From Prochlorococcus marinus str. MIT 9313 (GTDB lineage: Bacteria > Cyanobacteriota > Cyanobacteriia > PCC-6307 > Cyanobiaceae), in NCBI RefSeq assembly GCF_000011485.1, contig NC_005071.1, positions 372,001-436,000 on the forward strand: DNA of 64,000 nucleotides, read 5' to 3'. The notes beneath the pieces are model-generated. The model made no database searches, was not told where the DNA came from, and saw only the letters and a program-made list of their open reading frames with translations. The position numbers and the translations under genes were made by a program. Shown here in pieces: positions 1 through 64,000 of the stretch. How positions within the stretch are numbered: the stretch's first letter is position 1; every line of letters begins with the position of its first letter.

Positions 1-606
1 GGCTGTGGCATTGACCTTCACATTGATGAGTCGCAAAGCCATCCTGCGGCTGGCTTAAAGCAACTGCTTTTAGTGCTTGATCGCATGTCAATCACAGTGC
101 CGATCACTTGTAGTCATGCCAGCAGCATGGGGTTGTTGCCGCCGGGAGCAGTGAGTCGTTTGGCTGATCGGATGGCGCATCATCGACTCAATGTGGTTTC
201 TCTGCCGCTGACCAATGGCTGGTTGTTGTCAAAGCAACCTCGTCGCACTCCTGTGGAGCGACCTCTGGCACCCATCCATCAACTCCAGCTGGCAGGCGTA
301 ACGGTGGCTGTGGGAGGCGACAACGTTCAAGATCCCTGGTTCCCGGTTGGCAACTTTGACCCTTTGGCATTGATGGCTTTTTCGTTGCCTTTGGCTCATC
401 TGGCACCTTGGCAGCGCTTAGGGCTTGCTCCTTTCACAACAGCGGCGGCCAGGGTGATGAGCCTATCTTGGGAGGGAACATTGCAGCCAGGCAGCCCAGC
501 CAACCTGCTGCTTTTGGAGGCTGGCAGCTGGGCTGAGGCCCTAGCTGTTCCACCCCGCCGGGAGGTGATTGTTGATGGAAACTGTCTGCAAGACCTAGAC
601 CAATAA
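1..606 (+). CDS. Cytosine deaminase-like amidohydrolase (3' part)
   Basis: The reading frame is open from the first base, so the gene starts before the window; 201 residues are visible. DLHIDES near the start resembles the metal-ligand/substrate motif of the CodA branch of the amidohydrolase superfamily, followed by TCSHASSMG and by GGDNVQDPW, typical of cytosine deaminase-like proteins. These enzymes hydrolyse an exocyclic amine from cytosine or related rings using a metal in a TIM barrel. The C-terminal part, with SPANLLLLEA, fits the usual composite beta domain. The family is clear; the real substrate is not, because related enzymes act on ammelides and creatinine. Confidence 0.8.
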   Translation, partial: GCGIDLHIDESQSHPAAGLKQLLLVLDRMSITVPITCSHASSMGLLPPGAVSRLADRMAHHRLNVVSLPLTNGWLLSKQPRRTPVERPLAPIHQLQLAGVTVAVGGDNVQDPWFPVGNFDPLALMAFSLPLAHLAPWQRLGLAPFTTAAARVMSLSWEGTLQPGSPANLLLLEAGSWAEALAVPPRREVIVDGNCLQDLDQ

Positions 607-711
607 GCGTCTTTCCTCAATCAAGAAAGAGCAGGTGTTTTATTGTTTGAATGTCGAAGTCTTTTGGGTTGCTATTCAACATTATTGTTTTTTTGATCCT
701 TGTTTTGAGCG

Positions 712-858
712 ATGGAAGAATTAATTAAGAGATATTTATCTGTAACGCTGAGGGGATCATGGCTTCGTGGTAATGACGGAATTCAAGGTGTTAAACCTTT
801 TTTAAAGATCAGATTTTGCTCTAAAAGTTGTGAGCCTATTAAGGCTGATGGACTTTAA
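712..858 (+). CDS. Possible small protein, 48 aa
   Basis: An ATG-started frame of 48 codons lies alone in an AT-rich gap. The product is basic, with a Lys/Arg-rich start (MEELIKRYL) and two cysteines near the end. There is only a weak GAG upstream as ribosome site. I recognise no family. It could equally be a chance frame or gene debris; the rest of the gap (607-711 and 859-1064) shows nothing definable. Confidence 0.22.
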   Translation: MEELIKRYLSVTLRGSWLRGNDGIQGVKPFLKIRFCSKSCEPIKADGL

Positions 859-1064
859 CGGAGAAACTGGTATTGATTGTGGAACTTGCACATGTAACTA
901 TAGTTCTATGGGTAGAGATATTATTTAGATGTAGTTACTAATAGTGGCTTTATAGGTCTATGTAGGGGGTGGTTTGCTTCGACTTTGAAAGTTAAATGAG
1001 CTGCTAAGTCTAGAGATCTAACCGCTTTGGAGGCTCGCTTGGCTGCTTAACGTTTGCTCTGTCG

Positions 1065-2444
1065 ATGGATTGCCGCTATCAATTTGTCTTAGCGGTTTGG
1101 CCAATGACCAGCACCAGACTCCTTGCCGATTGTTGTGCCGAGCTGACGGCCGTTGCTGATTTGGAGCTCATTGATGCGCCGGTTGAGTTGAAGCGCTTTT
1201 CAAGGGATGCCTATGACTTCTCTCCTGTATTGCGTGAGCAGCTGGAGGGCTGTTGCGCCGATGTTGTTGTCCGCCCCCACACGGTGGCGGCGGTGGCGGT
1301 TGTGGCTGGTGCTTGTACAAGGCATGGCATCCCCTTAACACTGAGAGGTGCAGGAACAGGGAACTACGGCCAGTGCGTTCCTCTCCAGGGGGGGGTGGTC
1401 ATGCTGATGGGTGCACTTTCTAAGGTTCGGCATCTCGATCCCGACACGGGAGTGGTGACGGTCGAGTCGGGCTGTTTGCTGCGCGATCTAGATCAACATC
1501 TTTCTCGCCTTGGTCGGCAGCTGCGTCTGCTGCCATCCAGTTGGCGAAGTGCTTCGGTGGGTGGATTCGTGGCTGGCGGCTCGGGTGGGATTGGTTCGGT
1601 GCGTTGGGGCTTCTTGCGTGATCCGGGCCATCTGTTGGCCTTGGAGGTCGTGACTGCTGAGGATTCGCCCCGCCAGTTGCAGTTGGATGCGGCTGGATCA
1701 GAGGCCCTCAATCATGCTTATGGCAGCAATGGCATCATCACGGCCTTGAGCTTGGCAACTGCTCCGGCTGTCGCCTGGCAGGAAGTGATGATCGATTGTG
1801 AGGATTGGTCAGAGGCCGTGGCTCTTGCGCTCCGCTGTACTCGTGCAGCGGTTGATCTTCATCTCTGTAGCTTGCATGAGCGACCAATTGTCGATCAGCT
1901 ACCACACTGGTGTGGTGCTTCTAATGGCCAGCATCGCCTGCTGCTACTCGTCGCTCCAGATGGTGTGAGCACCCTGGAGCGTCTGGCAGAAGAGGCAGGA
2001 GCTCATTGCAAGGTATGGGGACAAGAGGCTGATCGGGGTGGCACAGGGTTGCGTGAGCTCACCTGGAACCACACCACGATGCATATGCGTGCTGTGGATC
2101 CCGACTGGACTTACTTGCAGATGCTTTTGCCACAGCCTGAGTTAGCTGCCATGAAGGTTCTCAAGCAGCAATGGGGCGATGATCTTCTTTGGCATCTGGA
2201 GGCGGTGCGACAACAGGGTGTTCAACGCTTGGCGGCGTTACCCATCGTTCGCTGGCGCGGCCGACAGTCGTTGGAGCAGTTGATGAACGATTGCAGGCAG
2301 CTTGGGGCTGTTGTGTTCAACCCCCATGTGATCACTGTTGAAGATGGGGGGCTTGGGGTTGTTGATGCCGATCAGGTGGCGGCTAAGTGTCGTTATGACC
2401 CCAAGGGTGTGCTCAATCCAGGCAAGCTGAGGGGCTGCTTGTAG
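1065..2444 (+). CDS. FAD-binding oxidase/dehydrogenase (GlcD/PCMH type)
   Basis: A 459-residue flavoprotein of the glycolate oxidase GlcD / vanillyl-alcohol oxidase superfamily. The FAD pyrophosphate loop is seen at residues 94-103 (RGAGTGNYGQ), with a second glycine-rich FAD stretch at 165-178 (VGGFVAGGSGGIGS), and the protein ends with the usual NPGKL-type closing motif. Such enzymes oxidise 2-hydroxy acids or similar alcohols. The substrate cannot be told from the sequence. An ATG at 1104 is an alternative start and would remove a 13-residue leader not needed for the domain; neither start has a strong ribosome site. Confidence 0.85.
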   Translation: MDCRYQFVLAVWPMTSTRLLADCCAELTAVADLELIDAPVELKRFSRDAYDFSPVLREQLEGCCADVVVRPHTVAAVAVVAGACTRHGIPLTLRGAGTGNYGQCVPLQGGVVMLMGALSKVRHLDPDTGVVTVESGCLLRDLDQHLSRLGRQLRLLPSSWRSASVGGFVAGGSGGIGSVRWGFLRDPGHLLALEVVTAEDSPRQLQLDAAGSEALNHAYGSNGIITALSLATAPAVAWQEVMIDCEDWSEAVALALRCTRAAVDLHLCSLHERPIVDQLPHWCGASNGQHRLLLLVAPDGVSTLERLAEEAGAHCKVWGQEADRGGTGLRELTWNHTTMHMRAVDPDWTYLQMLLPQPELAAMKVLKQQWGDDLLWHLEAVRQQGVQRLAALPIVRWRGRQSLEQLMNDCRQLGAVVFNPHVITVEDGGLGVVDADQVAAKCRYDPKGVLNPGKLRGCL

Positions 2445-2625
2445 AAGTTCGTTCCAAACGTTGAGAATCCAAGCTCAAATTGTGCTACTGGTACCAATCC
2501 ACTGTTTAGAAAAGACTTGGATAAGAAGAGCATTAATCCTGTTCTTAGTGGTGCGTTGTGCTCTATTGAGCATTTCCAATTGCCTCGTTGTGGATAGCTC
2601 GAGACCGAAAAGAGGCAGGGAGTCA

Positions 2626-2666
2626 TTACCTGGCTTCCTCAGTAAAGAACAGTGGAAGCCAGGTAA
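2626..2666. repeat. 13-bp perfect inverted repeat (hairpin)
   Basis: TTACCTGGCTTCC at 2626-2638 is the exact reverse complement of 2654-2666, separated by 15 bases. No T-tract follows on either strand, so it is not a standard intrinsic terminator. It lies 180 bases after the FAD oxidase gene and could stabilise the 3' end of its mRNA or be a remnant of a mobile hairpin. Confidence 0.6.
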
Positions 2667-2742
2667 AGACAGTTGTTGAATTCCTCTAGTACTTTCCTCC
2701 GTTCAGCTTTTGCTGCTGTTCTCGTGGGTTGTTTGGACAGGA

Positions 2743-2943
2743 TTAGGTAAAGGCTTGGATAAATAGATCAGTGAACAGTTCTTTGTCAGGCTTTTGAATG
2801 GCTTGAGTAAGTAAAGCCGCAGCTTGCAAACGCTTTTGGACTTTCTTGAAGTTTCTGTATTTAGCAGAAAAAACCGCATAGGGCTTCGGGGGGGGTGTTA
2901 AATAGCGGTGGGTTTTAATCCAGCTATTTGATATATGGAAAAT
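2743..2943 (-). pseudogene. Open stretch without start codon, possible gene remnant
   Basis: On the minus strand 66 codons are open with no ATG, GTG or TTG at the head. The translation is rich in Lys, Gln and Ala (for example KKVQKRLQAAALLTQAIQK) with a PPPKPY segment, which looks more protein-like than the other frames. No family recognised. A frame of this length without stops can arise by chance, so this is only a hint of a decayed gene. Confidence 0.18.
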
Positions 2944-2983
2944 CTATTAGTTGATTTGCGTAAGCGTAGAAGCCATGTTCTGG

Positions 2984-3019
2984 ACATATATCGCCCTGTA
3001 GAATAAGGGCGATATATGT
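2984..3019. repeat. 14-bp perfect inverted repeat downstream of the acidic orphan gene
   Basis: ACATATATCGCCCT (2984-2997) pairs perfectly with 3006-3019, with an 8-base loop. It sits 12 bases beyond the stop codon of the minus-strand gene at 3032-3979, the place expected for a transcript end. The U-run of a classical intrinsic terminator is missing, so termination or 3'-end protection is inference. Confidence 0.55.
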
Positions 3020-3031
3020 GCATGATCTAAA

Positions 3032-3979
3032 TCAGAAAATAGCCTCCGTTGCTGTTCGTATTCCTGTTAGCATTGGTAACTCTTCTACTTGGTTGAGAGT
3101 TGGCGAGTGATTGGCTTGAGAATTTCCAATCTGCTCATGAACCATGGGTTCTAGTTCAAATGCAATCGAAGCATCCATAATCTCGAATTGAGAATTAACA
3201 AACATCTCTTCTTTTAGGTTGCCAGTTAACTCATCAATTTGTTCGCTAATATACCAGCGCCCTCTGGCTTCGGATTCGGGTGTAATGTCATCTCCTTCAC
3301 CTCCCTCTGGCTCTTCAGATTCATTACCTTCCGTCTCTGATTGATTGTCATCATTGGACTCATCCTTCTCTGGTTCTTCTTCTTTTTCCTCTTGTTTGTT
3401 TAGATTGTCGTATTCCTCCTTGGTAATTATATTGCCATCTTTATCTTTGTACTGATCTACGACGTCATTCTCATAGTGGCTTGTCCCATTGGCGTTTTTG
3501 GTTTCTGTGCCTTGGACGCTTCCGTCAGGTCGGACCGTTGTCGTTCTTGTGTATCCATCACCTTCTTCTGTATGCATATGATAGTCGCCCGTTGTGTGTC
3601 CTAGTGCTTGACTCATGATGAGATCTTGCAATTCATCTACTGAATTCATTACGTTATTAACAAATTCATTGCGGATATCTATTCCCAATGTTGGATCAAT
3701 TTGGTTCTCATTAATGAAGTCATTCAAATATTCTAAATTGTTGTTTTCAATGTGATTGCCAAGGATTGGGTCAGGCCCAAAATTTTCGAAGTAGGGAGTC
3801 AGCGCATCCACTCTTGAAGAAGATGCTTCGGGCTGGATAGGTGATTCAACAGTTGCAGCAGTGTTTAATTCCACAGCTTGTTCCGAAATCAAAGTTGTGG
3901 TTGTGCGATTTGTGGAAGCAGTTGCTAATGGGGTGGCAACAACTTTGGTTGTGCTCCTAGAAGATGTTGAACGAGCCAT
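3032..3979 (-). CDS. Unrecognised acidic protein, 315 aa
   Basis: I do not recognise this protein. The first 50 residues are Ser/Thr-rich and basic (MARSTSSRSTTKV). The middle contains Asn/Asp-rich text and a segment RPDGSVQGTETKNANG that reads like a rhs/RTX-type turn-rich motif. Residues of roughly 190-240 form a strongly acidic low-complexity stretch of Glu, Asp, Ser and Asn, then comes an ordered C-terminal part with GRWYISEQIDELTG. No signal peptide or membrane helix is visible. A perfect hairpin follows the stop codon. Composition is unlike the neighbours, suggesting lineage-specific origin or acquisition. Confidence 0.6.
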   Translation of the reverse strand: MARSTSSRSTTKVVATPLATASTNRTTTTLISEQAVELNTAATVESPIQPEASSSRVDALTPYFENFGPDPILGNHIENNNLEYLNDFINENQIDPTLGIDIRNEFVNNVMNSVDELQDLIMSQALGHTTGDYHMHTEEGDGYTRTTTVRPDGSVQGTETKNANGTSHYENDVVDQYKDKDGNIITKEEYDNLNKQEEKEEEPEKDESNDDNQSETEGNESEEPEGGEGDDITPESEARGRWYISEQIDELTGNLKEEMFVNSQFEIMDASIAFELEPMVHEQIGNSQANHSPTLNQVEELPMLTGIRTATEAIF

Positions 3980-4366
3980 TGGTTTCTATGGGTAAGGTTT
4001 TTGCATCGAAGGGTTCTCTCCGATGCACAAACAATCGCTTAATTAGGTTGCTCGGCTTGTGACTTGCTTCACAGATGCCTGTGATGTTGATTAAGAGAGA
4101 TTTGAATCTCCCCAAAAAAAACTTTCAACGCTTGAGAGTACAACTTGTCTAGGCTGTTTTGAGAATCATTTTCCACGCCTCGATGGAGTTGTGGAGGCCA
4201 ACCTTTTTGCAGTGGTCGATCTCTGCTTGTCTTTGTTCTGCTGACTGGAGGTGGGTGGTCTTCAGAGCAATAATGTTTTAGGCAAAGAGGCTGGTCGGGG
4301 TGCTAGGGAGTGATGTATTGCTAGCGATGTCGAAAAGCCCAGGGGCTGCTTTTAACAGCCGTTTGC
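3980..4366. other. Intergenic stretch, possible debris
   Basis: No complete gene seen. It should hold the promoter of the acidic orphan gene near 4000. On the minus strand, 4149-4277 is open for 42 codons without a start codon at its head (reading ...AEQRQAEIDHCKKVGLHNS...), which could be the end of a decayed small gene, but the length is within chance. Confidence 0.3.
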
Positions 4367-4906
4367 TCAGCAATTCAAGCTCTCAAAGGTTGCGATGCCG
4401 GTGATCTGGTTGATGCCGTCCGCATCAAGGCAAAGGCGGCGCTGGTCATCAAGATCGAGTAGCGCATCGCTGAAGTCGGCACCATCAATCTGCGCTCCTG
4501 CGAAGCTGCTGCCTGAGGCAATCACCCCTTTGAGGACACAATTGCGCAGATCCGTATCGACGAAGTCGACACGATCCATCAGTGCATCAGAGAGGTCAGC
4601 GCCGCTGAAGTTTGATTGGGTAAAGGTTCCTTGGGTGAGGATCGCGCCATGCAGATTGCTGTTGCTGAAGTCGGCAGCTCTTGCAACGGCACCAGCGAAG
4701 GATGAGTTGGAGAGGTCTTGTGCGTGGAAGTCTTTCCCGTTTTGGTTGGTGAGGGTGTAGTCCAGTCGTTCTTGGAATAGAGCCCGATCCTGTAGCCCAA
4801 CCCCTGAACTGGTGTCGAGAGCCTGCGCAGGGATAGCGATCAGCAGGCAAAGCATCCAGCCCAAAAATTTCATCAGGTTTTGACGTTGCGACAACGAGCT
4901 CGGCAT
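4367..4906 (-). CDS. Exported pentapeptide-repeat protein
   Basis: 179 residues. A signal peptide is visible at 1-29 (hydrophobic core LGWMLCLLIAI, cleavage site AQA), so the protein is exported, in cyanobacteria to the thylakoid lumen or periplasm. Residues of about 60-150 form pentapeptide repeats of the A(D/N)LXX kind (FSNSNLHGAIL, NFSGADLSDAL), which fold as a right-handed beta helix. No catalytic motif; the role of such lumenal proteins is generally unknown. It starts 21 bases after folC on the same strand and is probably the last gene of the argD-folC transcript. Confidence 0.85.
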   Translation of the reverse strand: MPSSLSQRQNLMKFLGWMLCLLIAIPAQALDTSSGVGLQDRALFQERLDYTLTNQNGKDFHAQDLSNSSFAGAVARAADFSNSNLHGAILTQGTFTQSNFSGADLSDALMDRVDFVDTDLRNCVLKGVIASGSSFAGAQIDGADFSDALLDLDDQRRLCLDADGINQITGIATFESLNC

Positions 4907-4927
4907 CGGCTTTACGGCAGGACCCTT

Positions 4928-6169
4928 TCACTCTGCCTGGATGGTTTGCTTTGCGAGAAGATCACCTAATAAATAGAGGGAACCAGCTACAACTGGAGGT
5001 GGATTTGGCCATCGATTCTGTTTGAGCAGGATGGAGAAGACCTGTTCAACATTGTCAGCAGATTGGAGTTGGCTTGATAGGTCGGGGCAGTGTGCTGCGA
5101 GTTGGTGCTGCGTCCAGCTGCAGTGTTCCGGCACCGGCACGATCCAAGCCAGATCGCTTGGCTTGAGTAAATGGCGAAGCATGGCTGGTGCTTGCTTGTG
5201 GGCCTGTAGACCAAGCACCCAGCAAACCCCAAACTCTTGATTGCTCCAGTGCTGCCGCTCGTGGGCCAACCGTTCGGCTGCTGGTGGGTTATGGGCACCA
5301 TCAATTAGCACTGGCTGGCTTTGCCAGTGAACGGTCTGCAGTCGTGCAGGCCAGTAGGCGTGGGCCAGCCCTGTGCGAATGACGTCTTGATTGAGTCGCC
5401 AGCCAAGTGGGGCCAGGGATTCAAGAGCACCCTTGGCTACCGCCGCGTTCTGCCGTTGCAAGACTCCTGGCAGTCCCAAGTCCCAGTTCTCTGGGAGGGG
5501 TGAAACCCATTGCAAGCGGGCCTGTTGATGTTTTGCCTTGTCTTCAAGAATGCTTGCCACTTCAGTTTGTTGACGAGCACTGATCACAGCAGCCCCAGGA
5601 CTGATGACGGCGCTTTTTTCTGCTGTTATCTCTTTAAGGCTGTAACCAAGGTGTTCGCAGTGGTCGAGGCCGATGTTGGCCATGGCAATGATTGGTCTGT
5701 ATGGATGAGCTGTGGTGGCATCGAGGCGTCCTCCGAGGCCTACCTCAAGCACAAGCAGCTCTACCTCGCGGGATCTGAAGTGATCAAAAGCCGTGGCAAT
5801 CAACAGCTCGAAGGGGGTGAGTCGGTGGGTTTGGGCAAGGGGTTGAAGGGCGGTGAGTCGTTGGCGTAGCTCAACGATTGAGATCGGCTCACCATCGCTG
5901 CTGATCCGTTCACACCAGCTCACGAGGTGAGGAGAGGTGGTCAGCCCCACGCGAATGCCAGCAGCCTTAAGGCTGCTGGCAATGAAGCTGGCGATAGACC
6001 CTTTGCCATTGGTCCCTACGACCTGAATGGCTGGAATAGAGGCACAGGGGTTTCCCATGGCCTGCAGTGCTTGTTGCATGCGCTCAAGATCAAGATCCAT
6101 CCCCCGCTGATCAAAACGAGGAATCAGATCGCTTAAATCTTCCTTGCTTGGACTTGTGGGTTTGGACAC
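4928..6169 (-). CDS. folC: Folylpolyglutamate synthase / dihydrofolate synthase
   Basis: 413 residues, normal for FolC. This cytosolic Mur-ligase-family enzyme adds glutamate to dihydropteroate or folates with ATP. The P-loop GTNGKGS is at 52-58, followed by TSPHLVSWCERI, the folate-ligase signature, and LEVGLGGRLDATT in the centre. The start is GTG, directly abutting the argD stop codon (TAAGTG) with no spacer, which suggests translational coupling. Together with argD and the following pentapeptide gene it forms an apparent operon. Confidence 0.95.
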   Translation of the reverse strand: MSKPTSPSKEDLSDLIPRFDQRGMDLDLERMQQALQAMGNPCASIPAIQVVGTNGKGSIASFIASSLKAAGIRVGLTTSPHLVSWCERISSDGEPISIVELRQRLTALQPLAQTHRLTPFELLIATAFDHFRSREVELLVLEVGLGGRLDATTAHPYRPIIAMANIGLDHCEHLGYSLKEITAEKSAVISPGAAVISARQQTEVASILEDKAKHQQARLQWVSPLPENWDLGLPGVLQRQNAAVAKGALESLAPLGWRLNQDVIRTGLAHAYWPARLQTVHWQSQPVLIDGAHNPPAAERLAHERQHWSNQEFGVCWVLGLQAHKQAPAMLRHLLKPSDLAWIVPVPEHCSWTQHQLAAHCPDLSSQLQSADNVEQVFSILLKQNRWPNPPPVVAGSLYLLGDLLAKQTIQAE

Positions 6170-7351
6170 TTAGCGGAAGTGCGCCAGGGTGGCCTCCAGA
6201 CGTTGGAGCAGTTGGCGGATTTCGCTTGGTTTGATGATCAGCGGCGGCACCATGCGCACAACCTTTGGACCTGCTGCTATCACCAGTAGCTTTTCTTCAA
6301 GGGCGGCCTGGGCGACATTTGGTGCTGTGAATGTGCTCTCGTCTTGGAGCACCAATCCTTGCAGTAGCCCCCAGCCTCGTACCCCTTTGAGTTGCCTCGG
6401 GAAACGTTGCACCAGGTCAGTGAGGCCTTCGCGCAGCTGTGCGCCTCGTTGCTGGACCTTTGCGATCAAACCCCGTCGTTCGATCTCCTTGGCAACTGTG
6501 AGAGCTGCCTTGCAAGCAAAGGGATTGCCGCCAAAAGTACTGGCGTGGTCACCTGGTTCGAAAAGATCAGCGTGCTGTTTAACAAGTAACGCTCCGATGG
6601 CATGGCCTCCCCCGAGTCCTTTGGCCAAGGTGAAGGCATCTGGTTCGATCCCAAGCTGCTGATACCCCCACCAGTTGCCACAACGGCCCATCCCGACCTG
6701 AACTTCATCAAAGATCAGCAGGATCTGATGCTGGCTACAGAGTTCTCTAAGGCGCCTGAAGAAGCCTGCTTCGCCTGGATTGACGCCACCCTCACCTTGT
6801 AGTGGTTCGATTAGCACGGCGGCAACAGAGGGCCCCTGAGCTTCGAGGCGATTTAGCTGCTGCTCGAAGGCTTGGAGGTTATTGAACGGGAAAAATTCAA
6901 ATCCCTCAACCATGGGTTCGAAACCTTTGTGGAAGTTGGGCTGACCTGTGGCACTTATCGCAGCAAGTGTGCGGCCGTGGAAACTGGAATTAGCGGTGAG
7001 AATGATTGGCCGATCAATGCCGCGACGGCGATGACCGTGTTTGCGAGCCAGCTTGATGGCGGCTTCGTTGGCTTCTGCACCGGAATTGCAGAAGAACACG
7101 CTGTCTGCACAGCTGTTTTCTACTAACCAATGGGCAAGAGCCTCTTGTTCAGGAATCCGATACAGATTAGAAACATGCTGAAGTTGTTTCAGCTGCTGGC
7201 CAAGAGAGCGACGCAGGGCCCGGTCACTGTGACCGAGGGCGCAGGTCGCGATACCGGCAACCGCGTCAAGGTATTGATGACCATGGTCATCCCATACCCA
7301 GCATCCTTTCCCGCGTAACAGAGTGACGGGAAAACGTTTGTAGGTGCCCAT
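6170..7351 (-). CDS. argD: Acetylornithine aminotransferase
   Basis: PLP-dependent class III aminotransferase of arginine synthesis, converting N-acetylglutamate semialdehyde to N-acetylornithine. Counting from the ATG at 7351 (MGTYKRFPV), the NSGAEANE loop is at 89-96, DEVQVGMGR near 215, and the PLP-binding lysine is K244 in LAKGLGGG. The frame stays open for 28 further codons upstream, but those codons read through the tRNA-Leu gene and must be excluded. The start codon is only eight bases after the tRNA, so argD may be cotranscribed with it and released by tRNA processing. folC follows without a gap. Confidence 0.95.
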   Translation of the reverse strand: MGTYKRFPVTLLRGKGCWVWDDHGHQYLDAVAGIATCALGHSDRALRRSLGQQLKQLQHVSNLYRIPEQEALAHWLVENSCADSVFFCNSGAEANEAAIKLARKHGHRRRGIDRPIILTANSSFHGRTLAAISATGQPNFHKGFEPMVEGFEFFPFNNLQAFEQQLNRLEAQGPSVAAVLIEPLQGEGGVNPGEAGFFRRLRELCSQHQILLIFDEVQVGMGRCGNWWGYQQLGIEPDAFTLAKGLGGGHAIGALLVKQHADLFEPGDHASTFGGNPFACKAALTVAKEIERRGLIAKVQQRGAQLREGLTDLVQRFPRQLKGVRGWGLLQGLVLQDESTFTAPNVAQAALEEKLLVIAAGPKVVRMVPPLIIKPSEIRQLLQRLEATLAHFR

Positions 7352-7359
7352 CACAGCAG

Positions 7360-7441
7360 TGGGAGCGGTGGGACTTGAACCCACATGCCCGAAGGCGCTG
7401 GATTTTGAATCCAGTGCGTCTACCAATTCCGCCACGCTCCC
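7360..7441 (-). tRNA. tRNA-Leu(CAA)
   Basis: An 82-nt class II tRNA on the minus strand. The acceptor stem GGGAGCG pairs with CGCTCCC, the anticodon stem CTGGA/TCCAG encloses TTCAAAA, giving anticodon CAA, and a long variable arm and GGTTCAAGTCC T-loop follow. CCA is not encoded. It lies between murA and argD on the same strand. Confidence 0.95.
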
Positions 7442-7464
7442 TTGGAGGTGATGTTATGCCAGGG

Positions 7465-8769
7465 TCATCCTGAGGGCTGATGCCGAAGGATATGGGCTCC
7501 AGATGCATTCAATTTGGTTTCAATCTCGTCATAACCGCGATCGAGGTGGTTGAGGCCATCAACTTGACTGATGCCGTGTGCGGCAAGGCCTGCTAACACG
7601 AGCGCCGCTGCGGCTCTTAAGTCGTTACCACTAACTGGTGCAGCACTTAGCTGGGGGATGCCTTCGACCACAGCCGTGTTTCCTTGAAGACGAATCGAAG
7701 CGCCCATTCTTTGCAGCTCAGCGACATGTTGCATGCGGTTTTCGTAGATCTTTTCTGTCACCACGCTTGTGCCTTTGGCTGTGGTTAATAGGGCCATAAA
7801 GGGGGCCTGCAAGTCCGTTGGGAAGCCTGGGAAAGGTTGGGTGATGATGTCAACACCATGAAGATCCCCCGGGATAAGAGTGATTCCTTGCTTGTCAATC
7901 TCAAGGGTGCAGCCGCAATCTCTCAGTTTCTGGAGCACGGCATTGAGATGCTCAGGGATGACTGGAGACACTCGAACAATCGAGCGGGTGATTGCCGCTG
8001 CTATCAGGAAGGTCCCTGCTTCAATGCGATCAGGGATTACCGAATAGTTGCAGCCGTGTAAACGTTCAACGCCTTCGATGGTGATGATTGGACCACCAGC
8101 ACCGCTTACACGAGCACCCATGGCATTGAGCATTTTGGCCAGGTCTTGAACCTCAGGCTCCTGGGCAGCGTTTTCGATGGTGCTAGTGCCTTCCGCCAAC
8201 ACAGCTGCCATGAGAATGGTCTCGGTTGCACCGACACTTGGGCAGTCGAGCACGATTGCAGCACCTTTAAGTCGCCGTGACGTTCCTGGCACTGAAGCTG
8301 TGACAACGCCATGCTCAACTTTCACCATGGCACCAAGAGCTTTAAGCCCTCTGATGTGCTCAACAACAGGCCGGGCTCCGATGCGGCAACCACCCGGCAG
8401 GGGGACTTTGGCGTGACCGAGTCGTCCTAGCAGTGGGCCAATGCAGAAAAAGCTAGCTCTAAGGCCATTGACTAGATCGTAGGGAGGTTCGGCGTGATGA
8501 AGGCCATCAGCCTGCAGCCAAACGGTCTCCTGACTCCGTTTTACTCGTACCCCCAAGGAGGCGAGGATGTCTGCCATTCCCTGGATATCTGTGAGCTGGG
8601 GGACATTGTGCAGCTCAAGGGGGCCTTCGCTGAGAAGGGCTGAGGTCATGAGCACGAGGGCAGAATTCTTAGCTCCGCTGACTTTCAGCTCTCTGGAAAG
8701 AGTATGTCCGCCTTGAATCTCCAGATGCGGCTTGAGAATCTCTTGAGATATGGATACCGCTGCGGGCAT
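7465..8769 (-). CDS. murA: UDP-N-acetylglucosamine 1-carboxyvinyltransferase
   Basis: 434 residues. MurA makes the first committed step of peptidoglycan synthesis, transferring enolpyruvate from PEP to UDP-GlcNAc in the cytosol. The substrate-binding Lys-Asn pair is at 34-35 (SGAKNSA), and the catalytic cysteine is C128 in PGGCRIGARP, the residue attacked by fosfomycin. Motifs such as FPTDLQAPFMAL and the DLRAAAALVLAGL segment near the C-terminus are typical. The tRNA-Leu gene follows on the same strand after 23 bases. Confidence 0.96.
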   Translation of the reverse strand: MPAAVSISQEILKPHLEIQGGHTLSRELKVSGAKNSALVLMTSALLSEGPLELHNVPQLTDIQGMADILASLGVRVKRSQETVWLQADGLHHAEPPYDLVNGLRASFFCIGPLLGRLGHAKVPLPGGCRIGARPVVEHIRGLKALGAMVKVEHGVVTASVPGTSRRLKGAAIVLDCPSVGATETILMAAVLAEGTSTIENAAQEPEVQDLAKMLNAMGARVSGAGGPIITIEGVERLHGCNYSVIPDRIEAGTFLIAAAITRSIVRVSPVIPEHLNAVLQKLRDCGCTLEIDKQGITLIPGDLHGVDIITQPFPGFPTDLQAPFMALLTTAKGTSVVTEKIYENRMQHVAELQRMGASIRLQGNTAVVEGIPQLSAAPVSGNDLRAAAALVLAGLAAHGISQVDGLNHLDRGYDEIETKLNASGAHILRHQPSG

Positions 8770-8927
8770 GTCCCGTTAATTATTCTTGAACGAAGACATA
8801 TTGACAATTACAGGTGAGACAGTCTAGACGTCCAGACCTCAAACTGGTTCAAAACTGTCAGGTTGAGATAAGGCTGGCTGGCAGTCGATGTCTTATCGTC
8901 TTTATGTCGCTTGCGCGACGCACGCCA

Positions 8928-9011
8928 GCGGATGTGGCGGAATTGGTAGACGCGCTAGTTTCAGGTACTAGTGGCAGCAATGTCGTGGGAGTTCAAGTCT
9001 CCCCATCCGCA
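8928..9011 (+). tRNA. tRNA-Leu(CAG)
   Basis: 84-nt class II tRNA. Acceptor stem GCGGATG pairs with CATCCGC, the D-arm contains GGTAGACGCG, the anticodon arm CTAGT-TTCAGGT-ACTAG gives CAG, followed by a long variable arm and GTTCAAGTC in the T-loop. CCA is not encoded. Confidence 0.95.
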
Positions 9012-9020
9012 TTATCTTGA

Positions 9021-9296
9021 ATGAGTAATCGACCTCAAGCTGCATCCATGATTGTACTCAAGATTACCAATGCTTCGGAGTTGGTGGCTGCAAAAGTGGG
9101 TCGCTTCCTTGAGCGTCTCACTCCTGATGATTTAGACAGTTTCACTGTGGAAGATCAAGTCATCAAAAAGATGATTGAAAGTCTTGCTGCTGAAGGCTTA
9201 AAGGGTGAAATCGCAGCAGTGAATGGTCTTGATATTGATGGTGAACAGCTTGTCCTGAATGAAGGATTGAAGGTGCGTCAGCAAGCAACATTCTGA
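9021..9296 (+). CDS. Conserved small protein of unknown function
   Basis: 91 residues from the ATG at 9021, or 82 from the ATG at 9048 (MIVLKITNASEL), which looks the more natural start because the first nine residues are not part of the ordered sequence. The protein is soluble, with regular alternation of hydrophobic residues (VAAKVGRFLERL, VIKKMIESLAAEGLKGEI). I recognise it only as a hypothetical of the kind shared by cyanobacteria. It begins ten bases after tRNA-Leu(CAG) and precedes the SpoU methyltransferase, probably in one transcript. Confidence 0.75.
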   Translation: MSNRPQAASMIVLKITNASELVAAKVGRFLERLTPDDLDSFTVEDQVIKKMIESLAAEGLKGEIAAVNGLDIDGEQLVLNEGLKVRQQATF

Positions 9297-9327
9297 GGTT
9301 CTGTAGATCGGAGTTCATGCCTCGCTA

Positions 9328-10155
9328 TTGATTTCAAGTCGCCGCAATCCTCTGGTGCGGAGATTGAAATTCCTCGCTAGCAGCGAAGGTCGTCAAGAGC
9401 AGGCTTTGTTGCTGCTTGAGGGAACCCACCTGCTTCAGGAAGTGTTGCGAACCACACACCGTCCTAAAGAGATTGTGGCGACCAACTTTTGGCTGGAGCG
9501 TCATGGGGATCTTGTGCAGGCTTTGCCTGCAGAAACCTTGATTCATCAGGTCACCCCAAGTGTTTTGGAGGCTTCGTTGACGACAGTCAGCCCAGATGGT
9601 GTCGCCAGCCTTGTGCCCCTTGACTCTCTTCCGCAGGCTGTTAATCAAGCCAAGTTTGTGTTGGCTTTGGATCGGCTGCAGGATCCTGGCAACCTTGGCA
9701 CCTTGCTGCGAACAGCCTTGGCGGCAGAGGTGGAGGCGGTTTGGCTTGCGTCCGGGGCGGATCCCCTTAGCCCAAAAGTGTTGAGGGCTTCGGCGGGGGC
9801 CATCCTGCAGTTGCCCTATCAGCGCTTCGGGTCATCAGGGCAGGAGGCCGTGGAGCAGTTGGCTGAGCAGCTTGAATGGGCTGCTAGTCACGGTTTACAG
9901 GTCGTGGCCACCATGGTGCCGGGCTCTTCTGCAGCCCATTCTTGTTTGCCTTATTGGCAGCTGGACTGGAGAAAACCGACTGTGTTGGTGCTGGGCAATG
10001 AGGGATCCGGCCTGCATCCGCGTCTGCAGGCGTGTTGTACTGATTGCGTGACCTTGCCGCATAGCGCAGCAGTTGAGTCGCTCAATGTGGCGGCGGTGGC
10101 GGTGCCACTACTGCTTGAGCGGCGACGAGCCACAATGACCTTCTCCACGCAGTAG
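9328..10155 (+). CDS. SpoU/TrmH family RNA 2'-O-methyltransferase
   Basis: 275 residues with a TTG start at 9328; the nearby ATG at 9317 is closed at once by a stop. The N-terminal part (ISSRRNPLVRRLKFL, then LLLEGTHLLQEVL) matches the substrate-binding domain of SpoU enzymes. The C-terminal knotted SAM domain shows LGNEGSGL at 222-229 and VESLNVAAV at 249-257, the family's motifs. It methylates a ribose 2'-OH in tRNA or rRNA; the target nucleotide cannot be assigned. lpdA starts five bases after its stop. Confidence 0.9.
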   Translation: MISSRRNPLVRRLKFLASSEGRQEQALLLLEGTHLLQEVLRTTHRPKEIVATNFWLERHGDLVQALPAETLIHQVTPSVLEASLTTVSPDGVASLVPLDSLPQAVNQAKFVLALDRLQDPGNLGTLLRTALAAEVEAVWLASGADPLSPKVLRASAGAILQLPYQRFGSSGQEAVEQLAEQLEWAASHGLQVVATMVPGSSAAHSCLPYWQLDWRKPTVLVLGNEGSGLHPRLQACCTDCVTLPHSAAVESLNVAAVAVPLLLERRRATMTFSTQ

Positions 10156-10160
10156 TTCGG

Positions 10161-11630
10161 GTGAGCGAAGCCAGTTTCGACTTCGATGTGATCGTGATCG
10201 GTGCGGGTTACGGCGGTTTTGATGCCGCCAAGCATGCCGCTGATGATGGCCTCAAGGTGGCGATTGTGGAATCAGGTGAGATGGGCGGCACTTGCGTGAA
10301 TCGAGGCTGTGTGCCCTCTAAGGCATTGCTTGCTGCTAGTGGAAGGGTGCGTGAGCTGGCTGATGCTGAACACCTATCTGGTTTCGGGATCCATGCTGCA
10401 CCGGTGCGTTTTGAACGCCAGAAGATTGCTGACCATGCCAACCAGTTGGTGGCCACGATTCGTAGCAACCTCACCAAAACGCTGCAGCGGGCTGGTGTCA
10501 CGATCCTGCGTGGCCATGGACGATTGGAGGGAAGCCAGCGAATTGGCTTGAGAGAGAAAAGTGGAGTGGATCGGCTGCTCACTGCCAGGGATGTGATCCT
10601 TGCCACAGGCTCTGATCCATTTGTGCCCCCTGGGATTGAAACCGATGGACGCACGGTTTTTACCAGTGATGAAGCCGTGAATTTGGAATGGCTGCCGCGT
10701 TGGATTGCAATTATCGGCAGTGGTTATATCGGCCTTGAATTTGCCGATGTTTATACGGCTCTCGGCTGTGAAGTCACGATGATTGAGGCGTTGGATCGGG
10801 TCATGCCAACCTTTGACCCCGACATCACCAAGATGGCAGCTCGGCATTTGATTGAAGGACGTGACATCGATGCACGTGCTGGTGTGCTGGCTAGCAAGGT
10901 GATCCCTGGCTGCCCGGTAAGGATCGAACTGGCGGAGATGAAAAGCCGTGAGCTGGTGGATAGCTTGGAGGTGGATGCGGTGCTCGTCGCTACTGGTCGG
11001 GTGCCAAGTAGCAAGGGGCTCAATCTTGAGTCGGTTGGTGTGGAGACCAATCGTGGCTTTGTGCCGATTGACGACAGCATGCGGGTATTGGTCAACGGAA
11101 AGCCGCTGCCTCATCTTTGGGCCGTCGGTGATGTCACTGGCAAGCTGATGTTGGCCCATACAGCCGCAGCACAGGGCACGCTGGCTGTTGACAACATTCA
11201 GGGACACTCCCGCACGATTGATTACCGCAGTATTCCAGCCGCAACCTTCACTCATCCGGAGATCAGTTCAGTGGGGTTGAGTGAAGCTGATGCCAAAGAT
11301 CTTGCCGCCAAGGATGGGTTTGAGTTGGGGAGTGTGCGCAGCTATTTCAAGGCCAATTCCAAAGCACTAGCAGAGCTGGAGAGTGATGGATTGATGAAGT
11401 TGTTGTTCCGCAAAGACAATGGTGAAGTTCTTGGTGCTCATATCTATGGATTGCACGCCGCCGATTTGATCCAGGAGGTAGCCAATGCGGTGGCACGACG
11501 TCAGAGCGTTGCTCAATTGGCCACTGAAGTGCATACCCATCCCACCCTGAGTGAAGTGGTGGAAGTGGCCTATAAACAGGCGGCCAAACAGCTGGCTAAG
11601 GCGGTTGTTGCATCGGCCAGTGCTTCCTAG
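10161..11630 (+). CDS. lpdA: Dihydrolipoamide dehydrogenase (E3)
   Basis: 489 residues, GTG start. A flavoprotein disulfide reductase that reoxidises dihydrolipoamide of pyruvate dehydrogenase, and in other organisms glycine cleavage, producing NADH. The FAD-binding GAGYGG is at 14-19, the redox disulfide C45/C50 in CVNRGC, the NAD-binding GSGYIGLEF in the middle, and the catalytic HPT...E motif has H460 near the C-terminus. The pdhA subunit is encoded in the same window at 23.1-24.2 kb. Tight spacing to the methyltransferase gene suggests cotranscription. Confidence 0.95.
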   Translation: MSEASFDFDVIVIGAGYGGFDAAKHAADDGLKVAIVESGEMGGTCVNRGCVPSKALLAASGRVRELADAEHLSGFGIHAAPVRFERQKIADHANQLVATIRSNLTKTLQRAGVTILRGHGRLEGSQRIGLREKSGVDRLLTARDVILATGSDPFVPPGIETDGRTVFTSDEAVNLEWLPRWIAIIGSGYIGLEFADVYTALGCEVTMIEALDRVMPTFDPDITKMAARHLIEGRDIDARAGVLASKVIPGCPVRIELAEMKSRELVDSLEVDAVLVATGRVPSSKGLNLESVGVETNRGFVPIDDSMRVLVNGKPLPHLWAVGDVTGKLMLAHTAAAQGTLAVDNIQGHSRTIDYRSIPAATFTHPEISSVGLSEADAKDLAAKDGFELGSVRSYFKANSKALAELESDGLMKLLFRKDNGEVLGAHIYGLHAADLIQEVANAVARRQSVAQLATEVHTHPTLSEVVEVAYKQAAKQLAKAVVASASAS

Positions 11631-11693
11631 GCCGCTGTTCTTCAAGCAGGTCTTAGCCCTGCGGTTCACTGTTTTTAATTGCACTATCACCCG

Positions 11694-12599
11694 ATGGAGA
11701 TCCGCAGACGTCCGCCCAATCCAAGTGTCAAGGTGGCGCATTTGCAGTACGCCATTCCTCACGCCGATGCTGAGCCGCGCCACATTCTTGAGAAGATTGT
11801 TTGGGAGAAGGACCGTGAAGTTGAGACGGCAAGACAGCGTGTACCCCTAGAGACGCTTAAATCTCAGATCGCAGACTTGCCCATCCCTCGAGATTTCATT
11901 GCAGCCTTGCGTCAGGCTTCGCGAGCTCCGGCAGTGATTGCTGAAGTGAAGAAGGCCAGCCCAAGTCAAGGTGTGATCCGTGCGGACTTTGACCCTGTTT
12001 TGATCGCCAATGCCTATGCGGAAGGTGGTGCTAGTTGCTTGTCTGTGCTGACCGATAAGAGCTTCTTCCAGGGTGGATTTGAGGTGCTTGTTGAGGTGCG
12101 GCAGACGGTTGGGCTACCACTGCTATGTAAGGACTTCATCCTGACGCCATATCAGCTTTATCAGGCGCGTGCTGCAGGTGCAGATGCTGCCTTGTTGATT
12201 GTGGCGATCCTCTCTGATCAGGACCTGACGTATTTGAGCAAGGTGGCCAACAGTCTTGGACTCAATGTCTTAGTGGAAGTGCATGATGCTGAGGAACTTG
12301 AACGGGTTCTCAACCTTGGTGGTTTCCCACTGATTGGTATCAATAATCGTGATCTCACCACCTTTGAGACAGACCTTGAAACCACTGAAACACTGAGCCA
12401 GCAATTCGCTACTCGATTGCAGCAGCAGGGTGTCTTGTTGGTGAGTGAATCGGGCTTGTTTAACCGCGCTGATTTGGACAGGGTTCAGGCAGTAGGCGCT
12501 GAAGCTGTGTTGGTAGGAGAAGCCCTGATGCGTCAGTCGGATGTTTGTGCTGGCTTACAGCAGCTGATGATTGGAGACGAAGGAACGAGCAACAGCTGA
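11694..12599 (+). CDS. trpC: Indole-3-glycerol phosphate synthase
   Basis: 301 residues from the ATG at 11694 ([11 protein letters not shown]); a TTG five codons earlier is possible but weaker. TIM-barrel enzyme of tryptophan synthesis that closes the indole ring with loss of CO2. Seen are [11 protein letters not shown] with the substrate lysine, LLCKDFI, the GINNRDL segment with the conserved Asn, and SESGL plus GEALM for phosphate binding. It has the N-terminal extension of about 45 residues before the helix ILEKIVWEK that other cyanobacterial TrpC proteins carry. Confidence 0.94.
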
Positions 12600-12638
12600 T
12601 CACTTTTTTTCTTTTATTTGAGGAATCGTTGCGATGCA

Positions 12639-12826
12639 TTACCACAGCAAGAGGTTGATCTGAGCTTGCTGTGAGTTAAGGATGAGCCGTTGCTCTTTGA
12701 GCTCAAGATGCGCTTGGTTGAGGTCTTGGTGAGTGTCTTTAAGTTCCTTGTTTTGGTTGGCGGTTTCTCGAGATCTTTCGCCGCTTCCTTGATGCGTTAA
12801 TTCTGTTTGTTGCTCATAGGTGTCAT
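12639..12826 (-). pseudogene. Decayed small coiled-coil protein
   Basis: Reading the minus strand from ATG 12826 (or 12817, which has AAGG eight bases ahead) gives MTPMSNKQN, an ochre stop, then RIKEAAKDLEK in the same frame. After about that point the neighbouring frame continues with QNKELKDTHQDLNQAHLEL and on to a stop at 12639. Joined by one stop and one frameshift the pieces make a continuous Gln/Lys/Glu/Leu-rich helix of about 60 residues, typical of a small coiled coil. The reconstruction is inference; a chance open frame is the alternative. Confidence 0.4.
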
Positions 12827-12899
12827 CCTTCTGTTTCTAATCTTCTAACTATTTCAGGCATTTTCCAGGGGGTGGCTCTGTTGTTTCGATTCAACAGCC

Positions 12900-13145
12900 T
12901 TGATGAGATGGCGACACAAATTGGCAATGCTCGAGGTTCGTGAGTTGCCTGAGCTGATTACCTCTTTACGTGCAGATCATGTTGAGAAATCATTGCGCTT
13001 GTTTGCAGACGACGACTTTGATAATCAGATGAGATCTCTGATGAACGAGCGTTCGCAGCGCTTATTTGCGGATCAAGAGGCAAGCGACTGTTGTGTTGAG
13101 TTCCTTGCTTCTCTGCGCGACGAACAGCTCAAGGCCCATGCATGA
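12900..13145 (+). CDS. Small protein of unknown function, 81 aa
   Basis: TTG start at 12900 or ATG at 12903. The product is a charged helical protein (ELPELITSLRADHVEKSLRL) with a Cys pair (DCCVE) near its end, and no membrane segment. I recognise no family. It lies on the plus strand between trpC and the nickel transporter gene and has normal coding composition, so I take it as a real gene with moderate confidence. Confidence 0.55.
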   Translation: MMRWRHKLAMLEVRELPELITSLRADHVEKSLRLFADDDFDNQMRSLMNERSQRLFADQEASDCCVEFLASLRDEQLKAHA

Positions 13146-13249
13146 GCAGAGCTTGCCTACAATGCTTATAGCGCCTGATCTGTTCAGCAGTGGCATCAGC
13201 GCAATTCCACCCTCAATCCGTCAGACTTCCTCTTGACTGTTTCGATTTC

Positions 13250-13930
13250 ATGCTGATCAGCATCCTCACGGGCTTCGCTGCGGGAGCCCTTCATGTGGTG
13301 GGTGGTGCTGATCATCTTGTTGCCATCGCACCGAGCGCATTACGTAAGCCGGCTACGGCATTACGCAGTGGCCTTGCTTGGGGGATTGGCCATTCAACAG
13401 GTGTTCTGGTTCTTTCAACCATTGCCATTGTTTTGAAAGACCTTGTCCATATCGAGCGCATGTCCTCCTGGGCCGAATTCTGCGTAGGAGTGGCGTTGCT
13501 TGTGGTTGGAGCGATGGCGATTCGTACTGCTCTTGGCCTGGATATCCACACCCATCAGCACACGCATCAGCAAAACTATGGTCACGCCCATGACCATCAA
13601 CATGTGCACCTGCATCTGCGTGGGCGACACCAGCACGGGCGACATGCTCATGCAGCAAGCAGTCTTGGCCTCCTTCATGGCTTGGCTGGGGCCAGCCATC
13701 TAATTGCAGTGATTCCCGCGCTGGCCTTGCCTCCTCTTGGGGCTTTGATCTATATGGCGGCTTATCTGTTGGGTTCCATCGCAGCGATGGTTGCCGTTGT
13801 TGGTGCGATTTCCTTAGCCACATTGCGTGTGGGGCGTCGTGCCTTGCCTTTGCTGGTTGGATCAACAGGTGGGCTATCGATCATTACGGGCTTCTTTTGG
13901 TTACAGAAAACATCCCCTCAGCTTCTTTGA
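13250..13930 (+). CDS. sodT: Putative nickel transporter of the Ni-SOD set
   Basis: 227 residues from the ATG at 13250; a GTG at 13190 would add 20 residues before the first membrane segment. About six hydrophobic helices are visible. The first carries HVVGGADH, resembling the metal-binding HX5DH pattern of the NiCoT/HupE-type transporters, and a central loop is extremely His-rich (DIHTHQHTHQQNYGHAH and more), as expected for Ni2+ or Co2+ handling at the inner membrane. It is encoded face to face with sodX and sodN, so nickel supply for superoxide dismutase is the likely role. The assignment rests on context plus histidines; the ion is not proven. Confidence 0.78.
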   Translation: MLISILTGFAAGALHVVGGADHLVAIAPSALRKPATALRSGLAWGIGHSTGVLVLSTIAIVLKDLVHIERMSSWAEFCVGVALLVVGAMAIRTALGLDIHTHQHTHQQNYGHAHDHQHVHLHLRGRHQHGRHAHAASSLGLLHGLAGASHLIAVIPALALPPLGALIYMAAYLLGSIAAMVAVVGAISLATLRVGRRALPLLVGSTGGLSIITGFFWLQKTSPQLL

Positions 13931-13950
13931 TTGCCTAATCTGCTGGGCTC

Positions 13951-14307
13951 TTATGCGCTGAAGGGAACACGCCATACGCATTCAGCGATGCCAAGCAGGC
14001 TGTCGCGATTCACCAAACCGAAATGCCGGCTGTCTGTGCTTGCTTGCTCGTTGTCACCACGTAGCTCCAGCCCGGAATTGTTGATTGCAATCAGGCGTTT
14101 GATCAGCAGGGTGGCTGGTTTCAATGGATGACGGACAACCACTACACAGCCTGCCTTGAGCCGCCTGTCATATCTGGTGATCGGTTGAAAGATCACCAGG
14201 TCGCCAGGGGCAAGGCTGGGGCTCATTGAGTCTCCATCGACACGAGCGTGGCGACGAAGACCTGAAAGCAGCAGGAACAGCGAACGCCAGTTCGCTGTTG
14301 GCATCAT
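13951..14307 (-). CDS. sodX: Nickel superoxide dismutase maturation protease
   Basis: 118 residues, a short signal-peptidase-I-like (S26) serine protease. The nucleophile is S27 in GDSMSPSL and the general-base lysine is K70 in LIKRL, followed by LRGDN, the box usually written GDN. It lacks the extra domains of normal signal peptidases. In organisms with Ni-SOD this protein removes the propeptide so that the N-terminal His can bind nickel. It lies ten bases downstream of sodN on the same strand. Confidence 0.9.
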   Translation of the reverse strand: MMPTANWRSLFLLLSGLRRHARVDGDSMSPSLAPGDLVIFQPITRYDRRLKAGCVVVVRHPLKPATLLIKRLIAINNSGLELRGDNEQASTDSRHFGLVNRDSLLGIAECVWRVPFSA

Positions 14308-14317
14308 GTTTGTTGGC

Positions 14318-14791
14318 TTAACTGGCTCTCACCCAGGCGTCATTGCGACCCTTGGATTTCCAGAACATCGTGTGAATGGCTTCCACAGCTTTGATCAGTT
14401 CATCTGCCTTGGATTGATCGATGTTGACCTTGCAGGCGCTGCAGAGCTTGGCCGCTTTCCAGAAGATGTCATGCAGATTCGGGAAAGTTGCCAGATGCTC
14501 TGGCTTGAAATAATCCGTCCAGAGGATCAGTAGCTCGTTCTTGGTTTGCTGAGCTTGTTCTTCCTTGATGGCGACGAAACGGGAGAAGGTGTTGTTGTAA
14601 GCCGCCCAAGCAGCCGGATCGTTGCCTGAGGGAGGCTGCAGTTCGAGCAGCTTTTTGGTCATCGATACGACGGCTTCAGCTGAGACTGTTGCCGAGGCGG
14701 GATCGTAAACGCCGCAAGGGCCATCACAGTGAGCCTGGACCGAAGCGGCCGGCAGGTTGCTGTGAAGTGTAGAAAGTGCCGAGCGCAACAT
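14318..14791 (-). CDS. sodN: Nickel-containing superoxide dismutase
   Basis: 157 residues from ATG 14791 (an ATG at 14812 would add seven). The nickel hook HCDGPCGVY follows a 20-residue propeptide, so the mature protein of about 137 residues would begin with the nickel-binding His, with Cys2 and Cys6 as further ligands. The rest is helical and ends near residue 150 with an Arg/Lys-rich tail. The enzyme dismutates superoxide. The absence of Fe- or Mn-SOD signatures elsewhere in the window fits the nickel-for-iron strategy of marine picocyanobacteria. sodX follows directly; an FKBP gene lies upstream. Confidence 0.96.
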   Translation of the reverse strand: MLRSALSTLHSNLPAASVQAHCDGPCGVYDPASATVSAEAVVSMTKKLLELQPPSGNDPAAWAAYNNTFSRFVAIKEEQAQQTKNELLILWTDYFKPEHLATFPNLHDIFWKAAKLCSACKVNIDQSKADELIKAVEAIHTMFWKSKGRNDAWVRAS

Positions 14792-14880
14792 CTGGCAGAT
14801 AGAGAAAGCCAAACTGAGCCTACCCAGGCTGATTGCTAATTGGGTTTGCTTTTGATTTGATTTGCTTTTCAGTCTTTAGA

Positions 14881-15513
14881 TCATTTGATGCCCAGGAGTT
14901 CGACTTCGAAAATCAACGTGGCGTTGCCAGGGATGACACGGCCTGCGCCGCGGCTTCCGTAGCCAAGCTCTGGGGGGATGACCAGCTTGCGCTTGCCGCC
15001 CACCTTCATGCCAGCAACGCCTTCATCCCAGCCTTTGATCACTCGCCCTGCACCGAGGGGGAACTCGAACGGCCCACGTTTGTAGCTGCTGTCGAATTCC
15101 TGGCCGTTTTCCAGTGTGCCGCGGTAGTTCACGGAAACGGTTTGGCCTGCTGTGGCCTCCGGGCCATCGCCGATCTTGAGGTCAGTGATGCTCAGACCAC
15201 TGGCTGTTAGTTGGGATGGTTCTGCTTCGATTGGGCCGCCAAGGGCTGAGGCATTGGCTTGCGCGGCATCGATTTCAGCAGCATCTGCTTTGGAGCCGTT
15301 GACCGCCATCTTGAATAGTGTTGGGTTGGGATCGTCGGGGTCGAGTTCAAGCACTGCCATGCTCAAAGCAGCTGGCTCGACAGTTCGCACCTCTGCCTGC
15401 ACGGCATTCAGATTGCTGTCGGCGACCACAACTGAGGGTGACACGATCTGGCTGACAAAGGCCACAACCACGCACACCACAAAGACTGCTGCACTGATGA
15501 AGATGTCGCGCAC
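14881..15513 (-). CDS. FKBP-type peptidyl-prolyl isomerase, membrane-anchored or exported
   Basis: 210 residues. Residues 5-30 form a hydrophobic helix ([17 protein letters not shown]) acting as signal peptide or anchor, followed by a 90-residue linker. The FKBP domain occupies about 123-210, with [31 protein letters not shown], and GYGSRGAG preceding the last strand. It would speed prolyl isomerisation of proteins outside the cytosol. It lies upstream of sodN on the same strand, 89 bases away; whether it helps fold the dismutase is speculation. Confidence 0.92.
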
Positions 15514-15530
15514 TGAATCTCAATAATCAA

Positions 15531-15713
15531 TCAACATGATTCTGGCAGGAGATGCAGCTTTCGACTGTGCTTGGTTGATTTCTGCTGTTTCAGTTGCCTT
15601 TGCTGCTGCTCCAGCTAGTTGACCCTGCCCTGCAGTTGATTGGTGTCTTTCTGGCTGGCCAAGAAAAAATCCTGGACAATCTTGTCGCGATTACGTTCAA
15701 GCTTGAGAGCCAT
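15531..15713 (-). pseudogene. Small coiled-coil gene interrupted by an amber codon
   Basis: ATG at 15713 opens MALKLERNRDKIVQDFFL and reaches a TAG at 15617-15615 after 32 codons. The same frame then continues with LEQQQRQLKQQK for 27 more codons to a TGA at 15531. Replacing TAG by GAG or CAG would make one uninterrupted coiled coil across the stop (GRVN-x-LEQQQRQL). Either a nonsense mutation truncated a 60-residue protein or the 32-residue product is the functional one. Unknown family. Confidence 0.45.
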
Positions 15714-16100
15714 TGATTGGATTGGCTAAGGAGTTTCACCACCGAGGGCCTTGAATATGGCTGCCCATAGGGCAGCAGCTTGTGGTTGCTTTAGGCATCT
15801 AAGGTTTATCCATTCTTGAAGACATAGATATAAAATTGATCTCTTGATGTGACTGAGGACCCGGCAAAAATTGAAGATAGAATGAAGCCTTAATAGTGGT
15901 TGATCTGTGCCATATTCTCCGTGAGTTCAGGTCTGGTTCAGAGTTGTGGTATTTGATTCAGCCTTAGATCCCAATCCTAAGGACGTCGTTATTGGCTTGG
16001 TGAGATTAATTATTAGGGCTGTTAGTGCAGCCACACCAATAACTGCCTCAAGCTTTGCTCTGCAAGCTAGTTTTCAAAACACTATGAGCTGAGGATTTAG
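15714..16100. other. Upstream region of the porin-like gene
   Basis: No gene seen. It should carry the promoter of the outer-membrane protein at 16101. A minus-strand frame open without start codon ends at about 15730 (reading ...AALWAAIFKALGGETP), too weak to call. Confidence 0.3.
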
Positions 16101-17198
16101 TTGATTCCAGTGCAGCGATCGCTACGCCTTCCTTTATCGCTTGCTGGTGCTGCTGCTCTTGCATTAGCCAGCTCTCCTATCCAGCCAGTCGCTGCTCAAG
16201 AAGACGGCAGTGCAGCAGATCTAGGCGTGATGGAGATCAACCTCAAAGACGCTGTGCGCTTCAACTGGGGTTTTCAAGGTGCCTTGCAAGGAGCAGGAAC
16301 ACCTAACCAAGCAGGTATTGGCGCCTTCCTTCCCATAGCCGTTGGCGAGAACAGCGTCTTGTTTGTAGATGCCTTAGCCAACGCTAACTTCTCTGACTAC
16401 AACAACGACTCCAGCATCATCAACACAGAAGTTGCTGGTACCACGATCAGCACCTCAACCCGTTTGGGATACCGCTGGCTCAATGGTGATCGCAGCTGGA
16501 TGTATGGAGTGAATGCTGGCTATGACAGCCGGCCTGTGAATACAGGAGATGCGGATACTGGGGTAACTGTTTGGAACAAGGAAGATGTGTTCTTCCAGCA
16601 AATTGCAGCAGGTCTAGAAGCAGTTAGTGAGTCCTGGAACTTCAACGCCTATGGACTATTTCCTATTGGTGATACAGAGCAACGCCTCAACAGTTACTAC
16701 GACGGAGGTGCTCTACATACCTATGGCTTAGATGTTGGCTACAGGGTCTCACCTAATGTAAATGCTTCGTGTGGCTACTACTACCAGCATGGTGATGATC
16801 TAACAGAAGATGATGGCTCTGGTGTTAAAGGAAGACTGGCCTACAACATTAGTAATGGCTTAACTATTGGGGCTAACCTTTCTTACGATGAAGCCTTTGA
16901 TACGCGCTTTACTGCAGATATTAAATATCGATTTGGTAGCAATAGCTATGTATCTCCAAGTAAGCAAGATTCACCTGTTATACAAGCTTTATCATCAACG
17001 CCAAAAAATCGAGATATTAGATTGCATGACTCACTCTGGGCCTGCGTTCCATCATGTGGTCTGGCTATCCTTTCAGGTGGGACGAATCCTATATCCTCCA
17101 CCTCCTGCATAATCTGTCTTTGTCATAACGGGCTTTGGAGTGAAGAGGGCCTAAGTGGTGCTGATTGTCGCAAGGTGATCCCTGGCTGGGTGCCATGA
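16101..17198 (+). CDS. Porin-like outer-membrane beta-barrel protein, odd C-terminus
   Basis: 365 residues with a TTG start (or GTG at 16110). Residues 1-32 are a signal peptide ending PVAAQ. From about 45 to 290 the sequence alternates as expected for a beta barrel (TSTRLGYRWLNGDRSWMYG, LDVGYRVSPNVNASCGYYY, GANLSYDEAFDTRFTADI) and resembles the inverse-autotransporter barrels common among picocyanobacterial outer-membrane proteins. After the strand ending KYRFGS and the segment TPKNRDIRLHDS, the last 55 residues turn Cys-rich (eight Cys) and no longer look like a barrel, so the true end may have been lost by a frameshift near 17030. Confidence 0.7.
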   Translation: MIPVQRSLRLPLSLAGAAALALASSPIQPVAAQEDGSAADLGVMEINLKDAVRFNWGFQGALQGAGTPNQAGIGAFLPIAVGENSVLFVDALANANFSDYNNDSSIINTEVAGTTISTSTRLGYRWLNGDRSWMYGVNAGYDSRPVNTGDADTGVTVWNKEDVFFQQIAAGLEAVSESWNFNAYGLFPIGDTEQRLNSYYDGGALHTYGLDVGYRVSPNVNASCGYYYQHGDDLTEDDGSGVKGRLAYNISNGLTIGANLSYDEAFDTRFTADIKYRFGSNSYVSPSKQDSPVIQALSSTPKNRDIRLHDSLWACVPSCGLAILSGGTNPISSTSCIICLCHNGLWSEEGLSGADCRKVIPGWVP

Positions 17199-17601
17199 GA
17201 ATGGTTGCGCTAATAACAAAATTGATCCTGTCACTTATCAAAATACCTGCAATCATAGGAGCTTTTTATTTTTTCAATCGCTTCACTATTGGCTCAAAAT
17301 GACCATCGATACCTGGCACCTTCTTGCCAATAAGCTGCTTGCAAAGGCGTGTGATTGATCGGAACGACGGGAGTCAACTCTGGCAATAATTACTCGGCAA
17401 TACCAAGCCAGCCATCAACTTCTTGCTTCTAACCAATACCCATATCTCCTCAACTAATCATCAGAATCTGAACGGGAGCTCACCATCTCAAATGCCATTA
17501 GCCCTGCCGAATTTCACGGCCACTTGATTCTGCCTCGTTGGCGACATTGCTGAGGAGATCAGCTTGTCTGTTCGGCAACCGCGTCAAGATGGCTTTGGTG
17601 T
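17199..17601. other. Intergenic stretch before lnt
   Basis: AT-rich, no supported gene on either strand. It may contain eroded 3' sequence of the porin-like gene and the lnt promoter. Confidence 0.3.
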
Positions 17602-17613
17602 TTGGTGTTGACC

Positions 17614-19113
17614 ATGGGCAATGACCGATCCCTAGCGCTGGTGCAGGGGGCGGTTGGTGGTGTCTTGGCAGGTATCGGTATTGCCCATGGTGGCTTGCTT
17701 TGGATGGCACCGGCCCTGGCCTTGCTTTGGTCGGCGTGTCGCTTTCCAGTTGCAGCCTCTCTTTGGGGTTTTGTGGCCGTGCTGCTAAGCCATCGCTGGT
17801 TGTTGGCGTTGCATCCACTCACTTGGGTTGGCGTACCTGCACCCCTGAGTGTTCCTGTCGCCGCATCAATTTGGTTGTTTTGCGGTGCAGCAGCAGCTGT
17901 GCTTGTTGGGCTTTGGGCTTGGTTAGGCACTTCGATTGCTCATCTGGCAACGCGAGAAGCAGGCATCCGCGCTCAGCTTTCTCATGCCCTGCTGATGGCA
18001 TCGATCTGGGGGCTTGCGGAAGTGCTGTTGGCCGGTTCACCCTTGTTCTGGATTGGCGTTGGCGGCAGCCTTTTGCCCGGTGATCGAGCCTTGGCTGGTT
18101 TGGCCCGCTGGTTTGGGGCTGGAGGTTTAGCCACGCTTCAGCTGCTGATCGGTTGGTGGTTATGGCGTACGGCGCTGGCTTGGCGTCGTGGAGTTGGTTG
18201 GCGTCGTTCTTTGCTGGTGGGGCTTCTGTGTTTGCTCTTGGCCCATGGTTTTGGCTGGAGTTTGTTGCGTTCATCAGATGCAACCGCACCCATTTCGGTT
18301 GCTGCTTGGCAGCCCGCTATCCCTACGCGCAGCAAGTTTTCTGAGGAGCAGCAACGTCGCCTTCCCGAGGCTCTTCAAAATGCTCTCGATCGTGCTGATG
18401 ATCTTGATGCTGCCTGGTTGGTGGCTCCAGAAGGCCTTCTCCCCCCTGATGCGGTGTTGCTCAGGCCTGCTCCGCTTCCCCTGCTCAGCGGTGGTTTTCG
18501 CTGGCTGCGCGGTCAGCAACGCAGTGCTTTGTTGGTGGTAGATCGCGGCGAAAGGCAGGCTTCAGCATTCATTGACAAACACCGTTTGGTGCCGCTGGGG
18601 GAATGGCTACCGGCTTTGCCTGGTGGTGTTTTTCGTGGTTTATCAGCTGTTGGTGGTCTTCAACCTGGTGCTGCTTCGCGCTTGTTGCAGTGGCCAGGTC
18701 CTACCGCTGCCGTGGCCATTTGTTACGAGCTCAGTAATGGGGCTGCTTTAGCCCAGGCCGTCGCTGATGGAGCGCAATGGTTGTTGGCGGTAGCCAATCT
18801 TGATCCCTACCCCTTGGCCTTGCAGCGGCAGTTCATTGCTTTGGCACAGCTGCGCAGCATCGAAACCGCCCGTGATCTACTCAGCGTTGCGAACACAGGC
18901 CCCTCTGCTTTGGTTTTGGCGACAGGCAAGCAGCAGCAACTGCTGGCTCCTTTTACGGAGGGTGTTGGCCTGGCGGATCTGCATTTCCATCAAGGCATCA
19001 GCGGTTACACCCGCTGGCGTGAGGCACCTTTAATTGGCTTGATGCTCTTTGCAGTGGTTGGGCTTGGCTTGTCGCGTGTTCGCTCCTGGCTGATCAGCTT
19101 GATGCTGTGTTGA
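17614..19113 (+). CDS. lnt: Apolipoprotein N-acyltransferase
   Basis: About 500 residues (ATG 17614; a GTG at 17602 is also in frame and is used for residue numbering here). The N-terminal half has six or more membrane helices and the C-terminal half is a nitrilase-fold domain in the periplasm. The catalytic triad is visible: E277 in VAPEGLL, K326 in [14 protein letters not shown] and C374 in AICYELS. The enzyme adds a third acyl chain to the N-terminal cysteine of lipoproteins. Its last 20 bases overlap the end of the convergent mnmA gene. Confidence 0.94.
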
Positions 19114-20362
19114 CCTGCTGGATCAGGCCACCGCCGAGGACTGTGTCAGCGGCATAAAAGACTGCAGCCTGGCCAGGTGTGATTGAGAATTGCTTTTCGT
19201 TAAAGGTCAGTCTGCAGCGGTGAGGACGGTCGGCGGCAATGTCCTCTGCTGTGGCTTCGATAGGGGTGAGTTGGGCGGCAACGGGTCCGCTTCTGTAACG
19301 CACTTGCACCTCCACATTGATGGTGGTGCTTGGAGGTGCCATCGAGATCCAGTTCACTGCGCCCACAACGCAGTTGTCGCGCCCCGCCTCTGCACGAGGG
19401 GCAACGATGACGCGATTTGCTGCCGCGTCTAGTTGCACCACGTGCAGAGGCTCTCGCCAGGCCACGCCAAGGCCTTTGCGTTGGCCAATGGTGAAATGTT
19501 CGATTCCATCGTGTTCACCCACGACTTTGCCGTCTTGCAGCACAATCTCGCCTTGTCTGGCAGGTAGGTAATTGTCAAGGAAGGCTTTCATTGAGCCGTA
19601 GTGATCAGCAAGGCAAAGATCCTGACTTTCTTCTTTCTTGGCTGTGCGTAGGCCGTAACGCTCTGCTTCCTGTCTGGTCTCTGCTTTGGTGAGCTCCCCT
19701 AGGGGAAAGATCACCTTTGCCAACACATCTTGAGAAAGGTCATAGAGGAAGTAACTCTGATCTTTGTTCTGATCGAGACCACGTAAAAGCTGGTGCCGTC
19801 CAATGGAATCCCCAGGTAAGGCTTGTTGAGGTTCTGGATCCTCGCGATGGCGAATACGGGCATAGTGCCCCGTGGCAACGCGGTGTAACTGGAGTTCTTT
19901 TTTAGCCCAGCTGAGCATTTCCGCAAATTTCACCGAGCGATTGCAGCGTGAGCAAGGTAACGGTGTCACCCCTTGTTGATAGCCCTGCACGAGTTGGTCG
20001 ACGATTTCTGCTTGGAATGTGGCGCGTGAATCCACCACATGATGAGGGATTTTGAGTTGCTCACAGATGCCGGCGGCATCGATAAGTCCATCGCTGCAAC
20101 ATGCGCCCTTGCCGCTCATCAGCCAGAGAGTGAGACCTTCCACCTGCCAGCCCGCTTCCACGAGTAGGGCGGCGCTGAGGGAACTATCAACACCGCCAGA
20201 GAGCCCTACCGCCACCCGCTGCTCGCCTGGCCAACACTGCAAACGTGTCAGGGCTTTTGCAACTGCTGGTGTGGCTGGTGTTCGAGACACATGCTTAAGG
20301 GGGGCTGGTATTGGCGGCTGCATAGGCGTTACCGCGATGATGTCTTCATAGTGAGGTCCCAT
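19094..20362 (-). CDS. mnmA: tRNA-specific 2-thiouridylase
   Basis: 422 residues from ATG 20362 (MGPHYEDII); the frame extends to 20389 and an ATG at 20323 is also possible. MnmA thiolates U34 of tRNA-Lys, -Glu and -Gln with ATP. The PP-loop SGGVDSS follows an N-terminal extension of about 54 residues that many MnmA proteins lack. Conserved features are [11 protein letters not shown] with a catalytic Cys, [19 protein letters not shown] with the second Cys, and [18 protein letters not shown]. It is divergent from, and nearly overlaps, the NAD(P)HX repair gene at its start. Confidence 0.95.
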
Positions 20363-20373
20363 GCGCTCCAGTC

Positions 20374-21975
20374 TTGTCCTGGCCACCATCGAACGCTGAG
20401 CATCTTTTGGTTACTGCTGCGCAGATGACAGCTCTCGAGGAGGAGATGTTTGCCAGCGGCTTGCCGGTGGCTGCGTTGATGGAAAAAGTAGGCCAGGCGA
20501 TGGCGGCTTGGTTTCGCCAACACCCTGAGTTGTTGGCAGATGGTGTGAAGGTGTTGGTGGGCCCTGGCCATAACGGTGGTGATGGATTGGTGGTGGCCAG
20601 GGAGTTGCATCTTGCAGGGGTGAAGGTCCAGCTCTGGGCACCTTTGCCGATCCGTCAACCATTAACGGCCCAGCATTGGACGTACGTTAAATCGCTTGGC
20701 ATTCACCAACTAGATCACGCTCCTGATGTTGCTGGTGAGCCTGTTTGGATCGAGGCTCTGTTTGGGCTGGGACAATCCCGCCCACTCCCTGAAGCGTTGG
20801 CAACGTTGTTGCAGGCACGTCAGCGCTGCCAGCCAGGCAAGTTGGTGAGTTTGGATGTGCCTGCAGGGCTGTGTTCAGATTCCGGCATCCCTTTCCCAGG
20901 CGGCGCTGCCGTGGCGATGACGACGCTCACTGTGGGGTTGCTCAAGCAAGGCCTTATTCAGGATGCGGCGATCGATCATGTTGGCCGCCTGGTGCGGGTT
21001 GATATGGGCGTGCCGGAGATCTTGTTGAAGCAGTTGCCACAGTCGCAAACACGGCGACTCTGTTCTGCGGATGTGGCCACCCTTCCCTGTCAGCATCTAG
21101 CAGCAGGCGCGATGAAATACGAACGAGGGCGGGTGTTGGTGATTGCTGGTAGTGATGATTACCCTGGGGCGGCTTTTTTGGCCATTCAGGGTGCTATCGC
21201 TAGCGGTGCAGGCAGCATTCAAGCCGCTGTGCCTGTTGCAGTAGCCGATCAGCTTTGGCAAGTGGCGCCTGAAGTTGTTTTGGCGGCCGCGCTTGAGAGT
21301 TCTGCGGCAGGTGGCATGGCCGTTGCTCCTTGGTTGGCTAGTCATGATCTCAGCCGTTTCGATGCCGTGTTGATTGGGCCAGGCTTAGGTCGAGGTGGAG
21401 AACCTTGGTCAGTGATGGCAGAACCGTTGCAGCGCTTTGCAGGCTTGTTGGTTTTGGATGCTGATGGTCTGAATCGATTGGCGCTGGTTACTGATGGATG
21501 GCAATGGTTAAAGCAGCGCCAAGGGCATACCTGGCTTACTCCCCATGCCGGTGAGTTCAGGAGATTGTTTCCGCAGCTCAAAGCTCGGCAACCTCTCGAT
21601 GCGGCTCTGGAAGCATCCCGGCTTTGTGGAGCAGCTGTGCTGCTCAAGGGAGCACACAGTGTGGTTGCGGATCCGTCTGGTGCCGCCTGGCAGCTAGCAG
21701 AGACAGCAAGTTGGGTTGCTCGTACTGGGCTCGGGGATCTGTTGGCTGGTTATGCAGCTGGCTTGGGATCTATGGATGCTGCTAAGGCTCAGGTTTGCCA
21801 TTGTCAGGGTGAGTCTTTGGCCGTAGTGGCGTTGCTTCATGCCGAGGCTGCACGTCGATGCCGTCAAGGCAGCTCAGCAAGTTCTATCGCTCAATCCCTT
21901 GCAGAACTTACGATTAGCTTGCAAGCAAATGAATGTGATCAAGGGCACGTCAAAGGGTATGAATGCAAACGATAA
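20374..21975 (+). CDS. nnr: Bifunctional NAD(P)H-hydrate epimerase / ADP-dependent dehydratase
   Basis: 533 residues, TTG start (an ATG at 20425 would also keep the domain). The N-terminal YjeF domain (epimerase) has GPGHNGGDG at 63-71 and [12 protein letters not shown]. The C-terminal kinase-like domain (dehydratase) has [48 protein letters not shown] and TGLGDLLAG. Together they repair damaged hydrated NADH and NADPH. The start lies 11 bases from the mnmA start on the other strand, so the promoters must overlap coding sequence. Confidence 0.93.
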
Positions 21976-22087
21976 ATACCTAATTATTTCGATTCCCCTG
22001 CATGAATCCGAAAGCTTTTTTAAAGCTGCAGGCTTTTGCTGAAATTTGTAGGAAAATTTCTTTCCAAATAAATCAGGAGCCGTTGAA

Positions 22088-23029
22088 ATGGTTTCAGCAG
22101 CGCCTAAATCAGCAGAAACACAGAGGCGTAGAAGTTCTGATCCTGTCAGCTGGTACCTCACAACGATTGGGCGTATACCTCTTCTTACCCCTGCTGAGGA
22201 GATTGAACTTGGCAATCAAGTTCAGACGATGATGAGTCTCACTCAAGACGGCTCAGTTGCGCCTGATGATAAGGAGTTTACGACACATCAGCGTCGGATG
22301 ATTCGCATTGGTCGTCGTGCCAAAGAACGCATGATGAAGGCCAATCTTCGTCTGGTTGTGAGTGTTGCCAAGAAATATCAAGGCAAAGGACTGGAACTCC
22401 TCGATCTCATTCAGGAGGGTTCACTTGGTTTAGAGCGTGCTGTTGAAAAGTTTGATCCAACCCGTGGCTATAAGTTTTCGACCTATGCGTTTTGGTGGAT
22501 TCGTCAGAGCATGACACGTGCGATTGCGTGCCAGTCGCGCACGATTCGCCTTCCTGTACATCTCAGTGAAAGGCTGACCACAATTCGAAAGGTTTCTCTG
22601 GATTTGGCTCACAAGCTTGGAGCAATACCCAGTCGCTCCGAGATCGCTGAAGCGATGGATATCCCTGTTGATGAACTCGACTCTTTACTGCGTCAGGCGC
22701 TAACAACCAGCAGCTTGGATGCGCCAGTGAATGGTGAAGAAAGACGAAGTTTTCTTGGTGATCTGATCGCTGATTCCTCTCTTGGGGAACCTCTCGACAA
22801 GGTGGAGCAGCGTATTCATCATGAGCAGCTCGGGCGTTGGCTCAGCCATCTCAGTGAGCAGGAGCAGCATGTCCTTAAGCTCCGTTTTGGTCTTGAAACC
22901 CATGATCGCCATACCTTGGCTGAGATTGGTCGCTTGATGGAAGTCTCGCGTGAGCGTGTTCGTCAAGTGGAATTAAAGGCCTTGCGCAAGCTGCGTAACC
23001 TCACGCGTAGGGTGCCCAACGAGATTTGA
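22088..23029 (+). CDS. Group-2 RNA polymerase sigma-70 factor
   Basis: 313 residues. ATG 22088 is preceded by AGGAG eight bases upstream, a good ribosome site. Region 1.2 (DPVSWYLTTIGRIPLLTPAEEIEL) begins at about residue 17; region 2 shows NLRLVVSVAKKYQGKGLELLDLIQEG and KGYKFSTYAFWWIRQ-like sequence (here TRGYKFSTYAFWWIRQ); region 4 ends with HTLAEIGRLMEVSRERVRQVE. The short N-terminus without region 1.1 marks a non-essential RpoD-like sigma typical of cyanobacteria. Regulon unknown. Confidence 0.94.
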   Translation: MVSAAPKSAETQRRRSSDPVSWYLTTIGRIPLLTPAEEIELGNQVQTMMSLTQDGSVAPDDKEFTTHQRRMIRIGRRAKERMMKANLRLVVSVAKKYQGKGLELLDLIQEGSLGLERAVEKFDPTRGYKFSTYAFWWIRQSMTRAIACQSRTIRLPVHLSERLTTIRKVSLDLAHKLGAIPSRSEIAEAMDIPVDELDSLLRQALTTSSLDAPVNGEERRSFLGDLIADSSLGEPLDKVEQRIHHEQLGRWLSHLSEQEQHVLKLRFGLETHDRHTLAEIGRLMEVSRERVRQVELKALRKLRNLTRRVPNEI

Positions 23030-23090
23030 AACTGTCTCCCTTATCTTGTTGGCTTTGCTTGCTTCCAGTACTTAGTGCTCAAGAGGGCTA

Positions 23091-24182
23091 TTAATCTTCA
23101 GCCCAGATGTAGCGAGTGAGTTCGTTGGGATTTGGTTCGGCTGCGGCAAGGGCAAACTCCACGCAGTCATTTATTTCTGCATCGATCTCTTTTTCAATAG
23201 CGCGTAGTTCTTCAGCACGCACCAAAGATTCAGAGGTGAGATCCTTCTCAAGAGCCTTTAGGGGATCTCGTTTAGCCCAGAATTGTTTTTCCTCTTCGGC
23301 GCGTAGTTCATCTGGATCAGCAAGAGAATGGCCACGGAATCGATAGGTGAGACACTCCAGCAGGGTGGGACCTTCGCCAGCCCTGGCTCTTTTTATTGCT
23401 CTCTGAGTGGCAGCTCTTACGGCGAGAACATCCATGCCGTCAACCTCTTCGCCAGCCATCCCGAAGGCAGCAGCTTTTTGCCATATTTCCGGCTCACTGG
23501 TGGCTCGCTCATGGGCCATGCCAATGGCCCATTTGTTGTTCTCGACAACGAACAGGATTGGCAGCTGCCAAAGCTGCGCCATGTTGAGGCACTCAAAGAA
23601 CTGGCCGTTATTGCAGGTACCGTCACCAAAAAAAGCTGCTGTTACAGCATTGCTGCTGGCATCACCCAGGGCATCCCGCTTATAGCGACTGGTGAAGGCT
23701 GCCCCCAGGGCGATGGGAATCCCTTCGCCGATGAAGGCAAATCCTCCTAGGAGGTGATGCTCTTGCGAAAAGAGGTGCATGGAGCCCCCACGACCTTTGC
23801 TACAGCCGGTTTCCTTGCCGAAGAGCTCACTCATTACTTCGCGGGCGGGTACACCGGCGCTAAGGGCATGAACGTGATCGCGATAGGTACTGCAAAACCA
23901 ATCGTGCTGGCGTTTCATTGCACCAATTACACCTGTGCTAACGGCTTCTTGGCCGTTGTAGAGGTGAACGAAGCCAAACATTTTCCCCCGGTAGTACATC
24001 TCGGCACATTTGTCCTCGAAGCGTCGCCCAAGGGTCATGTCTCGGAAGAGTTCTAGGCCGATCTGACGATCAACCTTGGCGCGTTTGGAGCTGATTAGCG
24101 TGGAGATTCTCTCGCCATGGCGGCCGGCTGCCAGGGGGTTTGCCGTGGTTTGGCCTGAGCTCACGGAGGTTTTCTGGCTCAT
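23091..24182 (-). CDS. pdhA: Pyruvate dehydrogenase E1 component, alpha subunit
   Basis: 363 residues. It binds thiamine diphosphate together with E1-beta and decarboxylates pyruvate. The ThDP motif runs from GDGTCNNG (186-193) to the paired Asn in VVENN. Also seen are [10 protein letters not shown] and [15 protein letters not shown] with the regulatory-loop residues of the alpha subunit. Start ATG 24182 is near that of the divergent ftn2 gene (104-base gap). lpdA in this window supplies E3. Confidence 0.95.
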
Positions 24183-24286
24183 GACAGACGACCGTCATTC
24201 GAGTCACGACTGTAATGGTCCGTTGATTAGGAATGGGCAAAATCCCTTCCAATGTCTAGAGTTTTAGGCCAATCGCTGCGCAGCTG

Positions 24287-26272
24287 GTGGACCTGCCAAT
24301 AGATCATTTCCGCTTGCTGGGTGTCAGTCCTTCGGCAGACAGTGAGGCGATTTTGCGGGCCTTGGAGTTGAGGTTGGATCGCTGCCCTGACCAAGGTTTC
24401 ACCCATGAGGTCTTAATTCAGCGGGCAGAATTGTTGCGGCTTTCAGCAGATTTGCTGACTGATCCGCCACGGCGTCAGGCCTATGAGACTGCCTTGTTGG
24501 AGCTCAGTCGTGATCATCCAGGTGAGACCGCCGGTCTTGATGTGTCACCTAGTAGAGAGGTGGCAGGGCTGATCTTGCTGTTTGAAGCGAATTCTTCTCA
24601 TGAGGTTTTTCATCTCGCCTCTCAGGGATTGCAACCGCCCCAGTCCCCGACGCTAGGTAGCGAACGAGAAGCTGACCTCGCTTTGTTGTTGGCACTGGCC
24701 TGTCGGGCTGCAGCCGCTGAGGAACAGGAACAACGGCGTTATGAAGCAGCAGCGTCTCTTCTGCATGACGGGATCCAGTTGCTGCAGCGGATGGGCAAGC
24801 TCTCCGAAGAGTGCCACAAGCTTGAGAACGATTTAGATGCCCTTCTGCCCTATCGCATTCTCGACTTATTGAGTCGGGATCTTGGTGATCAGGTTTCTCA
24901 CCAGGAAGGACTGCGCCTACTTGACAACTTTGTGAGCCAGAGAGGAGGTCTTGAGGGAACGGCCCCATCGCCTGCACCTGGTGGTCTTGATCAGTCCGAA
25001 TTTGACAACTTCTTCAAGCAGATCAGAAAGTTTTTAACTGTTCAGGAACAGGTTGATCTTTTCCTGCGCTGGCAGCAAGCCGGATCAGCAGATGCGGGTT
25101 TCCTGGGTGGGTTGGCTCTTGCTGCTGTTGGATTTTCGCGTCGGAAGCCTGAACGGGTGCAGGAAGCTCGGCAGCACTTAGAGAGGCTTCAACTGGATGG
25201 ATGCGACCCGTTGCCGATGCTGGGTTGCTTGGACCTCTTGCTCGGAGATGTGGGCCGCGCTCAGGAGCGTTTTCTGCGCAGTACAGATCCTCGAGTGAAG
25301 GACTGTCTTAACAGCCACCCTGGCGATGAATTGGCTGCTTTTTGTGAGTACTGCCGCTCTTGGCTGCGAGGGGACGTGCTTCCCGGTTATAGGGATGTGG
25401 ATGCTGAGGCCGTTGATCTAGAGGCTTGGTTTGCTGATCGGGATGTTCAGGCTTATGTGGAGCGCCTGGAACGCAGCGAAAATCGTGCTTCTTCTTTAGG
25501 TAAGGCCTTCTCAGGATCGTCTGTGAAGCAACCCTTCCCTTGGGCGCCTCTTGATCCCGATGGGATTTTGCCCCTCTCTCTTGGTGGGCCTGATGTTGGT
25601 CAACCTGCAGCTGATCAGAGCTCTGATGAGTTTGCCAGCGATGGTATGGCATGGATTGATCGTTTAGCAGATCTGCCACGCCCGACGCGGCCGGTGCTGA
25701 TCGGTTCGGTTGTCTTTGCGGCCCTGATTGCAGCCTTTGCAGGCTTCAGTTTGTTTGGCCAACGTCCTCGTACGTCAGTTAGTACGGCTGCTGATCAGCC
25801 TCAAGTCACAGCACCTCCTACAGCCACACTGCAAGAGGAGGTCCTCATGCCTCAAGTCCCTGTCAGCGCTGTGGTTGAGCCGCTTACTTTGGAGCAGCCG
25901 AATGAGGCACAGCTCAAAGGCCTGCTTCAGGCCTGGCTCAGCAACAAGGCAGTCGTGCTTGCCGGTGGCAAGAGTGATGCACTGCCTGAGGTCGCAAGAG
26001 ATCCATTGGTGCAGCGCGTGGCGCAAGAGCGTGCCAGGGATGCTGCTTTAGCTCAGACCCAGAAGGTTGTGGCCAGCATCAGCTCTGTAGAGGTGGTGAG
26101 TCGAACGCCGCAGCGTATTGAGCTGAATGCCGTTGTGACCTATCGCGATCAACGCGTTGATGCTGCCGGCAAGGTTGTTGACCAAACGCCCCAAAAAGAT
26201 CTCTCGGTGACTTACATCCTTGGTCGTGATCCCGATCGTTGGCGCCTGCATGAATACATCAGCGGCAAATAA
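24287..26272 (+). CDS. ftn2: Cell division protein of the Ftn2/ZipN/ARC6 family
   Basis: 661 residues, GTG start. The first 70 residues form the degenerate J-like domain (DHFRLLGVSPSADSEAILRALELRLD). A long helical region follows, then a single membrane helix at about 470-490 (PVLIGSVVFAALIAAFAGFSLF), and a C-terminal IMS/DUF4101-type domain from about 545 (LLQAWLSNKAVVL to DRWRLHEYISGK). In cyanobacteria and chloroplasts this protein anchors the FtsZ ring to the inner membrane. The architecture matches throughout. Confidence 0.9.
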   Translation: MDLPIDHFRLLGVSPSADSEAILRALELRLDRCPDQGFTHEVLIQRAELLRLSADLLTDPPRRQAYETALLELSRDHPGETAGLDVSPSREVAGLILLFEANSSHEVFHLASQGLQPPQSPTLGSEREADLALLLALACRAAAAEEQEQRRYEAAASLLHDGIQLLQRMGKLSEECHKLENDLDALLPYRILDLLSRDLGDQVSHQEGLRLLDNFVSQRGGLEGTAPSPAPGGLDQSEFDNFFKQIRKFLTVQEQVDLFLRWQQAGSADAGFLGGLALAAVGFSRRKPERVQEARQHLERLQLDGCDPLPMLGCLDLLLGDVGRAQERFLRSTDPRVKDCLNSHPGDELAAFCEYCRSWLRGDVLPGYRDVDAEAVDLEAWFADRDVQAYVERLERSENRASSLGKAFSGSSVKQPFPWAPLDPDGILPLSLGGPDVGQPAADQSSDEFASDGMAWIDRLADLPRPTRPVLIGSVVFAALIAAFAGFSLFGQRPRTSVSTAADQPQVTAPPTATLQEEVLMPQVPVSAVVEPLTLEQPNEAQLKGLLQAWLSNKAVVLAGGKSDALPEVARDPLVQRVAQERARDAALAQTQKVVASISSVEVVSRTPQRIELNAVVTYRDQRVDAAGKVVDQTPQKDLSVTYILGRDPDRWRLHEYISGK

Positions 26273-26341
26273 TCACTGTTCTGCCTAAGGGCTAGCCATT
26301 GCTTTTTACGATGAGCTCAAAGCCCTTGGCACGTAGGCACC

Positions 26342-27835
26342 ATGTTTGAAGAACTTTCAGCCCGCTTTGAAGATGCAGTTAAGGGGCTGAGAGGCCAGGC
26401 AAAGATCAGCGATACCAATGTTGAGGATGCTCTTAAGCAGGTGCGACGTGCCCTTTTAGGGGCTGATGTGAGTCTTGAGGTCGTGCGCGAGTTTGTCGAG
26501 GAGGTGCGGCAGAAGGCAGTTGGTGCGGAAGTGGTGCGAGGTGTGACTCCTGATCAGAAGTTTGTTCAGGTGGTGCATCAGCAGCTGGTGGAGGTGATGG
26601 GTGGTGATAACGCTCCCATGGCTGAGGCTGAAGATTCACCAACAGTGGTGCTGATGGCTGGATTGCAGGGGGCTGGCAAAACCACTGCAACAGCGAAGCT
26701 TGGACTTCACCTCAAAGATCAGGGTCAGCGGCCCCTGATGGTGGCTGCTGATGTCTATCGGCCGGCTGCCATTGATCAGCTCCGCACCCTGGGTGAGCAG
26801 ATCGGAGTGGATGTGTTCAGCCTCGGAGACGATGTCAAACCTGAGGAGATCGCGGCAGCAGGACTTGCCAAGGCTCGTGAGGAAGGTTTTGACACCTTGT
26901 TAGTGGATACGGCAGGTCGGCTGCAGATCGATACAGAGATGATGGAGGAAATGGTGCGAATTCGTTCTGCCGTAGAGCCCGATGAAGTGCTCTTGGTGGT
27001 GGATTCGATGATTGGTCAGGAGGCGGCTGAACTCACTCGGGCCTTCCACGACAAGGTTGGTATCACTGGATCTGTTCTCACCAAGCTGGATGGTGATTCC
27101 CGCGGTGGGGCTGCGCTTTCGATTCGCAAGGTGAGTGGTCAGCCGATCAAGTTCATCGGTACTGGAGAAAAGGTTGAGGCTTTGCAACCTTTTCATCCGG
27201 AACGGATGGCCAGCCGCATCCTCGGTATGGGCGATGTGCTCACCCTGGTGGAGAAAGCTCAGAAGGAGGTGGAGCTTGCTGATGTTGAGAAGATGCAGAA
27301 GAAGCTGCAGGAAGCTTCGTTTGATTTCTCCGATTTCCTGCAACAGATGCGACTGATCAAACGGATGGGTTCTCTCGGTGGTTTGATCAAGATGATGCCG
27401 GGCATGAACAAGCTGGATGACGGCATGCTCAAGCAGGGTGAGCAGCAGCTCAAGCGCATCGAGGCCATGATTGGCTCGATGACTGCTGATGAGCGCAATC
27501 AGCCTGAATTGCTTGCTTCACAGCCTTCTCGTCGTCGTCGTATCGCTGGTGGGAGTGGCCATAGCCCCGCTGACGTGGACAAAGTTTTGGCTGATTTTCA
27601 GAAAATGCGTGGCTTTATGCAGCAGATGAGTAAGGGCGGTGGCATGCCTGGAATGCCTGGAATGCCTGGAATGCCTGGAATGGGTGGTGGGTTGCCCGGT
27701 ATGGGGGGACCTGGTGGTGGCATGTCTGGCATGGGAGGCGCAGGCATGCCAGAGCCAGCTTCAGGTGGTCGCGGTGGTGGTTCCCCCAGGCGTCAGCGAC
27801 CGGTGAAAAAGAAGAAGGGATTTGGAGAGTTGTAA
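26342..27835 (+). CDS. ffh: Signal recognition particle protein Ffh (SRP54)
   Basis: 497 residues. Ffh binds signal sequences of nascent membrane proteins and, with 4.5S RNA and FtsY, brings ribosomes to the membrane. The N domain is followed by the G domain with GLQGAGKTT at about 106-114, DTAGRLQID and TKLDGDSRGG. The methionine-rich M domain follows from about 330 (FLQQMRLIKRMGSLGG). The tail has an expanded GMP-repeat stretch (MPGMPGMPGMPGMGGG) encoded by a 9-bp tandem repeat, then a basic end. rpsP and phoH follow on the same strand. Confidence 0.97.
   Translation: MFEELSARFEDAVKGLRGQAKISDTNVEDALKQVRRALLGADVSLEVVREFVEEVRQKAVGAEVVRGVTPDQKFVQVVHQQLVEVMGGDNAPMAEAEDSPTVVLMAGLQGAGKTTATAKLGLHLKDQGQRPLMVAADVYRPAAIDQLRTLGEQIGVDVFSLGDDVKPEEIAAAGLAKAREEGFDTLLVDTAGRLQIDTEMMEEMVRIRSAVEPDEVLLVVDSMIGQEAAELTRAFHDKVGITGSVLTKLDGDSRGGAALSIRKVSGQPIKFIGTGEKVEALQPFHPERMASRILGMGDVLTLVEKAQKEVELADVEKMQKKLQEASFDFSDFLQQMRLIKRMGSLGGLIKMMPGMNKLDDGMLKQGEQQLKRIEAMIGSMTADERNQPELLASQPSRRRRIAGGSGHSPADVDKVLADFQKMRGFMQQMSKGGGMPGMPGMPGMPGMGGGLPGMGGPGGGMSGMGGAGMPEPASGGRGGGSPRRQRPVKKKKGFGEL
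27644..27679 (+). repeat. Four perfect copies of a 9-bp tandem repeat inside ffh
   Basis: ATGCCTGGA is repeated four times without change, encoding Met-Pro-Gly units in the C-terminal tail of Ffh. Identical copies at DNA level suggest recent slippage expansion; copy number may vary between strains. Confidence 0.9.
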
Positions 27836-27915
27836 TTGGCCGCAGGTTATGGTTGTTGTTTGGCGTGTGTGTAAAACACCGCTGAACCATCCACCTTTTC
27901 GAACTTAGGGCCACG

Positions 27916-28284
27916 ATGATCAAGCTCCGCCTGAAGCGGTTTGGCAAGAAGCGGGAAGCGAGTTTCCGCCTTGTGGCCTGTAACAGCACCTCTCGTCGTG
28001 ACGGTCGCCCTTTGCAGGAGCTTGGCTTTTACAACCCTCGCACGAAGGAAACGCGGCTCGACACTGAGGCACTGCGTTTGCGTCTTAGTCAGGGAGCTCA
28101 GCCCACTGATGCAGTTCGATCTTTGTTGGAGAAAGGCGGGCTGATCGAAAAGACCGTTCGTCCTGCTGAGGTTGTTGGTAAGGCTAAGCAGGCTGAAGCT
28201 CGGAAGGCTGCTGCAAAGAATGTGGCCAAACAAGCTGCAGAAGCAAAGGCTGAGGAAACTCCTGCTGACAACACAGAAGCCTGA
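27916..28284 (+). CDS. rpsP: 30S ribosomal protein S16
   Basis: 122 residues. The conserved S16 core is at 1-80 ([20 protein letters not shown], then GFYNPRTKE and [12 protein letters not shown]). The tail after residue 90 is an Ala/Lys/Glu-rich helix that bacterial S16 proteins of 80-90 residues lack but cyanobacterial ones often have. It lies between ffh and phoH, the usual ffh-rpsP neighbourhood. Confidence 0.97.
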
Positions 28285-28292
28285 GTTGTTGC

Positions 28293-29264
28293 ATGGCCGG
28301 AGTTACCTCAGAGGGTCACTTCGTTCTGGATCTTCCCGATACTGACGCTGCGCTAGCTCTTGCAGGCAACGGGGAACAGACCTTGCATCACCTTCAGGCC
28401 TTGACCGGGGCTTCTTTGGTGATAAGGGGGCTTCAGCTTGTGATCGGCGGCCGCCCTGCTCAATTGGAACGTGCCGCAGCAGTTGTTGAGCTGATCAGAC
28501 CACTGTGGCAAGAAGGCCAGGCTGTTTCAGCTGTTGATTTACAAGCGGCGCTCACGGCTCTTGATACCGGCCGTAGGGATGCTCATGCGGAATTGGCTGA
28601 TCAGGTGTTGGCCCGCAGTCAGCGAGGCAACCTGCTGCGGCCGAGGACATTGCGTCAGAAGGCTTATGTCGAGGCGATGGAGCGCCACGATCTCACCTTC
28701 GCTCTTGGGCCTGCAGGAACTGGTAAAACTTTTTTGGCCACAGTGTTGGCAGTGCGCATGCTCAGTGAGCGAAAGGTTGAGCGCCTGGTGTTAACTCGGC
28801 CAGCGGTTGAGGCTGGTGAAAGATTGGGCTTTCTGCCCGGTGATCTTCAGCAGAAAGTGGACCCTTATCTGCGTCCGCTTTATGACGCTCTTCACGCCCT
28901 ACTAGGAGCTGAGAAAACCACCACATTGCTGGAGAAGGGGGTGATAGAAGTGGCCCCCCTCGCTTATATGCGAGGACGCACCTTGGAAGAGGCTTTTGTG
29001 ATCCTCGATGAGGCTCAGAACACAACGCCGGCTCAGATGCGCATGGTGCTTACTCGGCTTGGGGAGCGTTCGCGTATGGTTGTCACGGGTGACACCACCC
29101 AGGTGGATCTGCCACCGGGCCAGCTCAGCGGCCTTGTGGATGCTGCTGAGGTGCTCGCTGATATCAACGGTGTCGCTGTCTGTCGCCTCACCTCTGCAGA
29201 TGTGGTGCGTCATCCGCTTGTGCAACGGGTTGTGGATGCTTATGCGCGCCGAGATCAACGATAG
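28293..29264 (+). CDS. phoH: PhoH-like ATPase
   Basis: 323 residues, starting eight bases after rpsP. An N-terminal region of about 110 residues resembles the small KH-like domain of PhoH proteins (TGASLVIRGLQLVIGG). The P-loop ATPase domain has GPAGTGKT at about 139-146, the Walker B motif FVILDEAQNTTPAQM, and GDTTQVDLP. PhoH proteins are linked to RNA metabolism and phosphate stress, but the reaction is not settled. Confidence 0.93.
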   Translation: MAGVTSEGHFVLDLPDTDAALALAGNGEQTLHHLQALTGASLVIRGLQLVIGGRPAQLERAAAVVELIRPLWQEGQAVSAVDLQAALTALDTGRRDAHAELADQVLARSQRGNLLRPRTLRQKAYVEAMERHDLTFALGPAGTGKTFLATVLAVRMLSERKVERLVLTRPAVEAGERLGFLPGDLQQKVDPYLRPLYDALHALLGAEKTTTLLEKGVIEVAPLAYMRGRTLEEAFVILDEAQNTTPAQMRMVLTRLGERSRMVVTGDTTQVDLPPGQLSGLVDAAEVLADINGVAVCRLTSADVVRHPLVQRVVDAYARRDQR

Positions 29265-29340
29265 GGAGACCCGCACTCAACAAACTCAGCAAACTTTTTT
29301 TTTGATGGCAAAGTAAAGGGGTTACATGATCTGGTGAGCC

Positions 29341-30081
29341 ATGCCGGCAAGCAGCAATTTCCAGGAGGCCATTCGCGAGGCGCAATCCAGCGCCTTGGTT
29401 GGCCCCAATGTCGTTAACAAGGCCCTGCCCTATGTGGGTGGTGGCATGGTGCTCACCGCCGGTGGCGTGTTGGGAGGGATCGCCACTGTTCAATCCATGG
29501 GTTGGCAAGCGTTCCAGCCCTTGTCGCTGATTGCGATCATCCCTTGGTTCATCCTTTTCTTTGTTGCTCAGAATGCAGCAAAAAAAGGCAATAACGCCAC
29601 CGCTCTTCCCCTGCTAGCCACCTTCAGCCTGTTGACGGGTTTCACCCTCACTGGTTTGGTTCTTCAGGCTGTTGCCGTAGCTGGTGCGGCCTCTATCGGT
29701 ATCGCCGCTTTGGCGACTGGGCTCACCTTTGCGATTGCCTCGGTTGTTGGTAGGCGCATGAGCGACAGCGTCGGTCAGGCCCTCTCTGGTGTGGTTGGCC
29801 TTGGTCTGATCGGCCTGATCATCGCCATGGTTGTGCAACTGATTGGCAGCATTTTTGCTCCGCAGGTTTTCGCGATCGGCACCTTTGAATTGATGATCGC
29901 CGGGTTTGGCACCGTGCTCTTTGTAGGTATGGCGTTCGTGGACTTCTACACGATGCCTCGCACCTACACGGATGATCAGTACCTTTCAGGTGCTTTAGGG
30001 ATGTATCTCACCTACATCAATCTTTTCATCTTCATTTTACGTCTAATCATTGCTATTCAAGGTGGCGGTCGACGTAACTGA
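29341..30081 (+). CDS. Bax inhibitor-1 (YccA/TMBIM) family membrane protein
   Basis: 246 residues with about seven hydrophobic helices. Features of the family are the short N-terminal cytosolic part, the segment FVDFYTMPRTY preceding the last helix region, and a basic C-terminal end (GGGRRN). Relatives act as membrane ion (Ca2+ or proton) leak channels or protease modulators. A strong intrinsic terminator follows the stop codon after 21 bases, so the ffh-phoH region ends here. Confidence 0.85.
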   Translation: MPASSNFQEAIREAQSSALVGPNVVNKALPYVGGGMVLTAGGVLGGIATVQSMGWQAFQPLSLIAIIPWFILFFVAQNAAKKGNNATALPLLATFSLLTGFTLTGLVLQAVAVAGAASIGIAALATGLTFAIASVVGRRMSDSVGQALSGVVGLGLIGLIIAMVVQLIGSIFAPQVFAIGTFELMIAGFGTVLFVGMAFVDFYTMPRTYTDDQYLSGALGMYLTYINLFIFILRLIIAIQGGGRRN

Positions 30082-30102
30082 ACTCAGAAAGAAAACTGCT
30101 TC

Positions 30103-30128
30103 AGCCCCGCCTATGCGGGGCTTTTTTT
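30103..30128 (+). terminator. Intrinsic terminator after the Bax-inhibitor-like gene
   Basis: AGCCCCGC, loop CTAT, GCGGGGCT, followed directly by seven T residues. The perfect 8-bp GC-rich stem with a T-run is a textbook rho-independent terminator. Confidence 0.95.
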
Positions 30129-30214
30129 GTTTCTTGATTCAGTTGAGATCTGTTGCGCTACTGGTTGAAGGCTCTTAAATCAGGGTTGCATTGCAGTTAG
30201 CAAATAAGCAGCTT

Positions 30215-30714
30215 TTGGACTCCTCTAATCAGCTTTCTGATCAGAGAAATAAGAGACGACATTTACGTTTCATTCTTCAGATCGCAATTTCAGCAGCCTT
30301 AGGCGGGTTCTCTTTGGCTACGACACGGCAGTGATCAATGGAGCTGTCGGTGCGATCGGTACCGCCTTCACCGTCTCCAAGGAAACCCTCGGCTTTGCTG
30401 TGGCCTCAGCTTTGTTGGGTTCCGCATTGGGCGCGTTCAAGATGTTCCCAACACCTATGCCCGGGGTTGGGTCGGCAAAGGTCTGTTCTGCAATTGCCCT
30501 CACGATGCCGTTGTGATTGGATTGGCCAATGCCAACTGGAGCCGAGACATTCCCGATGGACCGATTTGGGAATCAGCCCTGGAATTGGGTTATCAGTTCA
30601 TGCTCGGCAGCAATGTCTCGATTCAGCCGGGGGCAATACATCTTCAATCCGATGGGCAAGGGTGATGTGGATGATCCATTGGTGCTCAGTCTGCAGATGA
30701 GCTTCTCCTTCTGA
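30215..30714 (+). pseudogene. Composite pseudogene: sugar-porter N-terminus joined to OprB-type porin C-terminus
   Basis: From TTG 30215 one frame gives a basic leader and FILQIAISAALGGF; after a one-base frameshift near 30310 the next frame gives LFGYDTAVINGAVGAI and ASALLGSALGAF, the first two helices of an MFS sugar-porter (GlcP/GlcH-like glucose transporter). At about 30440 the similarity stops and another frame begins: VPNTYARGWVGKGLFCN, ESALELGYQFMLGSNVSIQPG, then, after a frameshift in a G-run at 30629-30633, QYIFNPMGKG and the terminal LVLSLQMSFSF, which is the last strands of a carbohydrate-selective porin ending in Phe. One deletion fused two adjacent sugar-uptake genes; two frameshifts show further decay. 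Confidence 0.8.
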
Positions 30715-30735
30715 TTGGTGAATTGGCTCTCAGCG

Positions 30736-30900
30736 ATGGCGGCTTCAACACGTCAGCATCGCCTTGATTTGCGCCAGATCAAACGGGATGACGATTTCTA
30801 TACCGATCAATTTTCGATCACGACGGCTACGGCGACTGCCCTGATCATGATCGGAGCAGTTGCCTTGGTGTTGCTCATTCAAGGCGCTCAGACCGGCTGA
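30736..30900 (+). CDS. Small single-helix membrane protein, 54 aa
   Basis: ATG 30736 (an upstream GTG at 30715 is in frame). A charged N-terminal part of 30 residues with RQIKRDDDFYTDQF is followed by one membrane helix (TATALIMIGAVALVLLIQ) and a short end. Clear amphipathic layout and an undisturbed frame argue for a real gene. The family is not recognised; small proteins of this kind often sit next to photosynthetic or transport complexes. Confidence 0.55.
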   Translation: MAASTRQHRLDLRQIKRDDDFYTDQFSITTATATALIMIGAVALVLLIQGAQTG

Positions 30901-30953
30901 ATTTGTTCGTTCTTATGGCTTCTCTTTTGTCCCTTTAAGACACAACTGTATTG

Positions 30954-31808
30954 ATGAACGTACTGATTCCTGGAGCACTATTGCTGATCATGTTCGCGCT
31001 AGGGCTCAACTTGCGCGACAACCACTTTGATTTGATCCGAAACCGCTCAGCCTTGTTGCTGCGCGTTTTGCTGGGCACCTGCGTGCTGGTGCCGTTGGTG
31101 GCGATGATCATTCTCTGGCTTGCGCTCAGCTTTGAGTTATCTCAGCCTGCGAGATTGTCGATTGCTCTGATGGCGGTTTGCCCAAGTGCTCCGCTCACAC
31201 TGCGCAAAGCGGGAAAAGCAGGCGGCAATGCTCAGATGGCTGTCTACTTGCAGATGGCTGCGGCGATTGCGGCGATTCTTTCAATTCCTCTGATGGCTGA
31301 GTTGTTCACGACTGTCTTTAAAGGGCAAGGTTGGGAGATCAGACCTATGCACGTGGCGATGAATGTGGGCCAGGTTCAGATCCTGCCGTTGTTGTTAGGT
31401 CTGTTTCTCCGCCGCTGGTTACCAGCTTGGGCCGAACATGCTGAGCCGTTCTTCAACAAGCTTGCCAATTTGCTGCTGCTGCTGCTCCTGGTGGTGATTG
31501 TTGTTAAGGCCTTTCCCTTACTCATTCCTTTTGCCAGCAAGAACCTGCTGGCGCTGGCATTGATGGCCGTCATGGTGATCGCATCGTTGCTGATCGGTTA
31601 TCTGCTAGCGGGGCCGGACCCCAAAGAGCGAACCACTGTTTCACTGGTGATCTCCATGCGAAATCCAGGCTTGGCACTCTTGTTTGCCCAGATCAATGCT
31701 CCACAGATGCTTGAACTCAAACTATCGATCCTGACCTATTTAGTACTCACAATTATTTTTTCGATTCCTTTCTTGAATTGGCGCAAGCGGTTGGCGATGG
31801 GAACTTGA
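30954..31808 (+). CDS. BASS-family (bile acid:Na+ symporter-like) transporter
   Basis: 284 residues with about nine hydrophobic helices. The BASS/arsenical-permease-like fold is suggested by MFALGLNLR near the start, the CPSAPLTLRKAGKAGGNA segment in the first half and SMRNPGLALLFA in the second half, where the two Na+-binding crossing helices lie. Substrate unknown; cyanobacterial and plastid relatives carry pyruvate or other organic acids. A 12-bp tandem repeat lies after the gene. Confidence 0.75.
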   Translation: MNVLIPGALLLIMFALGLNLRDNHFDLIRNRSALLLRVLLGTCVLVPLVAMIILWLALSFELSQPARLSIALMAVCPSAPLTLRKAGKAGGNAQMAVYLQMAAAIAAILSIPLMAELFTTVFKGQGWEIRPMHVAMNVGQVQILPLLLGLFLRRWLPAWAEHAEPFFNKLANLLLLLLLVVIVVKAFPLLIPFASKNLLALALMAVMVIASLLIGYLLAGPDPKERTTVSLVISMRNPGLALLFAQINAPQMLELKLSILTYLVLTIIFSIPFLNWRKRLAMGT

Positions 31809-31877
31809 GCTGTTTCTTTTGTTTCCACTTTTAACTTCCACTGTTTGCTATCAAGCTGAACTCAACCTGAGTACTAG

Positions 31878-31925
31878 ATCAATAGACAAATCAATAGACA
31901 AATCAATAGACAAATCAATAGACAA
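31878..31925. repeat. Four perfect 12-bp tandem repeats
   Basis: ATCAATAGACAA occurs four times in tandem, followed by a partial fifth copy (ATCAACAGG). It lies between the convergent ends of the BASS transporter and the 173-residue hypothetical. The perfect copies point to recent slippage; no function visible. Confidence 0.9.
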
Positions 31926-31962
31926 ATCAACAGGCCAGTCAATTAGCCATTGCTTAAGCCAT

Positions 31963-32484
31963 TCATGTTTCTGCGATGGCCTCGATTGAGGCTGTAATGG
32001 CTTGCTTCTGCTCGTCGTCATAACCCCAGCGATTGAGAAAAGCGACATCTTCTCCACGGGTGTGCTCAACAGCCTCAAGCAGTTGTTCCAGTCTTGTTTT
32101 GACGGACTTAGGTTCGAGCAGACGCAGCAGTTCAGTGCAGCGAGATGTCACTTTCTTCGATCCAGCCTGCTGTGCCATATCGCCTGTGCGTTGATGGTGC
32201 ATGGCCATCGCCGTGCTCATCGCTAGGTTGCGGACGGTCAGGTCAACGACACCTTCTCCAGCAGCCCTTAATTGCATCACCAGGGCTTCGGGTAGGCGAT
32301 CCATCAGTGGGGAATCCCCTGCCAGGCTCACTACAAAGAATCCACGGGCGCCATCACGACTGGCTACCAATTCCGCGACCCGGTCGGCGAGTACTTCATC
32401 GCTGAGTTCGCCCTCTTCCCATAGCCTCAGCCACTGAGCGGTGATTTCAATCGCTTGTTCAAAGCTTGGCGCTGGGGTGCTCAT
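31963..32484 (-). CDS. Conserved hypothetical protein, 173 aa
   Basis: A soluble, mostly helical protein without signal peptide (MSTPAPSFEQAIEITAQWL; ELSDEVLADRVAELVAS; ARGFFVVSLAGDSPLMDRLP). I recognise it only as a hypothetical of the type conserved in cyanobacteria and give no function. It is divergent from era, whose start codon is about 50 bases away, so the two may share a regulatory region. Confidence 0.75.
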   Translation of the reverse strand: MSTPAPSFEQAIEITAQWLRLWEEGELSDEVLADRVAELVASRDGARGFFVVSLAGDSPLMDRLPEALVMQLRAAGEGVVDLTVRNLAMSTAMAMHHQRTGDMAQQAGSKKVTSRCTELLRLLEPKSVKTRLEQLLEAVEHTRGEDVAFLNRWGYDDEQKQAITASIEAIAET

Positions 32485-32535
32485 GGATGTTATGCATGCT
32501 TTCAGTCAGGCTATGGGGCCACATTGAGCCAGGTC

Positions 32536-33486
32536 ATGTCACCTGACGCCATGGAGTCTCTCCCTGAGGGATATCGTTCCGGTTTTGTTGCATTAATTGG
32601 CAGGCCCAATGTGGGCAAATCCACCTTGGTGAATCAGTTGGTGGGAGAGAAGGTGGCGATTACTTCTCCTGTGGCGCAGACCACGCGCAATCGGCTGCGA
32701 GCCATCGTCACCACCTCCGAGGCTCAGATGGTGCTAGTGGACACCCCTGGAATTCACAAACCTCACCATTTGCTTGGTGAACGGCTGGTGCAAAGCGCCC
32801 GTGCAGCCATTGGTGAGGTTGACCTGGTGTTGCTTCTGCTTGAGGGCTGTGAATCGCCCGGTTGTGGCGATGCTTTTATCGTGGAGCTGCTACGCCAGCA
32901 GGATCTGCCGGTGTTAGTTGCTCTTAATAAGTGGGATCGTGTTGCCGAGCAGCAACAAGACCCGGCGGAGGAGGCTTATCGGCAGCTGTTGGCAGACTCT
33001 GCTTGGCCGCTCATACGTTGCAGTGCGATTAGTGGTGAGGGATGCAATGGTCTTGTAGAAGCTTTAGTGGGGCACCTGCCACTAGGCCCCCAGCTCTATC
33101 CAGCGGAGATGGTGTGTGATCAGCCGGAGCGGGTGCTGCTGGCTGAACTGATTCGCGAGCAGGTGCTGATGCATACCCGTGAGGAGGTGCCCCATAGCGT
33201 GGCGGTGAGCATTGATCGGGTTGAAGAGATGCCTGTTGCCAATGGACGGCCTGGTCGACAGGGGAGGACGGCTGTGTTGGCTACCGTGCTGGTGGAACGC
33301 AAGAGCCAGAAGGGGATCCTGATCGGCAAGGGAGGCTCGATGTTGAAGACCATTGGTCAGGGAGCGCGCTTGCAGATGCAGACCTTGATCGATGGCCCTG
33401 TCTACCTAGAACTGTTTGTGAAGGTGGTGCCTGATTGGCGCTCTAAGCCAGCGCGATTGGCGGAGCTTGGTTATGAGGGCAAGTGA
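32536..33486 (+). CDS. era: GTPase Era
   Basis: 316 residues from ATG 32536; ATG 32551 is an alternative, and the frame stays open to 32455. Era binds GTP and the 3' end of 16S rRNA during 30S assembly. Seen are G1 GRPNVGKS (22-29), G2 TTRNR, G3 DTPGIHK, G4 NKWD and, at the end, the KH domain with the GxxG loop IGKGGSMLKTIG. Length is standard. Confidence 0.96.
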   Translation: MSPDAMESLPEGYRSGFVALIGRPNVGKSTLVNQLVGEKVAITSPVAQTTRNRLRAIVTTSEAQMVLVDTPGIHKPHHLLGERLVQSARAAIGEVDLVLLLLEGCESPGCGDAFIVELLRQQDLPVLVALNKWDRVAEQQQDPAEEAYRQLLADSAWPLIRCSAISGEGCNGLVEALVGHLPLGPQLYPAEMVCDQPERVLLAELIREQVLMHTREEVPHSVAVSIDRVEEMPVANGRPGRQGRTAVLATVLVERKSQKGILIGKGGSMLKTIGQGARLQMQTLIDGPVYLELFVKVVPDWRSKPARLAELGYEGK

Positions 33487-33663
33487 TTATTGCCTGTTTC
33501 AAATGGGCGACTGAGAGGATTGATGAATGCTTGATCATCCAAACCCCTTTTTTAAGTCTTTTGGGCTGAAGTTATTTCTTCAGGGATGCTCTGATCAGCG
33601 GATGAGCTTGCACAGCGTCTGTACGCAGATCCTTTGGTTCTCCCATTTAGCGGCCTGAAGGTG

Positions 33664-34896
33664 ATGGCTCCTTTTCGCCTCGATGTAGTGACTTTGGTGC
33701 CACAGGCATTTACGCCTCTTGGTGAACTCGGGGTAATTGGTCGTGCTTTTGCCTCTGGCATCGCTGTCTTGCACACCCATAATCCTCGCGATTACACCAC
33801 GGATCGCTACCACAAGGTTGATGATCAGCCCTATGGCGGTGGTGCTGGCATGGTGCTTAAGCCAGAACCAGTCTTTGCTGCTGTTGAGGCGATTCCTGTT
33901 CAGGCGCGACGGCGGGTGCTGCTTCTGACTCCTCAGGGAAAACCTCTATGCCAGAAGGATTTGCATCGTTGGGTAGAGGACCACGATCAGCTTGTGCTGA
34001 TCTGCGGTCATTACGAAGGTTTTGATGAGCGGATTAGAGGTTTGGCAGATGAGGAGGTGTCTGTAGGGGATTTTGTGCTCACCGGTGGTGAGCTGCCAGC
34101 CATGACGGTGATCAATGGGGTGGTGAGGTTGTTACCGGGAACTGTTGGAACGGCAGAGTCGTTGCAGGATGAGAGTCATAGCGATGTTCTCCTCGAGCAT
34201 CCTCACTACACAAGGCCAGCGAATTTTCGCGGCATGGTTGTTCCAGATGTGTTGCGCAGTGGTGATCATGGTGCGATTGCTCTGTGGCGACAGCAACAGC
34301 GGCAGCTGCGTACGCAGATGCGTCGTCCGGATCTCTATGTTCGCTGGTCTGATCAGCAACAATCGTCAACACTGACAATGGAGTCCCATGGTTCTACCTC
34401 CATGCAGTTTCGTATCGGCAACGGGTATGACATTCATCGCTTAGTGCCCGGCCGCCCCTTGATTCTTGGTGGCGTGACACTTGATCATCCCGATGGGTTG
34501 GGGCTCGATGGTCACAGCGATGCTGATGTTCTTGTTCATGCGCTGATGGATGCCTTGCTTGGGGCTCTTGCTTTAGGCGATATCGGTAAATATTTTCCGC
34601 CGGATGATCCCCGCTGGAAAGGGGCCGATAGCTTGATGCTGCTTGAGCAGGTTGTGGCTCTGGTACGAGATCGCGGCTGGCAGATTTTGAATGTGGATGC
34701 TGTGGTGGTGGCTGAGCGTCCCAAGCTCAAGCCTCACATCAATGCGATGCGCAGCAACCTGGCACAACGGTTGGGGGTGGAATTGGATGCCGTGGGTGTG
34801 AAGGCCACCACCAATGAAGGGCTTGGACCGGAAGGTCGAGAGGAGGGGATGAGTAGTCAGGCAGTCGCACTGTTGCAGCAGATAGGCCTGACATGA
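33664..34896 (+). CDS. trmD-ispF: TrmD-IspF fusion: tRNA (guanine-37-N1)-methyltransferase and MECDP synthase
   Basis: One frame of 410 residues without internal stop from ATG 33664. Residues 1-232 are Trm[27 protein letters not shown] and [13 protein letters not shown] of the SPOUT knot that methylates G37 of tRNA. A Ser/Gln-rich linker of about 20 residues ([15 protein letters not shown]) leads to IspF from residue 247: GYDIHRL and [10 protein letters not shown] carry the zinc ligands, and [12 protein letters not shown] is the substrate/CDP loop of the isoprenoid (MEP) pathway enzyme. Internal ATGs at 34378 and 34402 could also start free IspF. Two full enzymes are intact; that they form one polypeptide is what the sequence shows, not a proven product. 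Confidence 0.9.
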
Positions 34897-35327
34897 ATTG
34901 CAGAAGCTTGTCTAGGTTGATTTCCTTTGTTCTTAGCTTTCTAGTGATGTTGTCCGGTCATCCTGATGTCGCGATTGCCGCTCGTCATGATCCTGATGGC
35001 GGCGATGACGTTGCTGTCGTCGAGCATCTGCGCATCAAGGTGCCGGCCCATGCACGGGAGGCTTGGCTCAAAGCTGAGCAGGGCAGTTGGGAACCCTGGC
35101 TCGCGAAGCAGAGTGGCTATCTGGGGCGGGATATTTTTTGGGACGCTGAACAGGAGGAGGGCATCTTGCTGATTCGTTGGGCCAGCAGAGAACAGTGGAA
35201 ATCGATTCCACAGGCTGAGGTGGATGTGGTGCAGGCACGCTTTGAACAGCTGGCCCGTGAGGCCACAGGTCAGGCCAGTAGTCATCCTTTCTTGCTGCAA
35301 TTTGAAGGCGAATTGGTGCCTCAGTGA
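34893..35327 (+). CDS. TIGR03792-like exported cyanobacterial protein
   Basis: 144 residues, start ATG overlapping the ispF stop by four bases (ATGA). A signal peptide covers 1-29 ([16 protein letters not shown], cleavage AIA). The mature part, [54 protein letters not shown], matches the uncharacterised cyanobacterial family with a ferredoxin-like (monooxygenase-type) fold. Function unknown. larB starts within its last codons. Confidence 0.82.
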
Positions 35328-36007
35328 CTGAGCCGCAGGTACGGCTGGATCTACAGCGGCGGCAGCGGCTTGGCATGGTGGAGGCGATCTTTGGTGAACA
35401 CAAGACCAGTGAACAGATCGCAGCATGTCTGAGTCGTCTTGAGGCTGCGGGTGAACTGGCCTTGGTTACGCGGGTTGATCAAGCCAAGGCGGCGGCCGTG
35501 GCAGATCTGCTTAGCAATGTGCAGTTTCATGCTCAGGCTCGTTGCCTCACACTCGGAGATCCGGCGATCTTGCTGCCTGCACTTGGTGAGGTCGTGGTGC
35601 TTAGTGGTGGTAGCAGTGATTTGCCTATAGCGGCGGAAGCTGCTTTGGCGTTGCGTTGGCATGGCATCCAGAGTGAACTCTTGCTGGATGTGGGTGTTGC
35701 TGGTTTGCAAAGGCTTCTCGATCAGTTGGTACGGCTGCAACGAGCCAAGGTACTGATTGCCTGCGCAGGCATGGAGGGTTCCCTGCCGACTGTGTTGACA
35801 GGGCTTGTGCCACAGCCTGTGATTGGTGTTCCCGTGTCAGTGGGTTATGGGGTCAGTGCAGGAGGCCGTACAGCCCTTGAGGGAATGCTCGCCAGTTGTG
35901 CACCTGGTCTGGTGGTGGTGAATATTGATAATGGCTATGGAGCTGCTATGGCGGCACTGCGCATCCTTAAAGCAGCCATCACAGGCGAAGTAGCTGTCAA
36001 TCAATAA
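35324..36007 (+). CDS. larB: LarB-type nickel-pincer cofactor synthase (PurE-related)
   Basis: 227 residues, GTG start overlapping the previous stop by four bases. The C-terminal 150 residues are PurE-like: LSGGSSDLPIAAEA is the counterpart of the PurE SGSxSD loop, with VLIACAGMEGSLPTVLTGL and the GVSAGGRTALEGML segment. LarB carboxylates nicotinic acid adenine dinucleotide in making the nickel-pincer cofactor of lactate racemase. No larC, larE or larA lies in this window, so in this organism the role may differ. Relatives are sometimes annotated AIR carboxylase. Confidence 0.82.
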   Translation: MTEPQVRLDLQRRQRLGMVEAIFGEHKTSEQIAACLSRLEAAGELALVTRVDQAKAAAVADLLSNVQFHAQARCLTLGDPAILLPALGEVVVLSGGSSDLPIAAEAALALRWHGIQSELLLDVGVAGLQRLLDQLVRLQRAKVLIACAGMEGSLPTVLTGLVPQPVIGVPVSVGYGVSAGGRTALEGMLASCAPGLVVVNIDNGYGAAMAALRILKAAITGEVAVNQ

Positions 36008-36168
36008 TCTGGATCGTGAGACAGCAACTGGTGAGAATCCTGGGGGCTGAGTTCAAGTAGCTGTTCAACCCAGAGCTTCATTGATCGTGGCAAGCGATTC
36101 TGTTCATAGCGCATTAGGGCTTCTGCCAAAACTGTTGTATTCACCCAATGCAACGAACGTGAACCCAT
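36001..36168 (-). CDS. Possible small protein, 55 aa
   Basis: ATG 36168 opens MGSRSLHWVNTTVLAEAL and runs with protein-like composition (RYEQNRLPRSMKLWVEQLLEL) to a TGA inside the end of larB, overlapping it by seven bases. The frame is open for 11 more codons upstream without a start. It is soluble and helical; family unknown. It may be an independent small gene or the last third of the decayed gene immediately upstream (36234-36471). Confidence 0.45.
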   Translation of the reverse strand: MGSRSLHWVNTTVLAEALMRYEQNRLPRSMKLWVEQLLELSPQDSHQLLSHDPDY

Positions 36169-36233
36169 GCATTTTTCTTGATTGAGCGAACGATGGGGTA
36201 CCTAATTGAATCGCGCAAGGGTAGTGCCGGGAT

Positions 36234-36471
36234 TCACTCTGTTTCTTCGTATTTGGCACCAAGTCGCCATAGTTCATTGCTGTGACTTGGCAATTCAACA
36301 TCACGCAAACGGCGAACTAGTTCAAATAGATCACCACGAGCCAATTCACCATTGGTTTGCCATTCCATTGCACGGGGGTCAGGTCGGGACGCGGCAGACA
36401 AGGTGGGTGCGGGAATGTGTTCGAATCAAGGTATCAATACTTAGGCCTTGTGTTTGGTTCATGACGGTCAT
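36234..36471 (-). pseudogene. Frameshifted small gene, unknown family
   Basis: ATG 36471 or 36462 opens MNQTQGLSIDTLIRTH and closes out of frame. One base shift near 36410 gives a second frame, HIPAPTLSAASRPDPRAMEW, NGELARGDLFELVRRLRDV, ELPSHSNELWRLGAKYEETE, ending at TGA 36234. Joined, the product would be about 77 residues, soluble and charged. The join is inference from composition on one strand; no family recognised. Confidence 0.45.
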
Positions 36472-36529
36472 TCTTTGTGGAAGATTTTGTGAAGACCTGC
36501 ATTTGGGTCTTCTTGATCGGGGTATGCAA

Positions 36530-37567
36530 TCAGAGGTGCTGCAGGTTGGGGTAGGACGTCACAACCTCTTCTGCGCTCAGAACATCACCTCGACCTTCGG
36601 GCTGCCAGATCACCTCCAGGGCCATCAAATCAGTTGAAGAGGTGGATCCAAGGATGCGAAGGCTTTCTCGTAGCTGCTCGCTGCTGATTGATTCACTCAG
36701 CTTGATGCGGCTGCTGGATGCAACCAAAATCGTGACGACGATGTATTCATTTGCTGCATCGGCCTCGCCGGCGCTCTTTTCTGAAAGCTCATCAGTTCGT
36801 CGTTCGCCGGCAACGTTGGATGTCACCTCCGCTCGCAATTTGCTGCGTTCGGTCATCGAAAGACGGTTAAATGTGGATTCTGCGGAAGCAAACGGCACGC
36901 TGCCGGTTTCTACATTGGCGTAAACCCAGAGCTCTGGCTGACGCAGAAGGGCAAGGGTGGTTTCCTGCAGAACCCGTTGCAGCCCGCTTGAGCTGCCTGT
37001 TTGCGCTGAGGCCGCAAGCTCGCGCAGATCTTCCTGCAGAGCCTTGGCGCTGGCCAGAAGCCCTACTTGCAATTGCAGCATGGTGACGGGGCCAGCCGCA
37101 GTGGGCCGTTGAGCGAGTTCGCCTGAACCATTAAGGGCGGCATTTCCCCTGCCACCACCCCGTACGGCATTGACCAGAACGCCCACAATCGACATCAGAA
37201 TTAGGAAGCCAAAAAGGCCGCCGCCACCGAAACCAAATATGGGAATGAGGAAGGGAAAACCGATACCACCTCCGCGGTAGCCCCCGCCGTATCCTCCATA
37301 ACCTCCTCCATAGCCGCCGCGCATACCACCGCTGCTGCGTGGCATTGAGGGTGCACGGAAGCTTCCCCCTCCGATGCGTCCACCACGAGCGGCATGGCTT
37401 GGCTCGGGTTGAACCAGAATCAAGCCTGCTACCAGGAGCGGCAGCAATAGAGCCGTCAGCCAGCGGCTGAGCGTGCGTTTGGAGGGAAGGTTTGGCAAGC
37501 TGGCCAAAACGTTGCGGCGGTTGGTCTGAACTCTAGGAACCTCCGCCGACGATAGTGACGATTTCAA
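36530..37567 (-). CDS. DUF1517 family membrane protein
   Basis: 345 residues. After a basic start, a hydrophobic helix at about 37-52 (LTALLLPLLVAGLILV) acts as signal or anchor. A Gly-rich region follows (GGRIGGGSFRAP, GGYGGGYGGYGGGY), a second hydrophobic segment (FPFLIPIFGFGGGGLFGFL), then a soluble domain of about 190 residues with LLRQPELWVYANVETG and VVTILVASS. This is the DUF1517 layout of cyanobacteria and chloroplasts; function unknown. The frame's first 35 bases overlap thiS; an internal TTG may be the real start. Confidence 0.85.
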   Translation of the reverse strand: MKSSLSSAEVPRVQTNRRNVLASLPNLPSKRTLSRWLTALLLPLLVAGLILVQPEPSHAARGGRIGGGSFRAPSMPRSSGGMRGGYGGGYGGYGGGYRGGGIGFPFLIPIFGFGGGGLFGFLILMSIVGVLVNAVRGGGRGNAALNGSGELAQRPTAAGPVTMLQLQVGLLASAKALQEDLRELAASAQTGSSSGLQRVLQETTLALLRQPELWVYANVETGSVPFASAESTFNRLSMTERSKLRAEVTSNVAGERRTDELSEKSAGEADAANEYIVVTILVASSSRIKLSESISSEQLRESLRILGSTSSTDLMALEVIWQPEGRGDVLSAEEVVTSYPNLQHL

Positions 37568-37745
37568 GTTGGTCCATCTCCTGCACCAGCTGCTCCTGCC
37601 AGTGATTTGGTGTCAGGATTGTGCCGTTGAACTCCACAACGACAAGGCGAGGGTGGTAGCCCAGCTGTTCGATCACGGCCGCCAGCGAGGTTGGCATCGG
37701 TTCTGGTTCGATGTCCCTGATTTCACCATTCACCATCAGTTTCAT
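37533..37745 (-). CDS. thiS: Sulfur carrier protein ThiS
   Basis: 70 residues with the ubiquitin-like fold pattern (MKLMVNGEIRDI, LAAVIEQLGY, LVVVEFNGTIL, DQLEIVTIVGG). ThiS carries the thiocarboxylate sulfur for the thiazole ring of thiamine. The protein ends in GGGS rather than a bare Gly-Gly, so the last serine would have to be removed, or the terminal GGG-S tail tolerated, before adenylation. Its start overlaps the thiE stop by four bases, showing a thiE-thiS transcript. Confidence 0.92.
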   Translation of the reverse strand: MKLMVNGEIRDIEPEPMPTSLAAVIEQLGYHPRLVVVEFNGTILTPNHWQEQLVQEMDQLEIVTIVGGGS

Positions 37746-38803
37746 CTCAGAGCCTCCAGTAGTTGAAGGCTGGTAGCGGCAGGATCTTTGGAATTCATGA
37801 TCGCTCCGATCACAGCGATTCGCTTTGCTCCGGCTTGACGTAATGCTTCTAGGTTTGAGATGTTGATGCCACCAATGGCAAACCAAGGTAGCTGGGTGGC
37901 TTTAGATGCCTCCTTCACATAGGCAAGCCCAATTGGTTGTCGTTCCGGTTTTGTGGCTGTGCTGTTGACAGGTCCCACTCCTAGATAGTCGCAACCTTCT
38001 GCTTCAGCTTTTTGAAGCTGGGCAAGGAATTGGGTGCTTCGACCCAGTAGTCGTTCGCTGCCGATCAGTCGCCTTGCTACGTCTGTGGGGAGGTCGTCCT
38101 GGCCGAGATGAACGCCATCGGCGTCCACCGCAAGGGCTAAGTCGATTCGGTCATTAACGATGAATAGCGCCCCATGCTTTCTGCATAGGCTGGCCAGTTC
38201 TTTTGCCTGAGTCAGTCGTTGCAAGTCGCTAGCTTCTTTATTGCGGTATTGCACCATGTCGATGCCAGCGACTAATGCTGCGTTCACTGTCCTGAGCAGA
38301 TCGTTGCTATTTAGATCGGATTGTGATGTCGTAATCAGGCAAAGATGGCAGTCCTGTAATTGTTGGCGTCTCTTTTTGCCTGCGTTGGCCTGCAGCACGG
38401 TCACCTCTAGGTCGTAGAGGCCATAGCGGATTGCAGCAGCGCTGGCTGCCAGCTGAGGATCTGGCTGACGGGCGAACTCTTCAAGCACGCGTAGAGCTTC
38501 TTGAACGCGTGCGCAGTTGGCTGCCACAACATGCCATGGCTCGTGTCGCTCTTGTTGAGCAGGATGACTGAGGCCGATCCCTTGATCTGTAGCAGTGGAG
38601 CGTGCCTGTTTGTAACTGTCGTGATGATGGCGACCCAGTCGCTGACGCCAGTCTTTGAGAGTCATCACAAGCTCTTCACGATCTAGGCCGAAGCGGCACC
38701 AGTCTTCGACGACTCGCAATCCTTCCCGAGCTCGATCGAGGTTGGCATCGATCAGCTGAGCCACACGTAGATCTGCGATCGGGGCGAAAGGCATCGATTT
38801 CAT
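37742..38803 (-). CDS. thiE: Thiamine-phosphate synthase, long cyanobacterial form
   Basis: 353 residues, against about 210 for a plain ThiE. The N-terminal 140 residues (DANLDRAREGLRVVEDWCRF) form the extra helical domain known in cyanobacteria. The C-terminal TIM barrel has QYRNKEASDLQRL, VNDRIDLALAVDADGVHLGQDDLP, GVGPVNSTATKP and FAIGGINISN. It couples thiazole phosphate to HMP-PP. No TPP riboswitch is visible in the short upstream region. Confidence 0.94.
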   Translation of the reverse strand: MKSMPFAPIADLRVAQLIDANLDRAREGLRVVEDWCRFGLDREELVMTLKDWRQRLGRHHHDSYKQARSTATDQGIGLSHPAQQERHEPWHVVAANCARVQEALRVLEEFARQPDPQLAASAAAIRYGLYDLEVTVLQANAGKKRRQQLQDCHLCLITTSQSDLNSNDLLRTVNAALVAGIDMVQYRNKEASDLQRLTQAKELASLCRKHGALFIVNDRIDLALAVDADGVHLGQDDLPTDVARRLIGSERLLGRSTQFLAQLQKAEAEGCDYLGVGPVNSTATKPERQPIGLAYVKEASKATQLPWFAIGGINISNLEALRQAGAKRIAVIGAIMNSKDPAATSLQLLEALR

Positions 38804-38838
38804 GGCAGTCTTGGCACAATTGCATCCCCATTCCGATC

Positions 38839-38958
38839 ATGGACAACAGTGGTTCAGATAGCACCATGAACGTTCTGATCTGGGGGGTTGTTCTTTTAGG
38901 TGGGATCGGGGTCTTCATTGTTTGGGGTTTGACGAATGCTTATCCCACCCCTGCTTGA
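38839..38958 (+). CDS. Small single-helix membrane protein, 39 aa
   Basis: ATG 38839; a second ATG at 38866 gives 30 residues. A polar start (MDNSGSDST) is followed by one membrane helix (VLIWGVVLLGGIGVFIVWGL) and a short TNAYPTPA end. Size and layout are those of low-molecular-mass thylakoid subunits, but it matches none of the Psb, Psa or Pet subunits I can recall. It is too short to be found by length-based gene callers and lies between divergent thiE and convergent ribF. Confidence 0.6.
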   Translation: MDNSGSDSTMNVLIWGVVLLGGIGVFIVWGLTNAYPTPA

Positions 38959-38978
38959 TCTTGCCTTTTAACGCTGGC

Positions 38979-39911
38979 TTATCGGGCCTTCAATTTGCTG
39001 CGTGCTAGGTCTGCATCGCGGCCAATCTGGGTGCTGAGTTCTTCAAGGTTTGCGAAGCGTTGCTGGCCTCGAAGTCTCTGGATCGGTTCAACCAAGATCT
39101 CGCATCCTTCCAGGTCCATTTGCTGATCCAGCAAATGGACCTCTACGGCGGAGGGCGATGTTGGATCCACTGTGGGTTGGGGGCCCAAATTCATCACGGC
39201 AGCAAGGGGTTTGCTTTCATCTTTGACTGATGCCCAGGCCGCATAGACCCCAAGGCCTGGCAGGAATTTGCGCCCATCAACTTGCAAGTTGGCTGTAGGC
39301 CAGCCCAGTTTTCGCCCAAGGCCGCGGCCGCTGACGACACGGCCGCGGAAGCGATAGGGCCGGCCCATCAGGGTCGTTGCTGCCTGTAGATCGCCTTCGC
39401 TGAGAGCGGAGCGAATGCGGCTGCTGCTCATTCGCCCCTCTGTGTCTTCCAGGATTGGCAACACCATCACTTCCACTCCGGCGGCTGCGGCGAGTTGTTG
39501 CAAGGTGGTTGTGTCGCCCTCACGATTACGTCCAAAGCGGAAGTTGGCCCCAACGGCAATGCGCTCTGCTTTGAGGGTGTGGATCAGCATTTGCTTTACA
39601 AAGGTTTCGGCACTGAGGGATGCCAGAGCACGATCGAAGGGCACCAGCACAAGTTGTTCGACACCAAGCGGAGCGAGGAGGCAGGCTTTTTCGCTAGGCA
39701 GGTCCAGTCGTAATCGTGGTTCGCCATAGAGCACTTCGCGAGGATGGGGCCAGAAACTCACCACCGTTGGCACGCCAGGCGCATTGTTTACAACAGCCTC
39801 AATAACGCGGCGATGGCCAGCATGAAGGCCATCGAAACTACCGAGGGCAAGCGCTGTCGGGGTTCTTGCCTGCTGAGGGGGGCAGAGAGGAATCAAGGTG
39901 GCCGTGCACAT
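38979..39911 (-). CDS. ribF: Bifunctional riboflavin kinase / FAD synthetase
   Basis: 310 residues from ATG 39911 (MCTATLIPL); the frame continues to 39980, but a longer start would run into the divergent gene's leader. The FAD synthetase nucleotidyltransferase domain shows LGSFDGLHAGHRRVI and ISSxRI-like SSSRIRSAL. The kinase domain has GRVVSGRGLGRKLGWPTANL and the MNLGPQPTVD segment. It makes FMN and FAD from riboflavin; ribD is at 50.3 kb. Confidence 0.95.
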   Translation of the reverse strand: MCTATLIPLCPPQQARTPTALALGSFDGLHAGHRRVIEAVVNNAPGVPTVVSFWPHPREVLYGEPRLRLDLPSEKACLLAPLGVEQLVLVPFDRALASLSAETFVKQMLIHTLKAERIAVGANFRFGRNREGDTTTLQQLAAAAGVEVMVLPILEDTEGRMSSSRIRSALSEGDLQAATTLMGRPYRFRGRVVSGRGLGRKLGWPTANLQVDGRKFLPGLGVYAAWASVKDESKPLAAVMNLGPQPTVDPTSPSAVEVHLLDQQMDLEGCEILVEPIQRLRGQQRFANLEELSTQIGRDADLARSKLKAR

Positions 39912-39956
39912 GGCGCGCGTAGATGGCAAGTTTGAACGACCGCCGCAAAAACTCGG

Positions 39957-40520
39957 ATGGCTGACCCTCTCGATCTTCAAATGGTTTCGCTCGGGTTGCG
40001 CCGCATGGGATGGATTCGTTTTTGGATACAGACAATCCTTGGGGTTGTTGTCGTTGGCGTGCTGTTGTTCAACAACATCGGCAGCAGCTTGGCCCGCAAC
40101 TCTGAGCGAGCACTAGGGCTTGGTCCTGGCTTGTCACTGACAAGCTTGGCGTTCTTGTTTTTGCTCTACAGCCTTTGGCAGGGTTGGCTGATCGTTCGCC
40201 TCGGTAGGGCTCTCAACAGTAATGTTCGCCCCAGTCGTGGTGAGACCAGTCGTCTGCTTAAACGGGGCGTGATTGTTGATCTGCTCGGGTTGGTGTTCTC
40301 CTCCATTGGCTATCAATCGTTGGCTGGAAGTTTGTTTGTACAGGCGTCGATGCAAGCGCCGGGGATCTCGATTGGTGCAGGGCGTTCTGCATTAGATAAT
40401 TACCCGATCACCTCCTTGGAGATGCTTTCGGTTCTGAGCAACACCCAGGTGTTATTTGCGCATTTGGTTGGTCTGATCTTTTCGCTTTGGTTATTGCAGA
40501 GGATTTATCGCACTGGTTGA
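39957..40520 (+). CDS. DUF3611 family membrane protein
   Basis: 187 residues with four hydrophobic helices ([67 protein letters not shown]). The N-terminal [14 protein letters not shown] is the conserved opening of the DUF3611 family of cyanobacteria and chloroplasts. Function unknown. Its last 16 bases overlap the end of the convergent surE gene. Confidence 0.82.
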
Positions 40521-41314
40521 TTGGCTACGCATGCTGCTGGTAGAGCAGAAAGATCACCACGCCAAAACAGATCGGGTTGGATGGGTGTCAAGGAGGGGGA
40601 ATTTGTTTCGATTTGGGCCACGTCGCTGGGCCAGTCGCGTGGACCATCACCGGCGGTCTCAAGATCTTTCACCACTTCTCCTGCTAACCAGAAGTAGGTG
40701 CGGCTGTGCGGATCGACACGTCGACTGAACTGTTCCTCGTAGTGGCGTATTGAAAGGCGAGTCCAGCGCAGTGATCCCATCTGCTCTAGATGGCAGGGGG
40801 GAATGTTGAGGTTAAGGAGCAGGTTGTTGGGCCAGTGGTCTGCCAATGCATTCTCTGCAACATCCATCGCTAATTGGGCAGCAGCCTGGAAATCCCTCCA
40901 TTGGAAGCAGGCGACGCTGACCGCAAGCGCCGGCAATCCCTCAAGGGTGCCTTCCATGGCTGCGGCCACCGTGCCTGAACAGAACACATCAGTTCCTAAG
41001 TTGGGGCCATGATTGACCCCAGAGAGCACTAGATCGGGCTTCTCTGCCAAGAGTTCCGAGAGGGCCAGTTTTACGCAATCTGCCGGCGTGCCACTGCAGG
41101 ACCAAGCCTTCACACCTGGCCCATAGAGCTCATCGACGCGTTCGGCTCGGATGGGGGTATGGATGGTGAGGCCATGGCCGGTAGCAGAGCGCTCATGGTC
41201 GGGACAGACCACTGTGACCCTATGGCCGCGGCTGGCGGCGGCAGCGGCTAGGCAGCGGACGCCTTCAGCTAAAACTCCGTCATCATTGCTAATCAGAATT
41301 TGCAACGGAGTCAT
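40505..41314 (-). CDS. surE: 5'/3'-nucleotidase SurE
   Basis: 269 residues. The metal-binding [11 protein letters not shown] is at the N-terminus, with [25 protein letters not shown] in the centre, both invariant in SurE. The enzyme removes phosphate from nucleoside monophosphates and short polyphosphates in the cytosol. It is convergent with the DUF3611 gene, with a 16-base overlap. Confidence 0.95.
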
Positions 41315-41384
41315 CTCCTCGTATCCACTGCGGGGAACTTAATCATGATGACTACCTAAAGTCAGTGGCTGCGATCTTTTTTCA

Positions 41385-42392
41385 GTGAGCGCCACTATTT
41401 CCTTGCAGCAGCTCACCGACCAGCTTGATGCCCTCGAGGCTGAGGCGGTGTCTGCTATCGCTGCTGCCGCAGATGCGGATGCCTTGGAGCAATTGCGGGT
41501 GAGTCTGTTGGGCAAGAAAGGGCGCTTGTCTGGTGTTCTCGGGGCGATGGGCAAGCTCCCTAGTGAAGAGCGACCGCTTGTTGGTCAGCGCGCCAATGTG
41601 CTTAAAACACAGGTGCAAAACCTGCTAGGGGAACGGTTGCAGGTGGTGAAAGCGGCAGCTTTGGCTGATCGGCTGCTGCAGGAAACGATTGATGTCACTG
41701 CGCCTGCCAGTGGCATTCCTGTGGGCCATCGCCACCCTTTGATTACAACAACTGAGCAGATCGTGGATCTGTTTTCTGGTTTGGGCTATCGGGTGGCTGA
41801 AGGCCCGGAGGTGGAGACCGATCACTACAACTTTTCCGCCTTGAATATTCCCGAGGACCATCCCGCTCGAGACATGCAGGACACGTTCTATCTGGGCGGC
41901 AATCTGCTTCTGCGTACCCACACCTCGCCTGTGCAGATTCGCTATCTAGAAGAGAATCCGCCGCCAGTAAGGATTGTGGCGCCAGGCCGGGTTTATCGGC
42001 GTGATGCAGTGGATGCGACCCATTCGCCTGTCTTTCATCAGGTTGAGGTGTTGGCCATTGATGAAGGCCTTGATTTCAGCCATCTGCGCGGCACGGTGAT
42101 GGCTTTCCTCAAGGCATTCTTTGGCGATATGCCGGTGAGATTTCGGGCTAGTTATTTCCCCTTTACCGAACCATCGGCAGAGGTGGATGTGCAGTGGCGT
42201 GGGCGTTGGCTGGAGGTGATGGGTTGCGGCATGGTTGATCCAGCAGTGTTAGAGGGCCTGGGGCTTGATCCAGAGCGCTGGAGTGGGTTTGCGGCAGGCC
42301 TTGGTGTGGAACGCTTCTGCATGGTCCGTCATGGCATCGACGACATTCGCAGGCTTTATACGAGTGATTTGCGCTTCCTTGAGCAGTTTTGA
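41385..42392 (+). CDS. pheS: Phenylalanyl-tRNA synthetase, alpha chain
   Basis: 335 residues, GTG start. The N-terminal coiled coil (about 1-85) binds tRNA, and the class II catalytic core follows: [55 protein letters not shown], and the motif 3 region [18 protein letters not shown]. It charges tRNA-Phe together with PheT, which is not in this window. Confidence 0.96.
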
Positions 42393-42494
42393 GTCGATAG
42401 CCGATCGTGTGCTGGATGAAGCATCGCCGTAGTGCATCATCCAAAAACAGCTGAATCCCCATAAAGTGAGCTCGTTCTTTGCTTCATTCGATCG

Positions 42495-43403
42495 GTGCCC
42501 TGTGTCGGACTGATCGTTAATGACGGCAAAGAGTTGGCGGTAGAGACCGCATTGACCCTTCAGTCGCGGCTTGAACAGGCTGGTATCGAAGTGGTCAGAG
42601 CAAGTAGTTCTGGTGGAATGGTTGGCTTTGCCAATCCAGATCAGCATTTGCGCCTGCTTGGTTACAACGCGTGCGTACCTGAGGGTTTCGATGCCTCGAT
42701 GGCACTGGCGATTGTTCTGGGTGGTGATGGCACCGTGCTTTCGGCGGCACGGCAGACAGCTCCTGTGCAGGTGCCAATCCTCACCATCAACACCGGACAC
42801 CTTGGCTTCCTGGCGGAGGCCTATTTGGCTGATCTCGATCGGGTGATTGAGCAGGTGCTTAACAAGCAGTGGACGATTGAGGAGCGTTGCACCCTGGTGG
42901 TGAGTGTGTTGCGCGGTGATCAGTGCCGCTGGGAGGCACTCTCTTTGAATGAAATGGCCTTGCATCGTGAACCACTCACCAGCATGTGTCATTTCGAAGT
43001 CGCGATCGGTCGCCATGCGCCAGTGGATATCTCTGCTGATGGTGTGATCCTCTCGACGCCTACGGGATCAACGGCTTATGCACTCAGTGCAGGAGGCCCG
43101 GTGATTACACCTGAGTGCCCGGTGCTTCAGCTTGCACCGATTGCCCCTCATTCGCTGGCGTCAAGAGCGCTGGTTTTCAGCGACCAGGAGCCAGTGACTG
43201 TGTTTCCAGCGACGGCGGATCGCTTGATGATGGTGGTTGATGGCAGTGCGGGTTGTTATGTGTGGCCAGAAGACCGAGTACTGATTCGTCGTAGTGATCA
43301 TCCTGTGAGATTTGTGCGCTTGGCAGATCACGAGTTCTTCCAGGTGTTGCGCAACAAGTTGGGCTGGGGTTTGCCGCATGTTGCCAAACCTGATCGACCA
43401 TGA
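42495..43403 (+). CDS. nadK: NAD kinase
   Basis: 302 residues, GTG start. Phosphorylates NAD to NADP with ATP. The GGDGT motif is at 76-80 and the LNEMAL motif with the conserved Asn-Glu pair is in the centre, followed by [21 protein letters not shown], the second substrate-binding signature. Picocyanobacteria often have two NAD kinases; this one is of ordinary length. The next gene overlaps its stop by four bases. Confidence 0.95.
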
Positions 43404-43930
43404 CCTGTAGGGCCCTCTGCTTGCAGTGGGGGGGGGAGAGATTGCGGTTTCCTTTGCTCTGGGGAGGGCTGGCGGTAGGTCTCAGCGTTCTTTCAGCTAT
43501 TGGGGTGCGGGCAGAACCCTCGCCTCAGTATTTGCCTCTCGAAGCTCAGTGGTGCCTTAAAAGCGGTACTTGTTTGTTATTGGAGGTAGCCGATAAGGCA
43601 GAAGAACAGCGCTTGGGATTGATGCAGCGCCATGCCTTGCCATCAGGCCAGGGCATGTGGTTTCCGTTTCAGCCTGCGAGGCGATTGCGTTTTTGGATGC
43701 ACAACACCTTGGCTGCGCTTGACATGGTGTTTGTTGATCAGGGTCGGGTGATTGCGATTGAGGCGGCTGTACCTGTTTGCCCGCATTTGCCCTGCCCGAG
43801 TTATGGCCCGAAGCTGCCGGCGGATGGAGTGGTGGAGTTGGCGGCCGGGGAGGCAGCACGGCTATCCATCAAGGTTGGTGATGTTGTGCAGATTCAACCT
43901 TTGCCGAAGCTTGTTGATTGGCAGCCTTAA
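43400..43930 (+). CDS. DUF192 family exported protein
   Basis: 176 residues starting at ATGA, overlapping nadK. A hydrophobic signal at about 17-38 ([20 protein letters not shown]) suggests export. The domain follows: [41 protein letters not shown], and [18 protein letters not shown], all typical for DUF192. Function unknown. It meets cbiET end to end, overlapping its stop by four bases. Confidence 0.88.
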
Positions 43931-45222
43931 GGCATCGTGCCTTTGAGGATCATCACCGGGTTCATCGGCGCCATGCGTGTGCCGTTTGCCAGCGGCAGGC
44001 CCCTCCAGGCTTGGTGTTGACTCACTTTCACGGTGCAACCGCAATCTTGAAGTAAGGGCTTGAGTTCTGCCATGGCCTCAACGGTTACCAGTGGAATCAC
44101 GACGACTCCATGTGGTTGAAGTTTTTGCAATACGGCCTTGAGTAGAGCAGCTCCCTGGCGGCCGCCACCCCCTAGGAGCACCCGGTCGGGGTTGCTGAGT
44201 TTTGCTGGTAGATCAGTTCCATTCAGCAGGCTGAGGGCCTCAACTTCGAGCACAGCAGCAGGATGAACGGCAAGCCGGGCAGCATTTGCCTTAATCAGCG
44301 CTGCGCCGCCGCCACGCTTTTCAACAGCAAGCAATTGCAGTTGTGGGCGCAAGCGTAGGGCTTCTAAGCCAACGCTGCCGACGCCGGCACCTAAATCCCA
44401 GAGCACGCCCTGTTCTGGTAGCTCTAACTCTGAGAGGAGCTGAACACGGAGCTCCCGTTTGCTCATCAGGCCAGGGCGATCGTCGTGTTGCAGGAACAAG
44501 CCATCGTCAAGACCGAACAATGGAAGCTTGGCTGGATCTCCTGCTGGAGCAGCTTGTTCGGCAAGCAGCACCACCATGTGTAGGGGATGAAGATCCGATG
44601 GCAAGGCATCCTGTGGCGTCAGCCGTTGCACCCGTTCATTGGCGTGTCCGAGCTGTTCGCAAAGCCACACTGCATAGGCAGCTTCTAGGCCAGAAGCGCG
44701 CAAAATCGTACGCACCTCTTCGGCTCCACCGCGGTTGGGATCGGTTAGTACAGCTAGAGCTGCGGGGCGTTGTTGCAGCTTTTGAGCTAAGGGGGCCGGG
44801 TCACGGCCATGCAGGCTGATCCAGGCGGCATCCTGCCAAGGGCGTCCAAGCCGGGCAAAGGCTAGTTGCAGCGAACAAGGTGCTGGATGAAAGTGCAGCT
44901 GATCAGCAGAACAGGCCTCGAGTAGCCGCCTGCCGATGCCGAACCAGAGCGGATCGCCGCTGGCTAGCACGATGGCTGTGCCCTGCCGCTGGTGCAACCA
45001 GGCAATCAGAGCCTCTGGTTGATCGCTCGCCATCAGTTCTGGCAAAGGCTGATCCGTTTGCTGCTGCTGCCACCAGCTCGGCAGCTGTTGCAATAACCGA
45101 GTTGGTGCAGCCAGCCCTTGGGCTGAGAGCACTAGCTCGTGCAATGGAGTAGCAAGGTGATCTAGGCCTGCGGCATCGGTGCCGATGATGTGGATCGCTG
45201 CGGAGCTGATTGAGGCGGGCAT
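43927..45222 (-). CDS. cobL: Precorrin-6Y C5,15-methyltransferase (CbiE-CbiT fusion)
   Basis: 431 residues from ATG 45222; the frame upstream to 45453 is a Pro/Cys-rich artefact. The N-terminal CbiE-type tetrapyrrole methylase shows IIGTDAAGLDHL and LASGDPLWFGIGRRL. The C-terminal CbiT decarboxylating methyltransferase has WDLGAGVGSVGLEALRL (SAM-binding) and LLGGGGRQGAALL. It methylates C5 and C15 and decarboxylates a corrinoid intermediate, consistent with local synthesis of a B12-type cofactor. No cobalamin riboswitch is visible upstream. Confidence 0.92.
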   Translation of the reverse strand: MPASISSAAIHIIGTDAAGLDHLATPLHELVLSAQGLAAPTRLLQQLPSWWQQQQTDQPLPELMASDQPEALIAWLHQRQGTAIVLASGDPLWFGIGRRLLEACSADQLHFHPAPCSLQLAFARLGRPWQDAAWISLHGRDPAPLAQKLQQRPAALAVLTDPNRGGAEEVRTILRASGLEAAYAVWLCEQLGHANERVQRLTPQDALPSDLHPLHMVVLLAEQAAPAGDPAKLPLFGLDDGLFLQHDDRPGLMSKRELRVQLLSELELPEQGVLWDLGAGVGSVGLEALRLRPQLQLLAVEKRGGGAALIKANAARLAVHPAAVLEVEALSLLNGTDLPAKLSNPDRVLLGGGGRQGAALLKAVLQKLQPHGVVVIPLVTVEAMAELKPLLQDCGCTVKVSQHQAWRGLPLANGTRMAPMNPVMILKGTMP

Positions 45223-45272
45223 GTTGTCATTCTCGGCTGAGAGGTTGTATGGCTGACTTGTCTTTGCCTTGA

Positions 45273-45572
45273 ATGGTGAGCAACATGGAGGCGGGCAAGG
45301 TGGCGGGCAAGGTGCAGAAAACGGATCAGGAACAGGATGCGTTTGTGCTTGATCGCCGTCGGCGTTTGCATGAGTTGGTTGTTGCCTTGATTCAGCAGCA
45401 GGACGAGTTGAAATTGCTTGATGGAGAAGCCCCTCACCTTGATATTGCTGCAAGTTCAGCTCAAGCTCATGATCCAGCGCGCTGGTTGGATCGCAATCGC
45501 CGTGTTTTGCAGCGCTACCAGGCCTTGGTTCGTTCTGCCGTCACCATCGATGCTTTGTTGGATGCTGAGTAG
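45273..45572 (+). CDS. Conserved small helical protein, 99 aa
   Basis: ATG 45273 or 45285. A charged, helical, soluble protein (DRRRRLHELVVALIQQQDELKLL; PARWLDRNRRVLQRYQALVRSAV). No family recognised. It is divergent from cobL with a 50-base gap, so it may share its regulatory region. Confidence 0.65.
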   Translation: MVSNMEAGKVAGKVQKTDQEQDAFVLDRRRRLHELVVALIQQQDELKLLDGEAPHLDIAASSAQAHDPARWLDRNRRVLQRYQALVRSAVTIDALLDAE

Positions 45573-46005
45573 AGAAGTAAGAGTTCGGCAGTTTGTTTGG
45601 TCTAGGGGCGCATTTGTATATTGATGAGTTGATTAGCTACAGGTCGATCATTGCTATTAAGCGGAGGCTGTGAAGCTTCTTTTTGGAATTGTTAGGTATT
45701 TTCGCCGAGACGAAAGCCTAGCCCTTTGTAAGGGGGCCAGGCGATTACTGCTAATACAGATCAGATGAAGCAATAGATCTACTGAGGAAAGACAGAAAGA
45801 TAATTAAAGCTGCGGAAGATTATCTTCATTGGATTAGATGAATCATTCATGCATAGTCATTGGGTTATTGTATGCAATTAAATGCTTTAAATAATAGTAT
45901 TCGCGAGTGCTATTATTGGCTCATGATTTAATTAGGGCAATGGGAAGGCAGATTTCGCCTAATCTAAATCCACTAGGAAGCACAATCACTACTCTAGGGC
46001 GCAAC
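45573..46005. other. AT-rich intergenic stretch
   Basis: No gene visible on either strand. Many short A/T runs and frequent stops. It ends at the head of the broken repeat-protein gene and may have held its promoter. Confidence 0.4.
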
Positions 46006-47083
46006 ATGGGACTGGTTAATACGGTAGGTTGATAAATAACAATGGCACGCTTAGCAACAACAACGAAGGCACGTTGGACAACATTAACGACGGAACGCTG
46101 AACAACAAAGTCACGCTGAGTAACAGCAGCACGATGAACAACAACGATGGCGGCAGCTGCGCAACAACGGTACTATTGATAATTAGAAAAACAGCCTAGG
46201 CTTTAATGGCTTTATTAATAAAGGAACCTGTGCAGACAATGGTGTAATTTTAGGCAGTTGGATAGACCATGGAACTGTCAATCCTAGTAGCTCCGCAGGC
46301 GGAATTCTCATTGATTGCAACCACTACAAGAAAGGTGGCTCTAAAGATATAGGACTTGGCGGCACTTGCCACAGCGATGGCGATAGAACAGCAACAGACC
46401 ACGATTGGATTGAAATTACCGGTGATCTAGAACTCGCAGGAAAACTCGATGTTTCGCTAATTGATGGCTTTAAACTTTCTGCTGGTGATTCCTTTGTGAT
46501 TGCCAAAGTTGATGGAAATCTCTCTGGTGAATATGATGGCCTTGATGAAGGAGATTCAATAGGCAGATTTAAAAGCGATAACGGAGGAACACTTTATCTT
46601 TTCATCACAGACAAAGGTGGTGATGGTAATGATATTGAGCTTTATACGAAATCATTCTCTGGTGTTCTTCCTGAGAGCTTGAGAGATCCAAGAATGATTG
46701 TTTCTGATGCTGATGATTCCTTGGCTGGAGCATCTGCAGATGAAGTGATCTTTGGCGGTCGTGGTGATGATGTTCTACTAGGAGGCGCTGGAGATGATCA
46801 AGTTGCTGGAGGAAATGGCGATGATTGGCTATATGGTGGTTTCGGTGATGACACCCTTAAAGGTGATCGTGGAGCTGACACCTACTGGCTGAGTCGTGGT
46901 GTTGATGTGATCATCGTCTTTTCATTCGCTGAAAACGATCGCATCTCTGTTGGTGATGGGGTTCTGTGTTCCCTGAGGCAAGCCGGAGATGATCTATCGA
47001 TCAGAGCAGACGGCATTCACACCACCCTTCTGGATGTTGATAAGGATGAGTTCCTAGCTGCAGATGTGATTGATTACATCTGA
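46006..47083 (+). pseudogene. Broken repeat protein with NNGTL-type repeats and RTX-like calcium-binding end
   Basis: From about 46029 a frame shows degenerate repeats (NNNGTLSNNNEGTLDNINDGTLNN). After a shift near 46160 another frame reads NNGTIDN, hits TAG at 46184-46186 and continues KNSLGFNGFINKGTC without stop to 47083. That 300-residue part has WIDHGTVNPSSSAGGILID, a beta-rich middle, and hemolysin-type nonapeptides (GGRGDDVLLGGAGDDQVAGG, GNGDDWLYGGFGDDTL) at 46750-46880. The whole would be a secreted or surface adhesin-like protein. A 195-residue piece from GTG 46496 could still be made. Stop and frameshift argue for inactivation. Confidence 0.7.
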
Positions 47084-47185
47084 GCGGTAGAAACCGTTGT
47101 TATGCCAACAAGGTTCAAACGATGCCGTGATCCCCTAGCTGGTCGGCTGATCTGCTGACAAGCTGGGCGCATCATCTCTTGCCCC

Positions 47186-49699
47186 ATGGCCCTTTTTGGC
47201 TTTTCAGCTTTCAGATCCTTGTTGAAGCGTGGATCGAGCTTGAAGCCTTGGAGTGTGCCTGCCGCCAGCTGGAGCCGTGCTTTTGGATTGCCTTGGCAAC
47301 AGCCTTACACGGTGCGTTATGCCAGCAATCTCGATGATGGGCCCTGGCATGGCATGCCCCTGGGAGGCTTCGGGGCCGGTTGTATCGGGCGTAGCCCACG
47401 CGGTGATTTCAATCTCTGGAATCTTGATGGTGGTGAGCATTGGCAGGGCAGCATTCCTGATTGCCAGTTCGCTTTGTTTGAGCGGCAGGGGGATCAGGTG
47501 CGTGCTCATGCGCTGGCTACAGCGCCACAAACCGATGACTCTCAGCCTGAGCTAGACAAGCCTCTCTCCTCTTGGAGCTGGTATCCAGCCAGTACAGAGC
47601 AACGCAAGACTGGTAGCTATTCAGCCCGCTATCCGCTCAGTTGGACCCATTACAAAGGAGTCTTCGCGGCTGAGCTGGTTTGCGAAGCGTTTAGTCCAAT
47701 CCTTCCTGGTGATTACCGACGCACGAGCTACCCCCTGGCCGTGTTTCGTTGGCAGCTGCAGAACCCAACATCGCAATCTCTGGAATTGTCGCTGCTGCTG
47801 AGTTGGCGCAACACATGTGGCTGGTTCACAAACACCGATCCCTCGGCCAGCGTGCATTTCCGCGATGATGGGAGCCCTGAACACAGTTATGTGCCTGCCA
47901 TCGGCCGTGGCGAGGGGCAGTGCAATCGTTGGATTGATCAGCCAGGGCTGATTGGTGTCTTGATGGAGGGTGAGCGAGCTGACCCATTGGCTGAGGGCCA
48001 AGGGCAGTGGTGTTTGGCTGTTCCTGATCATCTGCCTGGAGTGGAGGTGATGCGTTGTAGCCGTTGGGATCCCAGCGGAGATGGCAGCGAACTGTGGAGT
48101 TCCTTCGCAAGTGAAGGAACCATTCCAAACAGCAATACCGCACACAAGAGCTTGGCGGGGGAGCAGACCAGCGCTGCTTTAGCGGTGAAGGTCACCCTGG
48201 CACCTGGCGAAAGTCTTGAGATCCCTGTGGTGATCAGTTGGGATCTACCGGTGACGGCTTTCGCTACAGGCGTTCGCGATTTGCGTCGTTATACCGACTT
48301 TCATGGCAGCGATGGTCAGGCGGCCGCCGCTCTTGCTGCAGAAGCCCTGAGTGATTGGTCTGATTGGCGTGAGCAGATTGATGCCTGGCAAGCACCGGTG
48401 CTGGCTCGTGAGGATCTGCCGGAGCGCTTGCGAATGGCTTTGTTCAATGAGCTCTACGACTTGGCTAGCGGTGGCAGCCTTTGGACGGCAGCCCGTCCAG
48501 GAGATCCGGTGGGTCGCTTTGGGGTTCTTGAGTGCTTCGACTACGCCTGGTACGAAAGTCTTGATGTGCGCCTCTATGGCTCCTTGGCTTTGCTGCAGTT
48601 GTGGCCTGAGCTCGATAAGGCCGTCTTGCGTAGTTTTGCTCGAGCCATTCCAGCGGCAGATGCCACGCCACGACCAATTGGCTGGTACTTCACCCAGGGG
48701 CGTGGCCGGGTCGAGGCCCCCCGAAAGAGGGCGGCGGCTACTCCCCATGATCTGGGAGCACCGAATGAGTCGCCGTTTGATGCCACCAACTACACCGCTT
48801 ATCAGGATTGCAATCTCTGGAAAGATCTGGCCAGTGATTATGTGTTGCAGGTATGGCGAACGTTTCTTCTCTCACCGAATGGTGAAGATCTGAGCTTCTT
48901 GGCTGAATGCTGGCCGGCGGTAGTGCAAGCCCTCAGTTATCTCAAGCGGTTTGATGTCAATCACGATGGTCTGCCTGATAACGGTGGTGCTCCGGATCAG
49001 ACCTTTGACGATTGGCCTTTACAAGGCGTGAGCGCCTATTGCGGTGCTCTTTGGATTGCAGCTCTTGAGGCTGCTCTAGCCATGGCACAGCGCTTGCAAT
49101 TGGACTTAGGGCTGAATACGGCAGAGGAGCAACATCAGTTCAGCGGTTGGCTTGAGCAATCACGGGTCAACTTCGATCGGCTGCTTTGGAATGGGGAGTA
49201 TTACAAGATCGATGCTGAGAGTGGTACGCCCGTGGTGATGGCTGATCAACTCTGTGGTGATTTCTATGCACGCTTGCTGGGGCTGCCCTCTGTTGTTGCT
49301 GATGAACGCAGTCGCAGCAGTCTGAATGCAGTCAAAGAGGCCTGCTTTGAAGGCTTTGAAGGCGGCCGTTTGGGAGTTGCCAATGGTTTGTGCCGTGATG
49401 GCATGCCACTTGATCCCAAGGGAACCCATCCCTTGGAGGTATGGACTGGTATCAACTTCGGTTTGGCGGCCTACTACCGATTGATGGGCGATGCAACGAC
49501 GGCCACAGCCATCTGTTCCGCGGTGGTTAATCAGGTGTATGGCGGTGGCTTGCAGTTCCGCACCCCAGAAGCGATTACTGCAGTGAAGACCTATAGGGCT
49601 TGCCACTATTTGCGTGCAATGGCGATCTGGGCCCTGTGGGCAACGCATACGGATTGGCAGTTGATTCCAGGTGCCGAACGGGCAGGGTCTGAGTGGTGA
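47186..49699 (+). CDS. GH116 family beta-glycosidase (GBA2-like)
   Basis: 837 residues. The N-terminal beta domain has YASNLDDGPWHGMPLGGFGAG and GRSPRGDFNLWNLDGGEH, the opening of GH116 proteins (non-lysosomal glucosylceramidase and archaeal/bacterial beta-glucosidases). The catalytic (alpha/alpha)6 barrel contains E449 in LECFDYAWYESLDVRLYGS as probable nucleophile and the DQTFDDW motif at 604-610 as probable acid/base. No signal peptide, so probably cytosolic. Substrate unknown: bacteria of this kind lack known glucosylceramide, so a glucosylated lipid, glycan or compatible solute is more likely. Confidence 0.88.
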   Translation: MALFGFSAFRSLLKRGSSLKPWSVPAASWSRAFGLPWQQPYTVRYASNLDDGPWHGMPLGGFGAGCIGRSPRGDFNLWNLDGGEHWQGSIPDCQFALFERQGDQVRAHALATAPQTDDSQPELDKPLSSWSWYPASTEQRKTGSYSARYPLSWTHYKGVFAAELVCEAFSPILPGDYRRTSYPLAVFRWQLQNPTSQSLELSLLLSWRNTCGWFTNTDPSASVHFRDDGSPEHSYVPAIGRGEGQCNRWIDQPGLIGVLMEGERADPLAEGQGQWCLAVPDHLPGVEVMRCSRWDPSGDGSELWSSFASEGTIPNSNTAHKSLAGEQTSAALAVKVTLAPGESLEIPVVISWDLPVTAFATGVRDLRRYTDFHGSDGQAAAALAAEALSDWSDWREQIDAWQAPVLAREDLPERLRMALFNELYDLASGGSLWTAARPGDPVGRFGVLECFDYAWYESLDVRLYGSLALLQLWPELDKAVLRSFARAIPAADATPRPIGWYFTQGRGRVEAPRKRAAATPHDLGAPNESPFDATNYTAYQDCNLWKDLASDYVLQVWRTFLLSPNGEDLSFLAECWPAVVQALSYLKRFDVNHDGLPDNGGAPDQTFDDWPLQGVSAYCGALWIAALEAALAMAQRLQLDLGLNTAEEQHQFSGWLEQSRVNFDRLLWNGEYYKIDAESGTPVVMADQLCGDFYARLLGLPSVVADERSRSSLNAVKEACFEGFEGGRLGVANGLCRDGMPLDPKGTHPLEVWTGINFGLAAYYRLMGDATTATAICSAVVNQVYGGGLQFRTPEAITAVKTYRACHYLRAMAIWALWATHTDWQLIPGAERAGSEW

Positions 49700-49828
49700 A
49701 TGAGTGGCGCCAATCTGTGAGGGATGTCCTATCGGCAGCGATGGTTTTTTGCATACGCTGTTAAGACCTTCTTTGAGGTCATGTCCAGCGCAGGGAGTTC
49801 TGCATCGCATCGATGGCCTGGCCTTTTC

Positions 49829-50317
49829 ATGCTGAAGAGGGCTTTGGCTTGCTTCTTTGTGGCTGTTGTGCTGTTGCTGCTCAGCCCATCTCTTGCCCAG
49901 GCGCAGGTGTTGACCAATGAAAGTGATGAAAGTTCTTTATTTGTACGCAGCTTTGAGACCCTGCGTGACCTCGATTATCACAGTTGGCAGGTGGTGGCTT
50001 ACCGCCAGGGCCCGCTAGGTGGGCCAGTGGTGTTGAGGATTGTTGGTTATCCCGGCAAGGTTCGTCTCAATCATCCAACCGCACTGCTTGTGCATGCCGG
50101 TCGCCGCGACTGGGCCTTGGATGACATCACAATGGCCAGTCCGCAATTGGCGAAGGATGGCCGTGAAGCGGCAGCAGAATTCGATCTCAACCCTTTGCTG
50201 GATGATTTAACCAACAATCGCCCACTGCGCTTGCAGCTCGCCGGTGTGTTTACTGAACTGCCTGTGCCTCCTTATGTCGTCGGCGAGTGGCGTTCATTGC
50301 CGCAGGCTTCTCAATAG
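49829..50317 (+). CDS. DUF3122 family exported protein
   Basis: 162 residues from ATG 49829 (MLKRALACF); the frame is open to 49724, but this start places a good signal peptide at 1-25 (ACFFVAVVLLLLSPSLAQAQ). The mature part (SFETLRDLDYHSWQVVAYRQ, LRIVGYPGKVRLNHPTALLV, LPVPPYVVGEWRSL) fits the cyanobacterial DUF3122 family. Function unknown. ribD follows directly. Confidence 0.8.
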   Translation: MLKRALACFFVAVVLLLLSPSLAQAQVLTNESDESSLFVRSFETLRDLDYHSWQVVAYRQGPLGGPVVLRIVGYPGKVRLNHPTALLVHAGRRDWALDDITMASPQLAKDGREAAAEFDLNPLLDDLTNNRPLRLQLAGVFTELPVPPYVVGEWRSLPQASQ

Positions 50318-50320
50318 TTG

Positions 50321-51427
50321 ATGAAGGTCAACCCCTCTGCAAGTGCTGTTTGGCTGCCATGGATGCGGCGGGCGTTGCAGTTAGCTGCTCTCGCAGATGG
50401 TCGCACCAGTCCCAATCCTCTTGTTGGGGCAGTTGTTCTAGACAAGGCTGGAAAGCTTGTGGGAGAGGGTTTTCATGCATGTGCTGGTGAGCCCCATGCG
50501 GAGGTAGGCGCTCTCGCACAAGCTGGTAAACAGGCCAGCGGTGGGACCCTGCTGGTCACCCTGGAACCCTGTTGTCATCAAGGCCGCACGCCTCCCTGCA
50601 CGGAGGCCGTCATCGCTGCCGGACTTCGCCGAGTTGTGGTGGCAATGCAGGACCCAGACCCTCGTGTTGCTGGAGCCGGCATCACTCGTTTGCGTGATGC
50701 CGGGCTGGAGGTGATCACTGCTGTGTTGGAGCTCGAAGCAGCACATCAGAACCGGGCTTTTGTGCATCGGGTTTCTACTGGGCGCCCCTGGGGGATTCTC
50801 AAATGGGCGATGAGCCTCGATGGACGCACGGCTCTTCCCAATGGCGCCAGTCAGTGGATCAGTGGTGGTGAAGCGCGTCGCTGGGTGCATCGCTTACGTG
50901 GCCAATGTGATGCTGTGATCGTTGGAGGCGGCACTGTGCGTGCGGACGATCCGTTGTTGACCAGTCGTGGGCACTCTGACCCCGAACCAAAGCGGGTGGT
51001 GCTGAGTCGCAGCCTTGACTTGCCTCAACAAGCTCAGCTTTGGAACACTGCAGTGGCTCAGACCCTCGTTGCACATGGCCTAGAGCCTGGCCATGAACAG
51101 TTGGCTCATTTGCCTGAGGGGCCTGAGCTACTTGCTTTGCCTGTCTCTGAACCGCTTGAGTTGCTGCAGGCCTTAGCTCAACAAGACTGCAATCGTGTGC
51201 TGTGGGAATGCGGGCCAGGCTTAGCAGCCGCAGCATTGCAGCAAGGCTGTGTTCAAGAATTGGCGGTGGTGGTGGCTCCCAAGCTGTTGGGTGGCTTGCC
51301 GGCGAGAACACCACTTGATGATCTTGGCCTCACAAGCATGAAAGAGGTTGTTGGGCTCGCGTCTGGCTCATTGCAGTCGTTGGGGGCTGACTGGCTCTTG
51401 CAATATGAGCTTTCTAAGCATTGCTGA
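50321..51427 (+). CDS. ribD: Riboflavin biosynthesis deaminase/reductase
   Basis: 368 residues from ATG 50321 (a TTG immediately upstream is in frame). The deaminase domain has zinc ligands in HAEVGAL and PCCHQGRTPPC. The reductase domain begins at about 155 with GRPWGILKWAMSLDGRTALPNG and SQWISGGEARRWVHRLRGQCDAVIVGGGTV. It catalyses the second and third steps of riboflavin synthesis from GTP. It is adjacent to the DUF3122 gene; the other flavin gene in the window is ribF. Confidence 0.95.
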   Translation: MKVNPSASAVWLPWMRRALQLAALADGRTSPNPLVGAVVLDKAGKLVGEGFHACAGEPHAEVGALAQAGKQASGGTLLVTLEPCCHQGRTPPCTEAVIAAGLRRVVVAMQDPDPRVAGAGITRLRDAGLEVITAVLELEAAHQNRAFVHRVSTGRPWGILKWAMSLDGRTALPNGASQWISGGEARRWVHRLRGQCDAVIVGGGTVRADDPLLTSRGHSDPEPKRVVLSRSLDLPQQAQLWNTAVAQTLVAHGLEPGHEQLAHLPEGPELLALPVSEPLELLQALAQQDCNRVLWECGPGLAAAALQQGCVQELAVVVAPKLLGGLPARTPLDDLGLTSMKEVVGLASGSLQSLGADWLLQYELSKHC

Positions 51428-51754
51428 GGTATATAATATTTATCGTTTGAATATTGTTGGAGTAAGTTGTATCTATGAATTGTATTGGTAACTATTTTTA
51501 TAGGCTGACTACAGAAAGTTATCGCAACAATGTTGGAAGCATCAATCGATGATTGTTTGGTGTATTTGTAATTGACAAGATTCAGAAGGCTTTGTAGGTC
51601 GTGTTGATTTTAATCGCAATGTTTGTCAATCCATCTGTCAATCGAGCTGAAATTGCCAGAAGGGTGATGAACAGGGGAGAGGCTTTAGAGTTATGATGGT
51701 GAGAGCTACTTGACAGTTGACTTGACCTTGATGTTATTAGGTAATATGCAAAAT
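51428..51754. other. AT-rich intergenic stretch
   Basis: Both neighbouring genes end here (convergent). No gene, RNA or terminator hairpin visible. Confidence 0.4.
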
Positions 51755-52558
51755 TTATCCATCTTTTTTATTAGTCGTGACTTCATGATCTGAAGTCTGA
51801 GTGTCTTTTGGAGCCGATTCTTTGTTAATCCGCTCGCTGCTGCTGTTGCTTGAAAAGCGGCTGATCAGAGCACCCATCATCAGCGTTAGATAAAGAGGGC
51901 CAACAATGCTGGTGGTAACGCTCACCATCCTTGCTGCGGGCAGAATCGGCTTGATCCCCCCGAAGCCAACGGTGGTTAGGCACACGAAGGCAAAGTAGTT
52001 GATCTCGGCAAATTTATGAGGCGTATTCAGTACGCTGTGATTGTTGCTGGTGATGGCCTGGCTGGGTAAATCCAGGAGCGCAAAGCTGTTGGGTTCAAAC
52101 GTATACAAGGCATTCATCACCAGCCCGGCGCTGATTCCTAAGAGTAAGTATCCCGCGGCTGCTCCCATCAAAACCATTTCGCTGACTTGGTGCTCACGAC
52201 TCAGCTGCTTCACCAGTCGAATTAAGCTCCAGCTTACGAACACAATCCAGCTCCATATCAGGGGAATACCGCTGTAGGTCCAGTGACTTGGCGTGAGCAC
52301 CCAGAACCACAGGCTCAGCAATGCTGCCCATCCCAGCCACTGATAGAGCCTTTCTCTCCAGATATGGTGTTTGACTTTTCTCGCCAGCAACCTGGTGATA
52401 AGAATTGCGATGACTGAATAGCAAATTGGAGCAGGCCAATAAAACTGCGGTACGGCAAAGCTTGCTAATAGCAGCAGGGTAAAAGCGAGCAACAGGCGAT
52501 AAAGCCTCTCTCGATATTGATGTTTTCGTTGCCGTGGTGTAGTAGTCAACCGAAGCAA
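51755..52558 (-). CDS. Two-pore-helix K+ channel family protein
   Basis: 267 residues. Six hydrophobic segments precede and surround a pore loop with filter TTVGFGG (TVGFG at 196-200), followed by a last helix (ILPAARMVSVTTSIVGPLYLTLMMGALIS) and a polar C-terminal tail. TVGFG differs from canonical TVGYG by Phe, a variant still seen in K+ channels. The N-terminal four helices would be a voltage-sensor-like domain but show few arginines, so gating is uncertain. No regulatory RCK domain. Confidence 0.8.
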   Translation of the reverse strand: MLRLTTTPRQRKHQYRERLYRLLLAFTLLLLASFAVPQFYWPAPICYSVIAILITRLLARKVKHHIWRERLYQWLGWAALLSLWFWVLTPSHWTYSGIPLIWSWIVFVSWSLIRLVKQLSREHQVSEMVLMGAAAGYLLLGISAGLVMNALYTFEPNSFALLDLPSQAITSNNHSVLNTPHKFAEINYFAFVCLTTVGFGGIKPILPAARMVSVTTSIVGPLYLTLMMGALISRFSSNSSSERINKESAPKDTQTSDHEVTTNKKDG

Positions 52559-52854
52559 TCAGCTCATAAAATGTTTAGTGAAGCGGTGCGTTTGTCAAGC
52601 CCCTGTTTAGTGAGAAGAAACGTTTTAGATGATTGTTCGATATTTGTTTCTCTCAGGGTCACGATAGCAGGAATATAGCTTGTGACCATTCCAAGTAAAG
52701 ATATTCCCTGCAGGCATCGTTAACTCTTTGTTTGCGAAGGGCTCCGTTTCTTAAATGGCTTAATTCTCTTCTCTGTTTGTCAATCAAGCTGTATTAGTGG
52801 ATGGTCATTCCTTGAGAGCTCTCATTCGTGTGGGGAGAAGTGGGGCAGCCGCGA

Positions 52855-53511
52855 TCAGAAAAGCTGTAATTGATTTGGGTTGGTCCTTGAAGCCATTTTG
52901 GTGGCTCGGCTCACACACCAATCATGTGGATCCCAGGGGTTAAGCAAGCTTTCAAGTCCATGCAAGTGGGTGGCATCCCCTTCTTCCAGCCAGGCCTCTT
53001 CTAAGCCATTTGGCACGATGACAGGCATCCGCTTGTGCAGTGGACGCACTAAGGCATTGGCGCGCGTGGTGATGACGCAACAGGTTTCTACTTCGCTGCC
53101 ATCGGGCCCGATCCAGTGATCCCACAGCCCCGCCAGCCAGAACGGTTCACCATCGCAACGATGAATCCGTTGCCCTTTTTCATAAAAACCATCGCTAGGT
53201 AATAGGCAGCGGTGATGACGCCAAGCTGCGCGAAAAGATGGCTTCTCCGCAAGGGTTTCGGCACGAGCGTTGATTGGCCTTGGGCCTCGCCAGGGGTCTT
53301 TCACCCAGCTGGCCAAAAAGCCCCAAAGAAAATGGGTTACATCCGTATGTCTTTGATGCTCTCTTAGCGCGAGCACCGGCTCGCCTGGGTGGATTTCAGC
53401 GCGAGGGGCGTAGTGCTTTAGCCATGTTGACGAAGAGCTGTTAGTCAGCCACGGCGTCAGGACCTTTCGCAGAGTGTCCCTTGGGGTGGTGAGGCTATAG
53501 CAGCCACACAT
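52855..53511 (-). CDS. SRAP-domain protein (SOS response-associated, HMCES/YedK)
   Basis: 218 residues. The catalytic Cys2 follows Met1 (MCGCYSLTT) and would become N-terminal. NARAETLAEKPSFR, the family signature with the conserved Asn and Glu, is in the middle, and LHKRMPVIVP near the end carries the catalytic His. SRAP proteins crosslink to abasic sites in single-stranded DNA and protect them. No LexA-like site is seen just upstream. Confidence 0.93.
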   Translation of the reverse strand: MCGCYSLTTPRDTLRKVLTPWLTNSSSSTWLKHYAPRAEIHPGEPVLALREHQRHTDVTHFLWGFLASWVKDPWRGPRPINARAETLAEKPSFRAAWRHHRCLLPSDGFYEKGQRIHRCDGEPFWLAGLWDHWIGPDGSEVETCCVITTRANALVRPLHKRMPVIVPNGLEEAWLEEGDATHLHGLESLLNPWDPHDWCVSRATKMASRTNPNQLQLF

Positions 53512-53613
53512 GGTTCCTCTCTCTCTCCCAGGGCTTGATTGTGTCTGATAAGACCTTTCTATTGATCTTTTTTGTGTGTTTGCGTTGATAGATGGTCGAG
53601 ATATGGAATTTGC

Positions 53614-54069
53614 TTACTCTTCAGCCTCTCTTAGTTGCTCAACACAGCTGGTGAGACATTCGCCGTCATCAAGTGAGCAGGTTGAAATGCATTCAAAGTA
53701 AGTCTCAACAGCATCCCAAGTCTGCTCTGATTCTAACGAAAACTCATGATTTGACTTCGTGTTTTCAGTGATACCTGAAGGGCTGGCAGAGTCGTTCTCC
53801 ATTAAGACGTTTGTTGCCGTATCCATCAGCAGGGCAAGTGGTGGATACGGCCATAGCTCATCTGGCTGAAGAGGAGAACATGGAGGCAGCAACATTGCAG
53901 GAAGTTCTTTAGACTTCTCTAAATAGTCAAGATGTGATTTTGCTGAGTGCAGCCCTTCGCAATAAAGGCATTGAGATCTTGAGCAAACTCGAAACAGGCG
54001 ACCTCTGTCGTCCTCGAAACACTGAATTGTCCCGCCTTTTGCGCTTACATAGAATGGGTGGTACTTCAT
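53614..54069 (-). CDS. Cysteine-rich hypothetical protein, 151 aa
   Basis: The N-terminal half has the cysteines CSRSQCLYCEG after FEDDRGRLFRV, which looks like a small metal-binding knuckle, though only three Cys are closely spaced. The C-terminal half has a second Cys cluster (FECISTCSLDDGECLTSC). No signal peptide or membrane helix. Function unknown. Its paired Cys clusters suggest metal binding or disulfides, not proven. Confidence 0.7.
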   Translation of the reverse strand: MKYHPFYVSAKGGTIQCFEDDRGRLFRVCSRSQCLYCEGLHSAKSHLDYLEKSKELPAMLLPPCSPLQPDELWPYPPLALLMDTATNVLMENDSASPSGITENTKSNHEFSLESEQTWDAVETYFECISTCSLDDGECLTSCVEQLREAEE

Positions 54070-54918
54070 GGCGGTGAGTTTTTTCGTTGCTTAGATCAAT
54101 AGATTTCAGGGTTGACCTGTTGATGCTTCAGCGCCTAAAGTTTGTATCGGTACTGGCCTTTCTGAGAAGTCAAGATGACTTCTATTCTAGATATTCCTGC
54201 ATATAGATATCAGCGTTTACTCGCTATAGACACCCCCGTGAGAAATTACCTTATTGGGGTTGCCTTGTCGCTGTAGGACATGGATTTGTGAATGCCTGCA
54301 GGAGAATGCAGCCGATTGGTTGCGGTAACAGCCAGGCGCAGTTTAGGTTGTCACGGTGAAGCGAATGCCTCCCTTTTGTTTAATGAATCCTAGCCCACTT
54401 TCTCGGGGGTCGAATGTTTGATTAATAATAATAAAGCACCTAAGTTACATCGCTTAGGCGCAATTGCCTGAGAGTAAATACCTTCATGGCATTGGTTTGC
54501 TCTCATGGCTAAAGAAAATGTCTTGCTTCTACAGAAACTAAATTGATTGTTCAGGCAGCGCTTTTTCGAAGAGGCCGACATCAAGACTTGTGGTGCCAAT
54601 GCACTGCAAGATTCTTTTTTTGCCCTAGGGGTGTCGTTGGTTGCCTTGAAACTGTCTTTGCAGCATCGGCTTCACTAGTAATCAGATGGCAGTTAATGTC
54701 TTGGTTTGGGGGGAATGAGTGCCTTTGATTGGCGGTGAACTCCTTGAAACCCTTAACGAAAAGGCTTTGTCTTAGCAGCCACTGACAACGATGCATTGAC
54801 GTTTCCAAGGCAGCCAGCAGCGCTTCGTTTGGGGTGACGTTCGGTTCTCACACCAGTAAAGGCAAGCGCTTACGGATTGATCGTCTTAGCGTGACAGCCC
54901 GGAAATCAATTTTTTTCG
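54070..54918. other. Long gap upstream of ftsH
   Basis: 849 bases. A 33-codon frame with ATG at 54175 (MTSILDIPAYRYQRLLAID) to TAG 54276 has GAGAAG six bases upstream and could be a very small gene, but support is weak. Nothing else convincing; the ftsH promoter and 5' leader should be in its last 200 bases. Confidence 0.3.
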
Positions 54919-56796
54919 ATGGCGATCCGTGAGGATGACAACAAACCGAATCGACGCTTTGGCATCGTCAATTTGGTGTTGATCGGTTTCGGTGTTTTGT
55001 TGCTTTTCAGCAGCTTCTTACCCAATCCTGCTGCACAGGTGCCGAGGGTTCCCTACTCACTATTTATTGATCAGGTTGACGATGGCGCCGTGAAGCGGGC
55101 ATTCATCACTCAGGATCAGATCCGATACGAACTGGCCAATCCTGAGGAGGGAGCACCTTCGTTGCTGGCCACTACGCCGATCTTCGATATGGATCTGCCC
55201 CAACGCTTGGAAAGCAAAGGAGTTGAATTTGCAGCAGCGCCGCCGAAGAAGCCCAATGTTTTCTCCACCATCCTCAGCTGGGTTGTTCCTCCGCTGATCT
55301 TCATCCTTGTACTGCAGTTTTTTGCCAGGCGTTCGATGGGTGGTGGTGGTGCCCAGGGCGCTCTTAGTTTCACGAAGAGCAAGGCGAAGGTTTATGTGCC
55401 TGATGAAGAGTCACGAGTCACCTTTGCCGATGTGGCAGGGGTCGATGAGGCAAAAGATGAGCTCACTGAGATCGTTGATTTTCTCAAAACACCTGAGCGA
55501 TATACAGACATAGGTGCTCGCATTCCTAAGGGTGTACTGCTTGTGGGCCCGCCTGGTACAGGTAAGACCTTGCTCTCCAAGGCTGTTGCTGGGGAGGCAG
55601 AGGTTCCCTTTTTCATTATTTCTGGTTCGGAGTTTGTCGAGCTGTTTGTCGGCGCTGGTGCAGCCCGCGTGAGGGACCTGTTTGAGCAGGCTAAGAAGAA
55701 GGCTCCTTGCATCATCTTCATCGATGAACTTGATGCCATCGGTAAAAGTCGTTCTGGCTCAATGGGTGTCGTAGGAGGCAACGATGAGCGTGAGCAGACC
55801 CTTAACCAGCTGCTCACGGAAATGGATGGCTTCTCGTCCACAGATAAGCCCGTCATCGTGTTGGCTGCGACCAACCAGCCCGAGGTCCTTGATGCGGCCC
55901 TCCTACGGCCAGGTCGTTTTGACCGACAGGTCCTTGTGGATCGCCCAGACCTCTCTGGCCGCAAGACGATTCTCGAGATCTATGTCAAGAAAGTGAAATT
56001 GGCCGAAGGGGTTGATTTAGACCGCATCGCTCAGGCGACCAGCGGTTTTGCTGGAGCTGATCTAGCCAATGTGGTGAACGAAGCGGCCCTGTTGGCAGCT
56101 CGTGGTAAACGAAAAGAGGTAGAGCTGCAGGATCTCAACGAAGCGATCGAGCGTGTTGTGGCAGGCCTTGAGAAGAAGAGCCGAGTGCTCCAGGATGATG
56201 AGAAGAAGGTTGTGGCCTATCACGAGGTGGGGCACGCCATCGTTGGACACCTGATGCCTGGAGGTAGCAAGGTCGCCAAGATTTCAATCGTGCCAAGGGG
56301 GATGAGTGCTCTTGGTTACACCTTGCAGTTACCTACTGAGGAGCGTTTCCTCAATTCCAAGCAAGACCTTGAAGGTCAGATTGCCACCTTGTTAGGAGGG
56401 CGTTCAGCAGAAGAAATCGTGTTTGGCAAGATCACCACTGGTGCTGCTAATGATCTACAGCGCGCTACTGACCTTGCTGAGCAGATGGTGGGGACTTATG
56501 GGATGAGCGATATTTTGGGCCCTCTGGCTTATGACAAGCAAGGTGGGGGGCGTTTCCTTGGTGGTAACAACAATCCACGCCGAGTTGTGAGTGATGCCAC
56601 TGCTCAGGCCATCGATAAGGAGGTGAGGAGTTTGGTGGATCAAGGTCATGAGAGTGCCCTTTCGATTCTTCGGCATAACCTCGCCTTGCTGGAGACCATC
56701 GCCCAGAAGATCCTCGAAAAGGAAGTGATCGAAGGCGATGAGCTGATACAGATGCTTGATTCCAGTTCTCTCCCTAGAGGTGTTGTTATTGCCTGA
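54919..56796 (+). CDS. ftsH: ATP-dependent zinc metalloprotease FtsH
   Basis: 625 residues. Two N-terminal membrane helices ([31 protein letters not shown]) hold it in the thylakoid or plasma membrane. The AAA+ domain has GPPGTGKT at about 211-218, [11 protein letters not shown] and the second region of homology. The zinc protease site HEVGH is at 435-439. In cyanobacteria such proteases degrade photodamaged PSII D1 protein and other membrane substrates. It is one of several paralogues usually present; which one cannot be told. Confidence 0.96.
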
Positions 56797-56850
56797 AGGC
56801 TTGACGGCAGGGGGGCTGGTCTCCGATAAAGACTCTTTGAAGCTTCCCTA

Positions 56851-57807
56851 ATGGCTGTCAATCCCCAAGGTGTTGCAGCCGTCCTTGCAGACCTCAAGGG
56901 TCGAGACTTCCTCTCCTGTGCTGATTTCACTGCGGAGCAGACCGTTGCCTTGCTTGAGCTTTCCCGTCAGCTCAAGAGCGGGGATCGCCGCATTGATTTG
57001 GGAAATCGAGTTCTCGGATTGATTTTTACCAAGGCCTCGACGCGCACACGAGTGAGCTTTCAGGTCGCGATGGCACGCCTTGGCGGGCAAACGGTGGATC
57101 TCAATCCTCAGGTGACACAATTGGGCCGGGGCGAACCCCTTGAAGACACGGCGAGAGTGTTGAGTCGTTTCTGTGATGTGATGGCGGTGCGGACCTTTGC
57201 TCAGCAGGAACTGCTGGATTACGCCCATTGGGCTTCGATTCCGGTGCTCAATGCTTTGACTGATTTGGAGCATCCCTGTCAGGCAATGGCTGACTTCCTA
57301 ACGATTCAAGAGGCTCTCGGGTCATTAACCGGCCAGACCTTGGCCTATGTGGGCGATGGAAATAACGTCTCACATTCTTTGATGCTCTGCGGCGCTCTCT
57401 TGGGGGTCAACGTTCGGATTGGCTGCCCGCAGGGATTTGAACCTCTACCTGAGGTGATTGATCAGGCCCGCAACTTGGCAGTGGCTGATGCTCGTATTGA
57501 AGTGATGACAGATCCAGTTGATGCAGTGCGAGGTGCGCAGGCTTTGTACACCGATGTTTGGGCCTCGATGGGACAGGAACAGGAACAGTCGCAGCGGGAA
57601 GAGGCCTTTCGTGGTTTCTGTCTCAATGAGGATTTGCTTGCTCATGCAGATCCCAATGCGATCGTGTTGCACTGCCTACCGGCTCATCGAGGGGAGGAGA
57701 TCAGTTCAGGCGTGATGGAAGGAGAGGCCAGTCGAATCTTTGATCAAGCTGAAAATCGTTTGCATGTTCAGCAAGCTTTGCTTGCGGCCGTGCTTGGTGG
57801 TCTCTAG
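56851..57807 (+). CDS. argF: Ornithine carbamoyltransferase
   Basis: 318 residues. Carbamoyl phosphate is bound by STRTR at 63-67; HPCQAMAD and the ornithine-binding VWASMGQE and HCLPAHRGEE motifs follow. The enzyme makes citrulline in arginine synthesis, a pathway that also uses the argD product from this window. It follows ftsH after 54 bases and precedes lexA. Confidence 0.96.
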   Translation: MAVNPQGVAAVLADLKGRDFLSCADFTAEQTVALLELSRQLKSGDRRIDLGNRVLGLIFTKASTRTRVSFQVAMARLGGQTVDLNPQVTQLGRGEPLEDTARVLSRFCDVMAVRTFAQQELLDYAHWASIPVLNALTDLEHPCQAMADFLTIQEALGSLTGQTLAYVGDGNNVSHSLMLCGALLGVNVRIGCPQGFEPLPEVIDQARNLAVADARIEVMTDPVDAVRGAQALYTDVWASMGQEQEQSQREEAFRGFCLNEDLLAHADPNAIVLHCLPAHRGEEISSGVMEGEASRIFDQAENRLHVQQALLAAVLGGL

Positions 57808-57914
57808 TTCCAGGCTGGATTGCTGCTTTCGGTTTTGAGCACTCCGGTTAACTCGGAATCGTCTTGCGGCTGCACTGTTTGGTGTTTAAACCCTTGCCAG
57901 ATTCAGTGCCTATA

Positions 57915-57927
57915 GGTACACATGTAT
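57915..57927 (+). promoter_or_regulatory. Probable LexA operator
   Basis: GGTACACATGTAT matches the cyanobacterial LexA box (RGTAC, three bases, DGTWC) except for the last position. It lies 15 bases before the lexA start codon, where it would give autorepression. Confidence 0.65.
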
Positions 57928-57942
57928 TGACGAATCAATGCA

Positions 57943-58566
57943 TTGCCATTGGCTGCCTCTTCTCCTGAGTTGCTTACTTCTGCCCAGCAGGAGCTTTATG
58001 ACTGGTTGGCTGATTACATCAGCAGCCATCACCACAGCCCTTCGATTCGACAGATGATGCAGGCCATGGGTCTGCGCTCACCAGCGCCGGTGCAGAGCCG
58101 GCTTAGACATTTGCAGCAGAAGGGATGGATTACTTGGCAGGAAGGGCAGGCGCGTACCTTGCAGCTACTTGGTGGGTTGGTGTCCGGTATTCCCGTTTTG
58201 GGTGCAGTTGCCGCTGGTGGTTTGGTGGAGACGTTTGATGATGTTCAGGAGCGGTTAGATCTTGCACCAGTTTTGGAGACCCGTGGACTGTTTGCGCTCA
58301 CCGTGAATGGTGATTCGATGGTGGATGCCTACATTGCAGATGGCGATGTGGTTCTGATGGAGCCAGTGCCTGAGCCTTCGCGGCTGCGAGATGGAACGGT
58401 GGTGAGTGCACTTGTGCCCGGAAGTGGCACCACGCTGAAGCACTTTCACCGCAACGGCGCTTCGGTGCGGCTTGAGGCTGCTAATACCGCCTATGAGCCG
58501 ATTGAGCTACCAGCCGATCAGGTGCAGGTTCAGGGCAAGCTCGTGGCTGTTTGGCGTCAGGTTTGA
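57943..58566 (+). CDS. lexA: LexA repressor
   Basis: 207 residues with a TTG start (57949 TTG is an alternative). The N-terminal winged helix (ELYDWLADYISSHHHSPSIRQMMQAMGL) binds DNA. The cleavage site is A91-G92 in AVAAGG. The S24-type self-cleaving domain has S125 in VNGDSM and K166 in TLKHF. All catalytic residues are intact, which is not so in some cyanobacteria where LexA lost cleavage. A probable operator lies just upstream. Confidence 0.94.
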   Translation: MPLAASSPELLTSAQQELYDWLADYISSHHHSPSIRQMMQAMGLRSPAPVQSRLRHLQQKGWITWQEGQARTLQLLGGLVSGIPVLGAVAAGGLVETFDDVQERLDLAPVLETRGLFALTVNGDSMVDAYIADGDVVLMEPVPEPSRLRDGTVVSALVPGSGTTLKHFHRNGASVRLEAANTAYEPIELPADQVQVQGKLVAVWRQV

Positions 58567-58627
58567 GGCCTTGCCGTTGTAAGCTGTGTTTTGACGGCGG
58601 TACGAGCCCAGTGTTACCGGCGTTTAT

Positions 58628-58700
58628 GGGGCCATAGCTCAGCTGGTAGAGCACCTGCATGGCATGCAGGGGGTCAGGAGTTCGAGTCTCCTTGGCTCCA
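58628..58700 (+). tRNA. tRNA-Ala(GGC)
   Basis: 73-nt tRNA with acceptor stem GGGGCCA/TGGCTCC, D-arm AGCTCAGCTGGTAGAGC, anticodon arm CCTGC-ATGGCAT-GCAGG giving GGC, and T-loop GTTCGAGTC. CCA is not encoded. Its 3' end adjoins an integrase fragment, so it is a likely attachment site. Confidence 0.95.
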
Positions 58701-58733
58701 TTCTTAAAAATACTGTCCTAGACAGGGTTTTGG

Positions 58734-58755
58734 GCGGCAGAAAGGCCGCTTTTTT
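58734..58755 (+). terminator. Intrinsic terminator of tRNA-Ala
   Basis: GCGGC, a 6-base loop, GCCGC and six T residues. A second hairpin, CTGTC-CTA-GACAG at 58712-58724, precedes it. Together they end the tRNA transcript. Confidence 0.85.
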
Positions 58756-58762
58756 AGTGCCC

Positions 58763-58846
58763 TTCTGCGCATCGTGTCCTGCCTGGGTAGTCACATGTCT
58801 GCCCATTTCTGCGCATGATTCTGCGCATAGGAATTGTTCTGCGCAC
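58763..58846 (+). repeat. Four direct repeats of TTCTGCGCAT between tRNA-Ala and the integrase fragment
   Basis: Copies at 58763-58772, 58807-58816, 58819-58828 and 58837-58846 (last base C in the fourth). The final copy touches the integrase ATG at 58847. Same-orientation short repeats beside an integrase gene and tRNA are the pattern of integrase arm-type binding sites; this function is inference. Confidence 0.7.
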
Positions 58847-59248
58847 ATGCCTCAGCAGAAGTGGTTCGCCCGCCTTCGTGGGCAGATAAAAGACAGGTGT
58901 GGAATGGGTTGGGGCATCGCTGATCGCAACGGTGACACCCAGCTCACCCGACGCATCAATGATGGAAAGCAGCACCAGAACCCCAGACAATCGGTGCAGT
59001 TGGGGGTGCCATGGAACCCGGCCTGCAGCGGGGAAATTTTTCTGAAGGTCTGCCAGCACAAGCAGCTGGTGGACGAGCGCCACTGCTCGCTGGCTGAGGC
59101 CAAAAAGAAACTAGATGCCAAGGACAGCGCCACCCCCACTATCACACGCTCGTTGGAGGAGGAGGACAGCGGCTGGGAGGCCGTCATCGATCCCCGTTGC
59201 CGGAACGCCCGCGTCACATCCCGAAGTCGCTTTATCGCAAGCAGCTGA
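58847..59248 (+). pseudogene. Tyrosine integrase, N-terminal fragment
   Basis: 133 residues from ATG 58847 directly after the fourth repeat. KWFARLRGQIKDRCGMGWGI, ADRNGDTQLTRR, QSVQLGVPWNPACSGEIF and DERHCSLAEAKKKL read like the arm-binding and core-binding head of marine cyanobacterial/cyanophage tyrosine recombinases, and the helix SGWEAVID at about 112 begins the core-binding domain. Past this the frame passes into another protein's sequence in the wrong frame; the catalytic domain with the R-H-R-Y residues is gone. A deletion joined it to the primase piece that begins near 59197. Confidence 0.65.
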
Positions 59249-59529
59249 CGCGGACGCTGCAGGACATCGCCGATGCGTTGAAGCTCATCCCGCCACGGGT
59301 GCCGGGACACGGCAATTACCCGGTGGATCGGAACATGGCCTGGGGCCTGAAGGCTGCCTGCCGCGACGCTGGGTACGGTACGGATGTGGCTCGGAAACTA
59401 CTCGAAGCCCACAGCCCTAACGGTTGGGACCCCGACCAGATCCTCCGCTTTGGAGGTGATCAGATCAGTGCTGGGACGTTCTGGTGGCAAGCCCAGCAAC
59501 ACGGCTACCGGAGGCCCGCCGATGACTGA
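59197..59529 (+). pseudogene. Primase-associated PriCT-like fragment
   Basis: 110 residues with a TTG at the head, not a trusted start, because the head lies at the deletion junction with the integrase. The sequence YRKQLTRTLQDIADALKLIP, NMAWGLKAACRDAGYG and GGDQISAGTFWWQAQQHGYR is the pattern of PriCT-2-type modules found between primase and helicase domains of integrative elements and phages. It overlaps the next frame by eight bases. GC and codon use are higher than in the flanking genes, a sign of foreign origin. Confidence 0.5.
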
Positions 59530-60148
59530 TCTGCAGTCGGTGGTAGACCATCACTCCACCATCCCGGACGAGGCGATCAGGGATGCCGCCAAGAGCATCC
59601 GGGTCGCTCAGGGCCGCCAGCGATTCAGCTTCGACAACCTCCTGCCGTCCGATCTAGCGAGGGCCGTGGAGATGGTGACGGAGGTGCTGCCTGCCGATGC
59701 GCTGACCTCCGTGTTTACGCTGCTCTGCGGTTACAGCGGCCTGCTCAAGCTCGGCACCAAGGTGTCGCCGGATGGTCGCTATTGGGTCCCCGCCAACCTG
59801 TACGTCGGGCTAGTGGGGCCAAGCGGTTTGACCAAGAGTCCAATCCAGAAGGCCCTCATCTCCGATCCATCCCGGCAGCTTCAGCAGGAAGAGAAGGCTC
59901 GGTATGACCTGCTGCTGAAGGTATGGGAGGACTCCGAACCACAAGACAGGGAGAAACATCCTGCCCGCCGGTGCCCACTGCATCAGAAGGAGTTCTCCCC
60001 GGAGGCGCTCGGGATGTGGCTGCAGTTCTACGAGCAGGCTGGCCTTGGTGTTCTGCTGACCCGCGCTGAATTGAGCGGGATGCTGCGGTCGCTGGAGGCT
60101 GACACCAGGCGCGGCAGGGGTACCGCTGAGGCTCAATTTTTAGAGTAG
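59522..60148 (+). pseudogene. DUF3987-like primase/helicase, truncated by an amber codon
   Basis: 208 residues from ATG 59522. GYSGLLKLGTKVSPDGRYWV followed by NLYVGLVGPSGLTKSPIQKA is the DUF3987 core with a degenerate P-loop (GPSGLTKS). It ends at TAG 60146-60148 after TAEAQFLE; the same frame continues YDGDDCTSLRRAV, as family members do (E-x-YDG), and is then lost. The full domain would be about twice as long. So the replication protein of the element is dead. Confidence 0.6.
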
Positions 60149-60541
60149 TACGACGGTGATGACTGCACTTCTCTCCGCCGGGCAGTGGTGAACCAGCGAC
60201 CTACAAATAGTGAGAAAAAGCGCTTCATTGGTTTGGAAGCGGTGGAGGGTCTCCCCTCTCGATGAACCAACCATCGGCCGAATCAACGATTCACCTGGCG
60301 ACCTGCCTCAACGAGGGCTGTGATGTTGGTCACAGGGGCGTCACCACTTGGACTGACAACGCTGCCACCCACCTCACTTCTGCATGGTGTTCAAGGTGCC
60401 GGATCACCCCGCGGCTCTCAACTTGATCGGAATGTCCTTTCTCGCTAAATAAGTCGTTGTCATTAATCTGTCGACATTTAGGGAACTCTATATCGTGTTA
60501 TCTAGAGCAGTTGCTAATAAGTAAAGCAATCAGTTCTGGTT
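60149..60541. other. Element end and gap
   Basis: The first 60 bases are the tail of the DUF3987 frame. The rest shows no supported gene. I do not see a second copy of the tRNA-Ala 3' end, so the far attachment site is not identified. Confidence 0.35.
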
Positions 60542-60787
60542 TTACTCACTGTCCTCCAGATTTTCTAATTCAATGGAGAAGTGATATAGGGCTATGCCAA
60601 GAAATGCACCAAAGACAACCTGGCCATCGGCATTAGGGGCGATTTCTGTCGCAACGATCAGGATAAAACTAGTTAATGTCAAGGCCCGTAGAGTGCGTCG
60701 CTTTATTGCTCTATTCCTCAGCCTTTTGTGGAGGAGGGAGTTTGTCTCACTCATCCACTTTTCAAGCTGTTCTCTGGATTTAGTCAC
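60542..60787 (-). CDS. Small membrane protein, 81 aa
   Basis: A charged helical start of about 30 residues (MTKSREQLEKWMSETNSLLHKRL) is followed by two hydrophobic segments (LTSFILIVATEIAP; QVVFGAFLGIALYHFSIEL) separated by the turn EIAPNADGQ. The last motif recurs in the 51-residue protein just upstream. Function unknown. It is the second gene of a two-gene minus-strand unit. Confidence 0.6.
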   Translation of the reverse strand: MTKSREQLEKWMSETNSLLHKRLRNRAIKRRTLRALTLTSFILIVATEIAPNADGQVVFGAFLGIALYHFSIELENLEDSE

Positions 60788-60820
60788 TACTAAGTCGTCA
60801 GCAGCTGTTAATTTCTCATC

Positions 60821-60976
60821 TTACTGTGCTTTGTCTAAGCTTTTCAGTGTGTGCACTAACAGTCCGATCAATAGTCCAGAAAACGTTCCTACAAGAATTT
60901 GTCCATCGTTGGGAGCAACTTCTAGCATCATGATAAATACAAAAAATGTCCATATTAATAGCCTCATGTTGACCAT
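60821..60976 (-). CDS. Small membrane protein, 51 aa, related to its neighbour
   Basis: ATG 60976 (or 60967). Two short hydrophobic segments, LLIWTFFVFIMMLEVAP and ILVGTFSGLLIGLLVHTL, flank EVAPNDGQ, the same hairpin turn as in the 81-residue protein 33 bases downstream (EIAPNADGQ). The two are evidently a tandem duplication, with the longer one carrying an extra N-terminal helix. Too short for usual gene callers. Function unknown. Confidence 0.5.
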   Translation of the reverse strand: MVNMRLLIWTFFVFIMMLEVAPNDGQILVGTFSGLLIGLLVHTLKSLDKAQ

Positions 60977-61039
60977 TGTCACTGTTTAGCCCTTGGCTAA
61001 TGATGGCGCGTTGTCTCTTTAAGAATAAGATTTAATCTT

Positions 61040-61618
61040 TCAATCTGCTCTGCTCTGTTGTGATGCTTTTTGCTCTGCACTGGAAAGCTTCTCAATGATG
61101 CCAGCAGTTTCTAACTCCCCTGTGAAGCCAAATGAGGCAGAGTCAACAAGACGATCGGGGAACAAAACCCCGTCTAAGTGGTCACATTCATGTTGGATAA
61201 CTCTAGCTGGGAAGCCCTCAAGGCAATGCTCAACCTCAAAACCATCTTCATTCAGCGCCCTGTAGTGAATCCGACTCCAGCGCGATACCTTGCCCCGCAG
61301 GCCTGGCACACTCAAGCACCCCTCCCAACCATCCTCTAGATCAGAGCCGATTGGTGTTAAGACAGGATTAATCAGAAGTGTTTGTGGAATCGATGGGGCC
61401 TCGGGATAGCGAGGATTAGGGCCTCCTCCACCAAACAGCACCACTCTTAAAGGGACACCAATTTGGGGTGCGGCGAGCCCTGCTCCTTGATGGGCCTTCA
61501 CCGTGTCTTGTAAATCCTTGATGAGTGAAATGATCAGCTCATCAGAGGCATCATCGACGACATTGGACACTTTCCTCAGTTGAGGATTGCCCATACGCAG
61601 GATTTCTTTCACAGCCAT
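61040..61618 (-). CDS. def: Peptide deformylase
   Basis: 192 residues from ATG 61618; GGAGG lies nine bases upstream, which chooses this start over ATG 61624 (only three bases away from it) and over the longer frame to 61771. Removes formyl from nascent proteins. The three family motifs are present: GAGLAAPQIG, EGCLSVPG and HECDHLDGVLFPDRL, the last with the metal ligands. The sequence of the third motif fits type 1B deformylase. Confidence 0.95.
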   Translation of the reverse strand: MAVKEILRMGNPQLRKVSNVVDDASDELIISLIKDLQDTVKAHQGAGLAAPQIGVPLRVVLFGGGGPNPRYPEAPSIPQTLLINPVLTPIGSDLEDGWEGCLSVPGLRGKVSRWSRIHYRALNEDGFEVEHCLEGFPARVIQHECDHLDGVLFPDRLVDSASFGFTGELETAGIIEKLSSAEQKASQQSRAD

Positions 61619-61746
61619 GATCATTAACCTCCCTTTCTCTTTTCTGTAGTTTTCGCCAACACAACAAAACCAGCCACAAGGATGAGCAAGATTCTGTAAA
61701 TGGACAAGTGAGTTATCAGGCTCATTGTTTTGGCTTTTGTTAATGT

Positions 61747-62406
61747 TCAGCTGCTTAGCAGTCTCTTGCAAAAATTACTTGAGTGAGTCACTGCTGCGGT
61801 CCAGTTTTCGGTTTCAGTGAGTCCAGAGTTTCGGGTGGGTTTGAAGCTGTGATCTCCGGCAGGCATCCATTGCAAAGAGACCATTGGCGACAAAGTGTAG
61901 GTTTCTACCTCGTCTTGTCGCCCCATCCCATCGCGTTCGCCTTGCAAAATCAAGGTTGGCGTCTTTTGCACGGCAAGATGTTCAGTTCTCAACTGCTGAG
62001 GTTTCCCCAAGGGATGAAAGGGGTAACCCAGGCAGATGCAGCCAAGTACGTTCATTTTGGCTGAGAGTTCATCTGCCAGAAGACTCGCGACTCTGCCTCC
62101 CATCGACTTACCGCCAATGATTACAGGTCGAAGCGCAGCTTCGCTCTCGACCTGCTCGAGGAAGACTTGCTTCAATTTCGGCATTCGATCAGGGGGAGAG
62201 CGTTTGCCACTAATGCGTTGTTTAGCCATGTATGAGAATTCAAAGCGCACCACTCGCCAACCGACTTCAGCTAAGCCACTGGCCATCGCTGTCATGAAAG
62301 GGCTATCCATTGCTGCACCAGCCCCATGGGCTAAGAGCAGGGTGGCAGGTGCAGCGCTAGAACCATTCACCAAGCGTGGAGTGGGATCCATCGATAACTT
62401 ATTCAT
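61747..62406 (-). CDS. Alpha/beta hydrolase (TEX30/KANL3-like)
   Basis: 219 residues. The oxyanion region LLAHGAGAAMDSPFM is near the start, the nucleophile Ser lies in GGKSMGGRVAS, an acid in QGERDGMG, and the His in GDHSFKPTRNSG. This is the pattern of the small alpha/beta hydrolase subfamily of COG3571 type. Substrate unknown. It is 128 bases upstream of def on the same strand. Confidence 0.88.
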   Translation of the reverse strand: MNKLSMDPTPRLVNGSSAAPATLLLAHGAGAAMDSPFMTAMASGLAEVGWRVVRFEFSYMAKQRISGKRSPPDRMPKLKQVFLEQVESEAALRPVIIGGKSMGGRVASLLADELSAKMNVLGCICLGYPFHPLGKPQQLRTEHLAVQKTPTLILQGERDGMGRQDEVETYTLSPMVSLQWMPAGDHSFKPTRNSGLTETENWTAAVTHSSNFCKRLLSS

Positions 62407-62769
62407 CTAGGCATTCTCCTGATTTTTGGCAGCTAAGTAGACATGCTTGGTGAGTCATCGTTTTTGTCAGGAAGGAACGGAATGGCTCAACAAATAATCG
62501 TAGGTAGCTATTCAATGGGGTTGTGACCTAGGGCTGATCTAATCCCTGACAAAGAGTCTTTACTTAGGTAATTGCAGTTTTTCTAATTGCCTTCCAACCA
62601 GAACTCGCAAGCTTGATCGCTTATGCCACAGCGGCAGCAAGCAAGTGATAAGACTGTTAGGAGAGTTCAGCTCTTGACTAAGGGAATCAATCAGAATTCA
62701 ACTCTCTCGGAGCAAGGATGTTTGGCAGCTCAACCTTTTCTCAAACGGATGACGCCATTGAAGGCAACG
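62407..62769. other. Intergenic stretch
   Basis: No supported gene. Contains the promoter of the alpha/beta hydrolase gene. A 75-codon plus-strand frame at 62623-62850 lies over the end of the exonuclease gene and looks like a shadow. Confidence 0.35.
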
Positions 62770-63702
62770 TTATGCACTCAATGGCTGCTCCTCTTGTTGA
62801 TCAATAGCAACCACTTGGAAGTCAAGCTTGGCGGCCTCTCGATCACTTAAGCGTCGGGTCCAGGCACCTTGAATTGGATCATTCCAACGAAAGCCAGCAT
62901 CTTTGGCCAGGTGTCTTTGTTCATAAGACACCTGGGCACGCATCAAACGCCTTGGCTCTAGCCCATGAAGCAGGAGCGTTTCGAGATCCTTGCAACGGGC
63001 GAACACCTCGGCGAGATAAATGCAGTCGGTGAGAGCACGATGAGCGGCCCATACTGGCACGCCATAAGCGAGAGCCAAATCTCTTACAGAAGGCCTTGAA
63101 CGAAGCTGACGATCAACTGGCCAAGCGATGTCTTCCATCGTGCACAGCCAGGGCTTGGAGACAGCTGGAAGCTGATCCTTTCCGAACCACTGACGATCGA
63201 AGCCAGCATTGTGAGCAACTAACAGATCAGCGGCATCCAGTAAGGCTTGGAAATAGTCCAGCCCTTGTCGCCAAGGTTGATCCAAGCGTGTGACCTCAGC
63301 GGGGATGCGATTGATTGATTCAGCCGCATTGGTTTCCACAGGTAGCAAAAAGGAATGCTGGGCAAGCACAGCACGCTGCGGTGCATGGAAAAGGATGGCG
63401 CCAACCTCTAGGCATTGACCTCGCTTCGGATCCAATCCAGTGGTTTCCGTATCGATGATCAGCAGCATCTCTGGCAGTGAGCTCAAAGCTTCTCGATGCA
63501 AAGAAGGCAGTGCTACTGGTGCATGAGGTTGCGGTAAAGAGACAGCCTTTGAAGTAGTGACAGCTTTTGAAGGAGTGACAACTGCCTCTTCTGCATTGAG
63601 ATCTGGGAGAAGATCCAACTGACCAGCTCCAAAGAGATGCTGCTTTGCTTCCCCCACGCCGAGTTCATCAATCGATTGCTTGTATTCTCCCGCACCCATC
63701 AA
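62770..63702 (-). CDS. DnaQ-type 3'-5' exonuclease
   Basis: 310 residues. The exonuclease fold starts at about 78 with LLIIDTETTGLDP (Asp84, Glu86, motif Exo I), then LVAHNAGFDRQWF (Exo II) and HRALTDCIYLAEVF (Exo III with the conserved His and Asp). The first 75 residues are an unrelated extension holding a short duplication (PSKAVTTSKAV), so this is not a plain epsilon subunit. It could proofread for polymerase III or act in RNA or DNA trimming. A C-terminal domain of about 60 residues follows the fold. Confidence 0.88.
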   Translation of the reverse strand: MMGAGEYKQSIDELGVGEAKQHLFGAGQLDLLPDLNAEEAVVTPSKAVTTSKAVSLPQPHAPVALPSLHREALSSLPEMLLIIDTETTGLDPKRGQCLEVGAILFHAPQRAVLAQHSFLLPVETNAAESINRIPAEVTRLDQPWRQGLDYFQALLDAADLLVAHNAGFDRQWFGKDQLPAVSKPWLCTMEDIAWPVDRQLRSRPSVRDLALAYGVPVWAAHRALTDCIYLAEVFARCKDLETLLLHGLEPRRLMRAQVSYEQRHLAKDAGFRWNDPIQGAWTRRLSDREAAKLDFQVVAIDQQEEQPLSA

Positions 63703-63740
63703 GGGGCTCTCTAGGGTGCGCCATAGATGCGAGCTTCTGC

Positions 63741-64000
63741 ATGGCCCTTCAAGTTGGTGATAAGGCTCCTGCCATTGATCTGGTTGATCAAAATGGCAAC
63801 AAGCGGCGGAGTAATGATCTCAAAGGCAAAGTACTCGTGTTGTTTTTCTATCCCAAGGACGACACTCCTGGATGTACAGCCGAAGCTTGTAGCTTTCGAG
63901 ACAATTACTCAGTTTTTGAGAACCTCGGTTCTGAAGTCTGGGGGGTGAGTGGAGACGATGACATTAGTCATCGGCAATTTGCAGAACGACATGGCCTGCC
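63741..64000 (+). CDS. bcp: Peroxiredoxin Q / bacterioferritin comigratory protein (5' part)
   Basis: Runs off the window; 86 codons are present from ATG 63741. ALQVGDKAPAIDLVDQNG and FFYPKDDTPGCTAEACSFRD are the AhpC/TSA thioredoxin-like fold of PrxQ, with the peroxidatic Cys in TPGCT and the resolving Cys five residues later (PrxQ C-x4-C). It reduces peroxides with thioredoxin, in cyanobacteria often at the thylakoid. The start lies 38 bases from the divergent exonuclease gene. Confidence 0.92.
   Translation, partial: MALQVGDKAPAIDLVDQNGNKRRSNDLKGKVLVLFFYPKDDTPGCTAEACSFRDNYSVFENLGSEVWGVSGDDDISHRQFAERHGL

What the first reader, a model, noticed from the sequence alone, without database searches (positions are those of the whole stretch)
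58628..60148. Relic of an integrative element at tRNA-Ala(GGC) with putative integrase arm sites
Directly after the tRNA come four same-direction TTCTGCGCA(T/C) repeats, then an integrase N-terminus, then a PriCT-like and DUF3987-like replication piece, all broken. The order tRNA, arm repeats, integrase, primase/helicase matches integrative elements, satellites and the tRNA-targeting elements reported from Prochlorococcus. Internal deletion and an amber stop show decay. The element's payload and far attachment site are not visible in the window, so this may be a heavily deleted copy.
Basis: partly seen in the sequence, partly recalled or inferred. Interest (0 to 1): 0.68.

Follow-up and report, generated by a model that had tools for sequence, protein, structure and literature searches.

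The report
Decayed mobile element at tRNA-Ala
Just after an alanine tRNA gene in this marine cyanobacterial genome lie the wrecked first 1.5 kb of a mobile DNA element whose complete, 9-kb version still sits at the same tRNA in a marine Synechococcus; it is an ordinary fossil, but its relatives reveal the short DNA code that this family of integrases very probably uses to grip the element's ends.

Summary
At tRNA-Ala(GGC) (58627-58701) lie four direct TTCTGCGCA repeats, an integrase N-terminus (58847-59189, residues 1-114), a primase C-terminus (59192-59529) and a DUF3987 helicase N-terminus (59522-60172, amber stop at 60146). Synechococcus sp. UW105 carries the intact element at the same tRNA (L018): a 45-bp perfect repeat of the tRNA 3' end about 9 kb downstream, a complete tyrosine recombinase, primase, DUF3987 helicase and cargo. 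The window copy lost 2.47 kb internally (int catalytic domain to primase) and everything right of DUF3987 residue ~217. No second att copy exists in the genome. The element is 90-96% identical to UW105's while neighbouring core genes are only 74-79%, so it crossed genera. Related genomes hold independently inactivated copies. The repeats are very probably integrase arm sites: TCTGCGCA-N4-TCTGCGCA occurs in only 12 of 251 relatives, mostly beside a related integrase, and at both ends of several elements, including ones that target tRNA-Arg instead of tRNA-Ala. This is a dead member of a known kind (tycheposon-like island). Formal tycheposon membership could not be tested, because the defining paper is not held.

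The parts
58627..58701 (+). tRNA-Ala(GGC), the integration target, with its 3' end restored by the element
   Evidence: ARAGORN, Rfam 65.3 bits. T-arm GGAG..CTCC as in the element-bearing genomes G002 and G003; congeners G001 and G004, where no element was found, have GCGG..CCGC
58659..58703 (+). attL core: 45 bp identical to the far attachment site (attR) of the intact UW105 element
   Evidence: 100% over 45 bp to L018 15776-15820
58763..58771 (+). putative integrase arm-type site 1 (TTCTGCGCA)
   Evidence: conserved in UW105 and G206
58807..58827 (+). putative arm-type site pair (TTCTGCGCA twice, 12 bp apart)
   Evidence: same pair at both ends of UW105 and G206 elements; 18 places in 12 of 251 genomes, mostly beside a related integrase or at an element's far end
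58837..58845 (+). putative arm-type site 4, one base before the integrase ATG
58847..59189 (+). integrase N-terminal fragment (residues 1-114 of 439); ORF runs on out of register to 59248
   Evidence: 93.6% DNA identity to UW105 int, 94% protein; catalytic residues R259, K280, R370, H396, Y405 all in the missing part
59190..59191 (.). deletion junction: 2 bp in place of 2465 bp present in UW105 (L018 7344-9808)
59192..59529 (+). primase C-terminal fragment (from about residue 245 of 356), PriCT-2-like
   Evidence: 96.1% DNA identity to UW105; PHROG helicase/primase hits for the intact protein; weak PriCT_2 in a relative
59522..60172 (+). DUF3987 helicase N-terminal fragment with amber TAG at 60146-60148
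   Evidence: PF13148 4.5e-8; 90% to UW105; only copy in the genome
60173..60412 (.). unassigned tail: 108-bp leader repeat (60226-60333) and a 57-bp stretch like the UW105 cargo end; probably scrambled element or island remains
60413..61040 (.). ordinary chromosome resumes (shared with G001 contig 51, 88.5%, leading into peptide deformylase)

Best explanation
This is the dead left end of an integrative element of marine picocyanobacteria. In its intact form, seen in UW105, a tyrosine recombinase joined an element attachment site to the 3' half of tRNA-Ala(GGC), restoring the tRNA and leaving a 45-bp copy at the far end; paired TCTGCGCA arm sites at both ends held the recombinase for integration and excision, and a primase plus a DUF3987 helicase copied the excised DNA. 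In the window lineage a deletion removed the integrase catalytic domain through most of the primase, an amber stop broke the helicase, and a second event removed the rest with the far attachment site, so the remnant can neither move nor replicate. Shown: homology, gene order, att repeat in relatives, deletion, loss of attR, transfer between genera. Inferred: the biochemical roles of the arm sites, primase and helicase.
For: Intact homologue at the same tRNA with a perfect 45-bp att repeat. Intact integrase hits phrog_1 and PF00589, its profile finds archaeal XerA in PDB, and the catalytic set is invariant across 16 relatives. Element 90-96% identical to UW105 versus argF 74% and LexA-type regulator 79.5%. 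Arm pair at both ends of UW105 and G206, and of a G161 element at tRNA-Arg. Precise deletion junction. Amber stop. No second att in the genome. Independent int-to-replication deletions in G002 and G206 with other breakpoints. T-arm of the tRNA matches the element-bearing, not the apparently element-free, congeners.
Against: No direct HMM hit on the fragment itself. The right end and the 240 bp at 60173-60412 cannot be aligned to any intact element, so how the right side was lost is unknown. No binding or excision experiment exists for any member in this data. G002 and G003 are draft genomes, so their lesions could partly be assembly errors.
Confidence: 0.93

Rival explanations
1. The remnant belongs to a degenerate temperate phage (prophage) rather than to a phage-free integrative element.
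For: Integrase, primase and helicase at a tRNA also open many prophages; the intact proteins hit PHROG integrase and helicase families.
Against: The 9-kb intact UW105 element shows no capsid, portal, tail or large-terminase gene among the ORFs examined. Integrase and DUF3987 find no match in 50,697 phage records and no confirmed relative in the viral contigs.
Confidence: 0.04
2. The repeats are operators or replication iterons for the integrase or replication genes, not recombinase arm sites.
For: They sit immediately upstream of the int start; one further pair lies inside the UW105 primase gene in opposite orientation. Repressor sites would also be conserved.
Against: The same pair recurs about 75-160 bp inside the far attachment site in UW105, G206 and G002, and at both ends of the G161 element. 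Two-arm placement with orientation matching int is what arm sites predict.
Confidence: 0.1
3. Truncated copies such as this one are functional non-autonomous elements, moved in trans by an intact integrase that reads the same arm sites.
For: Truncated copies keep the arm sites; G206 also keeps attR and cargo.
Against: The window copy has no attR, so it cannot be excised by this route. Copies were found through their int N-terminus, which biases the sample towards this kind of deletion.
Confidence: 0.05

Closest known systems
Tycheposons (Hackl et al. 2023, Cell; described at second hand in PMC10872708, PMC10187409, PMC11389934)
   Same: Picocyanobacterial host, tRNA target, tyrosine recombinase next to the tRNA, variable cargo
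   Different: This copy is dead and about 1.5 kb. The defining paper and its integrase clade were not available, so clade membership is untested.
Complete element at tRNA-Ala(GGC) of Synechococcus sp. UW105 (L018)
   Same: Same target, arm sites, integrase, primase and DUF3987 at 90-96% DNA identity
   Different: UW105 keeps a complete integrase, two small ORFs, Nif11-type peptide and porin-like cargo, and attR
Picocyanobacterial integrase family at tRNA-Phe/tRNA-Cys (PMC10187409)
   Same: Tyrosine recombinase islands beside tRNAs in Prochlorococcus and Synechococcus
   Different: Different target tRNAs, reported near a small serine recombinase; described there as distinct from tycheposon integrases
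Phage satellites (P4, PICI, VEIME)
   Same: Int plus replication module beside a tRNA; small size
   Different: No packaging gene could be shown: the one small candidate near attR in UW105 has no sequence or fold match

Membership tests
tRNA-targeting integrative element (tyrosine recombinase type) | Sits at the 3' end of a tRNA gene | tested here: met
tRNA-targeting integrative element (tyrosine recombinase type) | Far end marked by a direct repeat of the tRNA 3' end | tested here: not met
   Absent in this copy; present in UW105, G206 and G192 relatives. Loss fits decay, so the claim is a remnant of such an element, not a functional one.
tRNA-targeting integrative element (tyrosine recombinase type) | Complete tyrosine recombinase with R-K-(H)-R-H-Y | tested here: not met
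   Only residues 1-114 remain; the intact relative has the catalytic set
Tycheposon | Integrase belongs to the tycheposon clade | not testable with these tools
   Reference sequences and paper not held
Tycheposon | tRNA border, tyrosine recombinase, 4-200 kb cargo-carrying island (as summarised in PMC10872708) | tested here: inconclusive
   Met by UW105 (about 9 kb) and by G206 with metal-uptake cargo; the window copy is too decayed
Phage satellite (PICI/P4-like) | Packaging or capsid-remodelling genes | tested here: inconclusive
   Candidate TerS-like ORF in UW105: no family, phage or fold match, model pLDDT 64; the G206 candidate is not alignable with it

The most novel reading that the evidence does not exclude
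The arm-site code TCTGCGCA-N4-TCTGCGCA is a shared interchange standard: integrases that have diverged to about 30% identity and switched tRNA targets (Ala, Arg, Val) keep the same arm sites, so copies that have lost their integrase could be moved in trans by, or exchange arms with, elements at other tRNAs.
Probability: 0.12. Interest if true: 0.55.

Novelty: new member of a known kind. Interest (0 to 1): 0.32.

Why it matters
The fossil itself is ordinary. Its value is as a pointer: it led to an intact close relative, to evidence that the same tRNA gene has been invaded repeatedly and across genera, to several separately inactivated copies, and to a conserved arm-site motif that can be used as a DNA signature to find such elements and to test integrase binding directly.

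Tried and rejected
Direct HMM search of the integrase fragment (no hit) was replaced by homology to UW105. Relatives in IMG/VR and in phage records: none confirmed. Structure prediction of the integrase N-terminus failed (pLDDT 42), so a named arm-binding fold is not claimed. A terminase-small-subunit identity for the small ORF near UW105 attR was considered and not supported. A link of 60340-60396 to a small element gene is seen in DNA only; the protein comparison was not significant. The idea that T-arm type GGAG..CTCC always marks element carriers was dropped as a family-wide rule, because many genomes with a single copy of the site also have it; the contrast holds only within the window's genus. 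The whole genome was not available as a file. One search was a script error, redone.

Full report
SETTING. The window is bases 372001-436000 of a single-contig genome of 2,410,873 bp. From memory, that size is the size of Prochlorococcus marinus MIT 9313. The order is argF, a LexA-type regulator (57943-58566), tRNA-Ala(GGC) (58627-58701), the feature, then a peptide deformylase gene on the minus strand (61040-61771) (gene names by recognition of the translations, not by a family search).

WHAT IS THERE. Behind the tRNA lie four same-strand TTCTGCGCA copies at 58763, 58807, 58819 and 58837; only one more exists in the 64 kb. No dinucleotide shuffle of the 145-bp leader gave a 9-mer four times in 20,000 trials, although two other places in the window also reach four. 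An ORF from 58847 encodes 114 residues that match a complete 439-residue integrase of Synechococcus sp. UW105 at 94%. From 59192 the DNA matches the UW105 primase gene from about residue 245 (96.1%), and from 59522 the DUF3987 gene (90%), up to about 60166-60172. A TAG at 60146 replaces TCC. From 60413 the sequence is chromosome shared with congener G001 at 88.5% and leads into the deformylase gene.

THE INTACT RELATIVE. In UW105 (L018) the same tRNA (6781-6855) is followed by the same repeats, the integrase (7001-8320), two small ORFs, a primase (to 10146), DUF3987 (10139-11566), a porin-like ORF, Nif11-type peptides, other small ORFs, a second TCTGCGCA pair at 15690/15702, and a 45-bp perfect copy of the tRNA 3' end at 15776-15820. 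The element is therefore about 9 kb. The integrase hits phrog_1 (6.7e-11) and PF00589 weakly. A profile of 16 relatives finds the archaeal XerC-like/XerA structure 4a8e, and R259, K280, R370, H396 and Y405 are invariant. All of these lie in the part missing from the window.

HOW IT BROKE. Compared with UW105, the window lacks 2465 bp between 59189 and 59192, with 2 bp in their place and no clear microhomology. Everything after DUF3987 residue ~217 is gone, including cargo and attR; the genome holds no second att core at up to 3 mismatches. The intervening 240 bp (60173-60412) include a 108-bp stretch 92% identical to the leader of a repeat-rich gene elsewhere in the genome, and 57 bp resembling the UW105 cargo end; I leave this stretch unassigned.

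HISTORY. The fragments are 90-96% identical to UW105, while argF is 74% and the LexA-type gene 79.5%, so the element moved between genera. Congener G002 has a LexA-type gene 95% identical to the window's but an element of only about 75%, so insertions into this tRNA were independent. Congeners G001 and G004 show no element at this tRNA by these searches, and their tRNA T-arm is GCGG..CCGC; the window, G002 and G003 have GGAG..CTCC. The probable far end of the G002 element (contig C21) carries a mixed core, GGAG on the left and CCGC on the right, which fits replacement of the tRNA 3' part by the element. Across the wider family both T-arm types occur in genomes with a single copy of the site, so the contrast is informative only within the genus.

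PARALLEL DECAY. G002 joins int residue ~204 to primase residue ~108. G206 joins int residue 174 to DUF3987 (about residue 382) across a 12-bp shared word, while keeping metal-uptake-type cargo and attR, with a second element in tandem behind it. G003 has a frameshift in int but is a draft. Copies were found through int, so this sample favours deletions that keep the int N-terminus.

ARM SITES. TCTGCGCA-N4-TCTGCGCA occurs at 18 places in 12 of 251 family genomes, with no match for the reversed control pattern. Ten of the 18 lie 20-370 bp before an integrase of this family, in the same orientation, with identities down to 30%. Others mark far ends, in UW105, G206, G002 and G161. One lies inside the UW105 primase gene. 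The target tRNAs include Ala(GGC), Arg(TCT) in G161 and G113, and Val(TAC) in G100 and G009; for the two Val cases no far repeat was seen in the stretch fetched. This is the placement expected of arm-type sites, which are read by the integrase N-terminal domain while the core site sets the target; that role is inferred from the lambda Int paradigm, not shown here.

FILING. It works like, and descends from, a tRNA-targeting tyrosine-recombinase island of picocyanobacteria. Second-hand descriptions of tycheposons fit the intact relatives (PMC10872708), but the defining paper is not held, so formal membership stays open. Phage-satellite status is unproven: no packaging gene could be confirmed.

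Noticed in passing
L103 2134-2838 (genome position about 1,079,633-1,080,337) and L104: A second integrase fragment without catalytic domain (about 230 aa), not at a tRNA, open and 97.5% identical in DNA between the window genome and G002 (10 synonymous, 7 non-synonymous codon changes); apparently inherited vertically.
   Followed up: partly
60226-60333; genome 1,013,188-1,013,295; G001 contig 23: A leader-like stretch of about 108 bp recurs upstream of a repeat-rich secreted-type gene in the same genome (92%) and near peptide genes in G001 (76%).
   Followed up: partly
60542-60787 (-) and 60821-60982 (-): Two small neighbouring membrane-type ORFs sharing a similar segment; the region is conserved in G001; only weak PHROG hits.
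   Followed up: no
L053 1031-16888: Tandem array at tRNA-Ala(GGC) in G206: a crippled element with CobW-type GTPase and zinc/manganese-type binding-protein genes, then a second element with its own intact integrase; three att copies.
   Followed up: partly
L031, L032, L046 and G131: In some relatives the integrase lies at the far attachment site or in opposite orientation to the tRNA, so two layouts of the element exist.
   Followed up: no
window about 27535-27790 and 31780-32030: Two other places where a 9-mer recurs four times within 145 bp.
   Followed up: no
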